DNA of 53,721 bases from Phycisphaerales bacterium (GTDB lineage: Bacteria; Planctomycetota; Phycisphaerae; Phycisphaerales; SM1A02): positions 1 to 53,721 of the forward strand of contig JAKVBU010000026.1 in the NCBI GenBank assembly GCA_022446885.1, written 5' to 3'. The notes under the pieces are model-generated. The model searched no databases and was not told where the DNA came from. It saw only the letters and a program-made list of their open reading frames with translations. Position numbers and translations under genes: made by a program. This document shows, in pieces, positions 1 to 53,721 of this stretch. Numbering within the stretch: position 1 is the stretch's first letter; each line of letters begins with the position of its first letter.

Positions 1-1934
1 TCGCATTCGTCGGGAACACCATTGCCGTTGTCGTCACTGGAGGAGCCGTCGGCAATGTCGCAGGCGTCTGCCTGGCCGTTGGCGTTGCAGTCGGGGTCGC
101 ACTCGTCTGGAATGCCATTGCCGTCACAATCGCTGCTGGTGCCATCGGCGACATCGCAGTCGTCGGGGACTCCATTGAAGTTGCAGTCGTCCTCGCAATT
201 GTCAGGCGTGCCGTTGTCATTGCAGTCGCTGGAGATGCCGTCGGCGATTGCGCAGACATCACCGATGCCGTCGCCGTCGCAGTCGGCCTGATCCGGGTTG
301 GCCATGTCGGGACAGTTGTCCTGCCCGTCAATCACGCCGTCGCCGTCGGAATCGGTGAAATCGCAGTAATTCGCTGCTCCAGGGGTGTCCACGAAGTCAG
401 CGGCATTGAACCCGTTGTCGTACCAGTCGCCATCGGCATCCGGACACTTGCGGGCGCCACCGGGGGTATAGACGTTGTCCGGGCCCACTGTTGTGCTGCA
501 GTAGACATGGTCGGAGTAGTCGTCAACTTCCTCGATGAAGGCTATGCAGTCGATAGCTGCATCCCAGGGCATGACGTCCATGACGCCGTCGTTGTCGGTG
601 TCCACATCGTCGCCCAGTGCCCCGGTAAAGCCCGAGACGAGCACGAAGGTCACCTGGTCGGAGCTCTCAAAATTGAGCTCAACCGCGTAGTCGGGGGTGC
701 CCAGGAGCATCTCCGGCTGGCCAACAAGGAAGAAGCCGTCGGCATTGATGATGTGGCCTGTAAGGTCAACGACTTCCTCGATCACTCCGTGGTAATCACT
801 GCTGCCATCGCCGATGGCGATGAAGGTGATGCCGTCAAGGCTTGCACCAGCGGGGCCGATGAGCTCGAAGTACTCGTCGGTGTCTTCCCCGGCCTGATTG
901 GCCCGGAGTTCATTGAGCATAATCTCGCTCGTGCCGCCGCCACAGGGCTCCCCATTGCCATTGGGACAGGTGCTGCCTGGTCCGAGCCAGGTGGCGAACT
1001 TGCCCTTGGCCTCACATTCGGCCTGTGTCTGGTGGTCGTAGCAAATGGACGAGCCGCCCGCCTCGATGCAGCAAGCGCCGCCCTGGGCCCCGAATGTGCC
1101 AAGCACCATCAGGAGATCGTCCACATTGACCGTGCAATCGCCATTTGGCAGCGGAGCAACGTCGCCGGTGGGGCGGAACGAGCCGTCACCCGTCTGGCCG
1201 AAGCTGCCCAGAACCGCAAGGAGGTCATCTACATCGCAGTCGAAGTCGCGATCCACATCGGATGCAAAGGGGGGCAATTCTTCATCGCAGGGGTCCGGGC
1301 CCATACTGGGAGAACAGTTGATCGACTCGACCCAGCTGACGTCGGGCCAGCCCACATCGGCAAGGTCATGCCACCCCGTGAGTCCGCATGAACCCATGGT
1401 GTCGATCCACGAGGCCGACGCCTGCGGCTCACTGTTGGCACCGACGAAGTAGGCTCCCGCATCATTGAAGTGGGGCATGCTCAGCATCGCCACAACCTGG
1501 GAGTCGGCTTCGACGAAGATCGGCGGGTCGAATGTGGCCCGAAGCACAATGACGTCGTCGGATGCCGTTACGGAGATCGTCTGTGATGCCAGAAGCGTGT
1601 CGCCACCTGGCATGCCATCGTCACTGAGCCACAGTGAGACCTCGGCTTCATGGTCGCTGATCGCGAACTCCAGATTCCAAGTGACGCAGTGCACCTCGAC
1701 GCCACTTCCCGCCAGGGATCCTTGAGAGAGATCGTGCACGCGGGCGTAGGCTGCGCTGGGAGAATCGGCGGTTTGACAGAGCACCGACTCGCCCGCGGCA
1801 GTTTCGCCTTGATTCTCGGACACATCTTGGCTGCCTGGGCAGGGGCCACCAAGCGTGCTTGCTGAGATGCTCAAGATGCAAAAGCTTGAGACGACTGCAC
1901 CAAGGGCGCACCGACGGTAGGGCAGACTTCGCAT
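1..1934 (-). CDS. Large secreted dockerin/lamin-tail/thrombospondin type-3 repeat protein (3' end beyond window)
   Basis: An uninterrupted minus-strand frame of 644 codons runs from an ATG at 1934 to the window edge without a stop, so the C-terminus is missing. A purine-rich Shine-Dalgarno run (AGGAGAAGGAG) lies about five bases before the ATG. Residues 1-29 look like a signal peptide. At about 224-275 there are two dockerin-like calcium loops, each of the form Dx(D/N)xD...VDDLL.VLG.FG. A cysteine module starting ACC follows at about 283, then a lamin-tail-like stretch (IMLNELRANQAGEDTDEYFEL) at about 335-485. From about 527 onward there are thrombospondin type-3 repeats (DxDGDG, NGIPDEC). 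It is probably an exported, calcium-stabilised surface protein; its substrate or partner cannot be told. The plus-strand frames here are shadows of this repetitive sequence. Confidence 0.9.
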   Translation of the reverse strand, partial: MRSLPYRRCALGAVVSSFCILSISASTLGGPCPGSQDVSENQGETAAGESVLCQTADSPSAAYARVHDLSQGSLAGSGVEVHCVTWNLEFAISDHEAEVSLWLSDDGMPGGDTLLASQTISVTASDDVIVLRATFDPPIFVEADSQVVAMLSMPHFNDAGAYFVGANSEPQASASWIDTMGSCGLTGWHDLADVGWPDVSWVESINCSPSMGPDPCDEELPPFASDVDRDFDCDVDDLLAVLGSFGQTGDGSFRPTGDVAPLPNGDCTVNVDDLLMVLGTFGAQGGACCIEAGGSSICYDHQTQAECEAKGKFATWLGPGSTCPNGNGEPCGGGTSEIMLNELRANQAGEDTDEYFELIGPAGASLDGITFIAIGDGSSDYHGVIEEVVDLTGHIINADGFFLVGQPEMLLGTPDYAVELNFESSDQVTFVLVSGFTGALGDDVDTDNDGVMDVMPWDAAIDCIAFIEEVDDYSDHVYCSTTVGPDNVYTPGGARKCPDADGDWYDNGFNAADFVDTPGAANYCDFTDSDGDGVIDGQDNCPDMANPDQADCDGDGIGDVCAIADGISSDCNDNGTPDNCEDDCNFNGVPDDCDVADGTSSDCDGNGIPDECDPDCNANGQADACDIADGSSSDDNGNGVPDEC

Positions 1935-1961
1935 GGGACTCCTTCTCCTCGATGGGGTCTG

Positions 1962-1973
1962 AGACTTTAGTCT
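1962..1973. promoter_or_regulatory. Small inverted repeat in the leader of the secreted-protein gene
   Basis: Five-base arms AGACT/AGTCT around a two-base centre lie 28 bases upstream of the start of the secreted protein, in the gap to the ArsR-type gene. It could be an operator or chance; no clear -35/-10 pair was found with it. Confidence 0.25.
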
Positions 1974-2045
1974 AGAGCCAATGCGAGGGAATGCGAGTCC
2001 AAGTCACTCAGGAACTTGCGGTTCAATTCGCCTTCAAGTGCCCCT

Positions 2046-2516
2046 TCAAATCGCCTTGGCGACGGGGCTGTTCGGGGTGAGCAGGCGGCCGGCAGAAGCG
2101 GCGTCGGTCTGCACCAATGCGGGTTGAGCCAGGGGAAGCTTGACCTCGATTCGGGCCCCCTCAGCGCTGATGAGCCTGATGAGGGTGCCCGTGGTGAGCC
2201 GTGAGGCGGCCTCGGGGGACAGGTCATAGATGCGTTCTCGTGCCTTGGCCTGTCGAGTGACGAGGCCTGCATCACGAAGTTGACGGAGATTGTGGCTGAC
2301 CAGCCCAATGCTCGCATTGACCCGCTCGGCGATTCCACCCACATGACTGGGGCCTTCTGAGAGCGTCCGGAGAATGGCCAAACGCAATCTGCCACCCAGC
2401 AGGCTCAGCAGTCGGTCAGCCTCAATGGTTGAGGCCATGGGGCCGACGGCGTGCTGCGTCGCTGCGGCGGGATGCGTCATGGGAGAGGTGTTGTTGAGTG
2501 CAGTGGTACGGTCCAT
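2046..2516 (-). CDS. ArsR/SmtB-family winged-helix transcriptional regulator
   Basis: The 156-residue protein has a typical ArsR winged helix: a 'LLGGRLRLAILRTLSEGPSHV' helix, a recognition segment with GLVSHNLRQLRDAGLV, and a wing with RERIYDLSPEA. The ATG at 2516 is chosen because AGGAGG lies seven bases before it; an upstream in-frame ATG at 2579 has no such site. The C-terminal 50 residues beyond the fold carry no metal-binding cysteine cluster that I can see, so a metal sensor is not supported; the ligand is unknown. It stands alone, about 110 bp upstream of the secreted-protein gene on the same strand, with a non-coding stretch and tRNA-Leu behind it. Confidence 0.85.
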   Translation of the reverse strand: MDRTTALNNTSPMTHPAAATQHAVGPMASTIEADRLLSLLGGRLRLAILRTLSEGPSHVGGIAERVNASIGLVSHNLRQLRDAGLVTRQAKARERIYDLSPEAASRLTTGTLIRLISAEGARIEVKLPLAQPALVQTDAASAGRLLTPNSPVAKAI

Positions 2517-2735
2517 CGTGGTGCCCTCCTGGCGTCGTCGGGAGAAACCGACACCAGTGGATGCAAGGTGGTTCATCAATGAACCACGGGTGCAATTCGC
2601 TTCGGCCGGGTGATTCCGGCAATCGACGTTGTGTGATGGATACGAACGAGGAAGGGGCTGGTTCGTGTTTCTACAGAAACCAGATCAGCCCGCCTGCAGC
2701 AATCGCCAGCCCGCCAAGGACCAAAGCCCAGCCAA

Positions 2736-2776
2736 TGCCCCGGGCGATGCGTCGTCCTCTGGCCGAGGCCGGGGCA
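2736..2776 (-). terminator. Possible terminator of tRNA-Leu
   Basis: Eight-base arms TGCCCCGG/CCGGGGCA flank a 25-base loop, starting 11 bases past the tRNA 3' end. There is no T run, so intrinsic termination is uncertain. The rest of 2517-2735 holds no gene I can support. Confidence 0.35.
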
Positions 2777-2786
2777 CGTCTGTGAA

Positions 2787-2871
2787 TACCGGAGGTGGGA
2801 CTCGAACCCACACTCCCTGAACGGGAAACGGATTTTGAATCCGTCGCGTCTGCCAATTCCGCCACTCCGGC
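2787..2871 (-). tRNA. tRNA-Leu(CAA)
   Basis: The minus strand folds as an 85-nt class II tRNA. The acceptor arms are GCCGGAG and CTCCGGT (with a G-U first pair), the anticodon stem is ACGGA/TCCGT, and the loop TTCAAAA gives anticodon CAA for UUG codons. There is a long variable arm and a TpsiC arm with GGTTCGAGTCC. The CCA end is not encoded (the sequence after discriminator A is TTC), so it must be added by a CCA-adding enzyme. Confidence 0.95.
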
Positions 2872-2953
2872 TTACTGAAGAACCCCCATGGTATATCCCC
2901 GCCACGCCGGTCGTGAGCCACGAGTTGGTGCACAAGCCAACTACACTGTCATC

Positions 2954-4195
2954 ATGGCACGAAGCACCAAGCAGACCAAGGCAGATCCTCCCCCGAAGCC
3001 CCATCCGGGCAGGGTGCTATTGCCGTGGCTGGTGCTGGTCATTGTGGCGAGCGCGGTGGTTGCTCTTGCCATGGGCACGGGGGAAGAGACGGCTCGCACC
3101 TCACGCCAGGCAGACGCCAAGGCAGCGACGCCTCCGCGATCAACCACGCCTGTTGCCAAGCAACCGCCCGTTTCGACTGAGCCGGCGCCGCTGCGGGTGC
3201 CGCAGGTGTCATTCGATCCACCCATGATTCAGTGGGGGTTCTTGAAGCCCGGTGAGGTCAAACAGATGGGCTCAACCGTGACGAACGAGGGGTCTGAGCC
3301 GATTCGGTTCACCGGCAATATGAAGGGGTGCTCCTGCACCACAGTTGAGATTCCCGCCATCGAGTTGGCACCGGGAGCGTCGGTGCCATTTACGGCAACG
3401 ATGACGGCTGGGCTCACACCCACAACCAAGTCTGGTGGCATCAAATTGCTGTTGGCCGAGCACGAGGCGATTCGCATTCCTACTGACGGCGAGATCGTTC
3501 GCGGCATCAGGGTCAGTCCGAGGCGGATTTCGGCCATCAGCCGCCCAGGCAATGATCGAAGTGCCCCCGCAACGCCGGCAGGATCGCGCCGCGTTCGATT
3601 CGATGCGCCTGAGGGGACGCCATTTCGAATTCTCCGAATAGACGGGCAAGACGTCTCCTCATTTGCCGGGGCGGCCACATTGTCCAACCCGATGCCGGTG
3701 CAAACCTACGTTTTCGACGACTTTGCTCAATACGACCCAGAGACCGGGCTGAATGCCCAGGGTGAGTTGCTTCCGCTCTTTAGACTGGTTGAAACTGACC
3801 ACCCAGCTGCCCCCGTCATCGAAGTGCCGGTGGATCACCCGGTTCGCATTGCCCGACTCAAGCCCCGAGGGGAGAGGCCGTGGTTCTGGGTCGAGAACAG
3901 GTACGTGGCCGACACAGTTGCGCCCGGTCAGAGTGCTGTCATCGAGATTCCATTGCTGGTTGACTCCAAGCGCCCCTGGGAGGCGCCTACTGGAGCTCGG
4001 TCGCTCGATGGGAAGTTCGATGCGAGATTGCTGGATGTGACGCCCGACGGCCGCAAGTACAAGGCTCGGGTCCAGATTTCGCCTGCTGCGACGGAGAACT
4101 GCGCTTGGATCGGTGAGCTTGAACTGACCAGTGACAACTTCGCCGCGACGGTTCCGGTGATTGGCGCCGTACGGGTGGAAGGAGCTCCTCGGTGA
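2954..4195 (+). CDS. Membrane-anchored DUF1573-family protein
   Basis: The 413-residue protein has a cytoplasmic basic N-terminus, one membrane span at about residues 21-40, a proline-rich linker, and an Ig-like DUF1573 domain at about 85-180. The domain carries the family's GCSCTT cysteine motif at 125-130. The remaining 230 residues look like further beta-sandwich sequence without a name. DUF1573 proteins are extracytoplasmic and of unknown function. The start at 2954 gives the span its usual position; an upstream in-frame ATG at 2888 would add a stretch with no family character. The stop overlaps the ispD GTG by four bases, so the two are translationally coupled. Confidence 0.8.
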   Translation: MARSTKQTKADPPPKPHPGRVLLPWLVLVIVASAVVALAMGTGEETARTSRQADAKAATPPRSTTPVAKQPPVSTEPAPLRVPQVSFDPPMIQWGFLKPGEVKQMGSTVTNEGSEPIRFTGNMKGCSCTTVEIPAIELAPGASVPFTATMTAGLTPTTKSGGIKLLLAEHEAIRIPTDGEIVRGIRVSPRRISAISRPGNDRSAPATPAGSRRVRFDAPEGTPFRILRIDGQDVSSFAGAATLSNPMPVQTYVFDDFAQYDPETGLNAQGELLPLFRLVETDHPAAPVIEVPVDHPVRIARLKPRGERPWFWVENRYVADTVAPGQSAVIEIPLLVDSKRPWEAPTGARSLDGKFDARLLDVTPDGRKYKARVQISPAATENCAWIGELELTSDNFAATVPVIGAVRVEGAPR

Positions 4196-4962
4196 TCATC
4201 AGTGCCGTCATCCCGGCGGCGGGTTGTTCAGATCGATTCGGGGAGGACAAGCTGGCCCGCTCGCTAGGGGGGCGTCCTGTGCTGGTGCGAGCGGTTGAGG
4301 CGTTGTCCCGACGCGATGAGATTCGTGAGATCATCGTCGCTGGTCCTCCCGGGCGGATGGACGAGTTCCGCGAACGGTTTGGAGCGGTGCTGGGCTTTCT
4401 TGGGGCAACTGTCATTGAAGGTGGGGCGCAGGCCCGCTGGGAGAGCGTTCGCAACGGGGTGCAGCACGTGAGCGATGACTGCACCCACATCGCGGTGCAT
4501 GACGCTGCTCGACCCTGTCCGTCTGATGCCATGCTTGATCGACTTCTGCTCGCTGCGGGAGAGGTCGGGGCGGTGGTGCCTGGGCTGCGGATCACATCGA
4601 CAGTCAAGAAGGTGGATGACAGCAAGGCGCAGGAGATTCGTGACGGAGACGCCCTAGCAGATGCGATCCTCGGTAGCGACTGCGGCCCGAGCGTTCAGGT
4701 GTCGCCGATCAAGGAGACTGTTGATCGCAACGGTCTTGTGCTTGTGCAGACACCGCAGATCTTTGAGGCTTCGCTCTTACGCGCCGCCTTTGAACAGGGC
4801 GATGCCGATGGGTGCACCGATGAGGCGGCTCTTCTTGAGCGTCTGGGGCATGAGGTACATGTCGTAGAGGGTGATCCGTTGAACATCAAACTCACGACAC
4901 CAGGCGATTGGCCGCTGGCCGAAGCCGCACTTGCCAGAGCAGGATCGGGCTCAGGCGCATGA
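4192..4962 (+). CDS. ispD: 2-C-methyl-D-erythritol 4-phosphate cytidylyltransferase
   Basis: This is the third enzyme of the non-mevalonate isoprenoid pathway; it joins CTP and MEP to give CDP-ME in the cytoplasm. The N-terminal nucleotide loop PAAGCSDRFG is at residues 8-17, HDAARP at 103-108 and QTPQ at 186-189, all in family order. The length of 256 exceeds the usual 225-235 because of an acidic insertion at about 143-173, between the TVKK strand and TVDRNG. The start is GTG, within a four-base overlap with the DUF1573 gene; the end overlaps the glycosyltransferase ATG by four bases. The downstream enzyme also concerns polyprenyl-phosphate chemistry, which suits the pairing. Confidence 0.93.
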   Translation: MIISAVIPAAGCSDRFGEDKLARSLGGRPVLVRAVEALSRRDEIREIIVAGPPGRMDEFRERFGAVLGFLGATVIEGGAQARWESVRNGVQHVSDDCTHIAVHDAARPCPSDAMLDRLLLAAGEVGAVVPGLRITSTVKKVDDSKAQEIRDGDALADAILGSDCGPSVQVSPIKETVDRNGLVLVQTPQIFEASLLRAAFEQGDADGCTDEAALLERLGHEVHVVEGDPLNIKLTTPGDWPLAEAALARAGSGSGA

Positions 4963-6104
4963 GTGATGGCATCAGGATCAGTGTGATCGTGCCTACCTAT
5001 GAGGAGGCTGGCAATATCGCTGAGCTCGTGCAGCGCATCGATGCCTCGCTGGACGTTGAGCACGAGATCATCCTCGTTGACGATGATTCCCAGGATGGCA
5101 CACCCGAAGTGGTCGAGGGGCTGGGGCTGGCGCATGTTCGACTTCTTGTTCGCAAGGACGAGCGAGGGCTCAGTGGAGCGGTGCTGCGTGGGCTCGCTGA
5201 GGCTCGAGGACAGACGCTGGTCGTGATGGATGCAGACCTGTCACATCCGCCCGAAGCCATCGTGCAGATGCAGGCGGCAATCAGTGACGGGGCCGACTTC
5301 GTGGTGGGGTCGAGATACGTGCCCGGTGGATCTACCGAGGACGGCTGGGGCTTTCTCCGCTGGGTGAACTCCATGGTTGCCACGGTGATTGCTCGCCCGT
5401 TCACGACGGTTCGTGATCCCATGAGCGGCTTCTTCGCCATGCCCCGCTCGGTCTGGACCGACGCGACCGACCTGGACCCGGTGGGCTACAAGATCGCCCT
5501 TGAGCTCATGGTCAAGTGTGGATGCACGGATGTGCGAGAGGTGCCCATTCACTTCTCGACCCGCCGCCATGGTGAGAGCAAGTTGTCGCTCAGGGTGCAA
5601 TTGGAGTTCTTGCTCCACATCGTCAAACTGATGCGGTGGAAGTTCCCAGGTTGGTCGAGCCTTGTTCCGTTCGCACTGGTGGGCCTCTCGGGGATGGGTG
5701 TCTACGTGGGGCTGCTGTCGGCGGCCGGCGCGATCTGGCCTGATGCTTCGACGCTGCCCAAAGCGATCGGGGCGGCGCTCGTGACCATCGTCTGGAACTT
5801 CCTGCTCGATCGTCGCTTCGCCTTTTGGTACGCCCGCAGTGGCAGTGTCTTCGGGCAGTTCTTGGGCTTCTTGGCGATCTGCGCCATTCCTGTGACGATC
5901 AACATCCTCGCGACTGTCTGGTTGGCTGAGGACACCATGGTGACGCCGCTGGCCGCTGCAGTGGGATCGCTGATCGGTTCAGCTGCCGGTCTTCTGTTCA
6001 ACTGGTTGATGAGCAGGTGGCTCATCTTCGGACGAAAGACCCCCGGCAAGGTGAACAAGGCCAAGCGTGAAGTGTCAGCGAAGTCATCTTGCAAGGGAGA
6101 CTGA
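4959..6104 (+). CDS. Polyprenol-phosphate glycosyltransferase (GT2) fused to a GtrA membrane domain
   Basis: Residues 5-230 are a GT2 domain like dolichol-phosphate mannose synthase: VPTYEEAGNI at 11-20, DDDSQDGT at 41-48, the metal-binding DAD at 91-93, and later GSRY, DPMSGFF and GESKL motifs. Residues 235-365 form four hydrophobic segments of the GtrA family. Such proteins transfer a sugar (often mannose or glucose) from a nucleotide donor to undecaprenyl phosphate at the inner face of the membrane, with GtrA helping to flip or hold the lipid. The sugar is not known. The ATG is coupled to the ispD stop (ATGA), which favours 4959 over an upstream ATG inside ispD. The C-terminus is lysine-rich. 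Confidence 0.9.
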   Translation: MSDGIRISVIVPTYEEAGNIAELVQRIDASLDVEHEIILVDDDSQDGTPEVVEGLGLAHVRLLVRKDERGLSGAVLRGLAEARGQTLVVMDADLSHPPEAIVQMQAAISDGADFVVGSRYVPGGSTEDGWGFLRWVNSMVATVIARPFTTVRDPMSGFFAMPRSVWTDATDLDPVGYKIALELMVKCGCTDVREVPIHFSTRRHGESKLSLRVQLEFLLHIVKLMRWKFPGWSSLVPFALVGLSGMGVYVGLLSAAGAIWPDASTLPKAIGAALVTIVWNFLLDRRFAFWYARSGSVFGQFLGFLAICAIPVTINILATVWLAEDTMVTPLAAAVGSLIGSAAGLLFNWLMSRWLIFGRKTPGKVNKAKREVSAKSSCKGD

Positions 6105-6110
6105 GCAGTC

Positions 6111-6773
6111 ATGTCGAGAGAGACGATCGGGCTGAGTGAAACGATGCAGGCATGGCTCGTAGCCAACGCCGTCTCCGAGACCCCGGTACAGAAGGCGTTG
6201 CGGGATTCGGCTGCGGACCACGCTCATGGTGGAATGCAGTCGGCGCCGGAGCAGGTGCAGTTCATGCAGGTCTTGCTCAAGGCGATTGACGCTCGACTGG
6301 TGATTGAGATCGGTGTGTTCACCGGCTACAGCTCGCTGGGCATGGCATTGGCGCTGCCTCCAGAGGGGCGACTGATTGCCTGTGATGTAGACGATGGGTA
6401 CTTGTCTGAGGCTGCCACCTGGTGGGCTCGGGGCGGTGTGCAGGAACGAATCGATCCCCGGTTTGGGCCAGCTGAGGCCACGCTCGAGACCCTGCTGGAA
6501 GAGGGTCTGGGCGGGCAGGTGGACTTCATCTACATCGATGCCGACAAGACTGCGAGTGATCGATACTGCGAGCTTGGCATGCAATTGCTTCGACCAGGCG
6601 GGCTGGTGGCGATCGACAACATGTTCAGGGGCGGTCGCGTAGTTGATGCAACCGCTGATGATGCATCCACGGTGGCGACGCGGGCGCTGGCCAGCAAGTG
6701 GTCTGCCGATGCGCGGGTGGACTGGTGTCTGCTACCTGTGGCAGATGGGCTGGCGTTGGCTCGACGTCGCTGA
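6111..6773 (+). CDS. SAM-dependent O-methyltransferase, caffeoyl-CoA OMT-like (family 3)
   Basis: The 220-residue protein has the whole class I methyltransferase fold: SAM loop EIGVFTGYSS at 66-75, acidic loop CDVDDGY at 91-97, metal-binding DADK at 143-146 and GGLVAIDN at 163-170. Family members methylate catechol-type hydroxyls using a divalent metal; the substrate here is unknown. It begins six bases after the glycosyltransferase stop and so is probably the last gene of the DUF1573-ispD-GT operon. Confidence 0.9.
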   Translation: MSRETIGLSETMQAWLVANAVSETPVQKALRDSAADHAHGGMQSAPEQVQFMQVLLKAIDARLVIEIGVFTGYSSLGMALALPPEGRLIACDVDDGYLSEAATWWARGGVQERIDPRFGPAEATLETLLEEGLGGQVDFIYIDADKTASDRYCELGMQLLRPGGLVAIDNMFRGGRVVDATADDASTVATRALASKWSADARVDWCLLPVADGLALARRR

Positions 6774-6803
6774 TCGCTGAATCAAGCGACCGTTGCACCG
6801 CCT

Positions 6804-7199
6804 CTAGATCGAGTCTCTCAGCCTCTTGGATTGCTGCTGCACGATCTCGATGGCCGAGTCGAAGTTCACATCGCCTTCGCCATGCAGTCTGGCCCAGTGC
6901 CAGTCATTGCCACGGGCCCGCTTGAGCAGAATCTCCTGCAGATGCAGATTGGCCAATTGGGTATCGAGGAAATCGCCGGTCTGCTCGAGGGGGCCAAGAT
7001 CGGATCGCAACTGCAGCCACTGGGCATAGCCGCTGGCGGCGGGTGTGTCATTCACTGGGCGGAACATCTTGGTACCGTCGGGGCCAGTGACAACCCGGAT
7101 GTCATCGCTCGTCACGCGCTGGCCATGATCGTCGCAGCCACCGATCAAGGCAGTTGCCGTGACCGCCAGTGCGGCAAGCGTCAGATTGCGTACGGGCAT
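6804..7199 (-). CDS. Small predicted lipoprotein of unknown function
   Basis: The 131-residue protein begins with a lipoprotein signal: basic start, hydrophobic residues 6-19 and lipobox LIGGC with the lipidated Cys at 22. The mature part is soluble, with a helical C-terminal half (from about residue 75) rich in Leu, Gln and Arg. I do not recognise the family. It sits 23 bases downstream of uvrA on the same side but converges with the O-methyltransferase (gap of 30 bases). Confidence 0.75.
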   Translation of the reverse strand: MPVRNLTLAALAVTATALIGGCDDHGQRVTSDDIRVVTGPDGTKMFRPVNDTPAASGYAQWLQLRSDLGPLEQTGDFLDTQLANLHLQEILLKRARGNDWHWARLHGEGDVNFDSAIEIVQQQSKRLRDSI

Positions 7200-7222
7200 G
7201 TGGGTTCCTCCTGAGGGCGACT

Positions 7223-10099
7223 CTACCGCGCTACAGGAGTGAGCGTCTGCAGAACGGCCCCCGTGATGCTCCCATCAGTTGCAGCGACCTGGCTGGGGGT
7301 GCCACAAGCGACGAGTGTTCCCCCTCCGGAGCCACCTTCGGGGCCAAGGTCGATGATCCAGTCGGCGGCCTTGATTACATCGAGATTGTGTTCGATCACG
7401 ACGAGTGTGTGTCCACGATCTGCCAGCCGTTGCAAGACCTCAAGCAGGCGGCTCACGTCTTTGAAGTGGAGGCCGGTTGTGGGCTCATCGAGAATGTAGA
7501 GCACTGTGCCTTGGCGTTTTGCGCCCAATTCACGGGCCAGTTTGACCCGCTGCGCTTCGCCACCGGAGAGCGTCGGGGCGGTTTGTCCCAACTCGATGTA
7601 GCCCAGCCCGACATCGTTCAGGCACGAAAGCATCCGATGAATCGCGCCGTGTGACTCAAAGAACGCACAGGCATCCTCGATGGTCATCGAGAGCACTTGG
7701 GAAATGCTGCGGCCCTTGAACAGCACTTCCAGCGTGCCCGCGTCGTATCTGGTGCCTTGGCAGGCGTCGCAGGTCACGAACACGTCGGGCAGGAAGTGCA
7801 TCTCGATCCGCTTGACGCCTTGCCCGGCACATGCCTCGCATCGCCCGCCCTTGACGTTGAAACTGAATCGCCCCGGCTGCCATCCGCGGAGCCGCGCTTC
7901 TTTGGTCGCTGCGAACAGATTGCGAATCGCGTCGAAGATACCGGTATAGGTGGCTGGGTTCGATCGCGGCGTTCGACCGATGGGGGACTGATCCACCTGT
8001 ACGACCCGATCAATCTGATGGAGTCCGTTCACGCGATCGTGGGCGCCGGGCACGACTCGGGCCTCATGCAGTTTGCGCTGGGCCGCCTTCAGCAAGACTT
8101 CATTGACCAGAGTGGACTTGCCAGAGCCAGATACACCTGTGACGCAAACCAGCCCTCCAAGTGGAAAGGCCACGTCGACCGACTTGAGGTTGTGGGCTCT
8201 TGCGCGTTTGACGGTGATAGCCTTGCGTTTGCTCATGGGCCTGGGTTCGCGGCCCATTGAATCGACCGTGCAGCGGCCGGACAGATAGCTGCCTGTGATC
8301 GAGTCGGGGTTGTGCTCGATGTCGGGCACTGAGCCCTGAGCCACGACTCGACCCCCGTGGCGACCGGCGCCCGGGCCCATGTCGATGACATGATCGGCTG
8401 CTCGGATCATCTCTTCGTCATGCTCGACCACGAGCACGGTGTTTCCGATGTCCACCAGGCCACGAAGCGTTCTGATCAACCGGGCGTTATCACGTTGGTG
8501 CAGCCCGATCGTCGGCTCGTCCAGCACGTAGCACACGCCCACAAGGCCACTGCCCACTTGTGTGGCCAGCCTGATGCGTTGGGCCTCACCTCCCGAGAGG
8601 GTGTTTGATGCTCGATCGAGGGTGAGGTACTCGAGCCCGACGCTCTGGAGAAAGCTCAGTCGGGCATCGACCTCCCTGCGAATCGGCGCTGCAATGGCGT
8701 TCGCCTCCGGGCTGAGCGAAAGCCCGTCCATGAAGGCTCGTGCCTGACTGATGGTGAGTCGGCCCAGATCCGCGATGCTCAATCTTGCCCCATCTGGGCC
8801 TTCAAGCAGGACGTGGGTGGCCGCCGGTCTGAGTCTGGCGCCTTGGCAATCGGGACAGGTGTGTTGGGCCATGAACCCAGCCAGTCGCTCACGCACATGT
8901 TCACTGGCCGTTTCCCGCCACCGTCGAGTGAGATTGGGCAGGACGCCTTCAAACTTGAACCGCCCTTGGGCACCCTCCAGCAGCAGCTCGCGATCAGCGC
9001 TCTTGAGTTTCTCGAAGGGCGTGCCTTTTGCAACGCCTGTGTGTTCGCGGAAGCGGCGCAGTTGGCGGGCATACCACGAGTTCATTCGCTTGCCGTTGCG
9101 ACGCCAAGGCACGATGGCGCCGCCGTCAAATGGCAGGGATGGATCGGGAATCACCAGGTCACAGTCAAACTCTCGAATGGTGCCCAGCCCATCGCAACGG
9201 GGGCAGGCGCCCCATGGACTGTTGAAAGAGAACAGCCGTGGCTCGAGGGCCTCGATGGCATTCTGGGGGTGCTCCGGGCAGGCCAGGTGTTCCGACCAGA
9301 TCGTTTCCTGCCAGTTGTCTCCGTCTTCCAAGAGCGTGAGCAGCAACCCGCCGCCGGCTCGAAGGGCAGTTTCGACAGACTCAGCGAGCCGTTGCCGATT
9401 GTCACCGCCAGTGACCAGGCGATCGACAACAGCTTCGATGTCGTGGCGCTCGTGCCGGGCAATGCCGAGCGGATTCTCTGTTCCTTCAGCAAGTGCTTCT
9501 CGCAGATCACGCACCGATCCGTCTACTCTCACTCGCACGAAGCCCGCTCTTTGGAGATCTTCGAGCACCTCCTTGTGAAATCCCTTTCGCCCTCGCACAA
9601 GCGGAGCGCAGAGCATGAGCCGCCGGCCCGGCTCGATCGCCTCGAGGCGATCGACGATCGTCGATGCAGAGGTGCCCTCAATCTCTCGGCCGCAGGTGCC
9701 ACCTCCCTTGGTCGGCGCCCAGCAGGTGGGGCGTCCGGCTCGGGCCCACAGCAAGCGGAGGTAGTCTTGGATCTCGGTGGTGGTTGCGACCGTTGAGCGG
9801 GGGTTGTGCCCGCCGCTCCTTTGAGCGATAGCGATGGTCGGCGGTAGTCCCTCAATCGAGTCGATGCGGGGTTTGGACATCTGTTGGAGAAACTGGCGGG
9901 CGTAGGCCGTCAGCGACTCCATGTACTTGCGTTGCCCTTCAGCAAAGATCGTGTCAAAGGCCAGCGATGACTTGCCCGAGCCCGAGACTCCGGTGATCAC
10001 AACAAGTTGGTCGCGCGGGATCTCGACGTCGATCCCTTCGAGGTTGTGCTCACATGCACCTCGAACAACGATCGATGCCTGGCTCCTCGGCGAGGGCAT
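7223..10099 (-). CDS. uvrA: Excinuclease ABC subunit A
   Basis: This is the damage-recognition ATPase of nucleotide excision repair, which loads UvrB. The 958 residues include two ABC modules. The first Walker A is GVSGSGKS at 37-44 and the second lies near 657; both LSGGEAQR signatures and LDEPT(I/T)GLH Walker B segments are present. The first zinc module reads CPEH at 274-277 and CPRC at 299-302, so one ligand is His in place of the usual Cys. The second module, near 750-780, has the ordinary CEAC...CDAC. The start at 10099 (MPSPRSQ) gives the normal UvrA N-terminus. The gene begins four bases after the permease stop, so it shares that transcript. Confidence 0.97.
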
Positions 10100-10103
10100 G
10101 TGG

Positions 10104-11246
10104 TCAGCCCAGTTCGCGTCGCTGGAAGAGCATGATGCCCAGTGCCAGTGCGACAAGCGTGTAGAGCAAGCCGTATCCAAGTGCGGACAGTAGATACTCG
10201 CCGGGAATCAGGACGCCCTGCGTGAGCGCGTCACTGAGCCAGAGCACCTGGAAATTGGGCACCAGCCCGTAGGCGGCCTTGAGCAGGAACCAAGGGAGCA
10301 ATTCCCAGCCTTGGGCAAACGAGGTCAGTGACATGGTCGCGACCTCGACAGGCCTGATGATCTGTTCCGGGTCTTCTCCGACGCGGTTCATGATCGTTGT
10401 GACGTCGATCGTCTCGACATCACCGGCAGCGCGGGCTCTGTCAAGCCACTGGGCCTCGAGCCGTTGGAGTGGACGAGCGAACAGCCAGTCAGAGAGCAGG
10501 CCGATCATGAGGGTGGCGAGGGTCGCCAGCAGGGTCATCAATTGGCCCAGCCGGGTTGAAAATGCGATGGCAAAGGCCGCCAGCATGCACTCAGCCATGG
10601 CGATACCGGCGACGGCCAGCCACAACTGTCCGTTGAACTGACGGGACATGGGCTGTGGAGAAAAGTCGGCCTTGAAGTTCAGCGCCAGCAGCCAGGCGAT
10701 GAGCAACAGGGGCGTCACGACGAACAGGGTCGTGCTGGTAAAGACCATTCCGTAGAAGTAATTGCACCACACGGCCACGGCCAGCCCCACGATCAACGCC
10801 CCGAAGCCGAAAATCAGAACTGGAACATGCACCGGATCGCGGACTGTCTGGATCACAGAATGCATCTCAGTGAGCATGAAGACCAATGACAGGCACAGCA
10901 CTGTCAGGAGCAGGGCACAACTGACACCGATGAACTTGCCCACCAGGAAGACGGTTCTGCTGACCGGCTTGGAAATCACGGTCAGGGCTGTCTTTTGAGC
11001 GATTTCGCGGCCCAGAACGCCCGTCGCGATGAATGCGGCCAGAACCGCGCCCCCGGTGAAGACGGTCGCCAGGCCGATATCGATGAGCATTCGCTGGTCT
11101 TCGCCCATGGTGAAGGCGGCCAGAGGGTTGCTCATCACGATCAGGAGAGCTGCTCCGGCGACCACCACCAAGGTGATGGGCTGTCGGATGCTCTCAAAGA
11201 AGGTGTTCCGGGCAATGGCCAGCAACTGCGTGGGCATCGCCGGCAT
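10104..11246 (-). CDS. ABC-2 type transporter permease
   Basis: The 380-residue protein has about six to seven hydrophobic spans. An ABC-2 signature loop follows the second span region: [16 protein letters not shown] at 79-94, then [13 protein letters not shown]. The same SKP...L.GK.(I/L)GV pattern is found in the large permease at 17065-19200, so the two are related. There is a soluble loop at about 265-320. No ATPase gene is adjacent on this strand; the nearest is the ABC ATPase at 15875 in the divergent operon, a reasonable partner. The start could be 11246 or 11237 (MPAMP). uvrA follows after four bases. Confidence 0.85.
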
Positions 11247-11403
11247 GGTACGGGCACCTGTACCCTCGGCGGGCGAAGTTTCACCATCGAGCCGCGCATG
11301 GTACATTTTCGCCCCGTCGGCCCCATCCTGTGCGAACCGACGGAGTCCTGTTCGAGTATCCCTTGGACTTACTTGCCCCGGCCTGAGGAGCGCCCGAACC
11401 AAG
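11247..11403. promoter_or_regulatory. Divergent intergenic region between permease/uvrA and the SPFH operon
   Basis: These 157 bases must hold promoters for both directions. A weak plus-strand candidate is TTTCAC at 11279-11284 and TACATT at 11302-11307, with a 17-base spacer. A GAGGAG lies 12 bases before the SPFH start. The hexamers match poorly, so only the region, not the exact promoter, is supported. Confidence 0.35.
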
Positions 11404-13539
11404 ATGCGTGTCGATCATCTCGCCTTTCAGAAGGCTCTCAATATCACGGTCATGGGCCTGTTGCTGCAGGCCGCCGTGGGAACGCTGCTGCTGGTCTTCG
11501 GGCTGGCCGTGGACGACTCCCCGGCCGTGCTCGCCTCGATCTGGTGTCTTGCTGGCCTGATTCCATGGGTCGGCTTGCTGGTGGTGTTTGCCCAGCATCG
11601 GCTGGAACGGCTCGAGTCGCTGGAAGAGGATGAACTCTCCGGCTCTGGGGCCGCCGCGATGTTCGATCGCTCTGGTGAGGCTATTCGCCCTGCCGCTCGT
11701 CGATTGCGTCAGACATATCGCTGGATTCTCCCGGCCTTCTCACTGGCGTTCGCCATCGGACTGACGGTGGCGGGCTGGCTGTCTTTGGATCATCTGCAGA
11801 ACGAAGATCTGCATGAGATGCCACTGACGGCGTCCAAGGGGTGGCTCGAGGCCATCCTGTTGGCAACTGCAGCCTTGACGTTCGTCTGGTCTCGCTATCT
11901 GGCGGGCATGGCAGCGCAGGAAGCATGGCGGCACTTCCGCGCGGGTGCCGGCCAGATGGTGGTGACATCACTTGTCCTGGGCTTGCTGGCCGTGGGCGTG
12001 GGCTTCCGCTTCTTCGGGGTCGATGGTGTGGTGGAGGTGGTGGCCTGGGCCATTCCGATCCTCATGTTCGCCGTCGCCTTGGAGATTGTGCTCTCGCTGG
12101 TGCTCGATGCCTATCGCCCGCGGCGGGCAGGTGAGTTTCCTCGGGCCGCATTTGACTCCCCGAGTTTGGGCCTTCTGGCACAACCTGGATCAGTCGTTCG
12201 CTCGATCAACGAGGCGGTCAACTACCAGTTCGGCTTCGACATCACCAGTTCCTGGGGATATCAACTGCTGCTGCGAAGTTCCCTGGGCCTTGGCGGTCTG
12301 GCGATCATTGTGCTGTTGCTGATGAGCACCGTTGTGGTGGTTGGCCCCAGACAAGAGGGCATCCGGCTGCGACAGGGTGCGATCGTTGGTGGAGAAGGGG
12401 ACCAGATCAAGACACCAGGGCCCTTTGGCAAACTGCCTTGGCCGCTGGAATCCGCCCAGTTGTACGACGTGACTTCGCTGCAGACGCTGCCAGTGACGCC
12501 TGTTCCCAAGGGCGAGCCCAAGTACTTCGATTGGCGGGAACCGCCTGATCTGGCCGACGGCGCATTTGAGCCGGCCTACATCGTGAAGCCATCGGGCCAA
12601 GGGGCTGGCGGCTCAGACGAGGCTGGTGATCAAACCGCGCTCGTGGTGCCCCATGTCAGAATCGTCTGGCGGGTGGCCAATGAAGGGTTGCTCGACTGGC
12701 TCGAGTTTGTGCCCGATGAGCGACTGCCCCGACAGCAGATCACGCAACAGCAACGAGCGCTGCAGATGATCGCCAATGCTCAGATGACACAGCTCTTTTC
12801 CGGGATGCGCCTTGACCAGGTGCTCTCGACCGAGCGAAACAGCCTTGGTGAACTGCTCAAGACTCGTATTCAAGATCAACTGGACAAGTTGGGCGCCGGC
12901 ATCGTGCTGGTCACTGTGGAGGTGCCCGAAGTTCGCCCGCCCAAAGATGCCGCGATCAAGTTTGAATCGCTTCCGGCTGCCATCCAGCAGCGTCAGCAGT
13001 GGGTTGCCGCTGCTGAGCGGCAGCGATCATCCAGCTGGACCCGCGTCGTAGGCGACACGGCGCTGGTCGATGACGTCATCAAGGCGATCGATGCCCACGA
13101 CGCAGCGCAGGATGGGTTGGCGACGGCCCGATCCGCCCACGGAGCCGACTCCCCCGAGGCGAAAGCCGCAGGGGAGAAGGTCGAAGCAACTTCAGAGGCC
13201 ACCATCGCCCTGCTGAAGCAAGGCGGCGGCACAGCGTGGCAGTCGATCGCCAACGCTGAGCGTGATGCGTTGGTTGATCTGATGAATGAACGAGCCCGTG
13301 TCAGCCGCCTGCACTCTCAGGCAGCATCCTGGCGAGCCGCTCCTGAGTTGTATCGGCAGCGTGCCTTGATGGGCGTCTACGCTCGCATGCTTCCCAAACT
13401 CCGCAAGTACGTGGTGGGTGTTGACCCGGCGCGGCTGGACCTCAATGTTGAACTTCGCGAGCACGCCTCGCCCAACACGATCTTCTCCGACACCCTGTCG
13501 TCAACTTCACCCGGCGACACGGGAGGTGGTACCCAATGA
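11404..13539 (+). CDS. Polytopic SPFH/Band 7 (HflK-like) protein
   Basis: The 711-residue protein is not a plain HflK. Residues 1-284 carry six hydrophobic spans (about 11-33, 41-62, 104-126, 147-165, 183-202, 209-235), and a seventh at 285-313 leads straight into an SPFH domain (VVVGPRQEGIRLRQG onward, about 314-540). Helical, Ala/Gln/Arg-rich sequence fills the C-terminal part to about 680. SPFH proteins assemble into membrane rings or cages; in E. coli HflK and HflC enclose FtsH, but no ftsH is here. The start at 11404 is chosen because upstream in-frame codons read through the divergent promoter region. The stop overlaps the next ATG (ATGA). The role is inferred to be assembly of a cage with the next two proteins. 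Confidence 0.87.
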   Translation: MRVDHLAFQKALNITVMGLLLQAAVGTLLLVFGLAVDDSPAVLASIWCLAGLIPWVGLLVVFAQHRLERLESLEEDELSGSGAAAMFDRSGEAIRPAARRLRQTYRWILPAFSLAFAIGLTVAGWLSLDHLQNEDLHEMPLTASKGWLEAILLATAALTFVWSRYLAGMAAQEAWRHFRAGAGQMVVTSLVLGLLAVGVGFRFFGVDGVVEVVAWAIPILMFAVALEIVLSLVLDAYRPRRAGEFPRAAFDSPSLGLLAQPGSVVRSINEAVNYQFGFDITSSWGYQLLLRSSLGLGGLAIIVLLLMSTVVVVGPRQEGIRLRQGAIVGGEGDQIKTPGPFGKLPWPLESAQLYDVTSLQTLPVTPVPKGEPKYFDWREPPDLADGAFEPAYIVKPSGQGAGGSDEAGDQTALVVPHVRIVWRVANEGLLDWLEFVPDERLPRQQITQQQRALQMIANAQMTQLFSGMRLDQVLSTERNSLGELLKTRIQDQLDKLGAGIVLVTVEVPEVRPPKDAAIKFESLPAAIQQRQQWVAAAERQRSSSWTRVVGDTALVDDVIKAIDAHDAAQDGLATARSAHGADSPEAKAAGEKVEATSEATIALLKQGGGTAWQSIANAERDALVDLMNERARVSRLHSQAASWRAAPELYRQRALMGVYARMLPKLRKYVVGVDPARLDLNVELREHASPNTIFSDTLSSTSPGDTGGGTQ

Positions 13540-14447
13540 AAAAGACAGTTGCGATCATCGTCGGCCTGATCATCGTCGGCGTGCTGGTTGTGTTCAGCAT
13601 GACCTTCTCGGTGGCCTACAACGAGGTTGTCATTCGTAGTCGCTTCGGTAAGGTCGATGAGTCGAGCATCGTTCGTGAGCCGGGCCTGCACTTCCGGCTG
13701 CCGTTCTTCGTCGACGCTATTCACCATCTCGACACAAGGCTGCAGTTGTTGGAGTCACCGCTGATCACGGTGCAGACCGCCGACGAGCAGCAGGTGGTGG
13801 TTCAGGGGTTCATGCTCTGGCGGGTAGACACGAAAGAGCAGGGGCCGCTGGAGTTCTACAGCAGGTATGCAGACATCGCGGAGGCCAAGTCGTCGCTGCG
13901 GACCCAGTTCCAGGATGCCCTCAACGAGATCGGCACCTTCAAACTGGATGAATTGCTCAGTGCAACCAGCGCCCTGCCTCAGGCAGAGGCCGCAGTGCTC
14001 GCACGCATGGAGGGGCTGGCTGCCGAGGGGATCAAGCCGGTTTCCACCGGGATCAGTCGGCTCGTCTTCAAGGAGTCAACGACCGGCGAGGTGACTCGTC
14101 GTATGCAGGCTCGACGCGAGACGCTGGCTGACAACGAGCGCACGCGAGGTGAGGCCGAGGCCCAACGCATTCGCTCCGAGGCCGAGACCACGGCCGAGAA
14201 GATCATGGCCTTCGCAGGTCAGCGGGCACAGGAGATTCGATCCAAGAGCGAAGAGCGGGCAGCTGAGTATCTGGCCCAGATGAGCCAGGACGAAGAACTC
14301 GCAGTGTTCCTCATCTGGATCGACACGCTTGAGAAGGCGCTCGCCCAGAACACCACCGTCCTGCTCGAGACCGATCAGATGCCCTGGGCGCTGCTCGACA
14401 CCTCGCGGATCAAGTCCCTCCAGAGCGGCGGAGCATCCGACAAGTGA
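13536..14447 (+). CDS. HflC-like SPFH/Band 7 protein
   Basis: The 303-residue protein has an N-terminal membrane span at about 5-27, an SPFH domain at about 27-200 (with FSVAYNEVVIRSRFG and PGLHFRLPF), and a long charged coiled-coil region (ARRETLADNERTRGEAEAQ and on) ending near residue 250. This is the usual HflC layout and length. It overlaps both neighbours by four bases (ATGA before, GTGA after), so all three SPFH subunits should be made in fixed proportion. I leave the symbol blank because genuine hflC is defined by its FtsH partnership, which cannot be shown here. Confidence 0.88.
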   Translation: MKKTVAIIVGLIIVGVLVVFSMTFSVAYNEVVIRSRFGKVDESSIVREPGLHFRLPFFVDAIHHLDTRLQLLESPLITVQTADEQQVVVQGFMLWRVDTKEQGPLEFYSRYADIAEAKSSLRTQFQDALNEIGTFKLDELLSATSALPQAEAAVLARMEGLAAEGIKPVSTGISRLVFKESTTGEVTRRMQARRETLADNERTRGEAEAQRIRSEAETTAEKIMAFAGQRAQEIRSKSEERAAEYLAQMSQDEELAVFLIWIDTLEKALAQNTTVLLETDQMPWALLDTSRIKSLQSGGASDK

Positions 14448-15874
14448 GCAACGAAGCGCACGACAACCCAGAACAAGCCCAGCAGCGTCGCGCCGCATCG
14501 GAACGGCTTGCTGATGGCGGGCAGGTGGGCGCCGAGGCCCAGTTGCGTGAGGCGATGGACCCTGCCAATCGGTCGCTGAATGAGGCCTTGCACCTGAGCT
14601 TTCGGGTGCTGCAGGTGGCCAGCGTGGCCCTTCTGGTGCTCTTCCTGTTCTCGGGTTTCCGAACCGTCGGAAACGTCCAGAGCGGGGTGGCAACCGTCTG
14701 GGGACGCATCGTTGATCCGGCCGGGCTTGAGCCCGGGCTTGCCATGAATTGGCCGCCTCCAGTGGGTGGGTTTGTGCTGTACGAAGCCGACAGTCGAACC
14801 GTCACCGACGGAAATGCGTTCGTCTCCCAGATGTTGTTGACGCACGGCGAGGCGAAGTCGGTCCAGCGAGCGATCACGACGGATCGGCTCAAGCCCGGTC
14901 GCGACGGATCGGTGCTGACGGCGAACGGCGAAATCTCGCACCTGCGGGCGATCGCTCACTACAAGGTTGATTCTCCAGCTCGATTCCTCGAGAACGTGGG
15001 TGATGCCAAGGCCGACAGGCTCGTGCAGTTGGCGCTGCAGCGGTCAATCGTGCAGGTCGGAGCGTCGCACACACTCAGTTATCTGCGCGACACGCTCACG
15101 ACCGACGGGCTGCGGTCCTTGATTCGAGACGGCGCCAATGAACTGCTCGATCAAGCCGGAGCTGGATTGGTCATCGCCTCGGTCGAGCTCAAGCAGGAGC
15201 CGCTCCCGCCCGCAGCCATCCAGAAGAATTTTGAGAACTACTCCAAGGTTCGGCAGCAGATGGCGGCAGATGTCGAGCGGGCCAAGCAGGCTGCTCAGGA
15301 GACGCTTCTGACGACCGCTGGTCCGATGCATGTCGAGTTGGCCGAGTTGATCGACCAATACGAACATGCAGATGAGGCGGGCGATGAAGCGAAGGCGGCT
15401 CAAGTGCTTGCGAAGATCGACACAGCACTGCAACGCGACGACGTCGCCGGCCGGGTCGCGCGAGTCATGGATGCCGCCAGCCGACACAAGATCGGTATCG
15501 AGCAGACCCTGGGCCGCGAGGCTCGTCTGGTTGCCGGCTTGCAGGATGCGTATCACCGTCAGCCTGAAGTCGTGGTGGCTCGTCGCTGGCTCGAAGCTGC
15601 CGGTCGTGTCTTCTCACGACCTGACATCGAGCTCTTCCATCTGCCTGAGGGCATGGGCCGTTTGGCAGTCGATATCACCGGATCGCAGACTGTTCGTGAC
15701 ATGCGTCGATCTCTGAAGCTCGACCAGGTCGACGCCGAGATTTGGGCTGCAGGATTCAGTGGATCTGCTACCGATCAGTTCCAGCACATCGATGAGATCA
15801 AGATGGACGATGCCGGTAGGCAACTGGCCGTCGATGAGAAGGGCCGAATCTCCGGCATGCGGGAGAAGGATTGA
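14444..15874 (+). CDS. HflK-like SPFH/Band 7 protein
   Basis: The 476-residue protein starts with GTG inside the HflC-like stop (GTGA). A hydrophilic N-terminus of about 50 residues precedes one span at about 52-73. The SPFH domain follows (GNVQSGVATVWGRIV, DPAGLEPGLAMNWPPP and on to about 265). The C-terminal 200 residues are predicted helical and charged. The proline-rich PGL.MNWPPP segment is an HflK-type loop. It is the third SPFH member of the cluster and is followed directly by the ABC ATPase, whose ATG begins at the base after the stop. Confidence 0.85.
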   Translation: MSNEAHDNPEQAQQRRAASERLADGGQVGAEAQLREAMDPANRSLNEALHLSFRVLQVASVALLVLFLFSGFRTVGNVQSGVATVWGRIVDPAGLEPGLAMNWPPPVGGFVLYEADSRTVTDGNAFVSQMLLTHGEAKSVQRAITTDRLKPGRDGSVLTANGEISHLRAIAHYKVDSPARFLENVGDAKADRLVQLALQRSIVQVGASHTLSYLRDTLTTDGLRSLIRDGANELLDQAGAGLVIASVELKQEPLPPAAIQKNFENYSKVRQQMAADVERAKQAAQETLLTTAGPMHVELAELIDQYEHADEAGDEAKAAQVLAKIDTALQRDDVAGRVARVMDAASRHKIGIEQTLGREARLVAGLQDAYHRQPEVVVARRWLEAAGRVFSRPDIELFHLPEGMGRLAVDITGSQTVRDMRRSLKLDQVDAEIWAAGFSGSATDQFQHIDEIKMDDAGRQLAVDEKGRISGMREKD

Positions 15875-17068
15875 ATGGTCAGCAAGACGACCGGTTCGGG
15901 CACACTCGTTGAGGCCGTCGGCCTCACCAAGGTGTTTCGCGACTTCTGGATGCGCTCGCGGGCCCGAGCTGTAGACGACATCGACTTCACGATCCACTCG
16001 GGCACCATCTTCGGCATGCTCGGCCCCAACGGTTCAGGCAAGAGTACGACCATCAAGATGATCCTGGGGCTACTTCGGCCCACTGGAGGCCGGCTGGCAG
16101 TATTTGGCCGACCGCCCACCGATGTGGCCGTAAAGCGGCACATCGGGTTCTTGCCGGAAGAGTCTTATCTCTATCGATACCTGACACCGCTGGAAACGCT
16201 CGATTACTACGGCCAGCTCTTTCGTATTCCCCGGCCTGAGCGTCGGCGCCGTGCAGAAGAGCTGCTTGAGATGGTTGGCCTGACGGCGGTCGCACATCGT
16301 CCGGTAGGGGAGTTCTCCAAGGGCATGACCCGTCGGATCGGCCTCGCCCAGGCGCTGATCAATGATCCGGAACTGCTCATTCTCGACGAGCCCACAAGCG
16401 GGCTGGATCCACTGGGCACTCGTCAGGTGAAGGAGTTGCTCGTTGAGTTGCGATCTCGCGGCAAGACCATCCTGCTCAGCTCGCACCTGCTCGCAGATGT
16501 GCAGGATGTGTGCGACGACATGGTGATGCTCTACGGCGGTCGTATTCAGGCCCGCGGCACGGTCGACGAACTGCTGGCCGATACGGATCACACGCTGATC
16601 AAGGCGCCCCGCCTCAGCAGCGAAGTCATCGAACAGATCGAGGGCGTGCTGCAGAAAGCCGGTGTTGGCATCGAGTCAGTGGAGTCTCCCCGGCAGCGGC
16701 TCGAGGACCTCTTCATGGACATCGTGGAGAAGGCTCGCGCTGCACAGATGGCGACCTCGGGCGCACTGAGTGGTGGCGAGACTGCTGAATTCCTGCGTAC
16801 TGACGGCCCGGAAGATGAGGCCGAGGCGCTGCTTGAGCAACTGCAGCGTGAGGCGCCGCAGGTTGAATCTGCCCCGGCTCGTGCCGCGGCCGAGGCGCAA
16901 GAGGCAAAGGCGCAGGAGAAGGCCCAGCAAGATGCCCTCATGAGTGACCTGACAAAGGAAGAGGCGCCGGCCGCTGACCCCACAGAGGCCTCCAGCGGCG
17001 GTCCCGACGCGGGCATGATCGAGGGGCTCCTCGACGGTGGTGATGATGAAACGGAGTCCAAGGATTGA
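15875..17068 (+). CDS. ABC transporter ATP-binding protein with acidic C-terminal tail
   Basis: The nucleotide-binding domain has Walker A GPNGSGKST at 50-58, Q-loop region GFLPEESYLY at 91-100, a degenerate signature FSKGM at 147-151 in place of LSGGQ, and Walker B LLILDEP at 167-173 with SGLDP. This is the ABC-2 exporter type (CcmA/NatA-like). Residues from about 290 to 397 form an Ala/Glu/Asp-rich tail of low complexity that most family members lack. The start is ATG at the base after the previous stop. The stop overlaps the permease TTG by four bases. It is the likely motor for the following permease and possibly for the divergent one at 10104. Confidence 0.92.
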   Translation: MVSKTTGSGTLVEAVGLTKVFRDFWMRSRARAVDDIDFTIHSGTIFGMLGPNGSGKSTTIKMILGLLRPTGGRLAVFGRPPTDVAVKRHIGFLPEESYLYRYLTPLETLDYYGQLFRIPRPERRRRAEELLEMVGLTAVAHRPVGEFSKGMTRRIGLAQALINDPELLILDEPTSGLDPLGTRQVKELLVELRSRGKTILLSSHLLADVQDVCDDMVMLYGGRIQARGTVDELLADTDHTLIKAPRLSSEVIEQIEGVLQKAGVGIESVESPRQRLEDLFMDIVEKARAAQMATSGALSGGETAEFLRTDGPEDEAEALLEQLQREAPQVESAPARAAAEAQEAKAQEKAQQDALMSDLTKEEAPAADPTEASSGGPDAGMIEGLLDGGDDETESKD

Positions 17069-19200
17069 GCCTGATCGACGCACTTCGCCGTGCGCTCGAG
17101 CGTGCCCAGCGCCGAATCTGGGTGCGGGTGATCGCTTCGATCGTCGTCATCGCGGCGGGCTTGTTGATCTTTGGTCGAGCCGCTTGGCAGGGGCAGGCAT
17201 TCATCGATCGCTTTTTGGAGGTCCGTGATGCGCTTGTCTCAGATGAAGCCCATGTCTGGGCAGTCGATCTCCTTGAGAACGGACGTGCCGAGATTGGCGG
17301 CGCGTTCATTGAACTTGATCCCTCCATCGGCGAGAACCTGATCACGCCGGAGGGGGAGATTCGCAGCGTTGATGAACTCGTCGCCGTGATGATGGCGCCG
17401 CTGCAACCAGCCAATGTGCCCTCGTGGCTGTGGAAAGAACCATCTGTCGCATGGGGCATGGCGGCCGCTGCGATCACGACCGGGCTTGTGGCCGTATGGA
17501 CGGGTCTCATTCCGCTCTTGGTGCTGCTGGGCGTGCCAGCGGGTCTGGCTTCTTGGGGCTTGTGGTTGCTGGGGGCGTCTGAGGGCGCACTGGCGCTCTC
17601 AACGGCTGCCGTATTGCTGGTGCTTTTTCACGCTTTGACGCGAATGCTCATGCTCGGCATGGAGTTGATCGGACCAGCTGGTGCCGTGGCCGCCACCGTT
17701 CTGCGAGAGTCGGGACGCAGCAGGGTCGCGCTGGCGTTCGTGATCACCTTGCTGATCCTCTTGCCGCTGCTGCCACTGAGTCTGGATACCGGCGCCCCCC
17801 TTCGTCATCAGGTGCAGTCGTTGCTGGATCGAAGTTTGAGCCTGACCTTTGCGATGGTCGCCGTGATGACGATGGCATTGGGGTGCAGCACGATCGCGTT
17901 CGACATTCGCGATCGGCACATCTGGCATCTGGTGAGCAAGCCACTGGGCACGCACAGTTATCTGGCCGGAAAGTGGTTGGGCGTCATCTCGTTGAATGCC
18001 GTCGTGTTGATCATCGGGTCTACCTTCGCGGCTGCATGGACGGGATATCTGCGCTGGTCTCCGCCTCCAGATGCGATGAACTCGGCGGCTGACATCGCGA
18101 TCGTGTCCGACGAGATTCTCACGGCCCACGCAGAGCGAACACCTGACTACCCCGAGCTCGATGAAAATGAGATCCGCAATCGTGTGGAAGCCATCCTGCG
18201 GGAGGATCCCGAGTACGCCCAGTACACCGACTCGGTGCCTCCTCCTCGCCTGGTTCGGGTGCTGCGGGAAGAAGTCCGGGACGAGTACGGAATGGATCAG
18301 CGTCGGGCTGAGTCCATCTTGAACCAGTCGGTCGATCCGTGGAAGTCGGTCACATTCAGTGGGCTGGGAGATGTTCGTGAGCAGTTGCTGAGCGCATCGG
18401 GGGAGTCGCTCAATCTGAGGTTGCGTTTCAGGTTGTACGGTGGCTCCTCAGACGAGCATCAGCGTCGACTGGTTGGCATCGCCATCAATGGACAGCTCGA
18501 GAATGGTCGGGCAGGCGCCTTCATTCCGACGGTGCGGCAGCAGATCATGATTTCGCCGCGTGCCATTCGTGAAGACGGCACGCTGGAAGTCACATTCGTG
18601 AATCTCACGCACTGGCCGGTGCCAGCCGGAATCAACTGGCAGCCGGCAGATCTTCGGGCGATCACCGAAGCGCCGCCTCAGCGAGCACCATTCGCCATTG
18701 TCTGGGAGGCTCAGGATATTGAGCTTCTGTATCCAGCCGGAGGGTTCTTGGGCACCTATACCAGGGCAATGGTGGTGCAGTGGGTCAAGCTTGCCGCACT
18801 GTCCGCCGTTGCCTGCTTCATGGCCACGTTTCTGAGTTTCCCCGTGGCCTGTCTGGCTTCTCTCACGATCCTGGCTGGAGCCGCGTTGGGCCCATTCCTC
18901 TCGCAAGCGCTTGGGTTCTTCACGCCACCACCACTTCAGGCGGTGGAGGGGGTCGGGCAGACGATCTCGTGGGCCCTTGACAGTTTCATTCGAACAATCG
19001 CCAGCACGCTGGTGTATCTGCTGGGTTCATTCGGTGAGTTCACACCCATCGAGCGCGTCATTCAGGGTCGAGTCATCGATTGGGCGATGGTCGGCCGCAG
19101 CGTGCTGCAACTGGGCCTCTTCTGGTGTGGTCCGTTGTTGCTCACGGGTTGGTGGATCCTCAGAAACCGGCAATTGGCGCTCTACAGCGGAGATTCTTGA
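17065..19200 (+). CDS. Large ABC-2 permease with extracytoplasmic domain
   Basis: The 711-residue membrane protein starts with TTG in a TTGA overlap. There is a span at about 22-41, a soluble stretch to about 125, five or six spans between 130 and 325, a soluble domain at about 330-570, and more spans at about 575-615 and 665-700. The ABC-2 loop reads FDIRDRHIWHLVSKP at 279-293 then AGKWLGV at 301-307, as in the divergent permease. The 240-residue soluble domain has beta-rich sequence and no name I recognise; it might contact the SPFH cage or substrate. Substrate unknown. Confidence 0.83.
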   Translation: MSLIDALRRALERAQRRIWVRVIASIVVIAAGLLIFGRAAWQGQAFIDRFLEVRDALVSDEAHVWAVDLLENGRAEIGGAFIELDPSIGENLITPEGEIRSVDELVAVMMAPLQPANVPSWLWKEPSVAWGMAAAAITTGLVAVWTGLIPLLVLLGVPAGLASWGLWLLGASEGALALSTAAVLLVLFHALTRMLMLGMELIGPAGAVAATVLRESGRSRVALAFVITLLILLPLLPLSLDTGAPLRHQVQSLLDRSLSLTFAMVAVMTMALGCSTIAFDIRDRHIWHLVSKPLGTHSYLAGKWLGVISLNAVVLIIGSTFAAAWTGYLRWSPPPDAMNSAADIAIVSDEILTAHAERTPDYPELDENEIRNRVEAILREDPEYAQYTDSVPPPRLVRVLREEVRDEYGMDQRRAESILNQSVDPWKSVTFSGLGDVREQLLSASGESLNLRLRFRLYGGSSDEHQRRLVGIAINGQLENGRAGAFIPTVRQQIMISPRAIREDGTLEVTFVNLTHWPVPAGINWQPADLRAITEAPPQRAPFAIVWEAQDIELLYPAGGFLGTYTRAMVVQWVKLAALSAVACFMATFLSFPVACLASLTILAGAALGPFLSQALGFFTPPPLQAVEGVGQTISWALDSFIRTIASTLVYLLGSFGEFTPIERVIQGRVIDWAMVGRSVLQLGLFWCGPLLLTGWWILRNRQLALYSGDS

Positions 19201-19206
19201 TCGTCC

Positions 19207-21186
19207 ATGCAGCGTGATCGGGTCATTCAGGCAGTGGCGGGGGCAGTCGTGGTAGGTGGCGCTGCGGCGTCTGCGGTCGTGGTTCCCAACCTCGTGGAAG
19301 ATGCCCAGCGGCACACCCTCCGCTACACGGACGCGTCAGTCGAGAACGCCCCGCCGATCGTTGCCCTCGGCACGGCCATCGGCGCCCTGCGAGGCCTGAT
19401 TGTTGACTGGCTCTGGATCAAGGTCAACATGATGCAGGACGAGGGCCTGTATTACGACATTCTCGAAGATGCCAGGCTCATCACGAAGTTGCAGCCCCGC
19501 TTTGCGCCGGTGTGGACATTCCACGGCCACAACATGGCCTACAACCTGTCGGTGCAAACCAACACGCCCCAGGAGCGATGGGAGTGGGTACGCAAGGGTA
19601 TTGATCTCGTCCGAAATGAAGGGCTGCGGTACAACCCCAACGAGTTGCTGCTCTACAAAGATCTGGCCTTCTGGCTGGATCACAAGGTGGAAGGCGTCAG
19701 TGACGACGCCCACCCTCTGTACAAGCGGGAGTTTGCCAAGGAATGGCACGATCTGCTTGGGGAGCCGCCTCGATCTTGGGATGAGAGAACAGCTTGGATG
19801 CAGGCGATGGCCGATGCGCCCACGTCGCTTGAGGTGCTCGTCGATATCAATCCCCAAGCGGCCGAAGTCGTCCAGAAGCTCCGAGATGAGCTTGGACCAC
19901 TGCTGCCACCCGAAGCAGATCCGCTCTCGCCGGAACTGCTGAGGATGCTGGCGATGCTCGATGCGATCGAGGGAGCCTCGTATACAGCTCGCACACTTGA
20001 TCTTGCCGGAATGCTGGAATCTGGCGGCGATCTGGTGATGGGCAAACTCAGCGAGCTTCGCAATGACGAATCGCTGCAGGCTGGTTGGGATGCCCTGCTG
20101 GCACAGATGCGCTCGCAGGTGCTACGCGATCGATACAACATGGATCCGGTGCTCATGGCCGAGTACACCCGTGATCTGGGGCCCATCGACTGGCGGCACC
20201 CACAGGCGCACGCTCTTTACTGGGCGCGAACGGGCGGAAAGAAGGCCGAGCGGCGGCTGCGTGAGGAGAAGATCCACCACGCGATCAACACCGATCGCCA
20301 GCAATTGCACTCGCTGCAGGATCTGGCTCGAGGTGGGCGGGTGATGTACGACCCCTTCAACCCGGTTCCGCCCGGTCGATTCCCCGAGCCAGACTTCATC
20401 GACACCACGCAGCAGATGTTCGATGACCTCTATCTGAAGTACTACGACGCCCGCGGCATGGGCGGTGAGACCTTCCTGGAGTTCATCAAGAACTTCCTCG
20501 GTCACAATATTCGCGTCGCGTTTCGTCAAGGCGAAATCGAACGGGCGCAGAAGCTCTACGAGAAACTCGATGATCGATTTGGTCGCGGTGCCTTCCCGCC
20601 AAACCCGATGTACTCACGGCCACTGGAAGTCTTCGTACGGGAGATCGGCCGTGACGAGTATGACCGCCAACCCTACGTGGCCTTGAGTGACGTGCTGGGT
20701 GCATTGCGCTATGCCTTCCGGATCGGCATCGGTCAGGATCGCCCCGAGGTGTTCGAAGAGGCCCTCTCGTTTGCCAATGAGGTCACCGAGTACTTCCGTA
20801 CCCATGACGACATGGACTTCGACAGCAAGCTGGGCACTGCCCGAATGCGAGATCTCGTCGGGCGACTGTCGCAGAGTGTTCCCATGGCCTTCGTGCAATT
20901 GATGTCGGATCCGACGGTGCCGCTTGAAGAACGAGCGACTATCTGGGCGCAGGTTGATGATCTTGAGCCCCAACTGCGGGTACGAACATGGGATCAGATT
21001 CGTCCTTGGCTGGTGGCCGAGATCGACAACGGGCCGCTTGCGGGCAAGGTGAACGTCGATGAGGCCTTCCCGGAGCCCCCAGGCATGGAAGCATGGCGGG
21101 CCCAGCTCGCCGCCGAGGCGCTTCGAAACCAGCAGCAACTGGATGCAGGTCAGGGCGCTGGCGTCGAGCGCACGGGTGATCGCTGA
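19207..21186 (+). CDS. Conserved membrane-anchored protein of unknown function at the end of the SPFH-ABC operon
   Basis: The 659-residue protein has one N-terminal span at about 8-28 and then a long soluble, mostly helical part rich in Trp, Tyr and Arg. A highly structured stretch at about 55-110 (with LRGLIVDWLWIK, LQPRFAPVWTFHGHNMAYN) resembles TPR-like helical pairs, but I cannot name a domain. I recall similar proteins only from planctomycetes. It starts six bases after the permease stop and so belongs to the same transcript. Its likely side is outside the inner membrane. A role as scaffold or substrate-handling partner of the exporter is inference from position only. Confidence 0.8.
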   Translation: MQRDRVIQAVAGAVVVGGAAASAVVVPNLVEDAQRHTLRYTDASVENAPPIVALGTAIGALRGLIVDWLWIKVNMMQDEGLYYDILEDARLITKLQPRFAPVWTFHGHNMAYNLSVQTNTPQERWEWVRKGIDLVRNEGLRYNPNELLLYKDLAFWLDHKVEGVSDDAHPLYKREFAKEWHDLLGEPPRSWDERTAWMQAMADAPTSLEVLVDINPQAAEVVQKLRDELGPLLPPEADPLSPELLRMLAMLDAIEGASYTARTLDLAGMLESGGDLVMGKLSELRNDESLQAGWDALLAQMRSQVLRDRYNMDPVLMAEYTRDLGPIDWRHPQAHALYWARTGGKKAERRLREEKIHHAINTDRQQLHSLQDLARGGRVMYDPFNPVPPGRFPEPDFIDTTQQMFDDLYLKYYDARGMGGETFLEFIKNFLGHNIRVAFRQGEIERAQKLYEKLDDRFGRGAFPPNPMYSRPLEVFVREIGRDEYDRQPYVALSDVLGALRYAFRIGIGQDRPEVFEEALSFANEVTEYFRTHDDMDFDSKLGTARMRDLVGRLSQSVPMAFVQLMSDPTVPLEERATIWAQVDDLEPQLRVRTWDQIRPWLVAEIDNGPLAGKVNVDEAFPEPPGMEAWRAQLAAEALRNQQQLDAGQGAGVERTGDR

Positions 21187-21187
21187 C

Positions 21188-21256
21188 TCGCTTGGCTCAA
21201 GCTTGGGGGATCATTCGCTTCGCTCAAGCGTCGCAGGTCATTCGCTCCGCTCAAGC
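21188..21256. repeat. 27-bp tandem repeat, three copies with hairpin core
   Basis: The core TCGCTT(G/C)GCTCAAGC recurs with exact 27-base spacing at 21188, 21215 and 21242 (third copy TCGCTCCGCTCAAGC). In the middle copy the core can fold as CGCTT/AAGCG around a five-base loop. The repeat fills the gap between the converging SPFH operon and the FAH-family gene, and the third copy contains the stop codon of the latter. It may act in transcription termination or be a dispersed intergenic element; three copies without spacers rule out a CRISPR array. Confidence 0.75.
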
Positions 21257-21934
21257 ATCTTCAATCACGCGATTACGTAAACGACCGACGCCCTCGATCT
21301 CGACAATCACCTCATCCTGATCGGCGAGATAGACCGGCGGTGTGCGAGCGGCGCCCACGCCCGAGGGTGTGCCCGTAAGCAGCAAGGTGCCTTGCAGCAA
21401 GGTCATGCCTCGGCTGAGTTCAGCGATGAGCGTAGCCACTGGGAAGATCATGTCGGCCGTCGATGCTTCCTGCATCAACTCACCATTGACCCATGTTCGA
21501 AGCATCAATGATTGCGGGTCTGAGATCGCCTCCGGTCCCACTGGCGTGCTGACGGGGCAGAATGTGTCGAAGCTCTTGCCTCGAATCCACTGGCCGCCCG
21601 ATCCGTTTTTCTGCCACCAACGGGCGCTGACATCATTTGCCACCGCCCACCCGGAGACGGCTTTGAGTGCATCTTGCTCCGAGACATCTCTGCAGTCACG
21701 ACCGATGACGGCGACCAACTCGCCTTCAAAGTCCACCTGTGGGCCGTTTGTTCGGCAGATCGAAGGAATGACGATGTCCTCGCCATCTGCACAGATCGCC
21801 GCCGGGTTCTTCATGAAGACGGTGGGGCGTTCGGGCACCTGCCCCTGCATCTCCGCGGCATGGGCGGCGTAGTTGCGACCAATGCAGATGATGGCGGGGG
21901 ATGGACTCATGAAGTGGGGGCCGGTCGAGTTCAT
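21251..21934 (-). CDS. Fumarylacetoacetate hydrolase (FAH)-family protein
   Basis: The 227-residue protein matches the FAH fold of acylpyruvases, HpaG-type isomerases and related enzymes. CIGRNYAAHAAEM is at 17-29, the metal-ligand motif DFEGELVAVIG at 68-78 supplies E70 and E72, and D101 comes from ANDVSAR. A later GTPSGVG loop is also typical. These enzymes cleave or isomerise beta-diketo acids using Mg2+. The start at 21934 sits in an ATGA overlap with the yidD stop, so it is translationally coupled to a membrane-biogenesis gene, which is an odd partner. The exact substrate is unknown. Confidence 0.9.
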   Translation of the reverse strand: MNSTGPHFMSPSPAIICIGRNYAAHAAEMQGQVPERPTVFMKNPAAICADGEDIVIPSICRTNGPQVDFEGELVAVIGRDCRDVSEQDALKAVSGWAVANDVSARWWQKNGSGGQWIRGKSFDTFCPVSTPVGPEAISDPQSLMLRTWVNGELMQEASTADMIFPVATLIAELSRGMTLLQGTLLLTGTPSGVGAARTPPVYLADQDEVIVEIEGVGRLRNRVIEDA

Positions 21935-22173
21935 TGGCGATCTTCGTGTTCGGGAACCGGATCGTAGCCAGCACCGCCGCATGGGTGGCACCGCATCAGG
22001 CGGCGGAGCGTCAGGGCGCCCCCACGCAGGGCTCCGAATCTTCTGATGGCCTCAGCGCCATATCGGGAGCAGGTCGGTTGGAATCGACAGTGCCCGCCCA
22101 TCAGGGGGCTCAGGGTCGCCTGATAGAGCCGAATCAGGCCAAGCAAGATCACGGCGGCCGGGGATCGTTTCAT
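21931..22173 (-). CDS. yidD: Membrane protein insertion efficiency factor
   Basis: The 80-residue protein has the family's order: a hydrophobic amphipathic start (AAVILLGLIRLYQATLSPL), CRFQPTCSRYGAEAI, GALRG, and a C-terminal RCHPCGGAGYDPVP. YidD is thought to sit at the inner face of the membrane and help YidC insert proteins. It overlaps the rnpA stop by four bases (ATGA), and rnpA-yidD is the classic bacterial order. yidC does not follow here; an FAH-family gene does. Confidence 0.95.
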   Translation of the reverse strand: MKRSPAAVILLGLIRLYQATLSPLMGGHCRFQPTCSRYGAEAIRRFGALRGGALTLRRLMRCHPCGGAGYDPVPEHEDRQ

Positions 22174-22532
22174 GTGCCCAGCCGGTTGTTCAGCGAATTG
22201 GCGGCGTCCCGAAGGGCGGCGCTGAAGTCGATCGGTGTCGAGGGTGCGTGTGGGCGAATGACGACGACCAGATCGAGATCGGCAGGCAATTCGTGCCGCA
22301 GACATCGGAAGGCCTCTCGCGCACGGCGTTTGAGCGAATTTCGTCGTGGTGCATGGCCCACGCGGCGTCCCACAGCCAGCCCGAGTCTGCACTGCCCAAT
22401 GGAGTTTCGAGCGCCGTGAATGACAAGCGGGCCGGCTCGGTGAACCTGGCCGCTTGCAAACACCTGCTCAAACTCGCGGCGGCTGCGGATGCGAGCTGAC
22501 CTTGGAAACGTCTGCCCGGTTTGCTCAGGCAT
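22170..22532 (-). CDS. rnpA: Ribonuclease P protein component
   Basis: The 120-residue basic protein binds RNase P RNA and helps process tRNA 5' ends. It begins with SRREFEQVFASG and carries the RNR-like helix RRNSLKRRAREAFR at about 77-90, where the usual RNR is RNS. A DLVVVIRP strand follows. The start at 22532 (MPEQTGQTF) gives the normal length and overlaps the end of the ClC gene by eight bases. The usual upstream partner rpmH is not in this window. Confidence 0.93.
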   Translation of the reverse strand: MPEQTGQTFPRSARIRSRREFEQVFASGQVHRAGPLVIHGARNSIGQCRLGLAVGRRVGHAPRRNSLKRRAREAFRCLRHELPADLDLVVVIRPHAPSTPIDFSAALRDAANSLNNRLGT

Positions 22533-24336
22533 GCCGGTCTCGATCAAGGGCGGCCTGATATCGCCGCATGAGACGGGCACGCGTCACGAGCCCGGTGATC
22601 TGATCATCTTCGCCGTCTTTGAGTACGACCAGTGCGTCTGACTGGGCATTGGCGAATCTCTCCAGAACCGTGTCCAGCGTGTCCTCGGGAACGACCGTGG
22701 GCAGGTCGGATCGGCAGATCTCACTGACCTGCAGCAGCGGGATCGCCTCGCGGTGGAGCAGGGCGGCTTGGAGATCGTCCATCGTGACCATGCCGACGTA
22801 TCCCCCGTGTTCATCGACCACAACAAAGTCGCTGGCGCCCTCATCCTCACTCTGTCGCAGCACATCGCTGACAGGCAGTTTGAGGCCTATGACTCGAGCG
22901 GGATCCAGAATGAGGTCCTGTACGGTCAGTCGAGTGAGCACCGTCATGTCTGCGGAGCCTCCAAGACGAATGCCCAACGCTCTGAGTTTGGCGGAGTAGA
23001 CGCTGTCGCTGCAAAGCAATCTGGCGATGGCCACCGCTACGACGGCGGCCAGCATCAGCGGAAGAATGATCTGGTAGTTGCGAGTGAGTTCGTACACGAT
23101 CAAGATCGCCGTGAGCGGTGCGTGGGTGACGGCGGCAACCATTGCGGCCATGCCCACAAGCGCGAAGCGGGCTGGCGTGCCATGTGGAAGCAGGTCCATT
23201 GACTCAAGCCCCAGGCCGAGAATTGCTCCAGTGGCGGCGCCCATCAGCAGCGACGGGGCAAACATGCCTCCGGAGCCGCCCGAGCCGATCGTCAAGCAGG
23301 TGCCCACGAGTTTGCACGCCAGCGTCAGCAGCACGATGCCCACAAGCATGGCCACGCCCCGCTCAGGGATGGCATGCATGTAGTGCTCCGGCGAGAGAAG
23401 TTCGGTAATCGTGGTGTACCCGTTGCCGTAGAAGTCCGGGAGGTGTGAGGCGCCAAAGAGTCCCAGCCAGATCGCACCCAGTCCCGCCAGCAGGAGGCCG
23501 CCAATTGCGGGCCGCAGCAGATGGGGCACCCGAGATCTCTCAAACAGCGACGTCACGACCGACATCAGCCGGATGAACCCCGCGGCCAGCACGCCCAGGA
23601 TGAGGCCAAGCAGAATCCACGCCGGGCTCCAGGCAATTCGAAAGGGCTGCTCGTGCTTGGTGAATGCGTCGCCGATGTCGAAGATGGCGCTGTCGTGCAG
23701 GATGCCTTGCGTCATGGCAGACGCCGTCACGGATGCGATCACGATCGGTGTGAAGGTGCGAACTGAAAAGTCTCGCAGCAGAATCTCGATCACGAAGAGC
23801 ACGCCAGCGATGGGGGCATTGAACACGGCGGAAATGCCTGCCGCGGCGCCGCAGCCCAGCAAGGTGGACGTGTGACTGGAAGAGGCACCCAGCCCTTGGC
23901 CTAGCGCTGAGCCGGTCGTGCCGCCGATCGTGACGATGGGGCCCTCCGCCCCCGCAGAACCACCGCTCCCGATTGTGAGCGTGGCGCAAATCCACTTCTG
24001 GATGCCCACGCCCAGGGGCAACCGGCTGCGGCGTCGCATGACTGCATGAATGATCGTGGTCACACCTGGCCCGACGTATTGGGCCCGAATGACACTTCGA
24101 ACGACACCCACCAGCAGGCCGCCTACGGCTGGTGCCAGCAGCACGAAGATCCACAGGGTGCTCGGGGCAATGCCTGCCTCGCGGGCCTCCATCCACTGCA
24201 ATGGGCGGATGAACAAGACGGCCAGCGACCCCATGGCCAACCCAATGCCCATAGCCAGTACGTAGAGCCACCAGTCTCGGTGCAGGCCAAAGCGGTGGGT
24301 CAGTCTGCGGGTTGTTCGAATCGCACTGGAGGGCAT
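22525..24336 (-). CDS. ClC-family chloride channel/antiporter with C-terminal CBS pair
   Basis: The 603-residue protein has the ClC core of about ten spans over residues 20-440. Anion-site motifs are GSGGSAGAEGP at 123-133, where E131 is the gating glutamate, and GSGGSGGMFAPSL near 370. The last 130 residues hold two CBS domains (VLRQSEDEGASDFVVVDEHG and VPEDTLDTVLERF regions), which bind adenine nucleotides in relatives. The gating glutamate is kept; whether it is channel or H+/Cl- exchanger cannot be decided. It lies at the head of the rnpA-yidD-FAH string and overlaps rnpA by eight bases. Confidence 0.93.
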   Translation of the reverse strand: MPSSAIRTTRRLTHRFGLHRDWWLYVLAMGIGLAMGSLAVLFIRPLQWMEAREAGIAPSTLWIFVLLAPAVGGLLVGVVRSVIRAQYVGPGVTTIIHAVMRRRSRLPLGVGIQKWICATLTIGSGGSAGAEGPIVTIGGTTGSALGQGLGASSSHTSTLLGCGAAAGISAVFNAPIAGVLFVIEILLRDFSVRTFTPIVIASVTASAMTQGILHDSAIFDIGDAFTKHEQPFRIAWSPAWILLGLILGVLAAGFIRLMSVVTSLFERSRVPHLLRPAIGGLLLAGLGAIWLGLFGASHLPDFYGNGYTTITELLSPEHYMHAIPERGVAMLVGIVLLTLACKLVGTCLTIGSGGSGGMFAPSLLMGAATGAILGLGLESMDLLPHGTPARFALVGMAAMVAAVTHAPLTAILIVYELTRNYQIILPLMLAAVVAVAIARLLCSDSVYSAKLRALGIRLGGSADMTVLTRLTVQDLILDPARVIGLKLPVSDVLRQSEDEGASDFVVVDEHGGYVGMVTMDDLQAALLHREAIPLLQVSEICRSDLPTVVPEDTLDTVLERFANAQSDALVVLKDGEDDQITGLVTRARLMRRYQAALDRDRHA

Positions 24337-24406
24337 GTGAGGTGAACCTGATCTAGGGGCACTACAGGGGCCACAATCGCGGGAGGCTACCGCGCCGAGG
24401 GGGGTC

Positions 24407-24435
24407 TCGACAGGATTCAGTCAGGCAGATACAAT
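24407..24435 (+). promoter_or_regulatory. Sigma-70-type promoter for rpoZ-coaC
   Basis: TCGACA at 24407-24412, a 17-base spacer and TACAAT at 24430-24435 each match the consensus hexamers at five of six positions. This is the best promoter in the 211-base gap between the divergent ClC gene and rpoZ and leaves a leader of about 105 bases. Nothing else was recognised in the gap. Confidence 0.6.
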
Positions 24436-24547
24436 CTTGGGCTCGCATGGGCCCGCTGGATGACGCCTCGGGCCCCCGTCCATCCATCGCAGGGCCAATC
24501 GTGCAAGCTGCCCTGAACAGGCCCACTCCTGAGAGGAACCTTGTCCA

Positions 24548-24796
24548 ATGATCGATGCACTTCGAAGTGATGAAATCGTCGCCAAGCTGGGCGGTCGCTT
24601 CAAGCTCTGTGCCTTGATTCAGCATCGGCTGAAGCAGGTCGTGGTGGACGGTGCTCGCCCGCTCGTGGAGCGTGAAGGCCGAACCGATCTGGAATTGGTG
24701 ATCGAAGAGATCGTGCAGGAGAAGATCACGGCTGAGTGGGTGGACGCGACTGGTGCTGACCACGCAACCGGAGCGGGTTGGCCCATCGAGTCGTGA
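24548..24796 (+). CDS. rpoZ: DNA-directed RNA polymerase omega subunit
   Basis: The 82-residue protein matches planctomycete-type omega: MIDALRSDEIVAKLGGRFKL at the start, then a helix with LIQHRLKQVV and GARPLVE, and an acidic conserved end region EEIVQEKITAEW. Omega helps fold and hold the beta' subunit. Its pairing with coaC (GTGA overlap) is common in bacteria, where rpoZ is followed by coaBC, and supports the call. An AGAGGA lies about 11 bases before the start. Confidence 0.85.
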   Translation: MIDALRSDEIVAKLGGRFKLCALIQHRLKQVVVDGARPLVEREGRTDLELVIEEIVQEKITAEWVDATGADHATGAGWPIES

Positions 24797-25407
24797 GCGA
24801 CCCATTGGCGTCGCCCTCAGAGGCGGGGGCCGAGATTCTGATTTGTGTCTGTGGCGGAATTGCCGCCTGGAAGATGGCCACCGTGGTGTCTTCGCTCGTG
24901 CAGCGAGGAGATCGGGTGACTGTGGCCATGACGTCCTCGGCAGCCCAGTTCATCGGCGCGAAGACATTTGAGGCGCTCAGCGGCCGGGCGGTGCTCACGG
25001 ATCAATGGACGGTGCTTGATGATCATGCCAGCCAGCACGTCTCGCTGGCCACGCGGGCCGACGCAATGTTGATCGCCCCCTGCACCATGCAGACACTCGC
25101 ACGATTGGCCCACGGCATGGCCGACGATGCTGTGACACTTCTTGCCGCAGCGATTGATCGCAGCCGCATACCGGTGCTGCTTTCGCCCTCGATGAACGCC
25201 CAGATGCTTCACCAGCCCGCAACGCAGCGAAACCTGCAGCAGTTGGAAGCTGATGGCTTTCAGATCATCCAGCCCGAGGCCGGCTGGCAGGCCTGTCGCA
25301 CTCGTGGGGAGGGGCGTCTGCCTGAGCCCGACATGCTCATTGCCGCCCTCGACAAGGCCATGGGTTCGCTGGCAGACAGGCGATCTCGCCGATCAGACCA
25401 AGGCTAG
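24793..25407 (+). CDS. coaC: Flavoprotein, phosphopantothenoylcysteine decarboxylase
   Basis: The 204-residue protein decarboxylates 4'-phosphopantothenoylcysteine in CoA synthesis using FMN. It has the HFCD flavoprotein fold: VCGGIAAWK at 19-27, a HVSLATRAD segment with the active His, PSMNAQM, PATQRNLQQLEADG, and the substrate-clamp WQACRTRGEGRLPEP with its Cys. The PASANT motif reads PCTMQT here. Only the CoaC half is present; CoaB must be elsewhere. The GTG start at 24793 overlaps the rpoZ stop (GTGA); an earlier ATG at 24778 lies within rpoZ. Confidence 0.9.
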   Translation: MSDPLASPSEAGAEILICVCGGIAAWKMATVVSSLVQRGDRVTVAMTSSAAQFIGAKTFEALSGRAVLTDQWTVLDDHASQHVSLATRADAMLIAPCTMQTLARLAHGMADDAVTLLAAAIDRSRIPVLLSPSMNAQMLHQPATQRNLQQLEADGFQIIQPEAGWQACRTRGEGRLPEPDMLIAALDKAMGSLADRRSRRSDQG

Positions 25408-25411
25408 GCAA

Positions 25412-25426
25412 GGGGGCAAGCCCCCC
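25412..25426 (+). terminator. Small hairpin just after coaC
   Basis: GGGGG and CCCCC arms around CAAG begin five bases after the coaC stop. It is short and lacks a T run; together with the larger hairpin downstream it may end transcription. Confidence 0.4.
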
Positions 25427-25453
25427 AAGCGTGTGAAGACATGGGTAAAGAAC

Positions 25454-25497
25454 ACGGCCCGCCCGTCCTGCGGTCAGTACAGGAGGGGGCGGGCCGT
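25454..25497. terminator. Strong bidirectional terminator between coaC and rpoD
   Basis: Perfect 11-base arms ACGGCCCGCCC (25454-25464) and GGGCGGGCCGT (25487-25497) enclose a 22-base loop that can itself pair TCCTG with CAGGA. It lies between convergent genes. There is no clear T run on either side, so the mechanism is uncertain, but the stem is very stable. Confidence 0.75.
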
Positions 25498-25570
25498 CGA
25501 TCTCAATCCGGATTGTCTGAGCCTGTCGAACGTCGGTGATTGCTCACCTGGGGTCGACATCATACGTCGA

Positions 25571-27385
25571 TCATTGTTCGTCGGTGTCCACGAAGCTCGC
25601 CAGCCGGCGACGCCGCACAGGGTGTTGCAACTTGCGAATGGCCTTCGACTCGACCTGCCGCACACGCTCACGCGTCACCTTGAAGATCCGACCGACTTCC
25701 TCCAGCGTGTAGGTGTAGCCGTCACCGATGCCGTAGCGCAGTTTCAGAATCTCACGCTCGCGATAGGTGAGTGTCTTGAGCACATCGTTGATTCGACTGC
25801 GGAGCATCTCGCTCGTCGCCGACGCCGAAGGTGCTTCCTGTCGCTCGTCCTCGATGAAGTCGCCGAACTGCGAATCTTCGGACTCGCCCACGGGCCGATC
25901 GAGGCTGATGGGATGCCGTGAGATCTTCATGACCCGGCGGGTCTCCTCCACGGGCATGCCCGCCTGCTCGGCGAGTTCCTCGATGGTGGGTTCACGCCCC
26001 ATGATCTGAAGCAGCCGCTTCTGAATCGTGCGAAGCTTGGACATTGTCTCGATCATGTGCACCGGCACGCGAATGGTGCGGGCGTGGTCGGCGATGGCAC
26101 GGGTGATGGCCTGCCGAATCCACCATGTCGCATAGGTCGAGAATTTGTAGCCTCGCATGTACTCGTACTTGTCTACCGCACGCATCAGTCCGGTGTTGCC
26201 CTCCTGGATGATGTCCAGGAATGACAGCCCACGGTTGCGGTACTTCTTGGCGATGGAGACGACCAGGCGCAGATTGCCGCCGGAGAGGTCTCGCTTGGCC
26301 TGCTCGTACTCCTCGAACACCGTCTCGATCCGCAGTAGGCGCTCACGCAACTGATCGGGGGTCTCCATGACCAACGATCGAATGCCTCGGAGTTCCTCGG
26401 CCATGGCCTTGCGGTCTTCCTCGTGTACCGAGTCGGGCCGACGTTCGGCTGCGGCGAGTTCGCGTTTGAGCTCATCAAGCTTGCGCAGAATCGACTGCAG
26501 GCGCCGCATGAGCGGCTGGATTCGGGCCGTACGCAGACAGCACTCCTCCAGCAGCGTGGCCATCTTGCGGCGACGTCGTTCCATGCGCTCTCGCAGTGAG
26601 GTTTCTTGCCGCGGCGAGACGCCGTTCTCGATCATCTCCCAGTCCTGTTCATTGGCGGCCAGCAGGCGGCGGACGGAAGCCATGTTCACCGGGATCCGGC
26701 GAGCGACCTTCTCCTTGGCGTTCTCTTCGGCCGTGGAGATTCGCATGGTTCGATCGAATGGCAACTCTCCATTGTGCACCTGCTGCAGCACGCTGCAGGA
26801 TTCACGGGCGGAAAGGTCTGATTCGAGCACCAGACGACGGAAGATCATCCTCGTGGTCTCGATCTTCTTGGCCAGGCGGATCTCCTCTTCACGCGTGAGC
26901 AGCGGAATGGTGCCCATCTGGGTGAGATACATGCGGATCGGATCGTCGATTCGCTTGGAGGTGGACTCTTCCAGCGCCGCCGCGACGGTGGCTGCATCGT
27001 TTTCGTCGAGCAGTTCGTCGTTGGCGATCGAGTCGTGCGTGATGCCCTGTTCTTCAGCATCTTCTTCTTTGCGGACGGCTTCCTCGGCCAGGAGTTCTTC
27101 CTCGGTGGCAAGGCTGAAGGTGCGACGGGGGTTGTCCCGCTTGAACTTCAGATTGGTCTGCAGGGGCGCGTAGAACGCAGGCCCCTTGTGCAGGCGCTTG
27201 TCCAGATAGTTCAACAACGACAGCCCGAGCGAGTCCAGATGCACCAGGAGGGCATCCATCTTCTCGTGATCTACGTACTCGTCAGGTACGGCCGTGTTGA
27301 GTTCCTCGAACGAGACCCAGCCTCGCTGGATACCGGCCCCGATGAGGTCCTTGATGGTTGGGTGTAGATGTGCTGGATTGATCAC
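25571..27385 (-). CDS. rpoD: Primary RNA polymerase sigma factor
   Basis: The protein of about 604 residues has a region 1.1-like start ([22 protein letters not shown]), region 1.2 with [18 protein letters not shown], a large non-conserved insert, region 2 with [27 protein letters not shown] and [13 protein letters not shown], region 3, and region 4 with [14 protein letters not shown] and [10 protein letters not shown]. The GTG at 27385 has GGAG nine bases ahead and is preferred; a GTG at 27430, two bases from the dnaG stop, is possible and would add 15 residues. dnaG lies directly upstream, the old macromolecular-synthesis arrangement. Confidence 0.96.
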
Positions 27386-27430
27386 GCGTTGTGCTCCTCG
27401 GTCACACTTGAAGTCAGAAACGGGCCCCAC

Positions 27431-29239
27431 TCAGCCCCCTGCGGCCTTGGGCATGGCTGTCGCCCGCCTTCCGGTCGCTCGCAATTCCTCAATGAGCCTG
27501 GCGGCAGCGGCGGGGTCTCCCTCGCCGCTTGATCGCCAAGCAGAGATCTTCGAATTCACGCCATGTACGTCACGGCGTCTGGTCAGTCTGTTGGACAATT
27601 GCTCAATGGCCGCGGCGGGCGTCTCTCCCACCTGAGCATGGCTTTCGAGAATGGCATGGCCCGCCTCGACAAGATCGCTCACCAGACGGCGGTCGCCCTC
27701 ATCTTCGAGCCGATCATGGAGGTGGGGGATGTCTACCGCCCTGCCATCGGCCAGCAGGTCAAGGGCAGTCTGTGCGATCGCGGTAAGCCGCGGTGACGAC
27801 AGATGGTCGAACACATGCTGGGCTGTCTGGTCGTTCATCACTGCTGCGAGGGCGACGGCCAGCAGTTCTCGCTCCACATGGTCTGCCGACTCGGCGGGCT
27901 CGAGTTCGGGCTCGGTGCGGATGGGCTCACGCCGAGCGGATGCCTCGAGACCTCTAAGCACGGTGGCCAGCGCCACGCCGGCCAGATCTGCGATTCTCGA
28001 TGCCAGCAGTTCGCGACGCAGGGCATCGGCGCGGTCCAGCCCGGCCCCGGCCAGATCTCCCAGCAGCCGCTGCAGGCACTGCTGTCGGGCGGCGCTGCCA
28101 GGCGCCGTGTCCTTGAGGCCTGAGCGATCAAGGCACCAGTCGATGGCATCGACAGCGATGTCGAGGGCTTTGCGGAATTGCTCCGTGCCAGTTGCATCGG
28201 CCAGCAGATCGGCTGGGTCCGTGCCTTCGGGGAGGACGCAGATTTTGACGTCCAGCACATGCCGCATGGCCGTTCCCACGGCGCGGTCGGCGGCCTTTCG
28301 GCCGGCTTCGTCGCCGTCGAAGAGCAATACGACTTCCGGTACCTGTCGCTGCAGGGCACGGGCGTGGTCGTCAGTGAATGCGGTGCCGAGCGTACCCACC
28401 GTCTCGGGCCAGCCTGAGGCATGGCAGGCGATGACGTCGGTGTACCCCTCAGCCACGATGGCCCGGCCGGTTTCGCGCATCGCGGCTCTGGCCAGATGCA
28501 TGGCGTAGAGCAATCGTCCCTTCTTGAACAGGTCGTGCTCACCGGAGTTGAGGTACTTGGGGCCGTCGTCTCCCAGGTCTCGTCCGCCGAATGCAACGCA
28601 CTGCCCGGCTTCGTCGTGAATGGGGAACATCAGCCGATTGCGGAAGGCGTCGTAGCAGCGTTCGTCCTTGCGCTTGAGGAGGCCTGCTTCGACCAGAACC
28701 TTGGAGGGCATGTCGTCGCCTGCGAGGGCATCGTGCAGATGCTGCCAGCCATCGGGCGCGGCGCCCAATTGGAATCGCTCGACCATCTCGGAGCTGATCC
28801 CCCGGTCGAGAATGCAGTCTCGGGCGGCCTTTCCGGCGGGCTGGTCAAGGGTGGCGCGGAACCAGTTGTCGGCCATCTCAAAGGCCTTGCGCAGCCAGGT
28901 GCGGCGAGCCTGCATGCGGTCGCGCGTCTCGCTGCTGGCTTCTGATCCGCGACGTTCAAGTTGGATGCCAGCTCGCTCAGCCAGATGCTCCAAGGCCTGG
29001 GGGAAGGACCAGTTCAGATGCTTCATGAGGAAGGCGTAGCAGTCGCCGCCCTCACCACAGGCGTGGCACTTGAAGAAGGGGGATCGCAGGTGTGTGACCA
29101 CTCGCATCGAAGGGCGGCTGTCGTCGTGAAATGGACACAGGCCAACCTGCTCGCGCCCCTTGGGCTCAAGCCGGACGTACTCGCCGATCAGGGCGATCAG
29201 GTCTGTGGCATCTCGAACTTGTTCGACGTCGCTGCTCAC
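27431..29239 (-). CDS. dnaG: DNA primase
   Basis: The 602-residue protein makes RNA primers for replication. The zinc ribbon uses C35, H38, C58 and C61 (CPFH...CHAC). The RNA polymerase core includes GGRDLGDDGPKYLNS, and the TOPRIM acidic motifs are EGYTD and DGDEAG. The C-terminal 200 residues are the helicase-binding part and are weakly conserved. The GTG start at 29239 begins MSSDVEQVRDA, matching the family's early helix. It heads a dnaG-rpoD operon. Confidence 0.96.
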   Translation of the reverse strand: MSSDVEQVRDATDLIALIGEYVRLEPKGREQVGLCPFHDDSRPSMRVVTHLRSPFFKCHACGEGGDCYAFLMKHLNWSFPQALEHLAERAGIQLERRGSEASSETRDRMQARRTWLRKAFEMADNWFRATLDQPAGKAARDCILDRGISSEMVERFQLGAAPDGWQHLHDALAGDDMPSKVLVEAGLLKRKDERCYDAFRNRLMFPIHDEAGQCVAFGGRDLGDDGPKYLNSGEHDLFKKGRLLYAMHLARAAMRETGRAIVAEGYTDVIACHASGWPETVGTLGTAFTDDHARALQRQVPEVVLLFDGDEAGRKAADRAVGTAMRHVLDVKICVLPEGTDPADLLADATGTEQFRKALDIAVDAIDWCLDRSGLKDTAPGSAARQQCLQRLLGDLAGAGLDRADALRRELLASRIADLAGVALATVLRGLEASARREPIRTEPELEPAESADHVERELLAVALAAVMNDQTAQHVFDHLSSPRLTAIAQTALDLLADGRAVDIPHLHDRLEDEGDRRLVSDLVEAGHAILESHAQVGETPAAAIEQLSNRLTRRRDVHGVNSKISAWRSSGEGDPAAAARLIEELRATGRRATAMPKAAGG

Positions 29240-29588
29240 GTGACGCTCGTACCTACTGCCAAGTCCACGGGCACCCTCACTCCACTGTCGGAGAGACGCT
29301 CAGGCTGCCGGCGGAATCCCTGCGACCAACCGTTGGGAAGGGTCGCTTGAATGCTCTTCCATGACGCCTGTTCGTGTTCGGCTGGTTGCTGGTCCGGTGG
29401 CTGGATGCTCGTGGAGAGTCAATCAAACCTGGACATGGCTGACCATGGTTGAACACGGGGCGCAATGGACCCGTCATACGAAATTGTCGTTGTCGTCCGG
29501 ACGCTGCTGCCGTCTGTGTGGGAGTCCGGCCCTGTTGGGCTCAGGATGCACCCCTCTCTTGACGCGCCTCTCCGACTGTATCAGTACC
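29240..29588. other. Gene-free stretch upstream of dnaG
   Basis: About 350 bases separate dnaG from the hairpin that follows rpmB. Open frames here have no family character. It should contain the dnaG-rpoD promoter, but I found no good -35/-10 pair on the minus strand. Confidence 0.5.
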
Positions 29589-29638
29589 ACTGAATGGGGG
29601 ACAGGCAAGCCGCAAGGCCCGAAAACCGCCCATTCAGT
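29589..29638 (-). terminator. Hairpin directly after rpmB
   Basis: Perfect ten-base arms ACTGAATGGG and CCCATTCAGT enclose a 30-base loop with a further GGC/GCC pairing. The first arm begins five bases past the rpmB stop. There is no T run after it, so it may be a terminator or an mRNA-protecting structure. Confidence 0.6.
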
Positions 29639-29642
29639 TGAT

Positions 29643-29921
29643 TCAGGCGGCGCCAGCTGCTTTCTGCTGACGCGTATATCCGAATTTTCGACGCAATGGC
29701 TTGACTACCAGCCCATTGCGAATGCACTTGGCCTTGACCTTGATCCGGGTAGGAACACCATCGACGACGGCGCGAACAACCTGGAGGTTGGGCTTGATTT
29801 TGCGGTGCCCGATGCCACTTGGCTTCAGACCGATGCCGCCCTGAGCCTTGGGACGGCCCCGGTAGTGGATCTTCCGCCCGGTGGTGGTTCGGGCGCCGGT
29901 GATGCTGCAGACACGTGGCAT
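29643..29921 (-). CDS. rpmB: Large-subunit ribosomal protein bL28
   Basis: The 92-residue basic protein begins MPRVCSITGARTTTG, followed by RPKAQGGIG and the conserved KIKPNLQ strand, then VRAVVDGVPTRIKVKAKCIR. These are the L28 landmarks. It is monocistronic by context: it has its own promoter at 29956-29985 and hairpin at 29589-29638. The C-terminus after KPLRRKFG is a short extension. Confidence 0.95.
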   Translation of the reverse strand: MPRVCSITGARTTTGRKIHYRGRPKAQGGIGLKPSGIGHRKIKPNLQVVRAVVDGVPTRIKVKAKCIRNGLVVKPLRRKFGYTRQQKAAGAA

Positions 29922-29955
29922 GGGCGTAAAACCTTTGTTGAAAGGTGAATCACGG

Positions 29956-29985
29956 ATTATAGGTGCTGGAATGCCCGGGGGTCAA
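29956..29985 (-). promoter_or_regulatory. Sigma-70-type promoter for rpmB
   Basis: On the minus strand TTGACC, an 18-base spacer and a perfect TATAAT (29961-29956) lie 35 bases before the rpmB ATG. This is the cleanest promoter in the window. Confidence 0.75.
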
Positions 29986-30046
29986 GCCTGTTGGGGGCAT
30001 CGGGTGCAGCGTACCCATGGGTGAGCGACAAGGGCCGCCAGAGCTC

Positions 30047-30084
30047 AAAAAGGGGCCTGAAGCCGCCAAGGGCGGGCTCAGGCC
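30047..30084 (-). terminator. Intrinsic terminator of clpX
   Basis: GGCCTGA/TCAGGCC arms with an inner GCCGCC/GGCGGC-type stem (one bulged base) are followed on the minus strand by CC and TTTTT. The clpX stop codon itself forms part of the first arm. Confidence 0.85.
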
Positions 30085-31529
30085 GACTCTCGAGCCTGCG
30101 TGCGGCGGGTGAGCTGATCCAGGCGGTGCCGCTGAGCCAGAGCCTCGGCGTTGATCACATAGGTCACGCCGTGGTTGTCCTGCTCAGGCAGATCGAACAT
30201 GAGCGAGAGCATGAACTCGTCCATGACAGCTCGAAGGGCTCTTGCTCCAGTGCCGCGGGCCATGGCGTCTTCGGCAATGGCCTCGAGCGCGTCTTGGGTG
30301 AACTCCAGCGTGGCGCCCTCGAGTTTGAACAGGTGTTCGTACTGGCGGACGAGGGCGTTCTTGGGCTCGGTCAGAATCTCGATCATCTGATCTCGCTCAA
30401 GTGGCAGCAGGGGGGTCACCACGGGAAGGCGTCCAATGAGTTCGGGGATCAGGCCGAATTCCTGCACGTCGTGGGCGCTGACCTCAGCCAGAGGATGTTC
30501 GTCGCTTGCCAGAAGCGGCGCATCTGCCGGGGCACCGAAACCAATTCGGCGTTGGCCGATTCGACGCCGGATGATCTCTTCCAGCCCTTCAAACGAACCG
30601 CCGCAGATGAACAGGATGTGGCTTGTGTCCATCTGAATGTACTGCTGCTCGGGATGCTTGCGCCCCCCCTGTGGCGGCACGTTGGCCACGACGCCCTCGA
30701 GCATCTTGAGCAATGACTGCTGCACGCCTTCGCCGCTGACATCACGGGTAATCGAGACGTTGTTGGAGGTCTTGCCGATCTTGTCGATTTCGTCGATGTA
30801 GATGATGCCGCGTTGGGCTGAGTCGAGGTCGTAATCGGCGGCCTGTAGCAGTTTGAGCAGCAGGTTTTCGACATCCTCGCCAACATAGCCAGCCTCGGTG
30901 AGGGTCGTGGCGTCGCCGATGGCGAAGGGGACATTGAGGATTCGCGCAAGCGTGCGGGCCAGCAGGGTTTTGCCGGTGCCGGTCGAGCCGATGAGCAGGA
31001 CATTGGACTTGTCCAGTTCGATCTGGACGTCTTCCTGCTCCAGATGCATCAAGCGCTTGTAGTGATTGTGCACGGCCACAGCAAGCGTTCGCTTGGCTTG
31101 GGCTTGACCGACCACGTACTGATCCAGAAACTCCGCGATACGCCGCGGGCTGGGCACGCTATTGAACAACGGGCGTTTGCTGGAGAGGCGTCGCTTCTCC
31201 TGGCGGAAGATGTTCTGGCACAGGTCGGTGCAATGTGAGCAGATGTAGATGTCGTTGGGCCCCTCAACCATGGGCCCAACCTCTCGAGATGTCTTGCCGC
31301 AGAAAGAACAGGTGGTTACTCGTCGTCCTCGGAAGCCGTCATCGCCTCCGCCGGAGCCGCCGCCCCCGCCTGCGCCCTCATCATCGCCCAAGTGGCCATC
31401 GCCTGCGTCAAGGGTCCCGCCCTCGGGGAATGGGGTGGTGTCGCCAGAATCGTGGCCCTCGGCATCGAGGGCCCGCAGCGCTGCGTCGATGGCGTCGTTG
31501 GTACTGCTGGAACTCATCTGTCTCGTCAT
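30078..31529 (-). CDS. clpX: ATP-dependent protease unfoldase subunit ClpX
   Basis: ClpX unfolds tagged proteins and feeds them to ClpP. The zinc-binding domain uses C74, C77, C97 and C100; Walker A GSTGTGKT is near 163-170, with Walker B IDEIDKIG and the IGF-like loop region RRIGFGAP, which fits ClpP docking. At 483 residues it is about 60 longer than usual, because an acidic then Gly-rich tail (with a run of Gly/Asp near 50-65) precedes the zinc domain. The start could be 31529 (AGAGGA close before) or the ATG four codons later. clpP is not adjacent; a SHOCT-like gene and tig lie upstream on the same strand. Confidence 0.95.
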
Positions 31530-31683
31530 CCGTCCTCTTCGTTCCTGAACCTGCCTGGCTGGGGCCGCTGGCAGCGCCGACGCCCTCAGTGGCAGTGTAC
31601 TGGCCCCGTCAGGCCGATTCTGTACGCCTCTATCCTGCCATGCAGCCGCGTGCAGGGCAGGAAAAAACCGCTAATCGGTGCAT

Positions 31684-32019
31684 CTAGGCCGACTCTTCTT
31701 GCCTTGAGGGCTCACTTGCCTTGTTCGTCTTTTGTGTCGCTCGCCCTGAAGCGAGCCCCAACAACTGGTCGCGAAGCCGCTCGTATTCCTCGTCTGACAG
31801 TTGGCCTTCGCGGTGCAATCGGCGCAGATCATTCAATGTGAAGACGTCGCCGCTGGCATCGTGTTGCCTGTTGAAGTGGCGGCGAACGGCGTGAATGAGA
31901 AGGGCTCCGACCAATGCTGCAGCCAGAAGCCCGCCGATGGCGAGCCACATGGCCGTCATGTCCACACTGGCTTCGGCCAGGCCTGCCCCAGCCGCGCTGT
32001 CAGCCTGCGTCGCGATCAC
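31684..32019 (-). CDS. Small single-span membrane protein with SHOCT-like C-terminus
   Basis: The 111-residue protein has one span at about 22-45, a basic stretch after it and a SHOCT-like helical hairpin near 63-88 (LNDLRRLHREGQLSDEEYERLRDQ is its core, read here as two parts). SHOCT domains are short oligomerisation or membrane-associated modules. The GTG start overlaps the tig stop (GTGA). It occupies the place where clpP usually lies between tig and clpX. Function unknown. Confidence 0.8.
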   Translation of the reverse strand: MIATQADSAAGAGLAEASVDMTAMWLAIGGLLAAALVGALLIHAVRRHFNRQHDASGDVFTLNDLRRLHREGQLSDEEYERLRDQLLGLASGRATQKTNKASEPSRQEESA

Positions 32020-33401
32020 GATTGCTTCTGGAGCGCCCGCCAGTCGTCCAGTGAGATGTCTTCGATCTGCATCGACTTGGCCATCTGATCGATCGTCTTG
32101 CGGTCACGCACGGTGGTGGCAAGTTGCTGGAGTCGACCCTGTTTGGCCAATTCGCTTCGGAGCTTCTCAGGCCGCACGCCCTGACGCATGGCCATGGTGG
32201 CGATGGAGCCATTGAGTTCCTGCTCCGAGACTGAGATCTCGTATTCGGCGGCCAATCGTGCCAACAGGAAGAAGCCCTTCATGCGGTTGATCGTCTGTTC
32301 GCTGCTGCGCTCGCGAACCTCGGCCATCTTGGCCTCGACCATGTCGGGCTCCATGCCCTTCTGGAGTAGTTCCATGCGGACCCCCTCCAGATCGCGGGCG
32401 ATCTGGTTCTCGCTGAATTTCTCAGGCAGGTCCAGTTTGACCAATTCGACGGCCGAGTTCACGGCCTGGTCACGAATGACCTGCGCCTGCTCTTCGTCGC
32501 GCTGCTGCTCCAAGGCCAGCCGGATCTGCTCACGCAGCACATCTTCGCTGGCCAGTGAGAAGGTGTCGATCAACTCCTGATGGGTGCAGGGCGTGATGCG
32601 TTCGGCGACCTGGATCGTGAATTCGAGTTCAAGATCCTTGCCGCGGATGTCCTCTCGCTCGTGGCCTTCAGGGCCGGTGGTTTCCAGCGTGATCGTGTCG
32701 CCGACCTTCTTGCGGGAAAAAGAAGCCTTGAGGTCTTCAAAGAGCAGCCCAAGCACGGCGCCCGACTCGCCCTTTTCGGGCAGTACCACCAGCGTCTGGG
32801 GTGTCTCAAAGATCGGTTCGTCTTCACCCTTGATCGACAGTTTGGCGGCGCCGAGCATGCGGTCGCCTTCCTTGAAGCTCTTCTCGATTTCCTCGCCAGA
32901 ACCGTGCCGCATGCACTGGCGAGTGAGCTCTTCCTCGATGTGCGAGTCTTCGACTTCCAACGTCGGGCGCTTGATGGTGATGCCTGTGAGATCTGGCAGC
33001 TCAAAGTCTGGCACGACTTCCACCTCGACGGCGAAGGTCAGTGGCGTGCCTGCCTTCAATTCAATGTCGGCATCGGGGTCAACGGGCTCGGGTTCGCTCA
33101 GCGGATTGAGGTCGTTGTCCTTCAGGCAGGCGGTGTAGGCCTCCGAGACCAATTGGTTCCGGGCTTCCTGCTGTACGCCTTCGCCGAAACGCCGCTCGAT
33201 GAGGTGGCGGGGGGCACGTCCCTTGCGGAAGCCTGGGAGCGCAGCTTCCATCTGGAGCGATCCCATGGAGGACTCGAGTTTTTCATCGACCGCATCCGCC
33301 GTCACGGTGATGTGCAGGCGCTTGCGTGAGGGGCCGATCTCTTCGACCTTGAACTCGAAACCGGTGGCTTCGGCTTCGGTTGTGGTGACGTCCTCGGACA
33401 T
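32016..33401 (-). CDS. tig: Trigger factor
   Basis: This is the ribosome-bound chaperone with peptidyl-prolyl isomerase fold. The 461-residue protein starts with the ribosome-binding domain, whose signature GFRKGRAPRHLIE is at about 57-69, then the FKBP-like domain (KEGDRMLGAAKLSI and on to about 250), then the helical chaperone domain to about 440. An AGGAG lies about ten bases ahead of the ATG. A possible -10 (TACAAT, 33484-33479) lies about 78 bases upstream, without a good -35. Confidence 0.95.
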   Translation of the reverse strand: MSEDVTTTEAEATGFEFKVEEIGPSRKRLHITVTADAVDEKLESSMGSLQMEAALPGFRKGRAPRHLIERRFGEGVQQEARNQLVSEAYTACLKDNDLNPLSEPEPVDPDADIELKAGTPLTFAVEVEVVPDFELPDLTGITIKRPTLEVEDSHIEEELTRQCMRHGSGEEIEKSFKEGDRMLGAAKLSIKGEDEPIFETPQTLVVLPEKGESGAVLGLLFEDLKASFSRKKVGDTITLETTGPEGHEREDIRGKDLELEFTIQVAERITPCTHQELIDTFSLASEDVLREQIRLALEQQRDEEQAQVIRDQAVNSAVELVKLDLPEKFSENQIARDLEGVRMELLQKGMEPDMVEAKMAEVRERSSEQTINRMKGFFLLARLAAEYEISVSEQELNGSIATMAMRQGVRPEKLRSELAKQGRLQQLATTVRDRKTIDQMAKSMQIEDISLDDWRALQKQS

Positions 33402-33514
33402 GGCAGGGGGCTCCTGAGAATCAAGACGCGACCAGAGGTAATCGGCCTCCAGTTTCGAGTCGAGCGTTCGAATTCAGGATTGTAGCTTCTCTCGGGTGTT
33501 GAGGGGCTGTCTGG

Positions 33515-33528
33515 GGCCTGCTCAGGCC
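33515..33528 (-). terminator. Compact hairpin at the trpA stop
   Basis: GGCCT/AGGCC arms around a four-base loop; the trpA stop codon lies in the loop and closing arm. There is no T run. The gap of 120 bases to tig otherwise holds only the possible tig promoter. Confidence 0.45.
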
Positions 33529-34304
33529 AAGCCCTCGGCCAGCGATTCGACGAAGCTGGCAGCAGCAAGCAGGGGGTCATCGGCTCCGGCCATCTCTTTA
33601 ATCAGTGCAGATCCCACGATCGCAGCATCGCATGCTTCGGTAGCGGCCCTGACCTGATGGGCCGATCCGATCCCGAATCCAGCCGCAATGGGCAGGTCGG
33701 TGAATTGCCGAATCGTGGCGACTCGATCTTCCAGGTCTGGCAGGCTGTCCGTTGCCCCTGTCAATCCGCCGCGTGCCAGCAGGTAGATGAAGCCCCGGCA
33801 CGATTGAACCAACGCCTCGATTCGATGTTCGGGGGTGGTCGGCGCGATGAGGAGCGAGAAGGACAGGCCGTGTTGGTCTGCGGCTGTCAAAAGCGGCGGC
33901 GCTTGCTGTGGGTCCAGATCGGGAATGATCACGCCATCCAAGCCTTTTTGGGCGAGTGCCTCCAGAAAGGCGCTGTCGCCTCGCCGGTGCACGATGGATG
34001 CGCTGACCATGGCGACGAGCCCCATGTCGGTGCTATTGCGAGCTTGGGCAACGGCATTGAGCACATCGTCAACTTCGACACCGCGTTGAAGTGCCTCGTG
34101 CATCGCCGATGCAATCACAGGGCCGTCAGCAATCGGGTCGCTGAAGGGAATGCCGATTTCGGTGATGCATGCGCCCGCTTGTCCCAGCGATGGAATCAGC
34201 GAGGTTGTTGCCTCACAACTGGGAAAGCCACCGCAGATGAAGGGCATCAGCCCCTTGGTGTGGTTTGCCCGCAGGCCGGAGAAGATGTCGTCAATTCGAG
34301 GCAT
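33522..34304 (-). CDS. trpA: Tryptophan synthase alpha chain
   Basis: The alpha subunit cleaves indole-3-glycerol phosphate to indole and glyceraldehyde 3-phosphate. The 260-residue TIM barrel has catalytic E49 and D60 in EIGIPFSDPIADGP, the GVIIPDLD strand, and the phosphate loops GGLTGA and GFGIGSAHQV. trpB is not next to it, so the tryptophan genes are scattered. The MazG-like gene begins 337 bases further upstream on the same strand, its stop only 37 bases from the trpA start. Confidence 0.95.
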   Translation of the reverse strand: MPRIDDIFSGLRANHTKGLMPFICGGFPSCEATTSLIPSLGQAGACITEIGIPFSDPIADGPVIASAMHEALQRGVEVDDVLNAVAQARNSTDMGLVAMVSASIVHRRGDSAFLEALAQKGLDGVIIPDLDPQQAPPLLTAADQHGLSFSLLIAPTTPEHRIEALVQSCRGFIYLLARGGLTGATDSLPDLEDRVATIRQFTDLPIAAGFGIGSAHQVRAATEACDAAIVGSALIKEMAGADDPLLAAASFVESLAEGLA

Positions 34305-34341
34305 GTGGCGTTGGCTCGGACGCGAACACTACTGCAAGGCG

Positions 34342-34641
34342 CTACTTGGTGCCGCTGGGGCCACCATCGTCGATGTACTTGGCCTCGACCGCTTCGACGA
34401 GATCAACCCCGGTGATGTTGGCCAGGGTGGCCAGCCATGCGAGGACGTCTGCAAACTCCTCATTGAGATTGGCCTGATTGGATTCGCCTCGTTCTCGGCG
34501 GGCGATCGCCTCGGCCAGTTCTCCCACTTCCTCCGAGAACCAGAGGAAGGTGCCTGCGGGGCCGCGGGCGGCGTCGGTCTTGAAGTAGCGATCACGAATC
34601 AGTGCTTGGAAGCCTGCGATGGTGGTGTGATTCTCGCCCAT
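34342..34641 (-). CDS. MazG-like nucleotide pyrophosphohydrolase
   Basis: The 99-residue protein has the all-alpha MazG metal motif: EEVGELAEAI (ExxxE) and NLNEEFADVLAW (ExxD), which bind Mg2+ and hydrolyse nucleoside triphosphates to monophosphates. Short single-domain members may clear non-canonical dNTPs; the substrate here is unknown. The start MGENHTT at 34641 is preferred to further upstream ATGs, which would cross the tRNA-Val promoter and gene. Confidence 0.88.
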   Translation of the reverse strand: MGENHTTIAGFQALIRDRYFKTDAARGPAGTFLWFSEEVGELAEAIARRERGESNQANLNEEFADVLAWLATLANITGVDLVEAVEAKYIDDGGPSGTK

Positions 34642-34661
34642 GACTGGCAGCATAGAGGGCC

Positions 34662-34691
34662 TTGCTCTGAGCATCGAGGCAGTGGTAGCAT
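34662..34691 (+). promoter_or_regulatory. Candidate promoter of tRNA-Val
   Basis: TTGCTC at 34662-34667 and TAGCAT at 34686-34691 with an 18-base spacer put the transcription start about three bases before the tRNA. Each hexamer matches the consensus at four of six positions. Confidence 0.35.
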
Positions 34692-34700
34692 GCCCCTTCA

Positions 34701-34774
34701 GGGCCATTGGCGCAGTTGGCTAGCGCGCCTGTATGACACACAGGAGGTCACTGGTTCAAGTCCAGTATGGCCCA
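34701..34774 (+). tRNA. tRNA-Val(GAC)
   Basis: A 74-nt tRNA with acceptor arms GGGCCAT/ATGGCCC, a D arm, the anticodon stem CCTGT/ACAGG with loop ATGACAC (anticodon GAC, for GUC) and a TpsiC arm with GGTTCAAGTCC. Discriminator A is followed by TTG, so CCA is not encoded. Confidence 0.95.
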
Positions 34775-34820
34775 TTGAAACCACCGCCCGGGCGCGGCGC
34801 GACCGGGCGGTGGTTTCAAT
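34774..34820 (+). terminator. Perfect 18-bp hairpin abutting tRNA-Val
   Basis: ATTGAAACCACCGCCCGG (34774-34791) and its exact complement (34803-34820) enclose an 11-base loop. The stem starts at the discriminator base of the tRNA. No long T run follows. It is most likely the tRNA terminator and may also set the 3' cleavage site. Confidence 0.85.
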
Positions 34821-35258
34821 GAGGGAGTCGACGGTGCAGCCCGAGACGAGCGACTTTCGGCTCGAGGCTCGGTCTAATTTCGACTTTCGGTGCCACCAGG
34901 CTAGGTGGTCCAGTCGGGGCATGAGATCGAGATTCAGGGCCGCTCCAGCCAGCCGTAGCCCCCCAGTGGTCGCATGAGGGCTCCTAAACTCAGGCGCACA
35001 GAGGGGGATTTGTGGGCTTTCAAAGGAAAAACAGGGCGGCCACAAGTGCCCTGTGTGCAGTACCTTGGATCTTGGATGTGCGGCCGGGCCCAATAAAGGT
35101 GAGCCTTTTTGCCCATTGCGGTGGCATCGGTGTCCAGACGTGGCACAGTATCAACGCACACCAAGCGTCCGTCTGTCTCTTTGGAGGCACGCGGTTAGAG
35201 GAGTCGCTTGTACCCGGCGGTTGAGCCCGCCTTGGCGAACATAGGAAGAGCAACGGTG
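34821..35258. other. Gene-free stretch before the secreted-protein pair
   Basis: About 440 bases contain no gene I can support. There is a small CCACC/GGTGG hairpin near 34893-34910 and AAAGG/CCTTT followed by TTT at 35095-35110, which is terminator-like but short. The promoter of the next gene should be here but was not recognised. Confidence 0.5.
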
Positions 35259-35963
35259 ATGCAGAACAAGACTCGACGATCATTGGCGGCTGTGGCCGCT
35301 CTCGCATTGGCGCCGCTGGCTTCAGCGGACTTTCTGGGCCTGTCCGCCGATCTGGTCGGCGTGAACATGGTCGAGACCATTCCTGGGCAACCTGGCCAGC
35401 CAGATACCTGGACGGCTCGGATCTTCGCTGAATTCACCGGGGCCGATCATCTCGTGTCGATCTTCGGTGAGGGGGATCAGCAGATGTTCTTCGCCAGCGA
35501 TTCGATGTTCTATCAGAACACGTTCGGTGGGCCCACAACGATGGATATCGATGACGGGCTCTACGGCGATCTGCCAGACCTCCAATACGACTCATGGTTC
35601 ACGATCGGCGCCCAGTCGCAGACTGACAATGCCCTGCAGACGATGGGGGTCAGTTGGGCCGGCTTCAATGCGGGCTCACCCCTGTTCGTTCCCAATGGAG
35701 CGATCTACACGAATCCAGATGACATGCAGGGCGTGGCCGAGCACGCTGGTGGCGGCGTCTATCGAGTGCTCATCGCTCAATTGACCGTGTTTGGGACACC
35801 CGAGACCAAGATCTGGGGCCATACGAATCTGGGCTGGTACGACGGGGACTCAGGCGACTACCAGACTTCATTTGTCGAGTTCAGTTTCGCCAACATCCCG
35901 GCACCAGGTGCGCTGGCACTGCTGGGGCTCGCCGCACTCACAGGAACCCGCCGTCGGGGCTGA
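35259..35963 (+). CDS. Secreted protein with IPAPG-type (PEP-CTERM-like) sorting tail
   Basis: The 234-residue protein begins with a signal peptide (basic start, then AAVAALALAPLASA) and ends with IPAPG, a hydrophobic run and TRRRG, the tripartite layout of PEP-CTERM-type tails processed by an exosortase. The middle is acidic, rich in Asp, Gly and aromatic residues, and looks like a beta-sandwich; no known domain is seen. AGGAAGAG lies nine bases before the ATG at 35259. It is followed at 54 bases by another secreted protein. Confidence 0.83.
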   Translation: MQNKTRRSLAAVAALALAPLASADFLGLSADLVGVNMVETIPGQPGQPDTWTARIFAEFTGADHLVSIFGEGDQQMFFASDSMFYQNTFGGPTTMDIDDGLYGDLPDLQYDSWFTIGAQSQTDNALQTMGVSWAGFNAGSPLFVPNGAIYTNPDDMQGVAEHAGGGVYRVLIAQLTVFGTPETKIWGHTNLGWYDGDSGDYQTSFVEFSFANIPAPGALALLGLAALTGTRRRG

Positions 35964-36017
35964 GCAGTCTCGCTCCGATACGCTGCAATACCAGCATAAT
36001 CAACTGAGGAACAGACC

Positions 36018-37433
36018 ATGTTGACCACCCTTCTATCCAGTGTTCTGCTCGCCGGCGGTGTCGAGATCATCCACGAAGATGCAAAGATCGTTGCGGCTGA
36101 TGAAAGCCAATATGGAGGCTTCGGGGGCCAAGTCGCCATGTCGGGCGACACCGCAGTCGTGGGCTCATCCGGCAATGACGCATTTGGTATCGACTCAGGC
36201 GCTGCCTGGATACTTGAACGTGACCAAGACGGCCAGTGGGTGCAGACCCAGTTCTTTGCCGGCGACAACACCTCGATGCTCGACAACTTCGGGTACGCAG
36301 TAGCGCTTCATGACGACCTGCTCGTCATCGGCGCACGCTTCAAGATGATCGACAACATGGTCAACTGCGGCGCCGTGCACGTCTTTGAGCGTCAGGGCGA
36401 TGGGCAGTTTGCACAGGTGCAGATGATCACGCCGCCCACGGCCATGCTGGACATGGCGTTCGGATCGTCTGTGGACACGGACGGCAGCCGAATCGTGGTC
36501 GGTGCTCGATACGGCAACGATGGTGCTGGTGGGGCTTGGGTCTATGCCCTCAATGATGACGGTGAGTGGGCGCTTGAAGGCGAACTTTCCGGTTCGGGCA
36601 TTGATGACGGCGATCGCTTTGGCCGAACGGTGAGCGTGCTTGGCGATCGCATCGCCTGTGGCGCCCCTTGGTTCGGCGCAGGGTGCAGCGGCACCAATGA
36701 GTGCGGCACCGTCTTCATGTTCGAGTATGACGGTGCCGACTGGGTCGAGACTGACCAGATCGTGCCCGACGATCTCGCCAATCAGGACTACTTCGGCTAC
36801 ATCGTCGATCTGGGCGAAGATCGGCTGTTGGTGTCCAGCGTGTACGACGACGACAACGCGCCTCAGACCGGCAGTGGATACGTGTTTGACCTCGAAGGCG
36901 GCCAATGGGCGCAGACCTACAAGATGGTTGCACCTGATGGCCAGTGGAACGACCTCATGGGCATGTCGGCTCAGATGAGCGGCGACACCGTGGCCCTGGG
37001 CGGTTGGTACGGAAACGACGGCAGGGGGGCCGTGTGGACGTGGCGTCTGGGTGACGGGGGCTGGTCTTTCCTCGCCGAGGCCCAGGCCAGCGACGGCGCT
37101 GAATACGACATTTTCGGTGGTTCGGTCGCGCTCGAAGGAGACACGTTGCTGGTGGGCGCCTACTGGGCGGACATCGGCGACACGGCCGATGCCGGTGCCG
37201 TGTACGTGTATGACCTGGCGATGGAAGAGGCATCGGGCGCTTGCTGCACGAACAACACGTGCGTCGAATCTACGCAGTCGCTGTGCGAATATTTCGGTGG
37301 CGTCTTCCAGGGAGATGGAAGCGATTGCGGTGGATCCGACTGTGACAGTTGCAGCGCTGACATCGACGGCGACGGCGCCGTCACCGTGGATGACCTGCTG
37401 ATGGTCATCTCCCAGTTCGGGCCGTGCATCTGA
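36018..37433 (+). CDS. Secreted FG-GAP-like repeat protein with cysteine module and dockerin-like loop
   Basis: The 471-residue protein has a short hydrophobic start (LTTLLSSVLLAGG). Residues 25-395 hold about seven FG-GAP-like blades; each has a pattern close to FG..V...GD...VGA..ND..G..WVY, so it should form a beta-propeller. At about 406-440 comes an ACC-start cysteine module like that in the protein at 1-1934. Residues 446-470 hold one dockerin-like loop (DIDGDGAVTVDDLL.VISQFGPC). It is probably displayed or released outside the cell. Its end overlaps crcB, on the other strand, by 29 bases. Confidence 0.88.
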   Translation: MLTTLLSSVLLAGGVEIIHEDAKIVAADESQYGGFGGQVAMSGDTAVVGSSGNDAFGIDSGAAWILERDQDGQWVQTQFFAGDNTSMLDNFGYAVALHDDLLVIGARFKMIDNMVNCGAVHVFERQGDGQFAQVQMITPPTAMLDMAFGSSVDTDGSRIVVGARYGNDGAGGAWVYALNDDGEWALEGELSGSGIDDGDRFGRTVSVLGDRIACGAPWFGAGCSGTNECGTVFMFEYDGADWVETDQIVPDDLANQDYFGYIVDLGEDRLLVSSVYDDDNAPQTGSGYVFDLEGGQWAQTYKMVAPDGQWNDLMGMSAQMSGDTVALGGWYGNDGRGAVWTWRLGDGGWSFLAEAQASDGAEYDIFGGSVALEGDTLLVGAYWADIGDTADAGAVYVYDLAMEEASGACCTNNTCVESTQSLCEYFGGVFQGDGSDCGGSDCDSCSADIDGDGAVTVDDLLMVISQFGPCI

Positions 37434-37920
37434 TCGCACGTCGAATCTGAATTGACATGCCGGCAATGACGCCGGCGACACAGGCGACAAACGAGATCGC
37501 AGCGTCCACAGCGGCCGCTGCGATCTCGCCATTTCGCAGCAGCTCGATCAGATCAAAGCTGAAGGTGGAGAAGGTTGTGAAGCCACCCAGCAGGCCGGTG
37601 ATCAGGAGGCCTGACCAGACTTTGCCACGCCCAGACAGGCTGTTGAGTTCGGTGGCTGGCATCGTTGGATCAGGCTCGAACAGGCCCGGGTGATACCGCA
37701 ACGCCTCTGCCAGTGGAAGGGCTTTGAGGGCCGAACCCCCTGCCTTGTGGAAACGAAGTTCCAATGCCACCAACAGCAGCCCGATGGCGATCGAGCCGGG
37801 CACGTTGACACAGAGCAGCGCCACCCAGGGGTCAAGAACGCCCTGCAGCATGGCCATGATCGACTCTCGCAGCAAAGCGCCGCATGCGCCACCAACAGCC
37901 ACGGCAATTGCGATCTTCAT
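37405..37920 (-). CDS. crcB: Fluoride channel Fluc subunit, long form
   Basis: Fluc channels let F- leave the cytoplasm; they work as dual-topology dimers. This 171-residue subunit keeps the canonical GGFTTFSTF box at 112-120 (both Phe residues) and the CVNVPGS segment with its Asn at 37-43. It is about 45 residues longer than usual because of a loop insertion at about 57-100 between the second and third spans. The ATG at 37920 overlaps the stop of the second crcB (ATGA), so they are coupled. The 3' end overlaps the FG-GAP gene convergently. Confidence 0.92.
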   Translation of the reverse strand: MKIAIAVAVGGACGALLRESIMAMLQGVLDPWVALLCVNVPGSIAIGLLLVALELRFHKAGGSALKALPLAEALRYHPGLFEPDPTMPATELNSLSGRGKVWSGLLITGLLGGFTTFSTFSFDLIELLRNGEIAAAAVDAAISFVACVAGVIAGMSIQIRRAIRCTARTGR

Positions 37921-38273
37921 AGTGGGCCACCCATGGCCAAGCCCGCGACGACAAGGCCGGCTCCGCCCGTAAGCGAGCCCAGCGCAAGGCATGCCCCGAG
38001 GCGATACCGGCCTTGCATCGTGAGCATGGCAATGTCGAGCGCGAGACTGCTGAAGGTGGTCAATGCGCCGCAGAAGCCGCCCACCAGCAGGGGTTCAGGA
38101 AGATCAGGAAGTGCCGCAAACAGACCGATGAGCAGGCAGCCTGCAGCATTGGCGATGGCCGTTGCCCACCAGCCTGGACGGCTGGTTTGGGTGGAGATGA
38201 AGTGCCCGATCGCCCAACGCAGCAGGGCGCCTGCGGCGCCGCCCAATGCGATGGAACTGATCCAAACCGCCAC
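37917..38273 (-). CDS. crcB: Fluoride channel Fluc subunit, short form
   Basis: The 118-residue subunit has four spans, ANAAGCLLIG with the conserved Asn at about 42, and a modified box TTFSSL at 72-77: the first Phe is kept (F74), the second is Leu (L77). The start is GTG at 38273, 15 bases after the sodA stop. With the coupled long form downstream this looks like a two-gene heteromeric Fluc, as known in some Gram-positive bacteria. No fluoride riboswitch was seen upstream. Confidence 0.9.
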   Translation of the reverse strand: MAVWISSIALGGAAGALLRWAIGHFISTQTSRPGWWATAIANAAGCLLIGLFAALPDLPEPLLVGGFCGALTTFSSLALDIAMLTMQGRYRLGACLALGSLTGGAGLVVAGLAMGGPL

Positions 38274-38288
38274 CGGGGCTACGAAAGA

Positions 38289-38924
38289 TCAGGAAGCGCA
38301 GCTGCAGGCGTCGGCCTTGGACCAACGCTCGGCCACGACGGACCAGTCAACCACATTCCAGAAAGCCGCGATGTAGTCAGGGCGGCGGTTCTGATAGTTG
38401 AGGTAGTAAGCGTGCTCCCACACATCAAGGGCGAGCAACGGGGTACAGCAATTGTCTGCCTTCATCAGGGGGTTGTCCTGATTGGGCGTGGAGCAAATGC
38501 ACAGCCCTTCGCTACAGCGACACAGCCAAGCCCATCCGGATCCGAACCTGCCGGCAGCCTCGGCCGCGAAGGCTGCCTTGAACTCATCGAATGAGCCAAA
38601 CACGTCATTGATGGCCTGGGCAAACTCGCCTTCAGGGGCGCCGCCGCCATTGGGGCTCAGACTTGTCCAGAACAGTGAGTGATTGAAGTGGCCGCCGCCG
38701 TTGTTGCGGACAGCGCCAGCAATCGCCTCGGGCAGGCTGTCGATTGATCGGCAGAGATCTTCAACACTGTGCGCGGCGAGATCGTCATGCCCTTCGAGGG
38801 CACCATTGAGCTTGGCAACGTATCCGGCATGGTGCTTCCCATGGTGAATCTCCATGGTGCGAGCGTCAATGTGCGGCTCGAGGGCGTCAGCGGCATAGGG
38901 GAGGTCGGGAAGGGTGAATGCCAT
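38289..38924 (-). CDS. sodA: Superoxide dismutase, Mn type by signature, cysteine-rich
   Basis: The enzyme dismutates superoxide. Metal ligands H27, H81, D166 and H170 are in place ([22 protein letters not shown]), and GGGHFNH with STPNQDNPL is the manganese-type signature. The 211-residue protein carries about nine cysteines, in LCRC, LCIC, NCC and a C-terminal ACSC, in regions where relatives usually have none. AGGAG lies eight bases before the ATG. No signal peptide is seen, so it acts in the cytoplasm. Confidence 0.95.
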
Positions 38925-38958
38925 TGGTCAATCTCCTGATCAGCAGTTCGAGCAGGCA

Positions 38959-39096
38959 GTGTACGCCGATGAACAACAATGCGTCGCCGCCATTGCAGAC
39001 TCGCTGTTGACGCCATCGATGCAGCATGCCATGATTGTGCTCCATCAACTCATGCCTGGAATTGATTTGCATGCACGATTGGAGCAGTCCAGATGA
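38959..39096 (+). CDS. Possible small protein upstream of the membrane peptide
   Basis: A GTG at 38959 would begin a 45-residue acidic peptide (VYADEQQCVAAIADSLL start) whose stop overlaps the ATG of the next small gene by four bases, the coupling seen across this window. Against it: it lies in the presumed sodA promoter region and has no clear ribosome site. An in-frame ATG at 38914 is also possible. Confidence 0.3.
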   Translation: MYADEQQCVAAIADSLLTPSMQHAMIVLHQLMPGIDLHARLEQSR

Positions 39097-39230
39097 CGAC
39101 GAATTCCGGGGGGGACAAGTCCATTGAGCCTGGCGGCGATGCCGAGGGAATGGGCTGTTGGTGGCTGGTCGCCATTGGAATCGTGGTCTTGTTCGGTGTA
39201 CTCACCGCGTTTTTGGTGATCACCGGCTGA
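39093..39230 (+). CDS. Small single-span membrane protein (45 residues)
   Basis: The frame ATG ACG ACG ... TGA gives a hydrophilic start of about 20 residues, then a span at about 22-43 (CWWLVAIGIVVLFGVLTAFL). GGAG lies nine bases before the ATG. It converges with the esterase gene, overlapping its end by 11 bases. No family is recognised. Confidence 0.6.
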   Translation: MTTNSGGDKSIEPGGDAEGMGCWWLVAIGIVVLFGVLTAFLVITG

Positions 39231-39927
39231 ACGAGCCAAACCAGGTACGCAGTGCATCGAGCATGTCCGGGCTGATGCCGTGACCGATTGGCGACTCGAC
39301 CCAAGTAACACACGCACTCGAGTCAGACTGATAGGCGTCCTTAATTGCATGCCCGCTTGCGACGGGGATGACTTCATCGAGGCTGCCATGTGACAGGAAG
39401 ACCGGCAGACCCGCTGGTACATCCAGCGGCCGCTGATCAAAGATTTCCGGCACCAGTCGGCCGCTACAGGCAGCAAGGCCCGCAAGCTCGACGCTCGATT
39501 TCAGAAGCAGGCCATGCCCCAGCATGGCGCCCTGACTGAATCCCAGCACCACAATCTGGCTGGCGTTGCCCTCTGAAGTTGCTTGCTCGGCGGCCTGCGG
39601 AACCACTCGTTCCAACATCCTTAGAGCGGACATCGCACCCGCGGTGTCATAGGTGATGTCGCCCTCAGGCGTCATCTGCAGTTGAAACCAGGCCCGGCCT
39701 CCAGGCATCCCCATGGGCCCCAAATCTACTGGTGCCTGCAGGGCAACGCAGGCCATCGTCGGATCGATCTCGTCGCGAAGTCCAAGCAGATCACCGGCAT
39801 TGGCTCCATAGCCGTGCAGAAGCACGAGCGTGCAGGGATGAGATGTGTCTTGGGTATTGTTGAGGGAGGGCGGGGCCACGATGCCGTCGAGTTCCAGCCC
39901 TTCAAGTCGTTTCAAATCGCCATGCAT
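39220..39927 (-). CDS. Phospholipase/carboxylesterase-family alpha/beta hydrolase
   Basis: The 235-residue protein follows the bacterial carboxylesterase II/acyl-protein thioesterase pattern: oxyanion-hole LLHGYGAN near 35-42, nucleophile GFSQG near 149-153, Asp in HGSLDEVIP and His in PIGHGIS. It hydrolyses short or medium esters in related enzymes; the substrate is unknown. No signal peptide is seen. It starts nine bases after the DMT transporter stop, so it closes the ridA-nuclease-transporter-esterase string. Confidence 0.9.
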   Translation of the reverse strand: MHGDLKRLEGLELDGIVAPPSLNNTQDTSHPCTLVLLHGYGANAGDLLGLRDEIDPTMACVALQAPVDLGPMGMPGGRAWFQLQMTPEGDITYDTAGAMSALRMLERVVPQAAEQATSEGNASQIVVLGFSQGAMLGHGLLLKSSVELAGLAACSGRLVPEIFDQRPLDVPAGLPVFLSHGSLDEVIPVASGHAIKDAYQSDSSACVTWVESPIGHGISPDMLDALRTWFGSFSR

Positions 39928-39936
39928 TCAGGCAGC

Positions 39937-40845
39937 CTAATTGGACGGGGTCGGCGGCGCAGGTGGGGGTGTGTCCTGTGTGCCAACTCTGGCGAGCAAA
40001 ATGCCCGCCAGCACAACGGCGCTGAGTGCGATGTCGGCCCCCGTCAGCAACTCCCCTAGAAAGAGGGCGCCCCAGACGGCAGCCCCAATCGGCTGGATCA
40101 TCAGCACGATGGCGCTGAAACTCGCAGGCAATCCGCGGAGCCCCCAGATGATGAGCCCCTGACCTGCGCACTGGGGCACCAGGGCCAGCAGCACGATCCA
40201 AAGCCAGGCGTCAGAAGTTGGTGGCAGCCACGGTTCGTCTGTACACAGCAGGCCGCCAGCCAGAACAAGAGGAGCGATCAGGACGACGGCCAACATCACA
40301 ACTGAAGCGTGCACGGTGCGTCGAACCACTTTCGCCGAGAGAAGGTAGGCGGCGTAACAGACGGCCGTTCCCAGAGAGAGCAGATTGCCCATGAGTGGGT
40401 CCGGGGCGCCCGTGCCTGGCGAAGCGAGGAGGGCCATCGCGCCTACTGCGGTCAATGCAAGGCCCGCGCCCAGTCCCCATCGCCAGTCGATGCGTTCCTT
40501 GAGCAGCCACCAACCGCCGAAGCCTACGAAGACCACCGACACATTGGCCAGCAAGGTGGAAGCGGCAGCCGTCGTCTTGGTGAAAGCCAGATGCCAGGTG
40601 AGCAGATCAAGGCCGAACGCAAGGCCCGGCACGACGATCCACCAACTCGGGCGTGAAGCAGTGCGCAGATGCGGCAGCGCCAGGAGTGCAAACACGGGCA
40701 CGGCCAGAATCAGCCGCCAGAGGGCGGAGTTCAGTGGCCCGGCCCCGGCGTGCATGGCCTCCTTCGCGAAAATCGCGGCGAAGGAGATGCCAACCGCCCC
40801 GAGCACCAGCGCGATCATCGATGTGGCCGGGGCTTGTTGTTTCAT
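39937..40845 (-). CDS. DMT-superfamily (EamA) transporter
   Basis: The 302-residue protein has ten predicted spans in two EamA halves (first from ALVLGAVGISFAAIFAKEAM, second from LLSLGTAVCYAAYLLSAK). EamA proteins often export amino acids or metabolites; the cargo is not predictable. The ATG overlaps the stop of the beta-CASP nuclease gene (ATGA). The C-terminus ends in a proline-rich tail. Confidence 0.9.
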   Translation of the reverse strand: MKQQAPATSMIALVLGAVGISFAAIFAKEAMHAGAGPLNSALWRLILAVPVFALLALPHLRTASRPSWWIVVPGLAFGLDLLTWHLAFTKTTAAASTLLANVSVVFVGFGGWWLLKERIDWRWGLGAGLALTAVGAMALLASPGTGAPDPLMGNLLSLGTAVCYAAYLLSAKVVRRTVHASVVMLAVVLIAPLVLAGGLLCTDEPWLPPTSDAWLWIVLLALVPQCAGQGLIIWGLRGLPASFSAIVLMIQPIGAAVWGALFLGELLTGADIALSAVVLAGILLARVGTQDTPPPAPPTPSN

Positions 40846-42212
40846 GGCATCACTGTTTCACCTACAGACGGGCACATGACACGCAATCCATGGGTGCCCA
40901 GCCGTTCCTGCAGGGCCGCCCGAGCCTCGACCGTACCGTGATTGAGCACAACCTGTTCTGGCTGGCAATTGCTTGTGAGCCAGGTCTGCAGTTCATCCGG
41001 CCGAGCATGCCCACCAAAGGCGGCGACTTGTTCGATGCGAGCTTGGATTTCCACGGGGACGCCGTCGATGAGCGCGGTGTGAGGATCAGATGCAAGATGC
41101 CCAACGAGTGTGCCGGGCATGGCGTAGCCCGTGAGCAAAATGGTGGCGTCGGGGCTGGGCAGCCACCGGGCCAGATGCCGCAGGATGGGCCCACCCTCAC
41201 CGAAGCCGTTGCCAGCCATGATGATTGCAGCCGATGCGACATCGTCAAGTCGGCGTGCAGCTTGGCGTGATCGAAGCGGAATCATGCCATCAAATGTCAG
41301 ATCGATCACGGGCTGGGTGAGTTCATCGGGCCACTCTTTACAGGTTGCTGTGACGGCAGAAGCCAGCGCCGCATCCAGATAGACGTTGATGTCCAGCAGG
41401 CCGCGAGCCTGCAGCCTTGAGAAGGTCCAAAGCAGTTGCTGGCTGCGACCCAGAGCGAATGTCGGCGCGATGATGGGGCCACCTCGGTGAACGGCTGCTG
41501 CCACGATTCGAGCGAGTTCAGAATCAACATTGAACTCAGGCGTCGTGGTTTCGGCTGCGGTGGTGGATTCCAGCAGCACCATGTCGGCGCTTGGGCAGGG
41601 CTCAGGTGGAGGGATGGGGCCTTGTACCCAGCGCCCCACATCACCGCTGCATACGACGCGGCCACCGGGGCCTTGCAGCAGCACCCAAGCCGCGCCCAGT
41701 ACATGGCCCGAGCGGCCCAGTTCCAATGAGACTCCGCCCCCGAGGTCGACAGGTTTGCCAAAGGGCAGGGGCACAACTCGTTCCAGAAACGCATCAACCT
41801 GCCTCATGTCGAACAGGATCTGCGGGGGCCTGCATTGGTCCTGCTTGGTTGGACGACGGTCCCGCTTGGCCTGCCACTCACGCAGTCTCGTCTGCTGCAG
41901 GCGGGCTGAAGAGCGCAGGGTGAGGGCCAGTAGGTCAGCCGTGGGCGGGCTGCAGAAAATCGGCCCGGTCCAATCGGAGGCGATGAGCATGGGCGCCCGA
42001 CCGACGTGGTCGATGTGGGCATGGGTGAGCACCATGGCATCGAGCCAGCGGGTATCAATCGCTGGCAGTTGGGCATTGCGTCGCTCGGCTTCGGACTCGC
42101 CCTGGATCATGCCCAGATCCACCAGAATCCGTCGCTCGCCCATGTCCACGAGCGTGCAACTGCCGGTCACTTCACCGGCGGCGCCCAGCAGCGTGAGCCT
42201 GGGCCCACTCAT
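40842..42212 (-). CDS. Metallo-beta-lactamase/beta-CASP RNA nuclease (Ysh1/CPSF73-like)
   Basis: The 456-residue protein has the MBL motif HAHIDH at 64-69, then SGHVLGAAW (His), SGDVGR (Asp), and the beta-CASP elements including AFGGHARPDEL and the final NHGT. Family members bind two zinc ions and cut RNA as endo- or 5' exonucleases, so a role in RNA processing is likely. It overlaps ridA before and the DMT gene after by four bases each, an unexpected set of partners. Confidence 0.92.
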   Translation of the reverse strand: MSGPRLTLLGAAGEVTGSCTLVDMGERRILVDLGMIQGESEAERRNAQLPAIDTRWLDAMVLTHAHIDHVGRAPMLIASDWTGPIFCSPPTADLLALTLRSSARLQQTRLREWQAKRDRRPTKQDQCRPPQILFDMRQVDAFLERVVPLPFGKPVDLGGGVSLELGRSGHVLGAAWVLLQGPGGRVVCSGDVGRWVQGPIPPPEPCPSADMVLLESTTAAETTTPEFNVDSELARIVAAAVHRGGPIIAPTFALGRSQQLLWTFSRLQARGLLDINVYLDAALASAVTATCKEWPDELTQPVIDLTFDGMIPLRSRQAARRLDDVASAAIIMAGNGFGEGGPILRHLARWLPSPDATILLTGYAMPGTLVGHLASDPHTALIDGVPVEIQARIEQVAAFGGHARPDELQTWLTSNCQPEQVVLNHGTVEARAALQERLGTHGLRVMCPSVGETVMP

Positions 42213-42610
42213 GCCCTGACGGCGTCGGCTTCGATCTCGACCACGCTCCCGGCACCGAAGAGCTCGCTTACAACCACCATGGTCGTGGCCGGACGCACGT
42301 GTCCCAGAACGCGGGCATGTACGTCTCCAACGGCTTGGGCATGAGCCATGTCGGTGATGAAGATTCTCGTGCGGACGATGTCCTCCAGCGTCGAATCGAG
42401 TTCCTGAAGGGCCTGCTGGATCTTGTCGAATATCGCTTCGGACTGAGCCCGTGGATCACCGGGGGAGATGATGCTCCCATCTGGATGGGCGGCCACTGTG
42501 CCCGTGATAAAGATCAGGTCTCCGGCCCTGATGGCCCGACTGTATCCAACTTGCTCTTCCCAAAGAGTTCCCGAGAAGGCGTGGCGGCGTCTATTCTCTG
42601 CATCGCTCAT
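42209..42610 (-). CDS. RidA/YjgF-family protein
   Basis: The 133-residue protein has the RidA fold motifs: YSRAIRAGDLIFITGTVA, AIFDKIQQAL, and the active-site Arg in VRTRIFITD. RidA deaminates reactive enamine/imine intermediates; this may be a subfamily member, so the exact role is open. The ATG at 42610 has AGGA six bases ahead; an in-frame ATG at 42628 is possible but would lie inside the divergent gene. Its start codon shares bases with the start of the divergent MoaB/Mog gene. Confidence 0.9.
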   Translation of the reverse strand: MSDAENRRRHAFSGTLWEEQVGYSRAIRAGDLIFITGTVAAHPDGSIISPGDPRAQSEAIFDKIQQALQELDSTLEDIVRTRIFITDMAHAQAVGDVHARVLGHVRPATTMVVVSELFGAGSVVEIEADAVRA

Positions 42611-43142
42611 GCCTGTTCCTATCGGCATCCTGGTGGTTTCGGATCGAGCCGCAGACGGTGTGTACGAAGATCGAGGTGGGCCTGCCGTGCAGGACTGGCT
42701 CGCTGATCGCCTGAATGTGGATTGGACGGCTTGCGTTCGACTGGTTCACGACGAAAAGGCCGAAATCAAATCGGCCCTGATCGAGCTGTGTGACGGTGAA
42801 CACTGCCCCCTCGTTCTGACCACAGGCGGAACCGGACCGGCTGCCCGCGATGTCACGCCAGAGGTGACCGAGGAGGTCTGTGATCGCCTCCTGCCCGGCT
42901 TCGGCGAGCAGATGCGCCGAGCATCGTTCGAGGTCGTGCCCACGGCGATCCTCTCCCGGCAGACGGCCGGGCATCGTGGCGGAACGCTGATCATCAATCT
43001 GCCGGGAAAGCCATCGGCCGTTGCTGACTGTCTCGAGGCGGTGTTTGATGCGATCCCGTATTGCATCGATCTATTGGGTGGACCCAGACTGGAAACGTCG
43101 CCACCAGCATGGCGACCTCGGCCCAAGGGCTCAGGCCGATAG
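42609..43142 (+). CDS. MoaB/Mog-family molybdopterin adenylyltransferase
   Basis: The 177-residue protein has GILVVSDRAADGVYED at the start, LTTGGTGPAARDVTPE near 77-92, and HRGGTLIINLPGKP near 143-156, all hallmarks of the MoaB/Mog fold that activates molybdopterin with ATP before Mo insertion. I cannot separate Mog from MoaB by sight. The ATG is 42609-42611; no Shine-Dalgarno is visible and the promoter would have to lie inside ridA. The sufE gene follows after nine bases. Confidence 0.9.
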   Translation: MPVPIGILVVSDRAADGVYEDRGGPAVQDWLADRLNVDWTACVRLVHDEKAEIKSALIELCDGEHCPLVLTTGGTGPAARDVTPEVTEEVCDRLLPGFGEQMRRASFEVVPTAILSRQTAGHRGGTLIINLPGKPSAVADCLEAVFDAIPYCIDLLGGPRLETSPPAWRPRPKGSGR

Positions 43143-43151
43143 GCTGTATTC

Positions 43152-43583
43152 ATGTCCGAACCAGATGCCGCCGCCGCCGTGGGCGAACTCACCGACGCCT
43201 TCTCCGTGCTTGACCAGTGGGAGGACAGGTATCGGTACATCATGGATCTGGGTGAGGGGCTCGCCCCGATGGATGCCCATCTTCGAACAGATGAGACGCT
43301 TGTGCGTGGGTGCCAGAGCACGGTCTGGGTGGCCCTGACCACAGACGGCGATCAGGTGCGTCTGCATGCCGACAGTGACAGTGCCCTCGTCAAGGGGCTC
43401 GCAGCAATCGTCGTGCGGGTCCTCGACGGTCGAACGGTCGCTGACCTGCTCGGCTTCGATCTGGAAGGCTTGTTTGACACGCTGCAATTGCATGCCCACC
43501 TGAGCCCGACCCGCAGCAACGGGCTGCACGGCATGGTTCGACAGGTGATGGCTCGGGCGGGGGCGTTGGCGAAACTGACCTGA
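43152..43583 (+). CDS. sufE: SufE-family sulfur acceptor
   Basis: SufE takes persulfide sulfur from the SufS cysteine desulfurase and enhances its turnover. The 143-residue protein has DQWEDRYRYIMDLGEGL near 21-37 and the active Cys54 in VRGCQSTVW, then the helical C-terminal part with GLAAIVV and FFDLEGL-like sequence. sufS is not adjacent. It probably shares a transcript with the MoaB/Mog gene. Confidence 0.93.
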   Translation: MSEPDAAAAVGELTDAFSVLDQWEDRYRYIMDLGEGLAPMDAHLRTDETLVRGCQSTVWVALTTDGDQVRLHADSDSALVKGLAAIVVRVLDGRTVADLLGFDLEGLFDTLQLHAHLSPTRSNGLHGMVRQVMARAGALAKLT

Positions 43584-43601
43584 CATCTCAGTGGGGCTGA
43601 T

Positions 43602-44171
43602 TCACCCTCGAAGCCGGACCGTTGCTTCAGCGACCGCTCTTCCGACGCCCTCGAGCGCCGCTGTCGCCTGCTCATTGCAGGGCTCACCATGCTCGTCGAA
43701 GCACTCGTGCACGCCGCTAAGGCAGTGTTGCGCAGGAATCACGTGCATGCCGAGACTGGAGAGAATCGTGCGCGTGATTGGGAGCCCGCGGATACCACCC
43801 AATGCTCCCGGGGAACAACTCACCAGAGCACAGACCTTGCCCGCAAAGCAGTCGAGCCGTCCAAAGCCCTCCTGCGGGCGACTGAGCCAGTCGATCGCAT
43901 TCTTGAGCGCCGCCGGTGGACCGCCGTTGTATTCGGGCACACCGAGAATCAGCCCATCGTGCTCACGAAATGCTGTGCGTAAGGCCAGTGCACCTTCGGG
44001 CGGACCTGAGGCGGATTCTTCATCTTCATTGAACAGCGGCATTGGAAATTCGTGCAGCCGGAGGACTGTCACCTCGGCGCCGGCAGCAGCAGCCCCCCGG
44101 CCTGCGATCTCGGCGATACGCTGATTCCACGAAGCCGCTCGAAGTGATCCGCCTAGTGCGATGAGTCTCAT
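43602..44171 (-). CDS. NADPH-dependent FMN reductase-family flavoprotein
   Basis: The 189-residue protein has the flavodoxin-like fold of FMN/quinone reductases: GGSLRAASWNQ at 7-17 for the phosphate loop and PEYNGGPPAALKNAIDW near 79-95, with LVSCSPGALGG further on. It reduces flavins or quinones in relatives; substrate unknown. It converges with sufE (gap of 18 bases) and is divergent from the APC permease with 37 bases between starts. Confidence 0.92.
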   Translation of the reverse strand: MRLIALGGSLRAASWNQRIAEIAGRGAAAAGAEVTVLRLHEFPMPLFNEDEESASGPPEGALALRTAFREHDGLILGVPEYNGGPPAALKNAIDWLSRPQEGFGRLDCFAGKVCALVSCSPGALGGIRGLPITRTILSSLGMHVIPAQHCLSGVHECFDEHGEPCNEQATAALEGVGRAVAEATVRLRG

Positions 44172-44208
44172 GCGGGCATGGTAGCGCAGCGGCCGCTAGG
44201 CTTGCTGC

Positions 44209-45642
44209 ATGCATGCCCCACGCCGCGTCAGCCTCTTCGTGCTGGCGATGATGAACACATCCATTGTCGTGGGCCTTGAGGGGCTGCCCGAGGTGGGGTC
44301 GTTCGGGCTGTCGCTGGTGGTGTGGTACGCCCTGTTCACGGTCCTGTTCTTTCTGCCGGTGGGCCTGGTGTCCGCGGAGCTGGGCGTGGGATGGCCACAC
44401 GAGGGGGGGGTCTATCTCTGGGTGAAGGAGGGGCTGGGGCCTCGCAGTGCACTTCTGGCCATCTGGTGTCAGTGGCTGCAGATTCTCGTCTGGTACCCGA
44501 CGGTGCTGGCTGTATGCGCGGTTTCGGCAGCATGGGCGATCAGCCCTGGCGGGGAGACGTCTCCGTGGCTGGTCTTGACCATCTCGCTGGCTGTCTTCTG
44601 GTTTGCAACTCTGGCCAACTTCAAGGGGTTGCACACATCGGGCACGATCACCACCTGGTTCCTGTATCTGGGCACGATCCTCCCGGTGCTGGCGGCCATC
44701 GCACTGGCCGGCTGGTGGCTGCTGTCTGGCCGTCCATCTGCTATTCCGCTGAATGCTGGAGACATGGTGCCAGATGTGAGTTCACTGGCTGGTTTCGTAG
44801 GCATTCTGGCGATCTTCTCTTTCCTCTCTGGGCTTGAGGTCAATGCCGTCCACTTCAACCGTGTGCGAAATCCACAGCGGTCGATTCCCGGGGCCCTGCT
44901 TCTCTCCGGGCTGCTGGTGCTTGTCATTTCGGTCCTGGGCGGCCTGAGTGTGGCCGTCATGGTTCCGGTCAAGGACATCAACTTCGCCTCGGGCACATTG
45001 CAGGTGTTCCACCACGTACTGAATCCGCTCGGGGTGGGATGGCTGGTGCAGGTGATCGCGGTGCTTGCATTGCTGGGCATGATCGGTCACATCATGGTGT
45101 GGGTGATTGGGCCGACCGAATCCATTCGTGTCGCGGCTCGCGACGGACTCGTGCCGCCCCTGCTTCAGCGAACCACAGCGGGGGGCGCCCCGCGCAATGT
45201 CATGTTGCTGCAGGCCTGCATCGTTTCACTTATCTGCCTGCTGATGCTCGTGCTCGACATGAATGCGGTCTTCTATGTGCTGACGATCGTCTCGGGCCAG
45301 ATCTACCTCGTGATGTACACGCTCATGTTCCTTGCTGTCATCGCTCTTCGCATCAAGCGACCCGAGGTCGAACGGTCGTTCAAGATTCCCGGCGGGCTCC
45401 CCGGCCTGTGCCTCGTGGCCGGGGTTGGAGCGTTGACCTGCATTGGGGGCCTTGCCCTGATGTTCATACCACCTGCCATGGAAAGCGTTCATCTGAGCAG
45501 CAGCTGGTTCACTCCGGTCGTCGGCGTCGTGTTTCTGTCGGTGATCTTGACACCCTTCCTGTTGCATCGTCTTCGAAAGGGCAGTTGGGCCGCGTCGGCC
45601 GACCCCAACAAGTCCACGGGCATTTGGGAGCGAGGCGACTGA
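44209..45642 (+). CDS. APC-superfamily amino acid permease
   Basis: The 477-residue protein has about twelve spans, beginning LFVLAMMNTSIVVGLEGLPE, with the APC loop region GWPHEGGVYLWVKEGLGP and a GLEVNAVHFNRVRNPQRSIP segment typical of the glutamate/GABA-antiporter branch (GadC-like). Cargo is not certain. An eight-G run at 44403-44410 is in frame. The stop shares one base with the next ATG (TGATG). Confidence 0.9.
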   Translation: MHAPRRVSLFVLAMMNTSIVVGLEGLPEVGSFGLSLVVWYALFTVLFFLPVGLVSAELGVGWPHEGGVYLWVKEGLGPRSALLAIWCQWLQILVWYPTVLAVCAVSAAWAISPGGETSPWLVLTISLAVFWFATLANFKGLHTSGTITTWFLYLGTILPVLAAIALAGWWLLSGRPSAIPLNAGDMVPDVSSLAGFVGILAIFSFLSGLEVNAVHFNRVRNPQRSIPGALLLSGLLVLVISVLGGLSVAVMVPVKDINFASGTLQVFHHVLNPLGVGWLVQVIAVLALLGMIGHIMVWVIGPTESIRVAARDGLVPPLLQRTTAGGAPRNVMLLQACIVSLICLLMLVLDMNAVFYVLTIVSGQIYLVMYTLMFLAVIALRIKRPEVERSFKIPGGLPGLCLVAGVGALTCIGGLALMFIPPAMESVHLSSSWFTPVVGVVFLSVILTPFLLHRLRKGSWAASADPNKSTGIWERGD

Positions 45643-46382
45643 TGGGCACCCGGATCGCGATGATCTCCGGGCCGCGGACGGTCTCGACCGCCATGCTCCG
45701 ATCGTGGGGCAGCCGCTCCGACACGGCACTCTGGGATGAACCCTTCTATGCCCACTATCTCGATGTGACCGGTAAGGCCCATCCCGGGCGCGACGTTGTG
45801 CTGCAGGCGCATGCCCATGAACGAGACGCGGATGCCGTTTCAGATCGCATCACGGGTGAGATCCCCAACAATTGCGACATCTGGTATCAGAAGCACATCG
45901 CCCAGCATCTGCTGCCAGACGTCAACGTCGATTGGGTGGAGCAGGTTCGCTGCGCTTTTCTGATTCGTGATCCAGCCCGCATGCTTGCCTCGTTGTGGAA
46001 GCGATATCCCGAGGCGACTTTGTCAGACACTGGGCTGGAGCAACAGGTGGCGATCTTCAATCGACTGCGAGAAGCAGGGTTCACTCCGCCGGTGATCGAC
46101 TCCGATGACGTTCGCCGCGATCCCTCGGGTGTTTTGAGGGCATTGTGCCGCTCGCTCGATGTGCCCTTTGTCCCGTCCATGCTGTCTTGGCCGCCCGGGC
46201 CGCGTGAAACAGACGGAGCCTGGGGGCCGTACTGGTACGACGTGGTCTGGGCGAGTGAGGGATTCGCTCCACCTCCCGACGATGACAGGCCAATCTTCAA
46301 TTCACCGGCGCAGCAGGATGTGCTCAGTCACTGCATGGCTCTGTACGATCAACTCGCGCAAGTGCGTCTGACAGGTGATTGA
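45642..46382 (+). CDS. P-loop sulfotransferase-like protein
   Basis: The 246-residue protein has a 5' phosphosulfate-type loop SGPRTVSTA at 9-17 and a LIRDPARMLASL segment like the 3' phosphate-binding region of sulfotransferases. It lacks a signal or span. Proteins of this type occur beside, or fused to, class IV aminotransferases, and an aminotransferase follows after three bases. Whether it transfers sulfate at all is unproven. The ATG overlaps the permease stop by one base. Confidence 0.8.
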   Translation: MGTRIAMISGPRTVSTAMLRSWGSRSDTALWDEPFYAHYLDVTGKAHPGRDVVLQAHAHERDADAVSDRITGEIPNNCDIWYQKHIAQHLLPDVNVDWVEQVRCAFLIRDPARMLASLWKRYPEATLSDTGLEQQVAIFNRLREAGFTPPVIDSDDVRRDPSGVLRALCRSLDVPFVPSMLSWPPGPRETDGAWGPYWYDVVWASEGFAPPPDDDRPIFNSPAQQDVLSHCMALYDQLAQVRLTGD

Positions 46383-46385
46383 CCC

Positions 46386-47306
46386 ATGCTTCAGTGCTTT
46401 GATGAACGAAACGCCAATCTGCTGGTCTACATCAACGGAGACCTCATCCATCGAGATGAGGCAGGTGTCTCGCCTTTCGACAGTTCCGTGCAGGGCGGGG
46501 ATGCCGTGTGGGAAGGCCTCCGTTTGTATGAAGGGGGGGTCTTCCGGCTCAAGGCGCACCTCGATCGACTTCGCTCATCCGCCAAGGCGTTGGCGTTCGA
46601 GGAGATCCCCTCAAACGAAGAGATGACTGAGGCGATCGGTCGCACGCTGCAGGCCAACGGCATGCGTGATGGGGTGCACATCCGGCTGACACTGACAAGG
46701 GGGGTCAAGATCACAAGCGGCATGGACCCGAGGCTGAATCAGTCGGGGCCGACACTCATCGTGCTGGCTGAACACAAGTCGCCGGTCTATGACACAACGG
46801 GACTTTCGCTGATCACCAGTTCAGTTCGGCGCTTCCGCCCGGACATGCTCGACCCCAAGATCCACCACGCCAATCTGATTCAGTCGATTCTGGCCAAGAT
46901 TGAGGCCACGGCGGCGGGGGCCGACGACGCGCTGATGCTCGACGATCGTGGCTTTATCGCTGAGACCAATGCCACGCATCTCTTCTTTGTCCATGGTGAG
47001 CGGGTATCAACGAGCCGGTTGGTCGCTTGTCCAGAAGGCGTGACCCGAGACGCCGTGTTGTCGATTTGCCGAGACAATGACATCGAGTTCGGCGAGGTCG
47101 ATCTGAGTCTGACGGAGGCCTATCGGGCCGATGAGTGCTTCTGCACCGGCACCATGGGTGAGTTGGCATGTGTCACGAAGATCGATGGCCGCATGATCGG
47201 GGCGGGCCAGATTGGTCCGATGACGCGGAGACTGTCTGACTTGTTTCAGGATCTCATTCGACGTGAACTCGAGCCGGTGTTCAGTCTCGACTCATCAGAA
47301 TCATGA
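46386..47306 (+). CDS. Class IV PLP aminotransferase (branched-chain/D-amino acid type)
   Basis: The 306-residue protein has the fold-type IV layout: VYINGDLIHRDEAGVSPFD near 14-32, GDAVWEGLRLY near 38-48, PLP lysine K158 in DPKIHHANL, and ALMLDDRGFIAETNATHLF near 182-200 with E193. It could be a branched-chain aminotransferase or a D-amino acid/4-amino-4-deoxychorismate relative; motifs alone do not decide. It follows the permease and sulfotransferase-like genes in one operon. Its last 26 bases overlap the opposite BI-1 gene. Confidence 0.88.
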   Translation: MLQCFDERNANLLVYINGDLIHRDEAGVSPFDSSVQGGDAVWEGLRLYEGGVFRLKAHLDRLRSSAKALAFEEIPSNEEMTEAIGRTLQANGMRDGVHIRLTLTRGVKITSGMDPRLNQSGPTLIVLAEHKSPVYDTTGLSLITSSVRRFRPDMLDPKIHHANLIQSILAKIEATAAGADDALMLDDRGFIAETNATHLFFVHGERVSTSRLVACPEGVTRDAVLSICRDNDIEFGEVDLSLTEAYRADECFCTGTMGELACVTKIDGRMIGAGQIGPMTRRLSDLFQDLIRRELEPVFSLDSSES

Positions 47307-47976
47307 GAATGTAGTAGAACATCAGCATGACGGATGAGAACAGGCCCAGTGCTGCTGCAATGTGCTGATCTGTGTTCCACTGATACATCATCGCTGAGGT
47401 CTGGTAGAGCAAGGCGCTAGCCGCCAGCAACACCATGGCTCCCATGAAGAGCACGCCCAGCGAGAATCCAAAGAGAATCGAGGCAACGATCAGGCCGGAG
47501 GCCACAAAGAAGCCGACCACGAGAATGCCCAGCAGCCATGAGAAGTCGGCGCCTGTCATGAAGGTGAACGTTGACAGGCCGCAGACCGTAGCAATCGTGA
47601 CAAGGCCAGCTGTCTTGATGACGCCGGGATCTCCAAATGAGGTGGCCGCCACCATCAGCGGAATGAAGATCACGGCCTCAATCACAACGAACAGGCCCAG
47701 CCCAGCCAGTTGGACTCCGGTGCCAGCGTTGGAGCGGGCAAGTTTGTCAGCGCCTACCGCGACGATCGTGAAGGCGCCCATCACCAGCAGCCAATTCCAG
47801 CCGTTGATCATGGTCTGGGCGATCTGGTGGATTCCGGAGATATTCAGTAGCAGCGCCATGACGCCAGCAAAGGCCAAAATGGCCCCGGCCAGCGTGAAGT
47901 AGGTGCGGCGAATGAATGCTCGCCTCGGGGCGTCAATTGCCCGTGTTGCGGGCGCCATGGTTGTCTTTGAAAGCAC
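47281..47976 (-). CDS. Bax inhibitor-1/YccA-family membrane protein
   Basis: The 231-residue protein has an N-terminal basic stretch and seven hydrophobic spans in the BI-1 (TMBIM) pattern, with the final segment YQWNTDQHIAAALGLFSSVMLMFYYILMI matching the family's loop and last span. Bacterial YccA interacts with FtsH, and others leak Ca2+; the role here is open. The start is GTG at 47976, with GGAGGG eight bases ahead. It converges with the aminotransferase gene. Confidence 0.9.
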   Translation of the reverse strand: MLSKTTMAPATRAIDAPRRAFIRRTYFTLAGAILAFAGVMALLLNISGIHQIAQTMINGWNWLLVMGAFTIVAVGADKLARSNAGTGVQLAGLGLFVVIEAVIFIPLMVAATSFGDPGVIKTAGLVTIATVCGLSTFTFMTGADFSWLLGILVVGFFVASGLIVASILFGFSLGVLFMGAMVLLAASALLYQTSAMMYQWNTDQHIAAALGLFSSVMLMFYYILMILMSRD

Positions 47977-48024
47977 GTGCTGAACCCTCCGGTTGAGAAT
48001 TGCAAACAGGATACGCCCTAGGCT

Positions 48025-49464
48025 TCAGGCTGGCAGGCTCCGCCAGCGATCGAATCTCTCCGTGAGATCATCGTGGCGGGGGGGAACGTGCTCGGTGTCC
48101 TGAATCAGGCGTTCGCAGGCCTGCTGCAGGGCTGGGGCCTTCTGACCAGCCACGGATGCGAGGACGGCTGCGCCCAAGGCCGATCCATCATGCACATTGA
48201 TCGTCGTGACCTGTCGCTGGAATGTGTCGGCAATCAACTGCAGCCAGAAGGGCGATTGTGTTGCGCCGCCCGTACATCGCAGGCTCGGCAAAGGCGTGCC
48301 ATCCTCCACCAGCTCGAGCGCTTCTCGAAGGGCAAAGGCGACGCCTTCGAACACGGCCCGGGTCATGTGCGGGCGCTCGTGGCTCAGTCGCAGTCCATGG
48401 AAGGCACCTGTCAAGGCAGGGTTCTCATGTGGGGTTCGCTCGCCCGTGAGGTATGGCTTGAACATCACGCCCTGAGCGCCGGACTCCACGCCCTGGGCTT
48501 CGGCCACGAGTTCGTCGTAGTTGCAGCCGGTGACATCACTCCACCAACGAAGCGCACCTCCGGCGCTCAACACCACCCCCATGACATGCCACTGGTCGGG
48601 CACGCTATGGCAGAAGGCGTGCAAGCCTCTCGGGGGTGACTGTGGGCATGTATCGCTGGCGGCGAAAACAACACCGGACGTGCCCAGATTCAGCGAAGCC
48701 CTGCCAGGAAGGCAAATGCCGCAGCCAATGCCGCCTGCTTGTTGATCGCCTCCGCCGGCGACCACCGGGGTACAAGCCCGCAAGCGGGTTTGGGCGGCAG
48801 CCGCTTGAGTGACTTCCCCTGTGATGTCCGGGCCTTCATGCAGCCTCGGCAACACATCTGGGTTCAACTGAAGTTGTTCGAGCAAGGCGTTGTCCCACCT
48901 GCGGCGCTCAAGATCCAGCAGCAGGGTGCCGGACGCATCGCCCATGTCGGTGGCCCGGTCGCCTGTGAGTTGCAAGCGGATCCAGTCCTTGGGTAGCAGC
49001 AGGCCCGAGATGTTGGCGAACACATCCGGTTCGTTTTCCCGCACCCACAGGAGGCTTGGCAGCGTCAGCCCGGTCATCGGGGGCTTGCCTTGCACCCTGC
49101 GCCAGTCTTGTTCAGATCGGTGATTGAGCAGGACCTCGCACTGAGGCTGCGTGCGTTGGTCATTCCACAGGATGGCAGGTCGCAGTGGCTGATCAGCGGC
49201 GTCGATCAGTGTGCACCCGTGCATCTGGCCTGAGAGGCCCACGGCCTGAATGTCGCGGCCATCCATCGGTCCGTCGGTTATCACCTTCGATATCGCTTCG
49301 CAGGCAGCCCGCCACCAGTCTTGGGGCGCCTGCTGGGACCAGCCCGGATGCGGGTGATGAGACTCGATCGATGCGGTCGCAGATGCGATCAACTCGCCCG
49401 AATCGGGGTCGAGTACGACGGCACGCACGCCGCCGGTTCCAAGATCAACGCCCATGACCGGCAT
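48025..49464 (-). CDS. xylB: FGGY-family sugar kinase, xylulokinase-like
   Basis: The 479-residue protein has the FGGY ATPase fold: [13 protein letters not shown] at 7-19, GLSGQMHG near 76-83, which is typical of xylulokinase, WNDQRT, and [11 protein letters not shown] near 238-248. The C-terminal [11 protein letters not shown] loop is also of this type. It would phosphorylate D-xylulose or a similar ketose. It is divergent from the sugar isomerase-like gene with 35 bases between starts, so the two directions share a control region. Confidence 0.9.
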
Positions 49465-49499
49465 GCGGACAGCCTAACGACCCACTAGCATCGCCCCTC

Positions 49500-50501
49500 A
49501 TGGCACGACCAATCACACTGTTTACCGGGCAATGGGCGGATCTCCCGCTCGAGACAATGGCGCAGAAGGCTGCATCCTTCGGCTTTGACGGGCTTGAATT
49601 GGCCTGCTGGGGCGATCACTTCGAAGTCGATCGAGCGCTGGCCGAGGGCGACTACTGCGGGCAGCAGCGATCACTCCTGGAGCGCCACGGACTTGATGTC
49701 TGGTCGATTTCCAATCACCTGGTCGGCCAGGCTGTGTGCGATCGAATCGACGAACGGCACAAGGCCATTCTCCCCGATTCCATCTGGGGCGATGGCGATG
49801 GCGAGGGTGTTCGCAGCCGAGCCGCCGAGGCGATGAAGGACACCGCCCGGGCCGCAGCCAAACTTGGCGTCGATGTCGTCAATGGGTTCACCGGGTCGAG
49901 TATCTGGGGAGACCTGTACTTCTTTCCACCCACGCCGCCGGAGTATGTAGATCGGGGCTATCAGGACTTCGCCGATCGATGGGGGCCGATTCTCGACGTG
50001 TTTCAGCACGAAGGCGTTCGATTCGCTCTGGAGGTCCACCCGGGAGAGATTGCCTATGACCTGGTCACCGCCCGACGTTCGCTTGAGGCGGTGAATCATC
50101 ACCCGGCGTTCGGTTTCAATTTTGACCCGAGCCACCTCGTCTGGCAGGGCATCGAGGCCCATCGGCTGATCGACGAGTTCCCCGATCGGATCTTCCATGC
50201 CCACATGAAAGACGCACGGACTTTCCTTGATGGATCACGCAGCGTGTTGGGTGCCCACCTTCAGTTTGGTGATCCCAATCGCGGATGGGACTTCGTAAGC
50301 GTCGGCCGCGGCGATGTTGACTTCGAGTCGATCATGCGATCGCTCAACCGGGCCGGGTATCGCGGGCCATTGAGCGTGGAGTGGGAAGACAGCGGCATGG
50401 ATCGCGATCAGGGGGCAGCCGAAAGTTGCGCCTACTTGCGGTCTGTGGAGATCGAGCCGCCCAGCCACGGCTTTGAAGACGGGTTCGGGAGCGACGCATG
50501 A
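49500..50501 (+). CDS. Sugar phosphate isomerase/epimerase-like TIM-barrel protein
   Basis: The 333-residue protein matches the xylose isomerase-like/AP endonuclease 2 barrel: [18 protein letters not shown] near 18-35, [13 protein letters not shown] with metal Glu, [12 protein letters not shown] with Asp and His, [23 protein letters not shown] and [15 protein letters not shown] near the end. These are the metal and active-site elements of IolE/hydroxypyruvate isomerase-like enzymes. Substrate unknown. Its stop overlaps the next ATG (ATGA). Confidence 0.9.
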
Positions 50502-51646
50502 GACCGATTCGCTACGGCATGATCGGCGGGGGGCGTGATGCGTTCATCGGGGCCGTTCACCGCATTGCCGCTCGACTGGATGACTCGATGACGCTGGTCG
50601 CAGGCGCTTTCTCGAGTTCCCCGGAGAAGGCGATCGCCAGTGGACTCGATCTAGGCCTGCCTGAGCATCGCTGCTGGCCCACTTGGGAGGCCATGCTCGA
50701 AGGCGAGGCTGCGTTGCCAGAGGACGAGCGGGTCGAATGCGTCGTCATCGTGACTCCAAACCACGTGCACCACGCACCGGCCAAGGCCGCCCTTGAGGCT
50801 GGGTTTCACGTGGTGTGTGACAAGCCCCTCACCTGCACCGATGAACAGGCCGCCGATCTGGTCGATACGGCCCGCCAAAGCGGGAAGGTGTTCGCGGTGA
50901 CCTACAACTACACCGGCTATCCGATGGTCCGACAGGCCCGGGAGATGGTGCGATCGGGCGCTATCGGGCCGGTGCGAAAGGTGCTCGTCGAATACCTCCA
51001 GGGTTGGCTGGCAACCTCGCTGGAAGAGACCGGGCAGAAGCAGGCCAGTTGGCGAACCGATCCATCGCGGGCCGGCGCCGGTGGTGCCATGGGAGACATC
51101 GGCTCGCACGCAGCGAACATCGTCTCCTTCGTTACGGGCCTGCGCGTTTCGTCTTTCTGCAGTGATGTCGGGGCCTTTGTCGAGGGGCGCGAGATTGACG
51201 ATGACACGGCGGTGCTGCTGCGTTTTGAAGGTGGCGCAAAGGGGGTCCTTCTGGCCTCCCAAGTGTGCGTCGGGCATCGCAACGGGCTGCGCCTTCGGGT
51301 CTACGGAGAACACGGATCGCTCCGGTGGGCGCAGGAGCACCCCAACCAGCTGCATGTGTGCACCCTCGATGGGCCTGACACGACACTGCATACCGCCGAC
51401 GAGGGGCTGAGCGACGCTGCTGCCGCGGCAGCCCGATTGCCGGGCGGGCATCCCGAGGCATTCATCGAAGCCTTCGCCAACATCTACCGGGGGGCGGCGG
51501 CAGCCATGCATGCTGGCCGCGACGATCCGGATGCCTTTGCCTATCCGGGCGTGGTCGATGGGGCTGAGGGGGTGCGGTTCATAAACGCAGTCGTTGCAAA
51601 TTCGGCGGCCGGCTGGACCGAATTCGATTCGTCGGCCCAACGCTGA
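50498..51646 (+). CDS. Gfo/Idh/MocA-family oxidoreductase
   Basis: The 382-residue protein has an N-terminal Rossmann fold with [12 protein letters not shown] near 7-18, [11 protein letters not shown], and DKPLTCT (the family's EKP segment with Asp). The second domain includes DIGSHAANI with the catalytic-type His. These enzymes oxidise sugars or inositols at one hydroxyl with NAD(P). It is coupled to the isomerase-like gene and precedes the ThuA-DUF1080 gene by 24 bases, which supports a shared sugar pathway. Confidence 0.92.
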
Positions 51647-51670
51647 CCTAGACCTGCAGGAGCCTGCACC

Positions 51671-53017
51671 GTGCTTGACGCCTTGTTGATCAGCGCCGCC
51701 TTCGCTGGGGAACTCCCTCAGGTGCTTGTTTTTACCCGTACCGAGGGCTTTCGCCATGCATCGGTCGATCCTGGTTCGGATGCAATTGCAGAGATCGGAT
51801 CCGGTCGATGGGAAACGACTCGTACCGAAGACCCAACTGAATTCACCCCGGGCAATCTGTCTGAGTACGACGCGCTGGTCTTTCTCAACACGACCATGGA
51901 CGTGCTCGATGATCGTCAGCAGGCAGCCTTCGAAGAGTGGCTCCGCGGCGGAGGGGGCTGGCTGGGCGTACATGCTGCAGCCGACACCGAGTACGACTGG
52001 CCCTTCTATGGTTCGGCGCTTCTGGGCGGGGCTTGGTTCAAGACACATCCGCAGGTTCAGGAGGCACGGGTGAAGGTCGAGGATGTGCACCACCCATCAA
52101 TGGCGGGCATGCCTCTTGATTGGGTTCGCACCGATGAGTGGTATGACTATCGCGCGAATCCACGCGGCAAGGTGCATGTGCTGGCGTCGCTCGATGAAGC
52201 CAGCTACACAGCGAGGGCGCCGATGGGAGACCATCCGATCATCTGGACGACATCTGTCGGCAAAGGAAACTCGCTCTACACGGGTGGTGGCCATACGAAC
52301 GAGGCCTTTCAGGAGCCGTTGTTTCGCGATCACCTGCGACAGTCAATCGAGTTTCTGCTGGCTGGTGGCTGGATTGATCTCGTCGGGGACACGCTGGCAG
52401 GATGGCACCCACCGGGCACTTGGCAGAACGTGGGGGGGGTCACACTCGATCCCGTTGATCCTCGGCGGATGATTTCCACCCCCGGCCACGGCGTGCTCTT
52501 CAACGGGCCGGAAGGTCGCACCAGTGATCTCGTCAGCAGTGATGTGTTCGGAGACTGCGAGATTCACGCAGAGTGGATGATGGCCCAAGGCAGCAACTCA
52601 GGCATTTACGTACAAGGCCGCTACGAGGTGCAGGTGCTCGATAGTTGGGGCGTGGAAACCGCCCAGCATCATGATGCCGGTGGCATCTATCAGCGATGGG
52701 ATCCTGCTCGAGGTGCTGGCAATGAAGGCTTTGAAGGTAAGCCACCACGCGTGAATGCCGCACGCAAGCCAGGTCGGTGGCAGTCATTCGACATTGTGTT
52801 TCGGGCCGCTCGCTACGACGATGCGGGGCGCAAGATCGAGAACGCCCGCTTCGAGCGGGTCGTGCACAACGGGATTCTCGTGCATAAAGATGTCGAACTC
52901 ACGGGCCCTACACGAGGCGGCTGGAACGAGTCTCCCGGGCCAGCCCCCATCAGGCTGCAGGGTGACCACGGACCGGTGGCGTGGCGCAATATCCGTGTTC
53001 GCCGTCTGGGGCCGTAA
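51671..53017 (+). CDS. Secreted ThuA-like/DUF1080 (3-keto-disaccharide hydrolase) two-domain protein
   Basis: Residues 12-230 match the ThuA-like glutamine-amidotransferase fold (VLVFTRTEGFRHAS, YDALVFLNTT, GGGGWLGVHAAADTE, HPIIWTTSVGKGNSLYTGGGHT). Residues 235-448 match DUF1080, now called 3-keto-disaccharide hydrolase, a concanavalin-like fold (FGDCEIHAEWMMAQGSNSGIYVQGRYEVQVLDS core). The GTG start gives a short signal peptide-like stretch ending AFA-GEL. Pairing with the Gfo/Idh/MocA gene fits oxidation of a glycoside at C3 followed by cleavage. Two-domain fusions of this kind are common in planctomycetes, from memory. Confidence 0.88.
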   Translation: MLDALLISAAFAGELPQVLVFTRTEGFRHASVDPGSDAIAEIGSGRWETTRTEDPTEFTPGNLSEYDALVFLNTTMDVLDDRQQAAFEEWLRGGGGWLGVHAAADTEYDWPFYGSALLGGAWFKTHPQVQEARVKVEDVHHPSMAGMPLDWVRTDEWYDYRANPRGKVHVLASLDEASYTARAPMGDHPIIWTTSVGKGNSLYTGGGHTNEAFQEPLFRDHLRQSIEFLLAGGWIDLVGDTLAGWHPPGTWQNVGGVTLDPVDPRRMISTPGHGVLFNGPEGRTSDLVSSDVFGDCEIHAEWMMAQGSNSGIYVQGRYEVQVLDSWGVETAQHHDAGGIYQRWDPARGAGNEGFEGKPPRVNAARKPGRWQSFDIVFRAARYDDAGRKIENARFERVVHNGILVHKDVELTGPTRGGWNESPGPAPIRLQGDHGPVAWRNIRVRRLGP

Positions 53018-53037
53018 GCCTGTCCGCAGGGTGCGGA

Positions 53038-53721
53038 TCAAGGATCACATGGGCCAAACTCGCTCAGCACAATCAGCAGGTCGTCGGTGGTGACAGCCGA
53101 GTCGTTGGTGAGATCTTCCACGCAGACGCAACCGCCCCACGCAGAGATGATCGCGAGGATGTCGCTCACGTCGACAGTGCCGTCCGCGGTGACATCGGCG
53201 GGGCAGATCTCACAGACGCTGTTCCCGCCCAGATCATTCCACGGGCCTTCCACATGGGCCGGCAGTGAATTGCACAGAATGGTGTTGGCCACATTTGCGG
53301 CGGAACAATCGCAGGTCATCGACAAAGCGCCGCCGCCGACTCCGGCTGTGTTTCCATCGAAGGTGCAGCCATCATGCATGCCCAGTGAGTCAAACGCGTA
53401 ATTTAGGCCGCCGCCATACACGCTGGCACCATTGCTGGTGAACGTCACATTGGTGAACGTGGGGAAGGAAAACTCGGTGAGCCGCACCGCTCCGCCGTCA
53501 ATGGTGGCGAAGTTGTCGTGGAAGGTGCAGTCAGTGAACGTGGGATTGCCGTTGGTCACGCTCGCTCCGGCCCCCATTTGCGCGACGTTGCCCATCACGA
53601 CACATGATTCGATAGTGGGACTGGACTCCACGATCCACAGGCCGCCGCCATGCAGAATGGTGCCCTCAAGTGAGCCGGTGCCGCCGGTGATGGTGAAGCC
53701 GCGAATGATCGTTTCGGGGCC
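53038..53721 (-). CDS. Secreted right-handed beta-helix protein with dockerin-like doublet (5' end beyond window)
   Basis: The minus-strand frame is open from the window edge to a stop at 53038, giving the last 227 residues. The visible N-terminal part has beta-helix rungs (ETIIRGFTITGG, GGGLWI, NPTFTDCTFHDN, GGAV, PTFTNVTF, GGGL). The end holds a dockerin-like pair: DVTADGTVDVSDILAIISAWGGC and a second loop with DSAVTTDDLLIVLSEFGPC. A GTG at 53631 is not the true start, because rungs continue above it. It converges with the DUF1080 gene (gap of 20 bases). Confidence 0.9.
   Translation of the reverse strand, partial: GPETIIRGFTITGGTGSLEGTILHGGGLWIVESSPTIESCVVMGNVAQMGAGASVTNGNPTFTDCTFHDNFATIDGGAVRLTEFSFPTFTNVTFTSNGASVYGGGLNYAFDSLGMHDGCTFDGNTAGVGGGALSMTCDCSAANVANTILCNSLPAHVEGPWNDLGGNSVCEICPADVTADGTVDVSDILAIISAWGGCVCVEDLTNDSAVTTDDLLIVLSEFGPCDP

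Follow-up and report, generated by a model that had tools for sequence, protein, structure and literature searches.

The SPFH proteins HflK and HflC contain one transmembrane helix each and together form a 24-subunit cage, as described in two reports (PMC12624060, PMC13220708). Predicted N-terminal transmembrane regions were described in all but two of twelve prokaryotic SPFH groups, and Planctomycetes were named among the hosts of SPFH proteins, in PMC2636767, a text in which the words 'ABC transporter' are absent. Apart from FtsH, the contents of SPFH cages, and the existence of a cage made for a single client, are an open question. Among the matches listed from the open-licence literature, no description was found of a seven-span SPFH protein or of its locus.

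Such a protein, here called subunit A, is encoded in the window, the whole stretch of DNA analyzed (53,721 nucleotides, positions 1 to 53,721 of contig JAKVBU010000026.1 of a Phycisphaerales bacterium). Its gene lies in a cluster with the order second ABC permease, seven-span SPFH protein, HflC-like protein (subunit B), HflK-like protein (subunit C), ABC ATPase, ABC permease and TPR protein. The open reading frame of A and its coordinates were confirmed. Within the protein, six spans (residues 1-240) are followed by a cytosolic linker, an HflK-type span and the SPFH domain. The features are:

10104-11402, minus strand: second permease, probably of ABC-2 type, divergent (ABC2_membrane_2, 27.0 bits, cut-off 27.2)
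11404-13539, plus strand: subunit A, 711 residues
11404-12123, plus strand: residues 1-240 of A, six-span domain with predicted CDF (YiiP/ZnT) fold and loss of the metal site (AlphaFold2, VIA-align, hhalign, site columns)
12124-12249, plus strand: residues 241-282 of A, predicted cytosolic linker, holding the protein's most conserved stretch (INEAVNYQFGFDIT...)
12250-12330, plus strand: residues 283-309 of A, seventh span, equivalent of HflK's single anchor
12337-13023, plus strand: residues 312-540 of A, HflK-like SPFH (Band_7) domain (Pfam E 9.4e-13; Foldseek HflK E 2.3e-10)
13024-13539, plus strand: residues 541-711 of A plus stop, helical C-terminal region (AlphaFold2)
13536-14447, plus strand: subunit B, HflC-like SPFH protein, 303 aa (TIGR01932 E 2.7e-30, 105.3 bits, below the cut-off of 134.4)
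14444-15874, plus strand: subunit C, HflK-like SPFH protein, 476 aa, GTG start (Band_7 E 8.8e-10; TIGR01933 E 3.8e-12, below cut-off)
15875-17068, plus strand: ABC ATPase, 397 aa (PF00005, 112.9 bits)
17065-19200, plus strand: permease of 711 aa, probably of ABC-2 type, containing large loops, listed with a TTG start (weak by Pfam alone, 16.2 against a cut-off of 25)
19207-21186, plus strand: TPR-like partner protein, 659 aa, with relatives in many Planctomycetota

The genes for A and B, B and C, and the ATPase and permease overlap by 4 nt, those for C and the ATPase abut, and the permease and TPR genes lie 6 nt apart, so that a single operon is likely. The second permease has its listed start, a TTG, at 11402; by eye, an ATG near 11237-11246 looks likelier. 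Among model matches of the ATPase, those to DrrA and GldA rank first, at scores under the respective cut-offs, and in the 711-aa permease family 25/29 proteins match ABC2_membrane_2 at E ≤ 0.1. TPR models match at most 3/21 members of the partner family (best E 0.0014) and none in the window protein. A match of residues 273-403 of C to type III pantothenate kinase (E 1.3e-6) was taken as chance or composition. Elsewhere in the window, the reading frame at 4908-6104 presumably joins a polyprenol-phosphate glycosyltransferase to a GtrA-like membrane part, and the two minus-strand frames at 21251-22392, which overlap in different frames, we take to be a fumarylacetoacetate hydrolase family protein and YidD; these assignments were made by eye.

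The cluster was followed through 146 loci, in sets of 80, 40 and 26. The 80 were kept from 143 relatives and are Planctomycetota by title or, once, unlabelled; 20 of the last 26 were chosen from genomes with the TPR gene and without an A hit. Subunit A is present in 124/146 loci, in one copy each. Where the contig reaches far enough beside A for a locus to be testable, A is accompanied by B in 115/117 cases, by C in 107/109, by the ATPase in 93/99, by the permease in 90/94 and by the TPR protein in 8/8, while the second permease is found in 96/110 (81 divergent, 15 co-directional). Exceptions are one locus with A and no recognised partner (L161) and one with A, B and C and no ABC genes nearby (L178). 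With the profile of the N-terminal domain, scores fall to 43-59 bits for five A proteins (L201-L205) that are among the most distant. As judged from these sequences, the fusion is fixed within a cluster conserved in many Planctomycetota families. Our favoured reading, to which we give slightly better than even chances, is that the three SPFH proteins form an assembly dedicated to the ABC exporter, the N-terminal part of A serving as a pseudo-CDF domain that may dock onto it.

The SPFH half of A is recognised by Band_7 (49.0 bits, over the Pfam cut-off of 23.6), and its fold was matched by Foldseek to chains of HflK, erlin, stomatin, QmcA and flotillin (E 2.3e-10 to 1.7e-5). A is set apart from HflK by its seven spans versus a single N-terminal one, and the HflK equivalog model TIGR01933 gives it 48.7 bits, under the curated cut-off of 159.4. 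Since the SPFH parts are nearest to HflK and HflC, the trio might be this lineage's own HflKC, modulating FtsH, with the ABC neighborhood reflecting co-regulation only. In agreement with this, the window's own genome (G000) contains one FtsH M41 match, and no SPFH match was seen there outside this cluster; its HflK-model matches number three, both of those listed lying on contig C28, in this cluster. However, the FtsH match is on a contig other than that of the cluster, and the trio accompanies ABC genes in nearly all testable loci. Moreover, in 4/61 genomes (G012, G032, G041, G049) A coexists with an HflK that is encoded separately on another contig, scores above the curated cut-off (268-279 bits) and is adjoined by a second SPFH match. 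An HflKC role for the trio is unlikely in our judgment.

A dedicated assembly, as favored above, may be compared with the occurrence of the exporter genes themselves. An A match was obtained in 60/61 genomes (the window's own and 60 relatives); G004, the sole genome without one, has no HflK-model match, yet three CDF matches. Of 392 sampled Planctomycetota genomes, the near profile detects the six-span domain in 76 and the wider profile in 82, and relatives of the TPR partner, itself without Pfam match, occur in 271; absences in these scans are soft, as at most five candidates per genome were taken for the A domain and at most three for TPR. When the lists were compared by hand, the TPR gene was present in 80/82 A-bearing genomes, the two others (G266, G355) being 67% and 64% complete. 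The 20 loci chosen without an A hit contain the permease and TPR genes in 20/20, the ATPase in 19/20 (about 5 kb of DNA separates it from the permease in L217; the L225 contig is 3.5 kb long) and a second permease in 8/20, with SPFH matches in 0/20 within the stretch read. These gene contents indicate that the ABC-TPR cassette may include the SPFH trio or do without it. In the ATPase trees, 6 changes of the SPFH label are needed, 2 of them forced by supported branches, and the trio is likely old in Planctomycetota, with repeated loss or gain. As a side observation, the 659-aa TPR-like protein next to the ABC permease is a candidate phylum marker. Among plasmids, there was no match at E 0.01.

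The exporter cassettes with and without SPFH genes also differ in their ATPase. The ATPase of the window has a 161-residue C-terminal tail from about 16583, with the motifs LMSDLT near 16937-16954 and MIEGLL near 17015-17032. Beyond the ABC core, the median tail is 166 residues beside SPFH genes (94 loci) and 64 residues (52-111) without them (19 loci), L043 and L169 having been dropped from the comparison as cut by contig ends. Tails of at least 132 residues are found in 92/94 SPFH loci, short ones despite SPFH genes being those of L165 (70 residues) and L200 (29 residues). The difference is also seen when 28 distant SPFH loci are compared with the 19 without (Mann-Whitney p 2.3e-7), and in the tree set, where tails of at least 125 residues occur in 40/42 SPFH loci and 0/19 others. 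Within the tails, a motif of two hydrophobic residues, two residues, Leu and a hydrophobic residue is repeated, with 175 copies in 93 tails (window included) versus 2.9 (sd 1.7) in 1000 shuffles; 72/93 tails hold at least two copies, 84/93 have one within the last 25 residues, and none was found in the three SPFH-minus tails of testable length. The motif was defined after inspection of the tails, and the link between SPFH genes and tail has no more than two supported independent pairs behind it (sign test median p 0.5), so that this phylogenetically thin correlation is a lead and not proof. By eye, the ATPase tail seems to lengthen stepwise, being short with one permease; several second-permease cassettes show a TSGAxxGGxxAxFL-like tail stretch, and those with SPFH genes the motif repeats.

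The earlier note had described A as an SPFH domain fused to seven membrane spans, six of which precede the usual one, and this architecture is upheld. Seven main peaks stand out in the family-mean hydropathy profile of A, near residues 23, 52, 117, 158, 192, 225 and 304, the threshold also being crossed by single residues 45 and 204. AlphaFold2 placed helices at 2-36, 39-50/52-80, 96-132, 145-169, 178-202, 208-237 and 283-309, six spans thus falling within residues 1-240 and the seventh at 283-309. The full-length model (69 sequences) has a mean pLDDT of 82.6 and a pTM of 0.53, and residues 1-314 modelled alone (66 sequences) gave 84.3 and 0.77 with the same helices. Confidence is low for the linker 241-282 when modelled alone and very low for the last ~30 residues. 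In the window protein, with loop limits set by hand, the predicted inside loops hold 2+8+2+6 = 18 Arg and Lys residues and the outside loops between TM1 and TM6 0+1+0 = 1, with 5 after TM7, also outside. This charge distribution fits an orientation with the N-terminus inside and the SPFH domain outside.

Structural comparison assigned the six spans to a transporter fold. With VIA-align, ranks 1-30 for the model of residues 1-314 against the PDB are all cation diffusion facilitators (CDF; Z 8.5 to 19.1), the best being YiiP 8f6k (Z 19.1, 205 residues, rmsd 3.1 Å), with model residues 5-243 superposed on chain residues 5-214. The first non-CDF fold has Z 7.0, GPCRs and other helical proteins lying at Z ≤ 7.0. 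Foldseek gave CDF rows a probability of 0.82-1.00 among the 50 listed for the N-terminal model, with weak E-values (best 0.049). On the full-length model, the CDF matches cover residues about 1-247; residues about 284-697 are matched by HflK, erlin, prohibitin and stomatin. The modelled six spans of A have the fold of YiiP/ZnT-type CDFs. The cytosolic ferredoxin-like C-terminal domain of CDFs is absent from the AlphaFold2 model of A, in which TM6 ends at 237 and is followed by a ~45-residue linker with two short helices and then TM7.

Independently of the structural model, profile comparison with phylum-wide alignments agrees with a sequence relation between A and CDFs. Comparing 111 N-terminal domains with a CDF alignment (A4; 16 rows of PF01545 matches from related genomes, some short or weak), hhalign gave Prob 89.6 to 92.6 (P 1.9e-6 to 4.5e-7), versus Prob ≤ 3.2 and P ≥ 0.013 for controls (the reversed CDF alignment and seven other locus families, at two settings). 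The 33 distant rows alone reached Prob 95.7 (P 1e-8), the sole control being the reversed CDF alignment (P 0.08), and the 78 close rows alone Prob 36.2 (P 3.7e-4). The close-family alignment (A3) gave Prob 24.8 (P 7.9e-4) against A4. Plain sequence searches do not reveal this kinship. No Pfam or NCBIfam family covers the first 285 residues at E 0.1; PF01545 was not listed for A at that threshold of the Pfam scan and has 0 matches in the window's own genome. A profile of 32 members (A5; 31 distant ones and the window protein) was searched against the PDB sequences and retrieved no CDF chain at E 1. When these members were scanned with Pfam, Cation_efflux was matched by 4/32 (best E 0.01) and the unrelated HTH_Tnp_Tc5 by 5/32 (best E 0.0048), and since the latter outnumbers the former the scan shows nothing alone. 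Weak phmmer matches to NPC1L1 (best E 0.039) were taken as chance or composition.

The six spans could be a mere bulky anchor, spacing or dimerising the ring subunits without contacting a partner; the pairing of transmembrane domains in known CDF dimers would suit such a role. Conservation argues otherwise. The YQFGF stretch of the linker is nearly invariant, with Y274 kept in 122/124 rows by hmmalign and 123/125 by MAFFT, and G277 in 124/124 and 125/125, respectively. Moreover, residues 1-285 are more conserved than the SPFH part (mean modal fraction 0.66 versus 0.48 for residues 321-711), which is unusual for a mere anchor. We consider a bare anchor quite improbable.

Alternatively, the CDF-like domain may still be an active transporter, for a substrate other than divalent metal. 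Its fold is that of a transporter, and E227 (codon 12082-12084), embedded in the membrane in TM6 of the domain, is Glu in 125/125 rows with both aligners and could be a coupling residue. Under the ligand scheme that we assume for ZnT-type CDFs, the TM2 ligands fall on W47 and G51 and the TM5 ligands on Q184 and T188; these columns were taken from the hhalign alignment and agree with the residue offset of 29 in the VIA-align superposition. Across 125 rows (A from 124 loci and the window), aligned with hmmalign and MAFFT, Asp occurs at none of the four columns. By hmmalign and MAFFT, respectively, His is found at 47 in 15/116 and 15/117 rows, at 51 in 0/116 and 0/116, at 184 in 10/122 and 10/123, and at 188 in 0/123 and 2/123. 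At least three of the four ligands are kept as D, H, E or C in 0/125 rows, one row keeping two. The alignments indicate that the tetrahedral metal site formed by TM2 and TM5 is lost in A. This loss, the absence of a cytosolic CDF domain behind the six spans and the small number of further buried polar residues conserved in them speak against transport, which we hold to be quite unlikely, even though the invariant E227 hints at a role beyond docking.

These results divide the proposal of the earlier note that a polytopic subunit could itself bind substrate or the permease. Binding of the permease within the ring appears the most natural option, because ABC and SPFH genes, including those of two ABC permeases, travel together with A. 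Metal as the bound substrate is less likely, as the CDF-like domain is without a metal site, and a substrate other than metal is possible given the invariance of E227.

A misplaced start or an assembly artefact, by which the N-terminal part and the SPFH domain would belong to separate translation products, has a negligible chance of being right and was rejected: GC-rich DNA does keep frames open, that of A back to an ATG at 11029, but the fusion is retained across many families, most homologue alignments begin at residue 1-4, every homologue row reaching there has an ATG aligned with M1, and in raw translation Met is read at the aligned position in 76/76 usable homologues (of 80 loci, with four truncated ones, L021, L036, L038 and L043, dropped), which rules out a start near residue 280. 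Together with the hydropathy profile and the model of residues 1-314, which predict residues 1-284 to be membrane-spanning, the start data thus answer both objections named in the earlier note, a non-membrane N-terminal part and a downstream start.

A profile search with the N-terminal domain alone, as the earlier note had proposed, turned up no convincing separate copy in the 146 loci read. Four N-domain frames are without an in-frame SPFH domain; two lie at contig ends (L175, L182) and two beside a frame with the rest (L166, L173), and they are therefore cut, split or frameshifted genes. A further short frame of 97 aa (G204, contig C271) starts 11 bases from a contig end. On these grounds, a stand-alone six-span protein was rejected for the Planctomycetota genomes covered.

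Taken together, A would be an SPFH ring subunit of the HflK type in which a degenerate membrane domain of CDF fold, a pseudo-transporter, has taken the place of the cytosolic N-terminus. By homology to HflK, A may assemble with B and C into a heteromeric SPFH cage of the inner membrane that is dedicated to the locus's own ABC-2 exporter with its two permeases, one ATPase and TPR partner. The six-span domain and the conserved YQFGF linker would offer docking surfaces for the permeases, and the ATPase would be tethered to the ring by its long tail with the repeated hydrophobic motifs; the pairing of docking surfaces and the enclosure of the exporter are inferred. A fuller version, in which the exporter is caged by a three-part ring, the pseudo-CDF unit docks or gates the permeases and disordered tail repeats bind the ring, is put forward tentatively, the odds being somewhat against it. 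If true, a transporter would be confined in its own membrane microdomain. A also presents a transporter fold that has been reused, without its metal site, as a probable scaffold part. For this putative cage, the genome points to a candidate client, whose cassette is found both beside the cage genes and in their absence, and the ATPase tail, as candidate tether, lends itself to deletion tests.

Compared with HflKC-FtsH (PDB 7vhq, 9cz2), A shares with HflK the order of span, SPFH domain and helical C-terminal region as well as an adjacent HflC-like gene, and the SPFH domain, extracytoplasmic in HflK, is predicted to be outside in A too. Unlike HflK with its one span, A has six extra spans ahead and scores far under the HflK equivalog cut-off, and the cluster holds three SPFH genes versus two as well as ABC exporter genes, with FtsH elsewhere. 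With the CDF zinc transporters (YiiP/FieF, ZnT, SLC30), A has in common the six-helix fold in the same order and, judging from charges, the N-terminus inside; it differs in being without metal ligands or cytosolic C-terminal domain and in its fusion to a seventh span and SPFH domain. Like GldA/DrrA-type ABC-2 exporters, the locus encodes an ATPase of best match to the corresponding models, below their cut-offs, and permeases that are probably of ABC-2 type, whereas the ~160-residue motif-bearing tail and an operon with an SPFH trio and TPR partner set it apart from those exporters. In QmcA-YbbJ, YbbJ has membrane spans. That complex (SPFH-NfeD, PDB 8z5g) resembles the present case in joining an SPFH protein to a membrane partner, with a ring that for A is presumed; there, however, the partner is a separate NfeD protein, whereas in A the CDF-like domain is fused to the SPFH chain itself.
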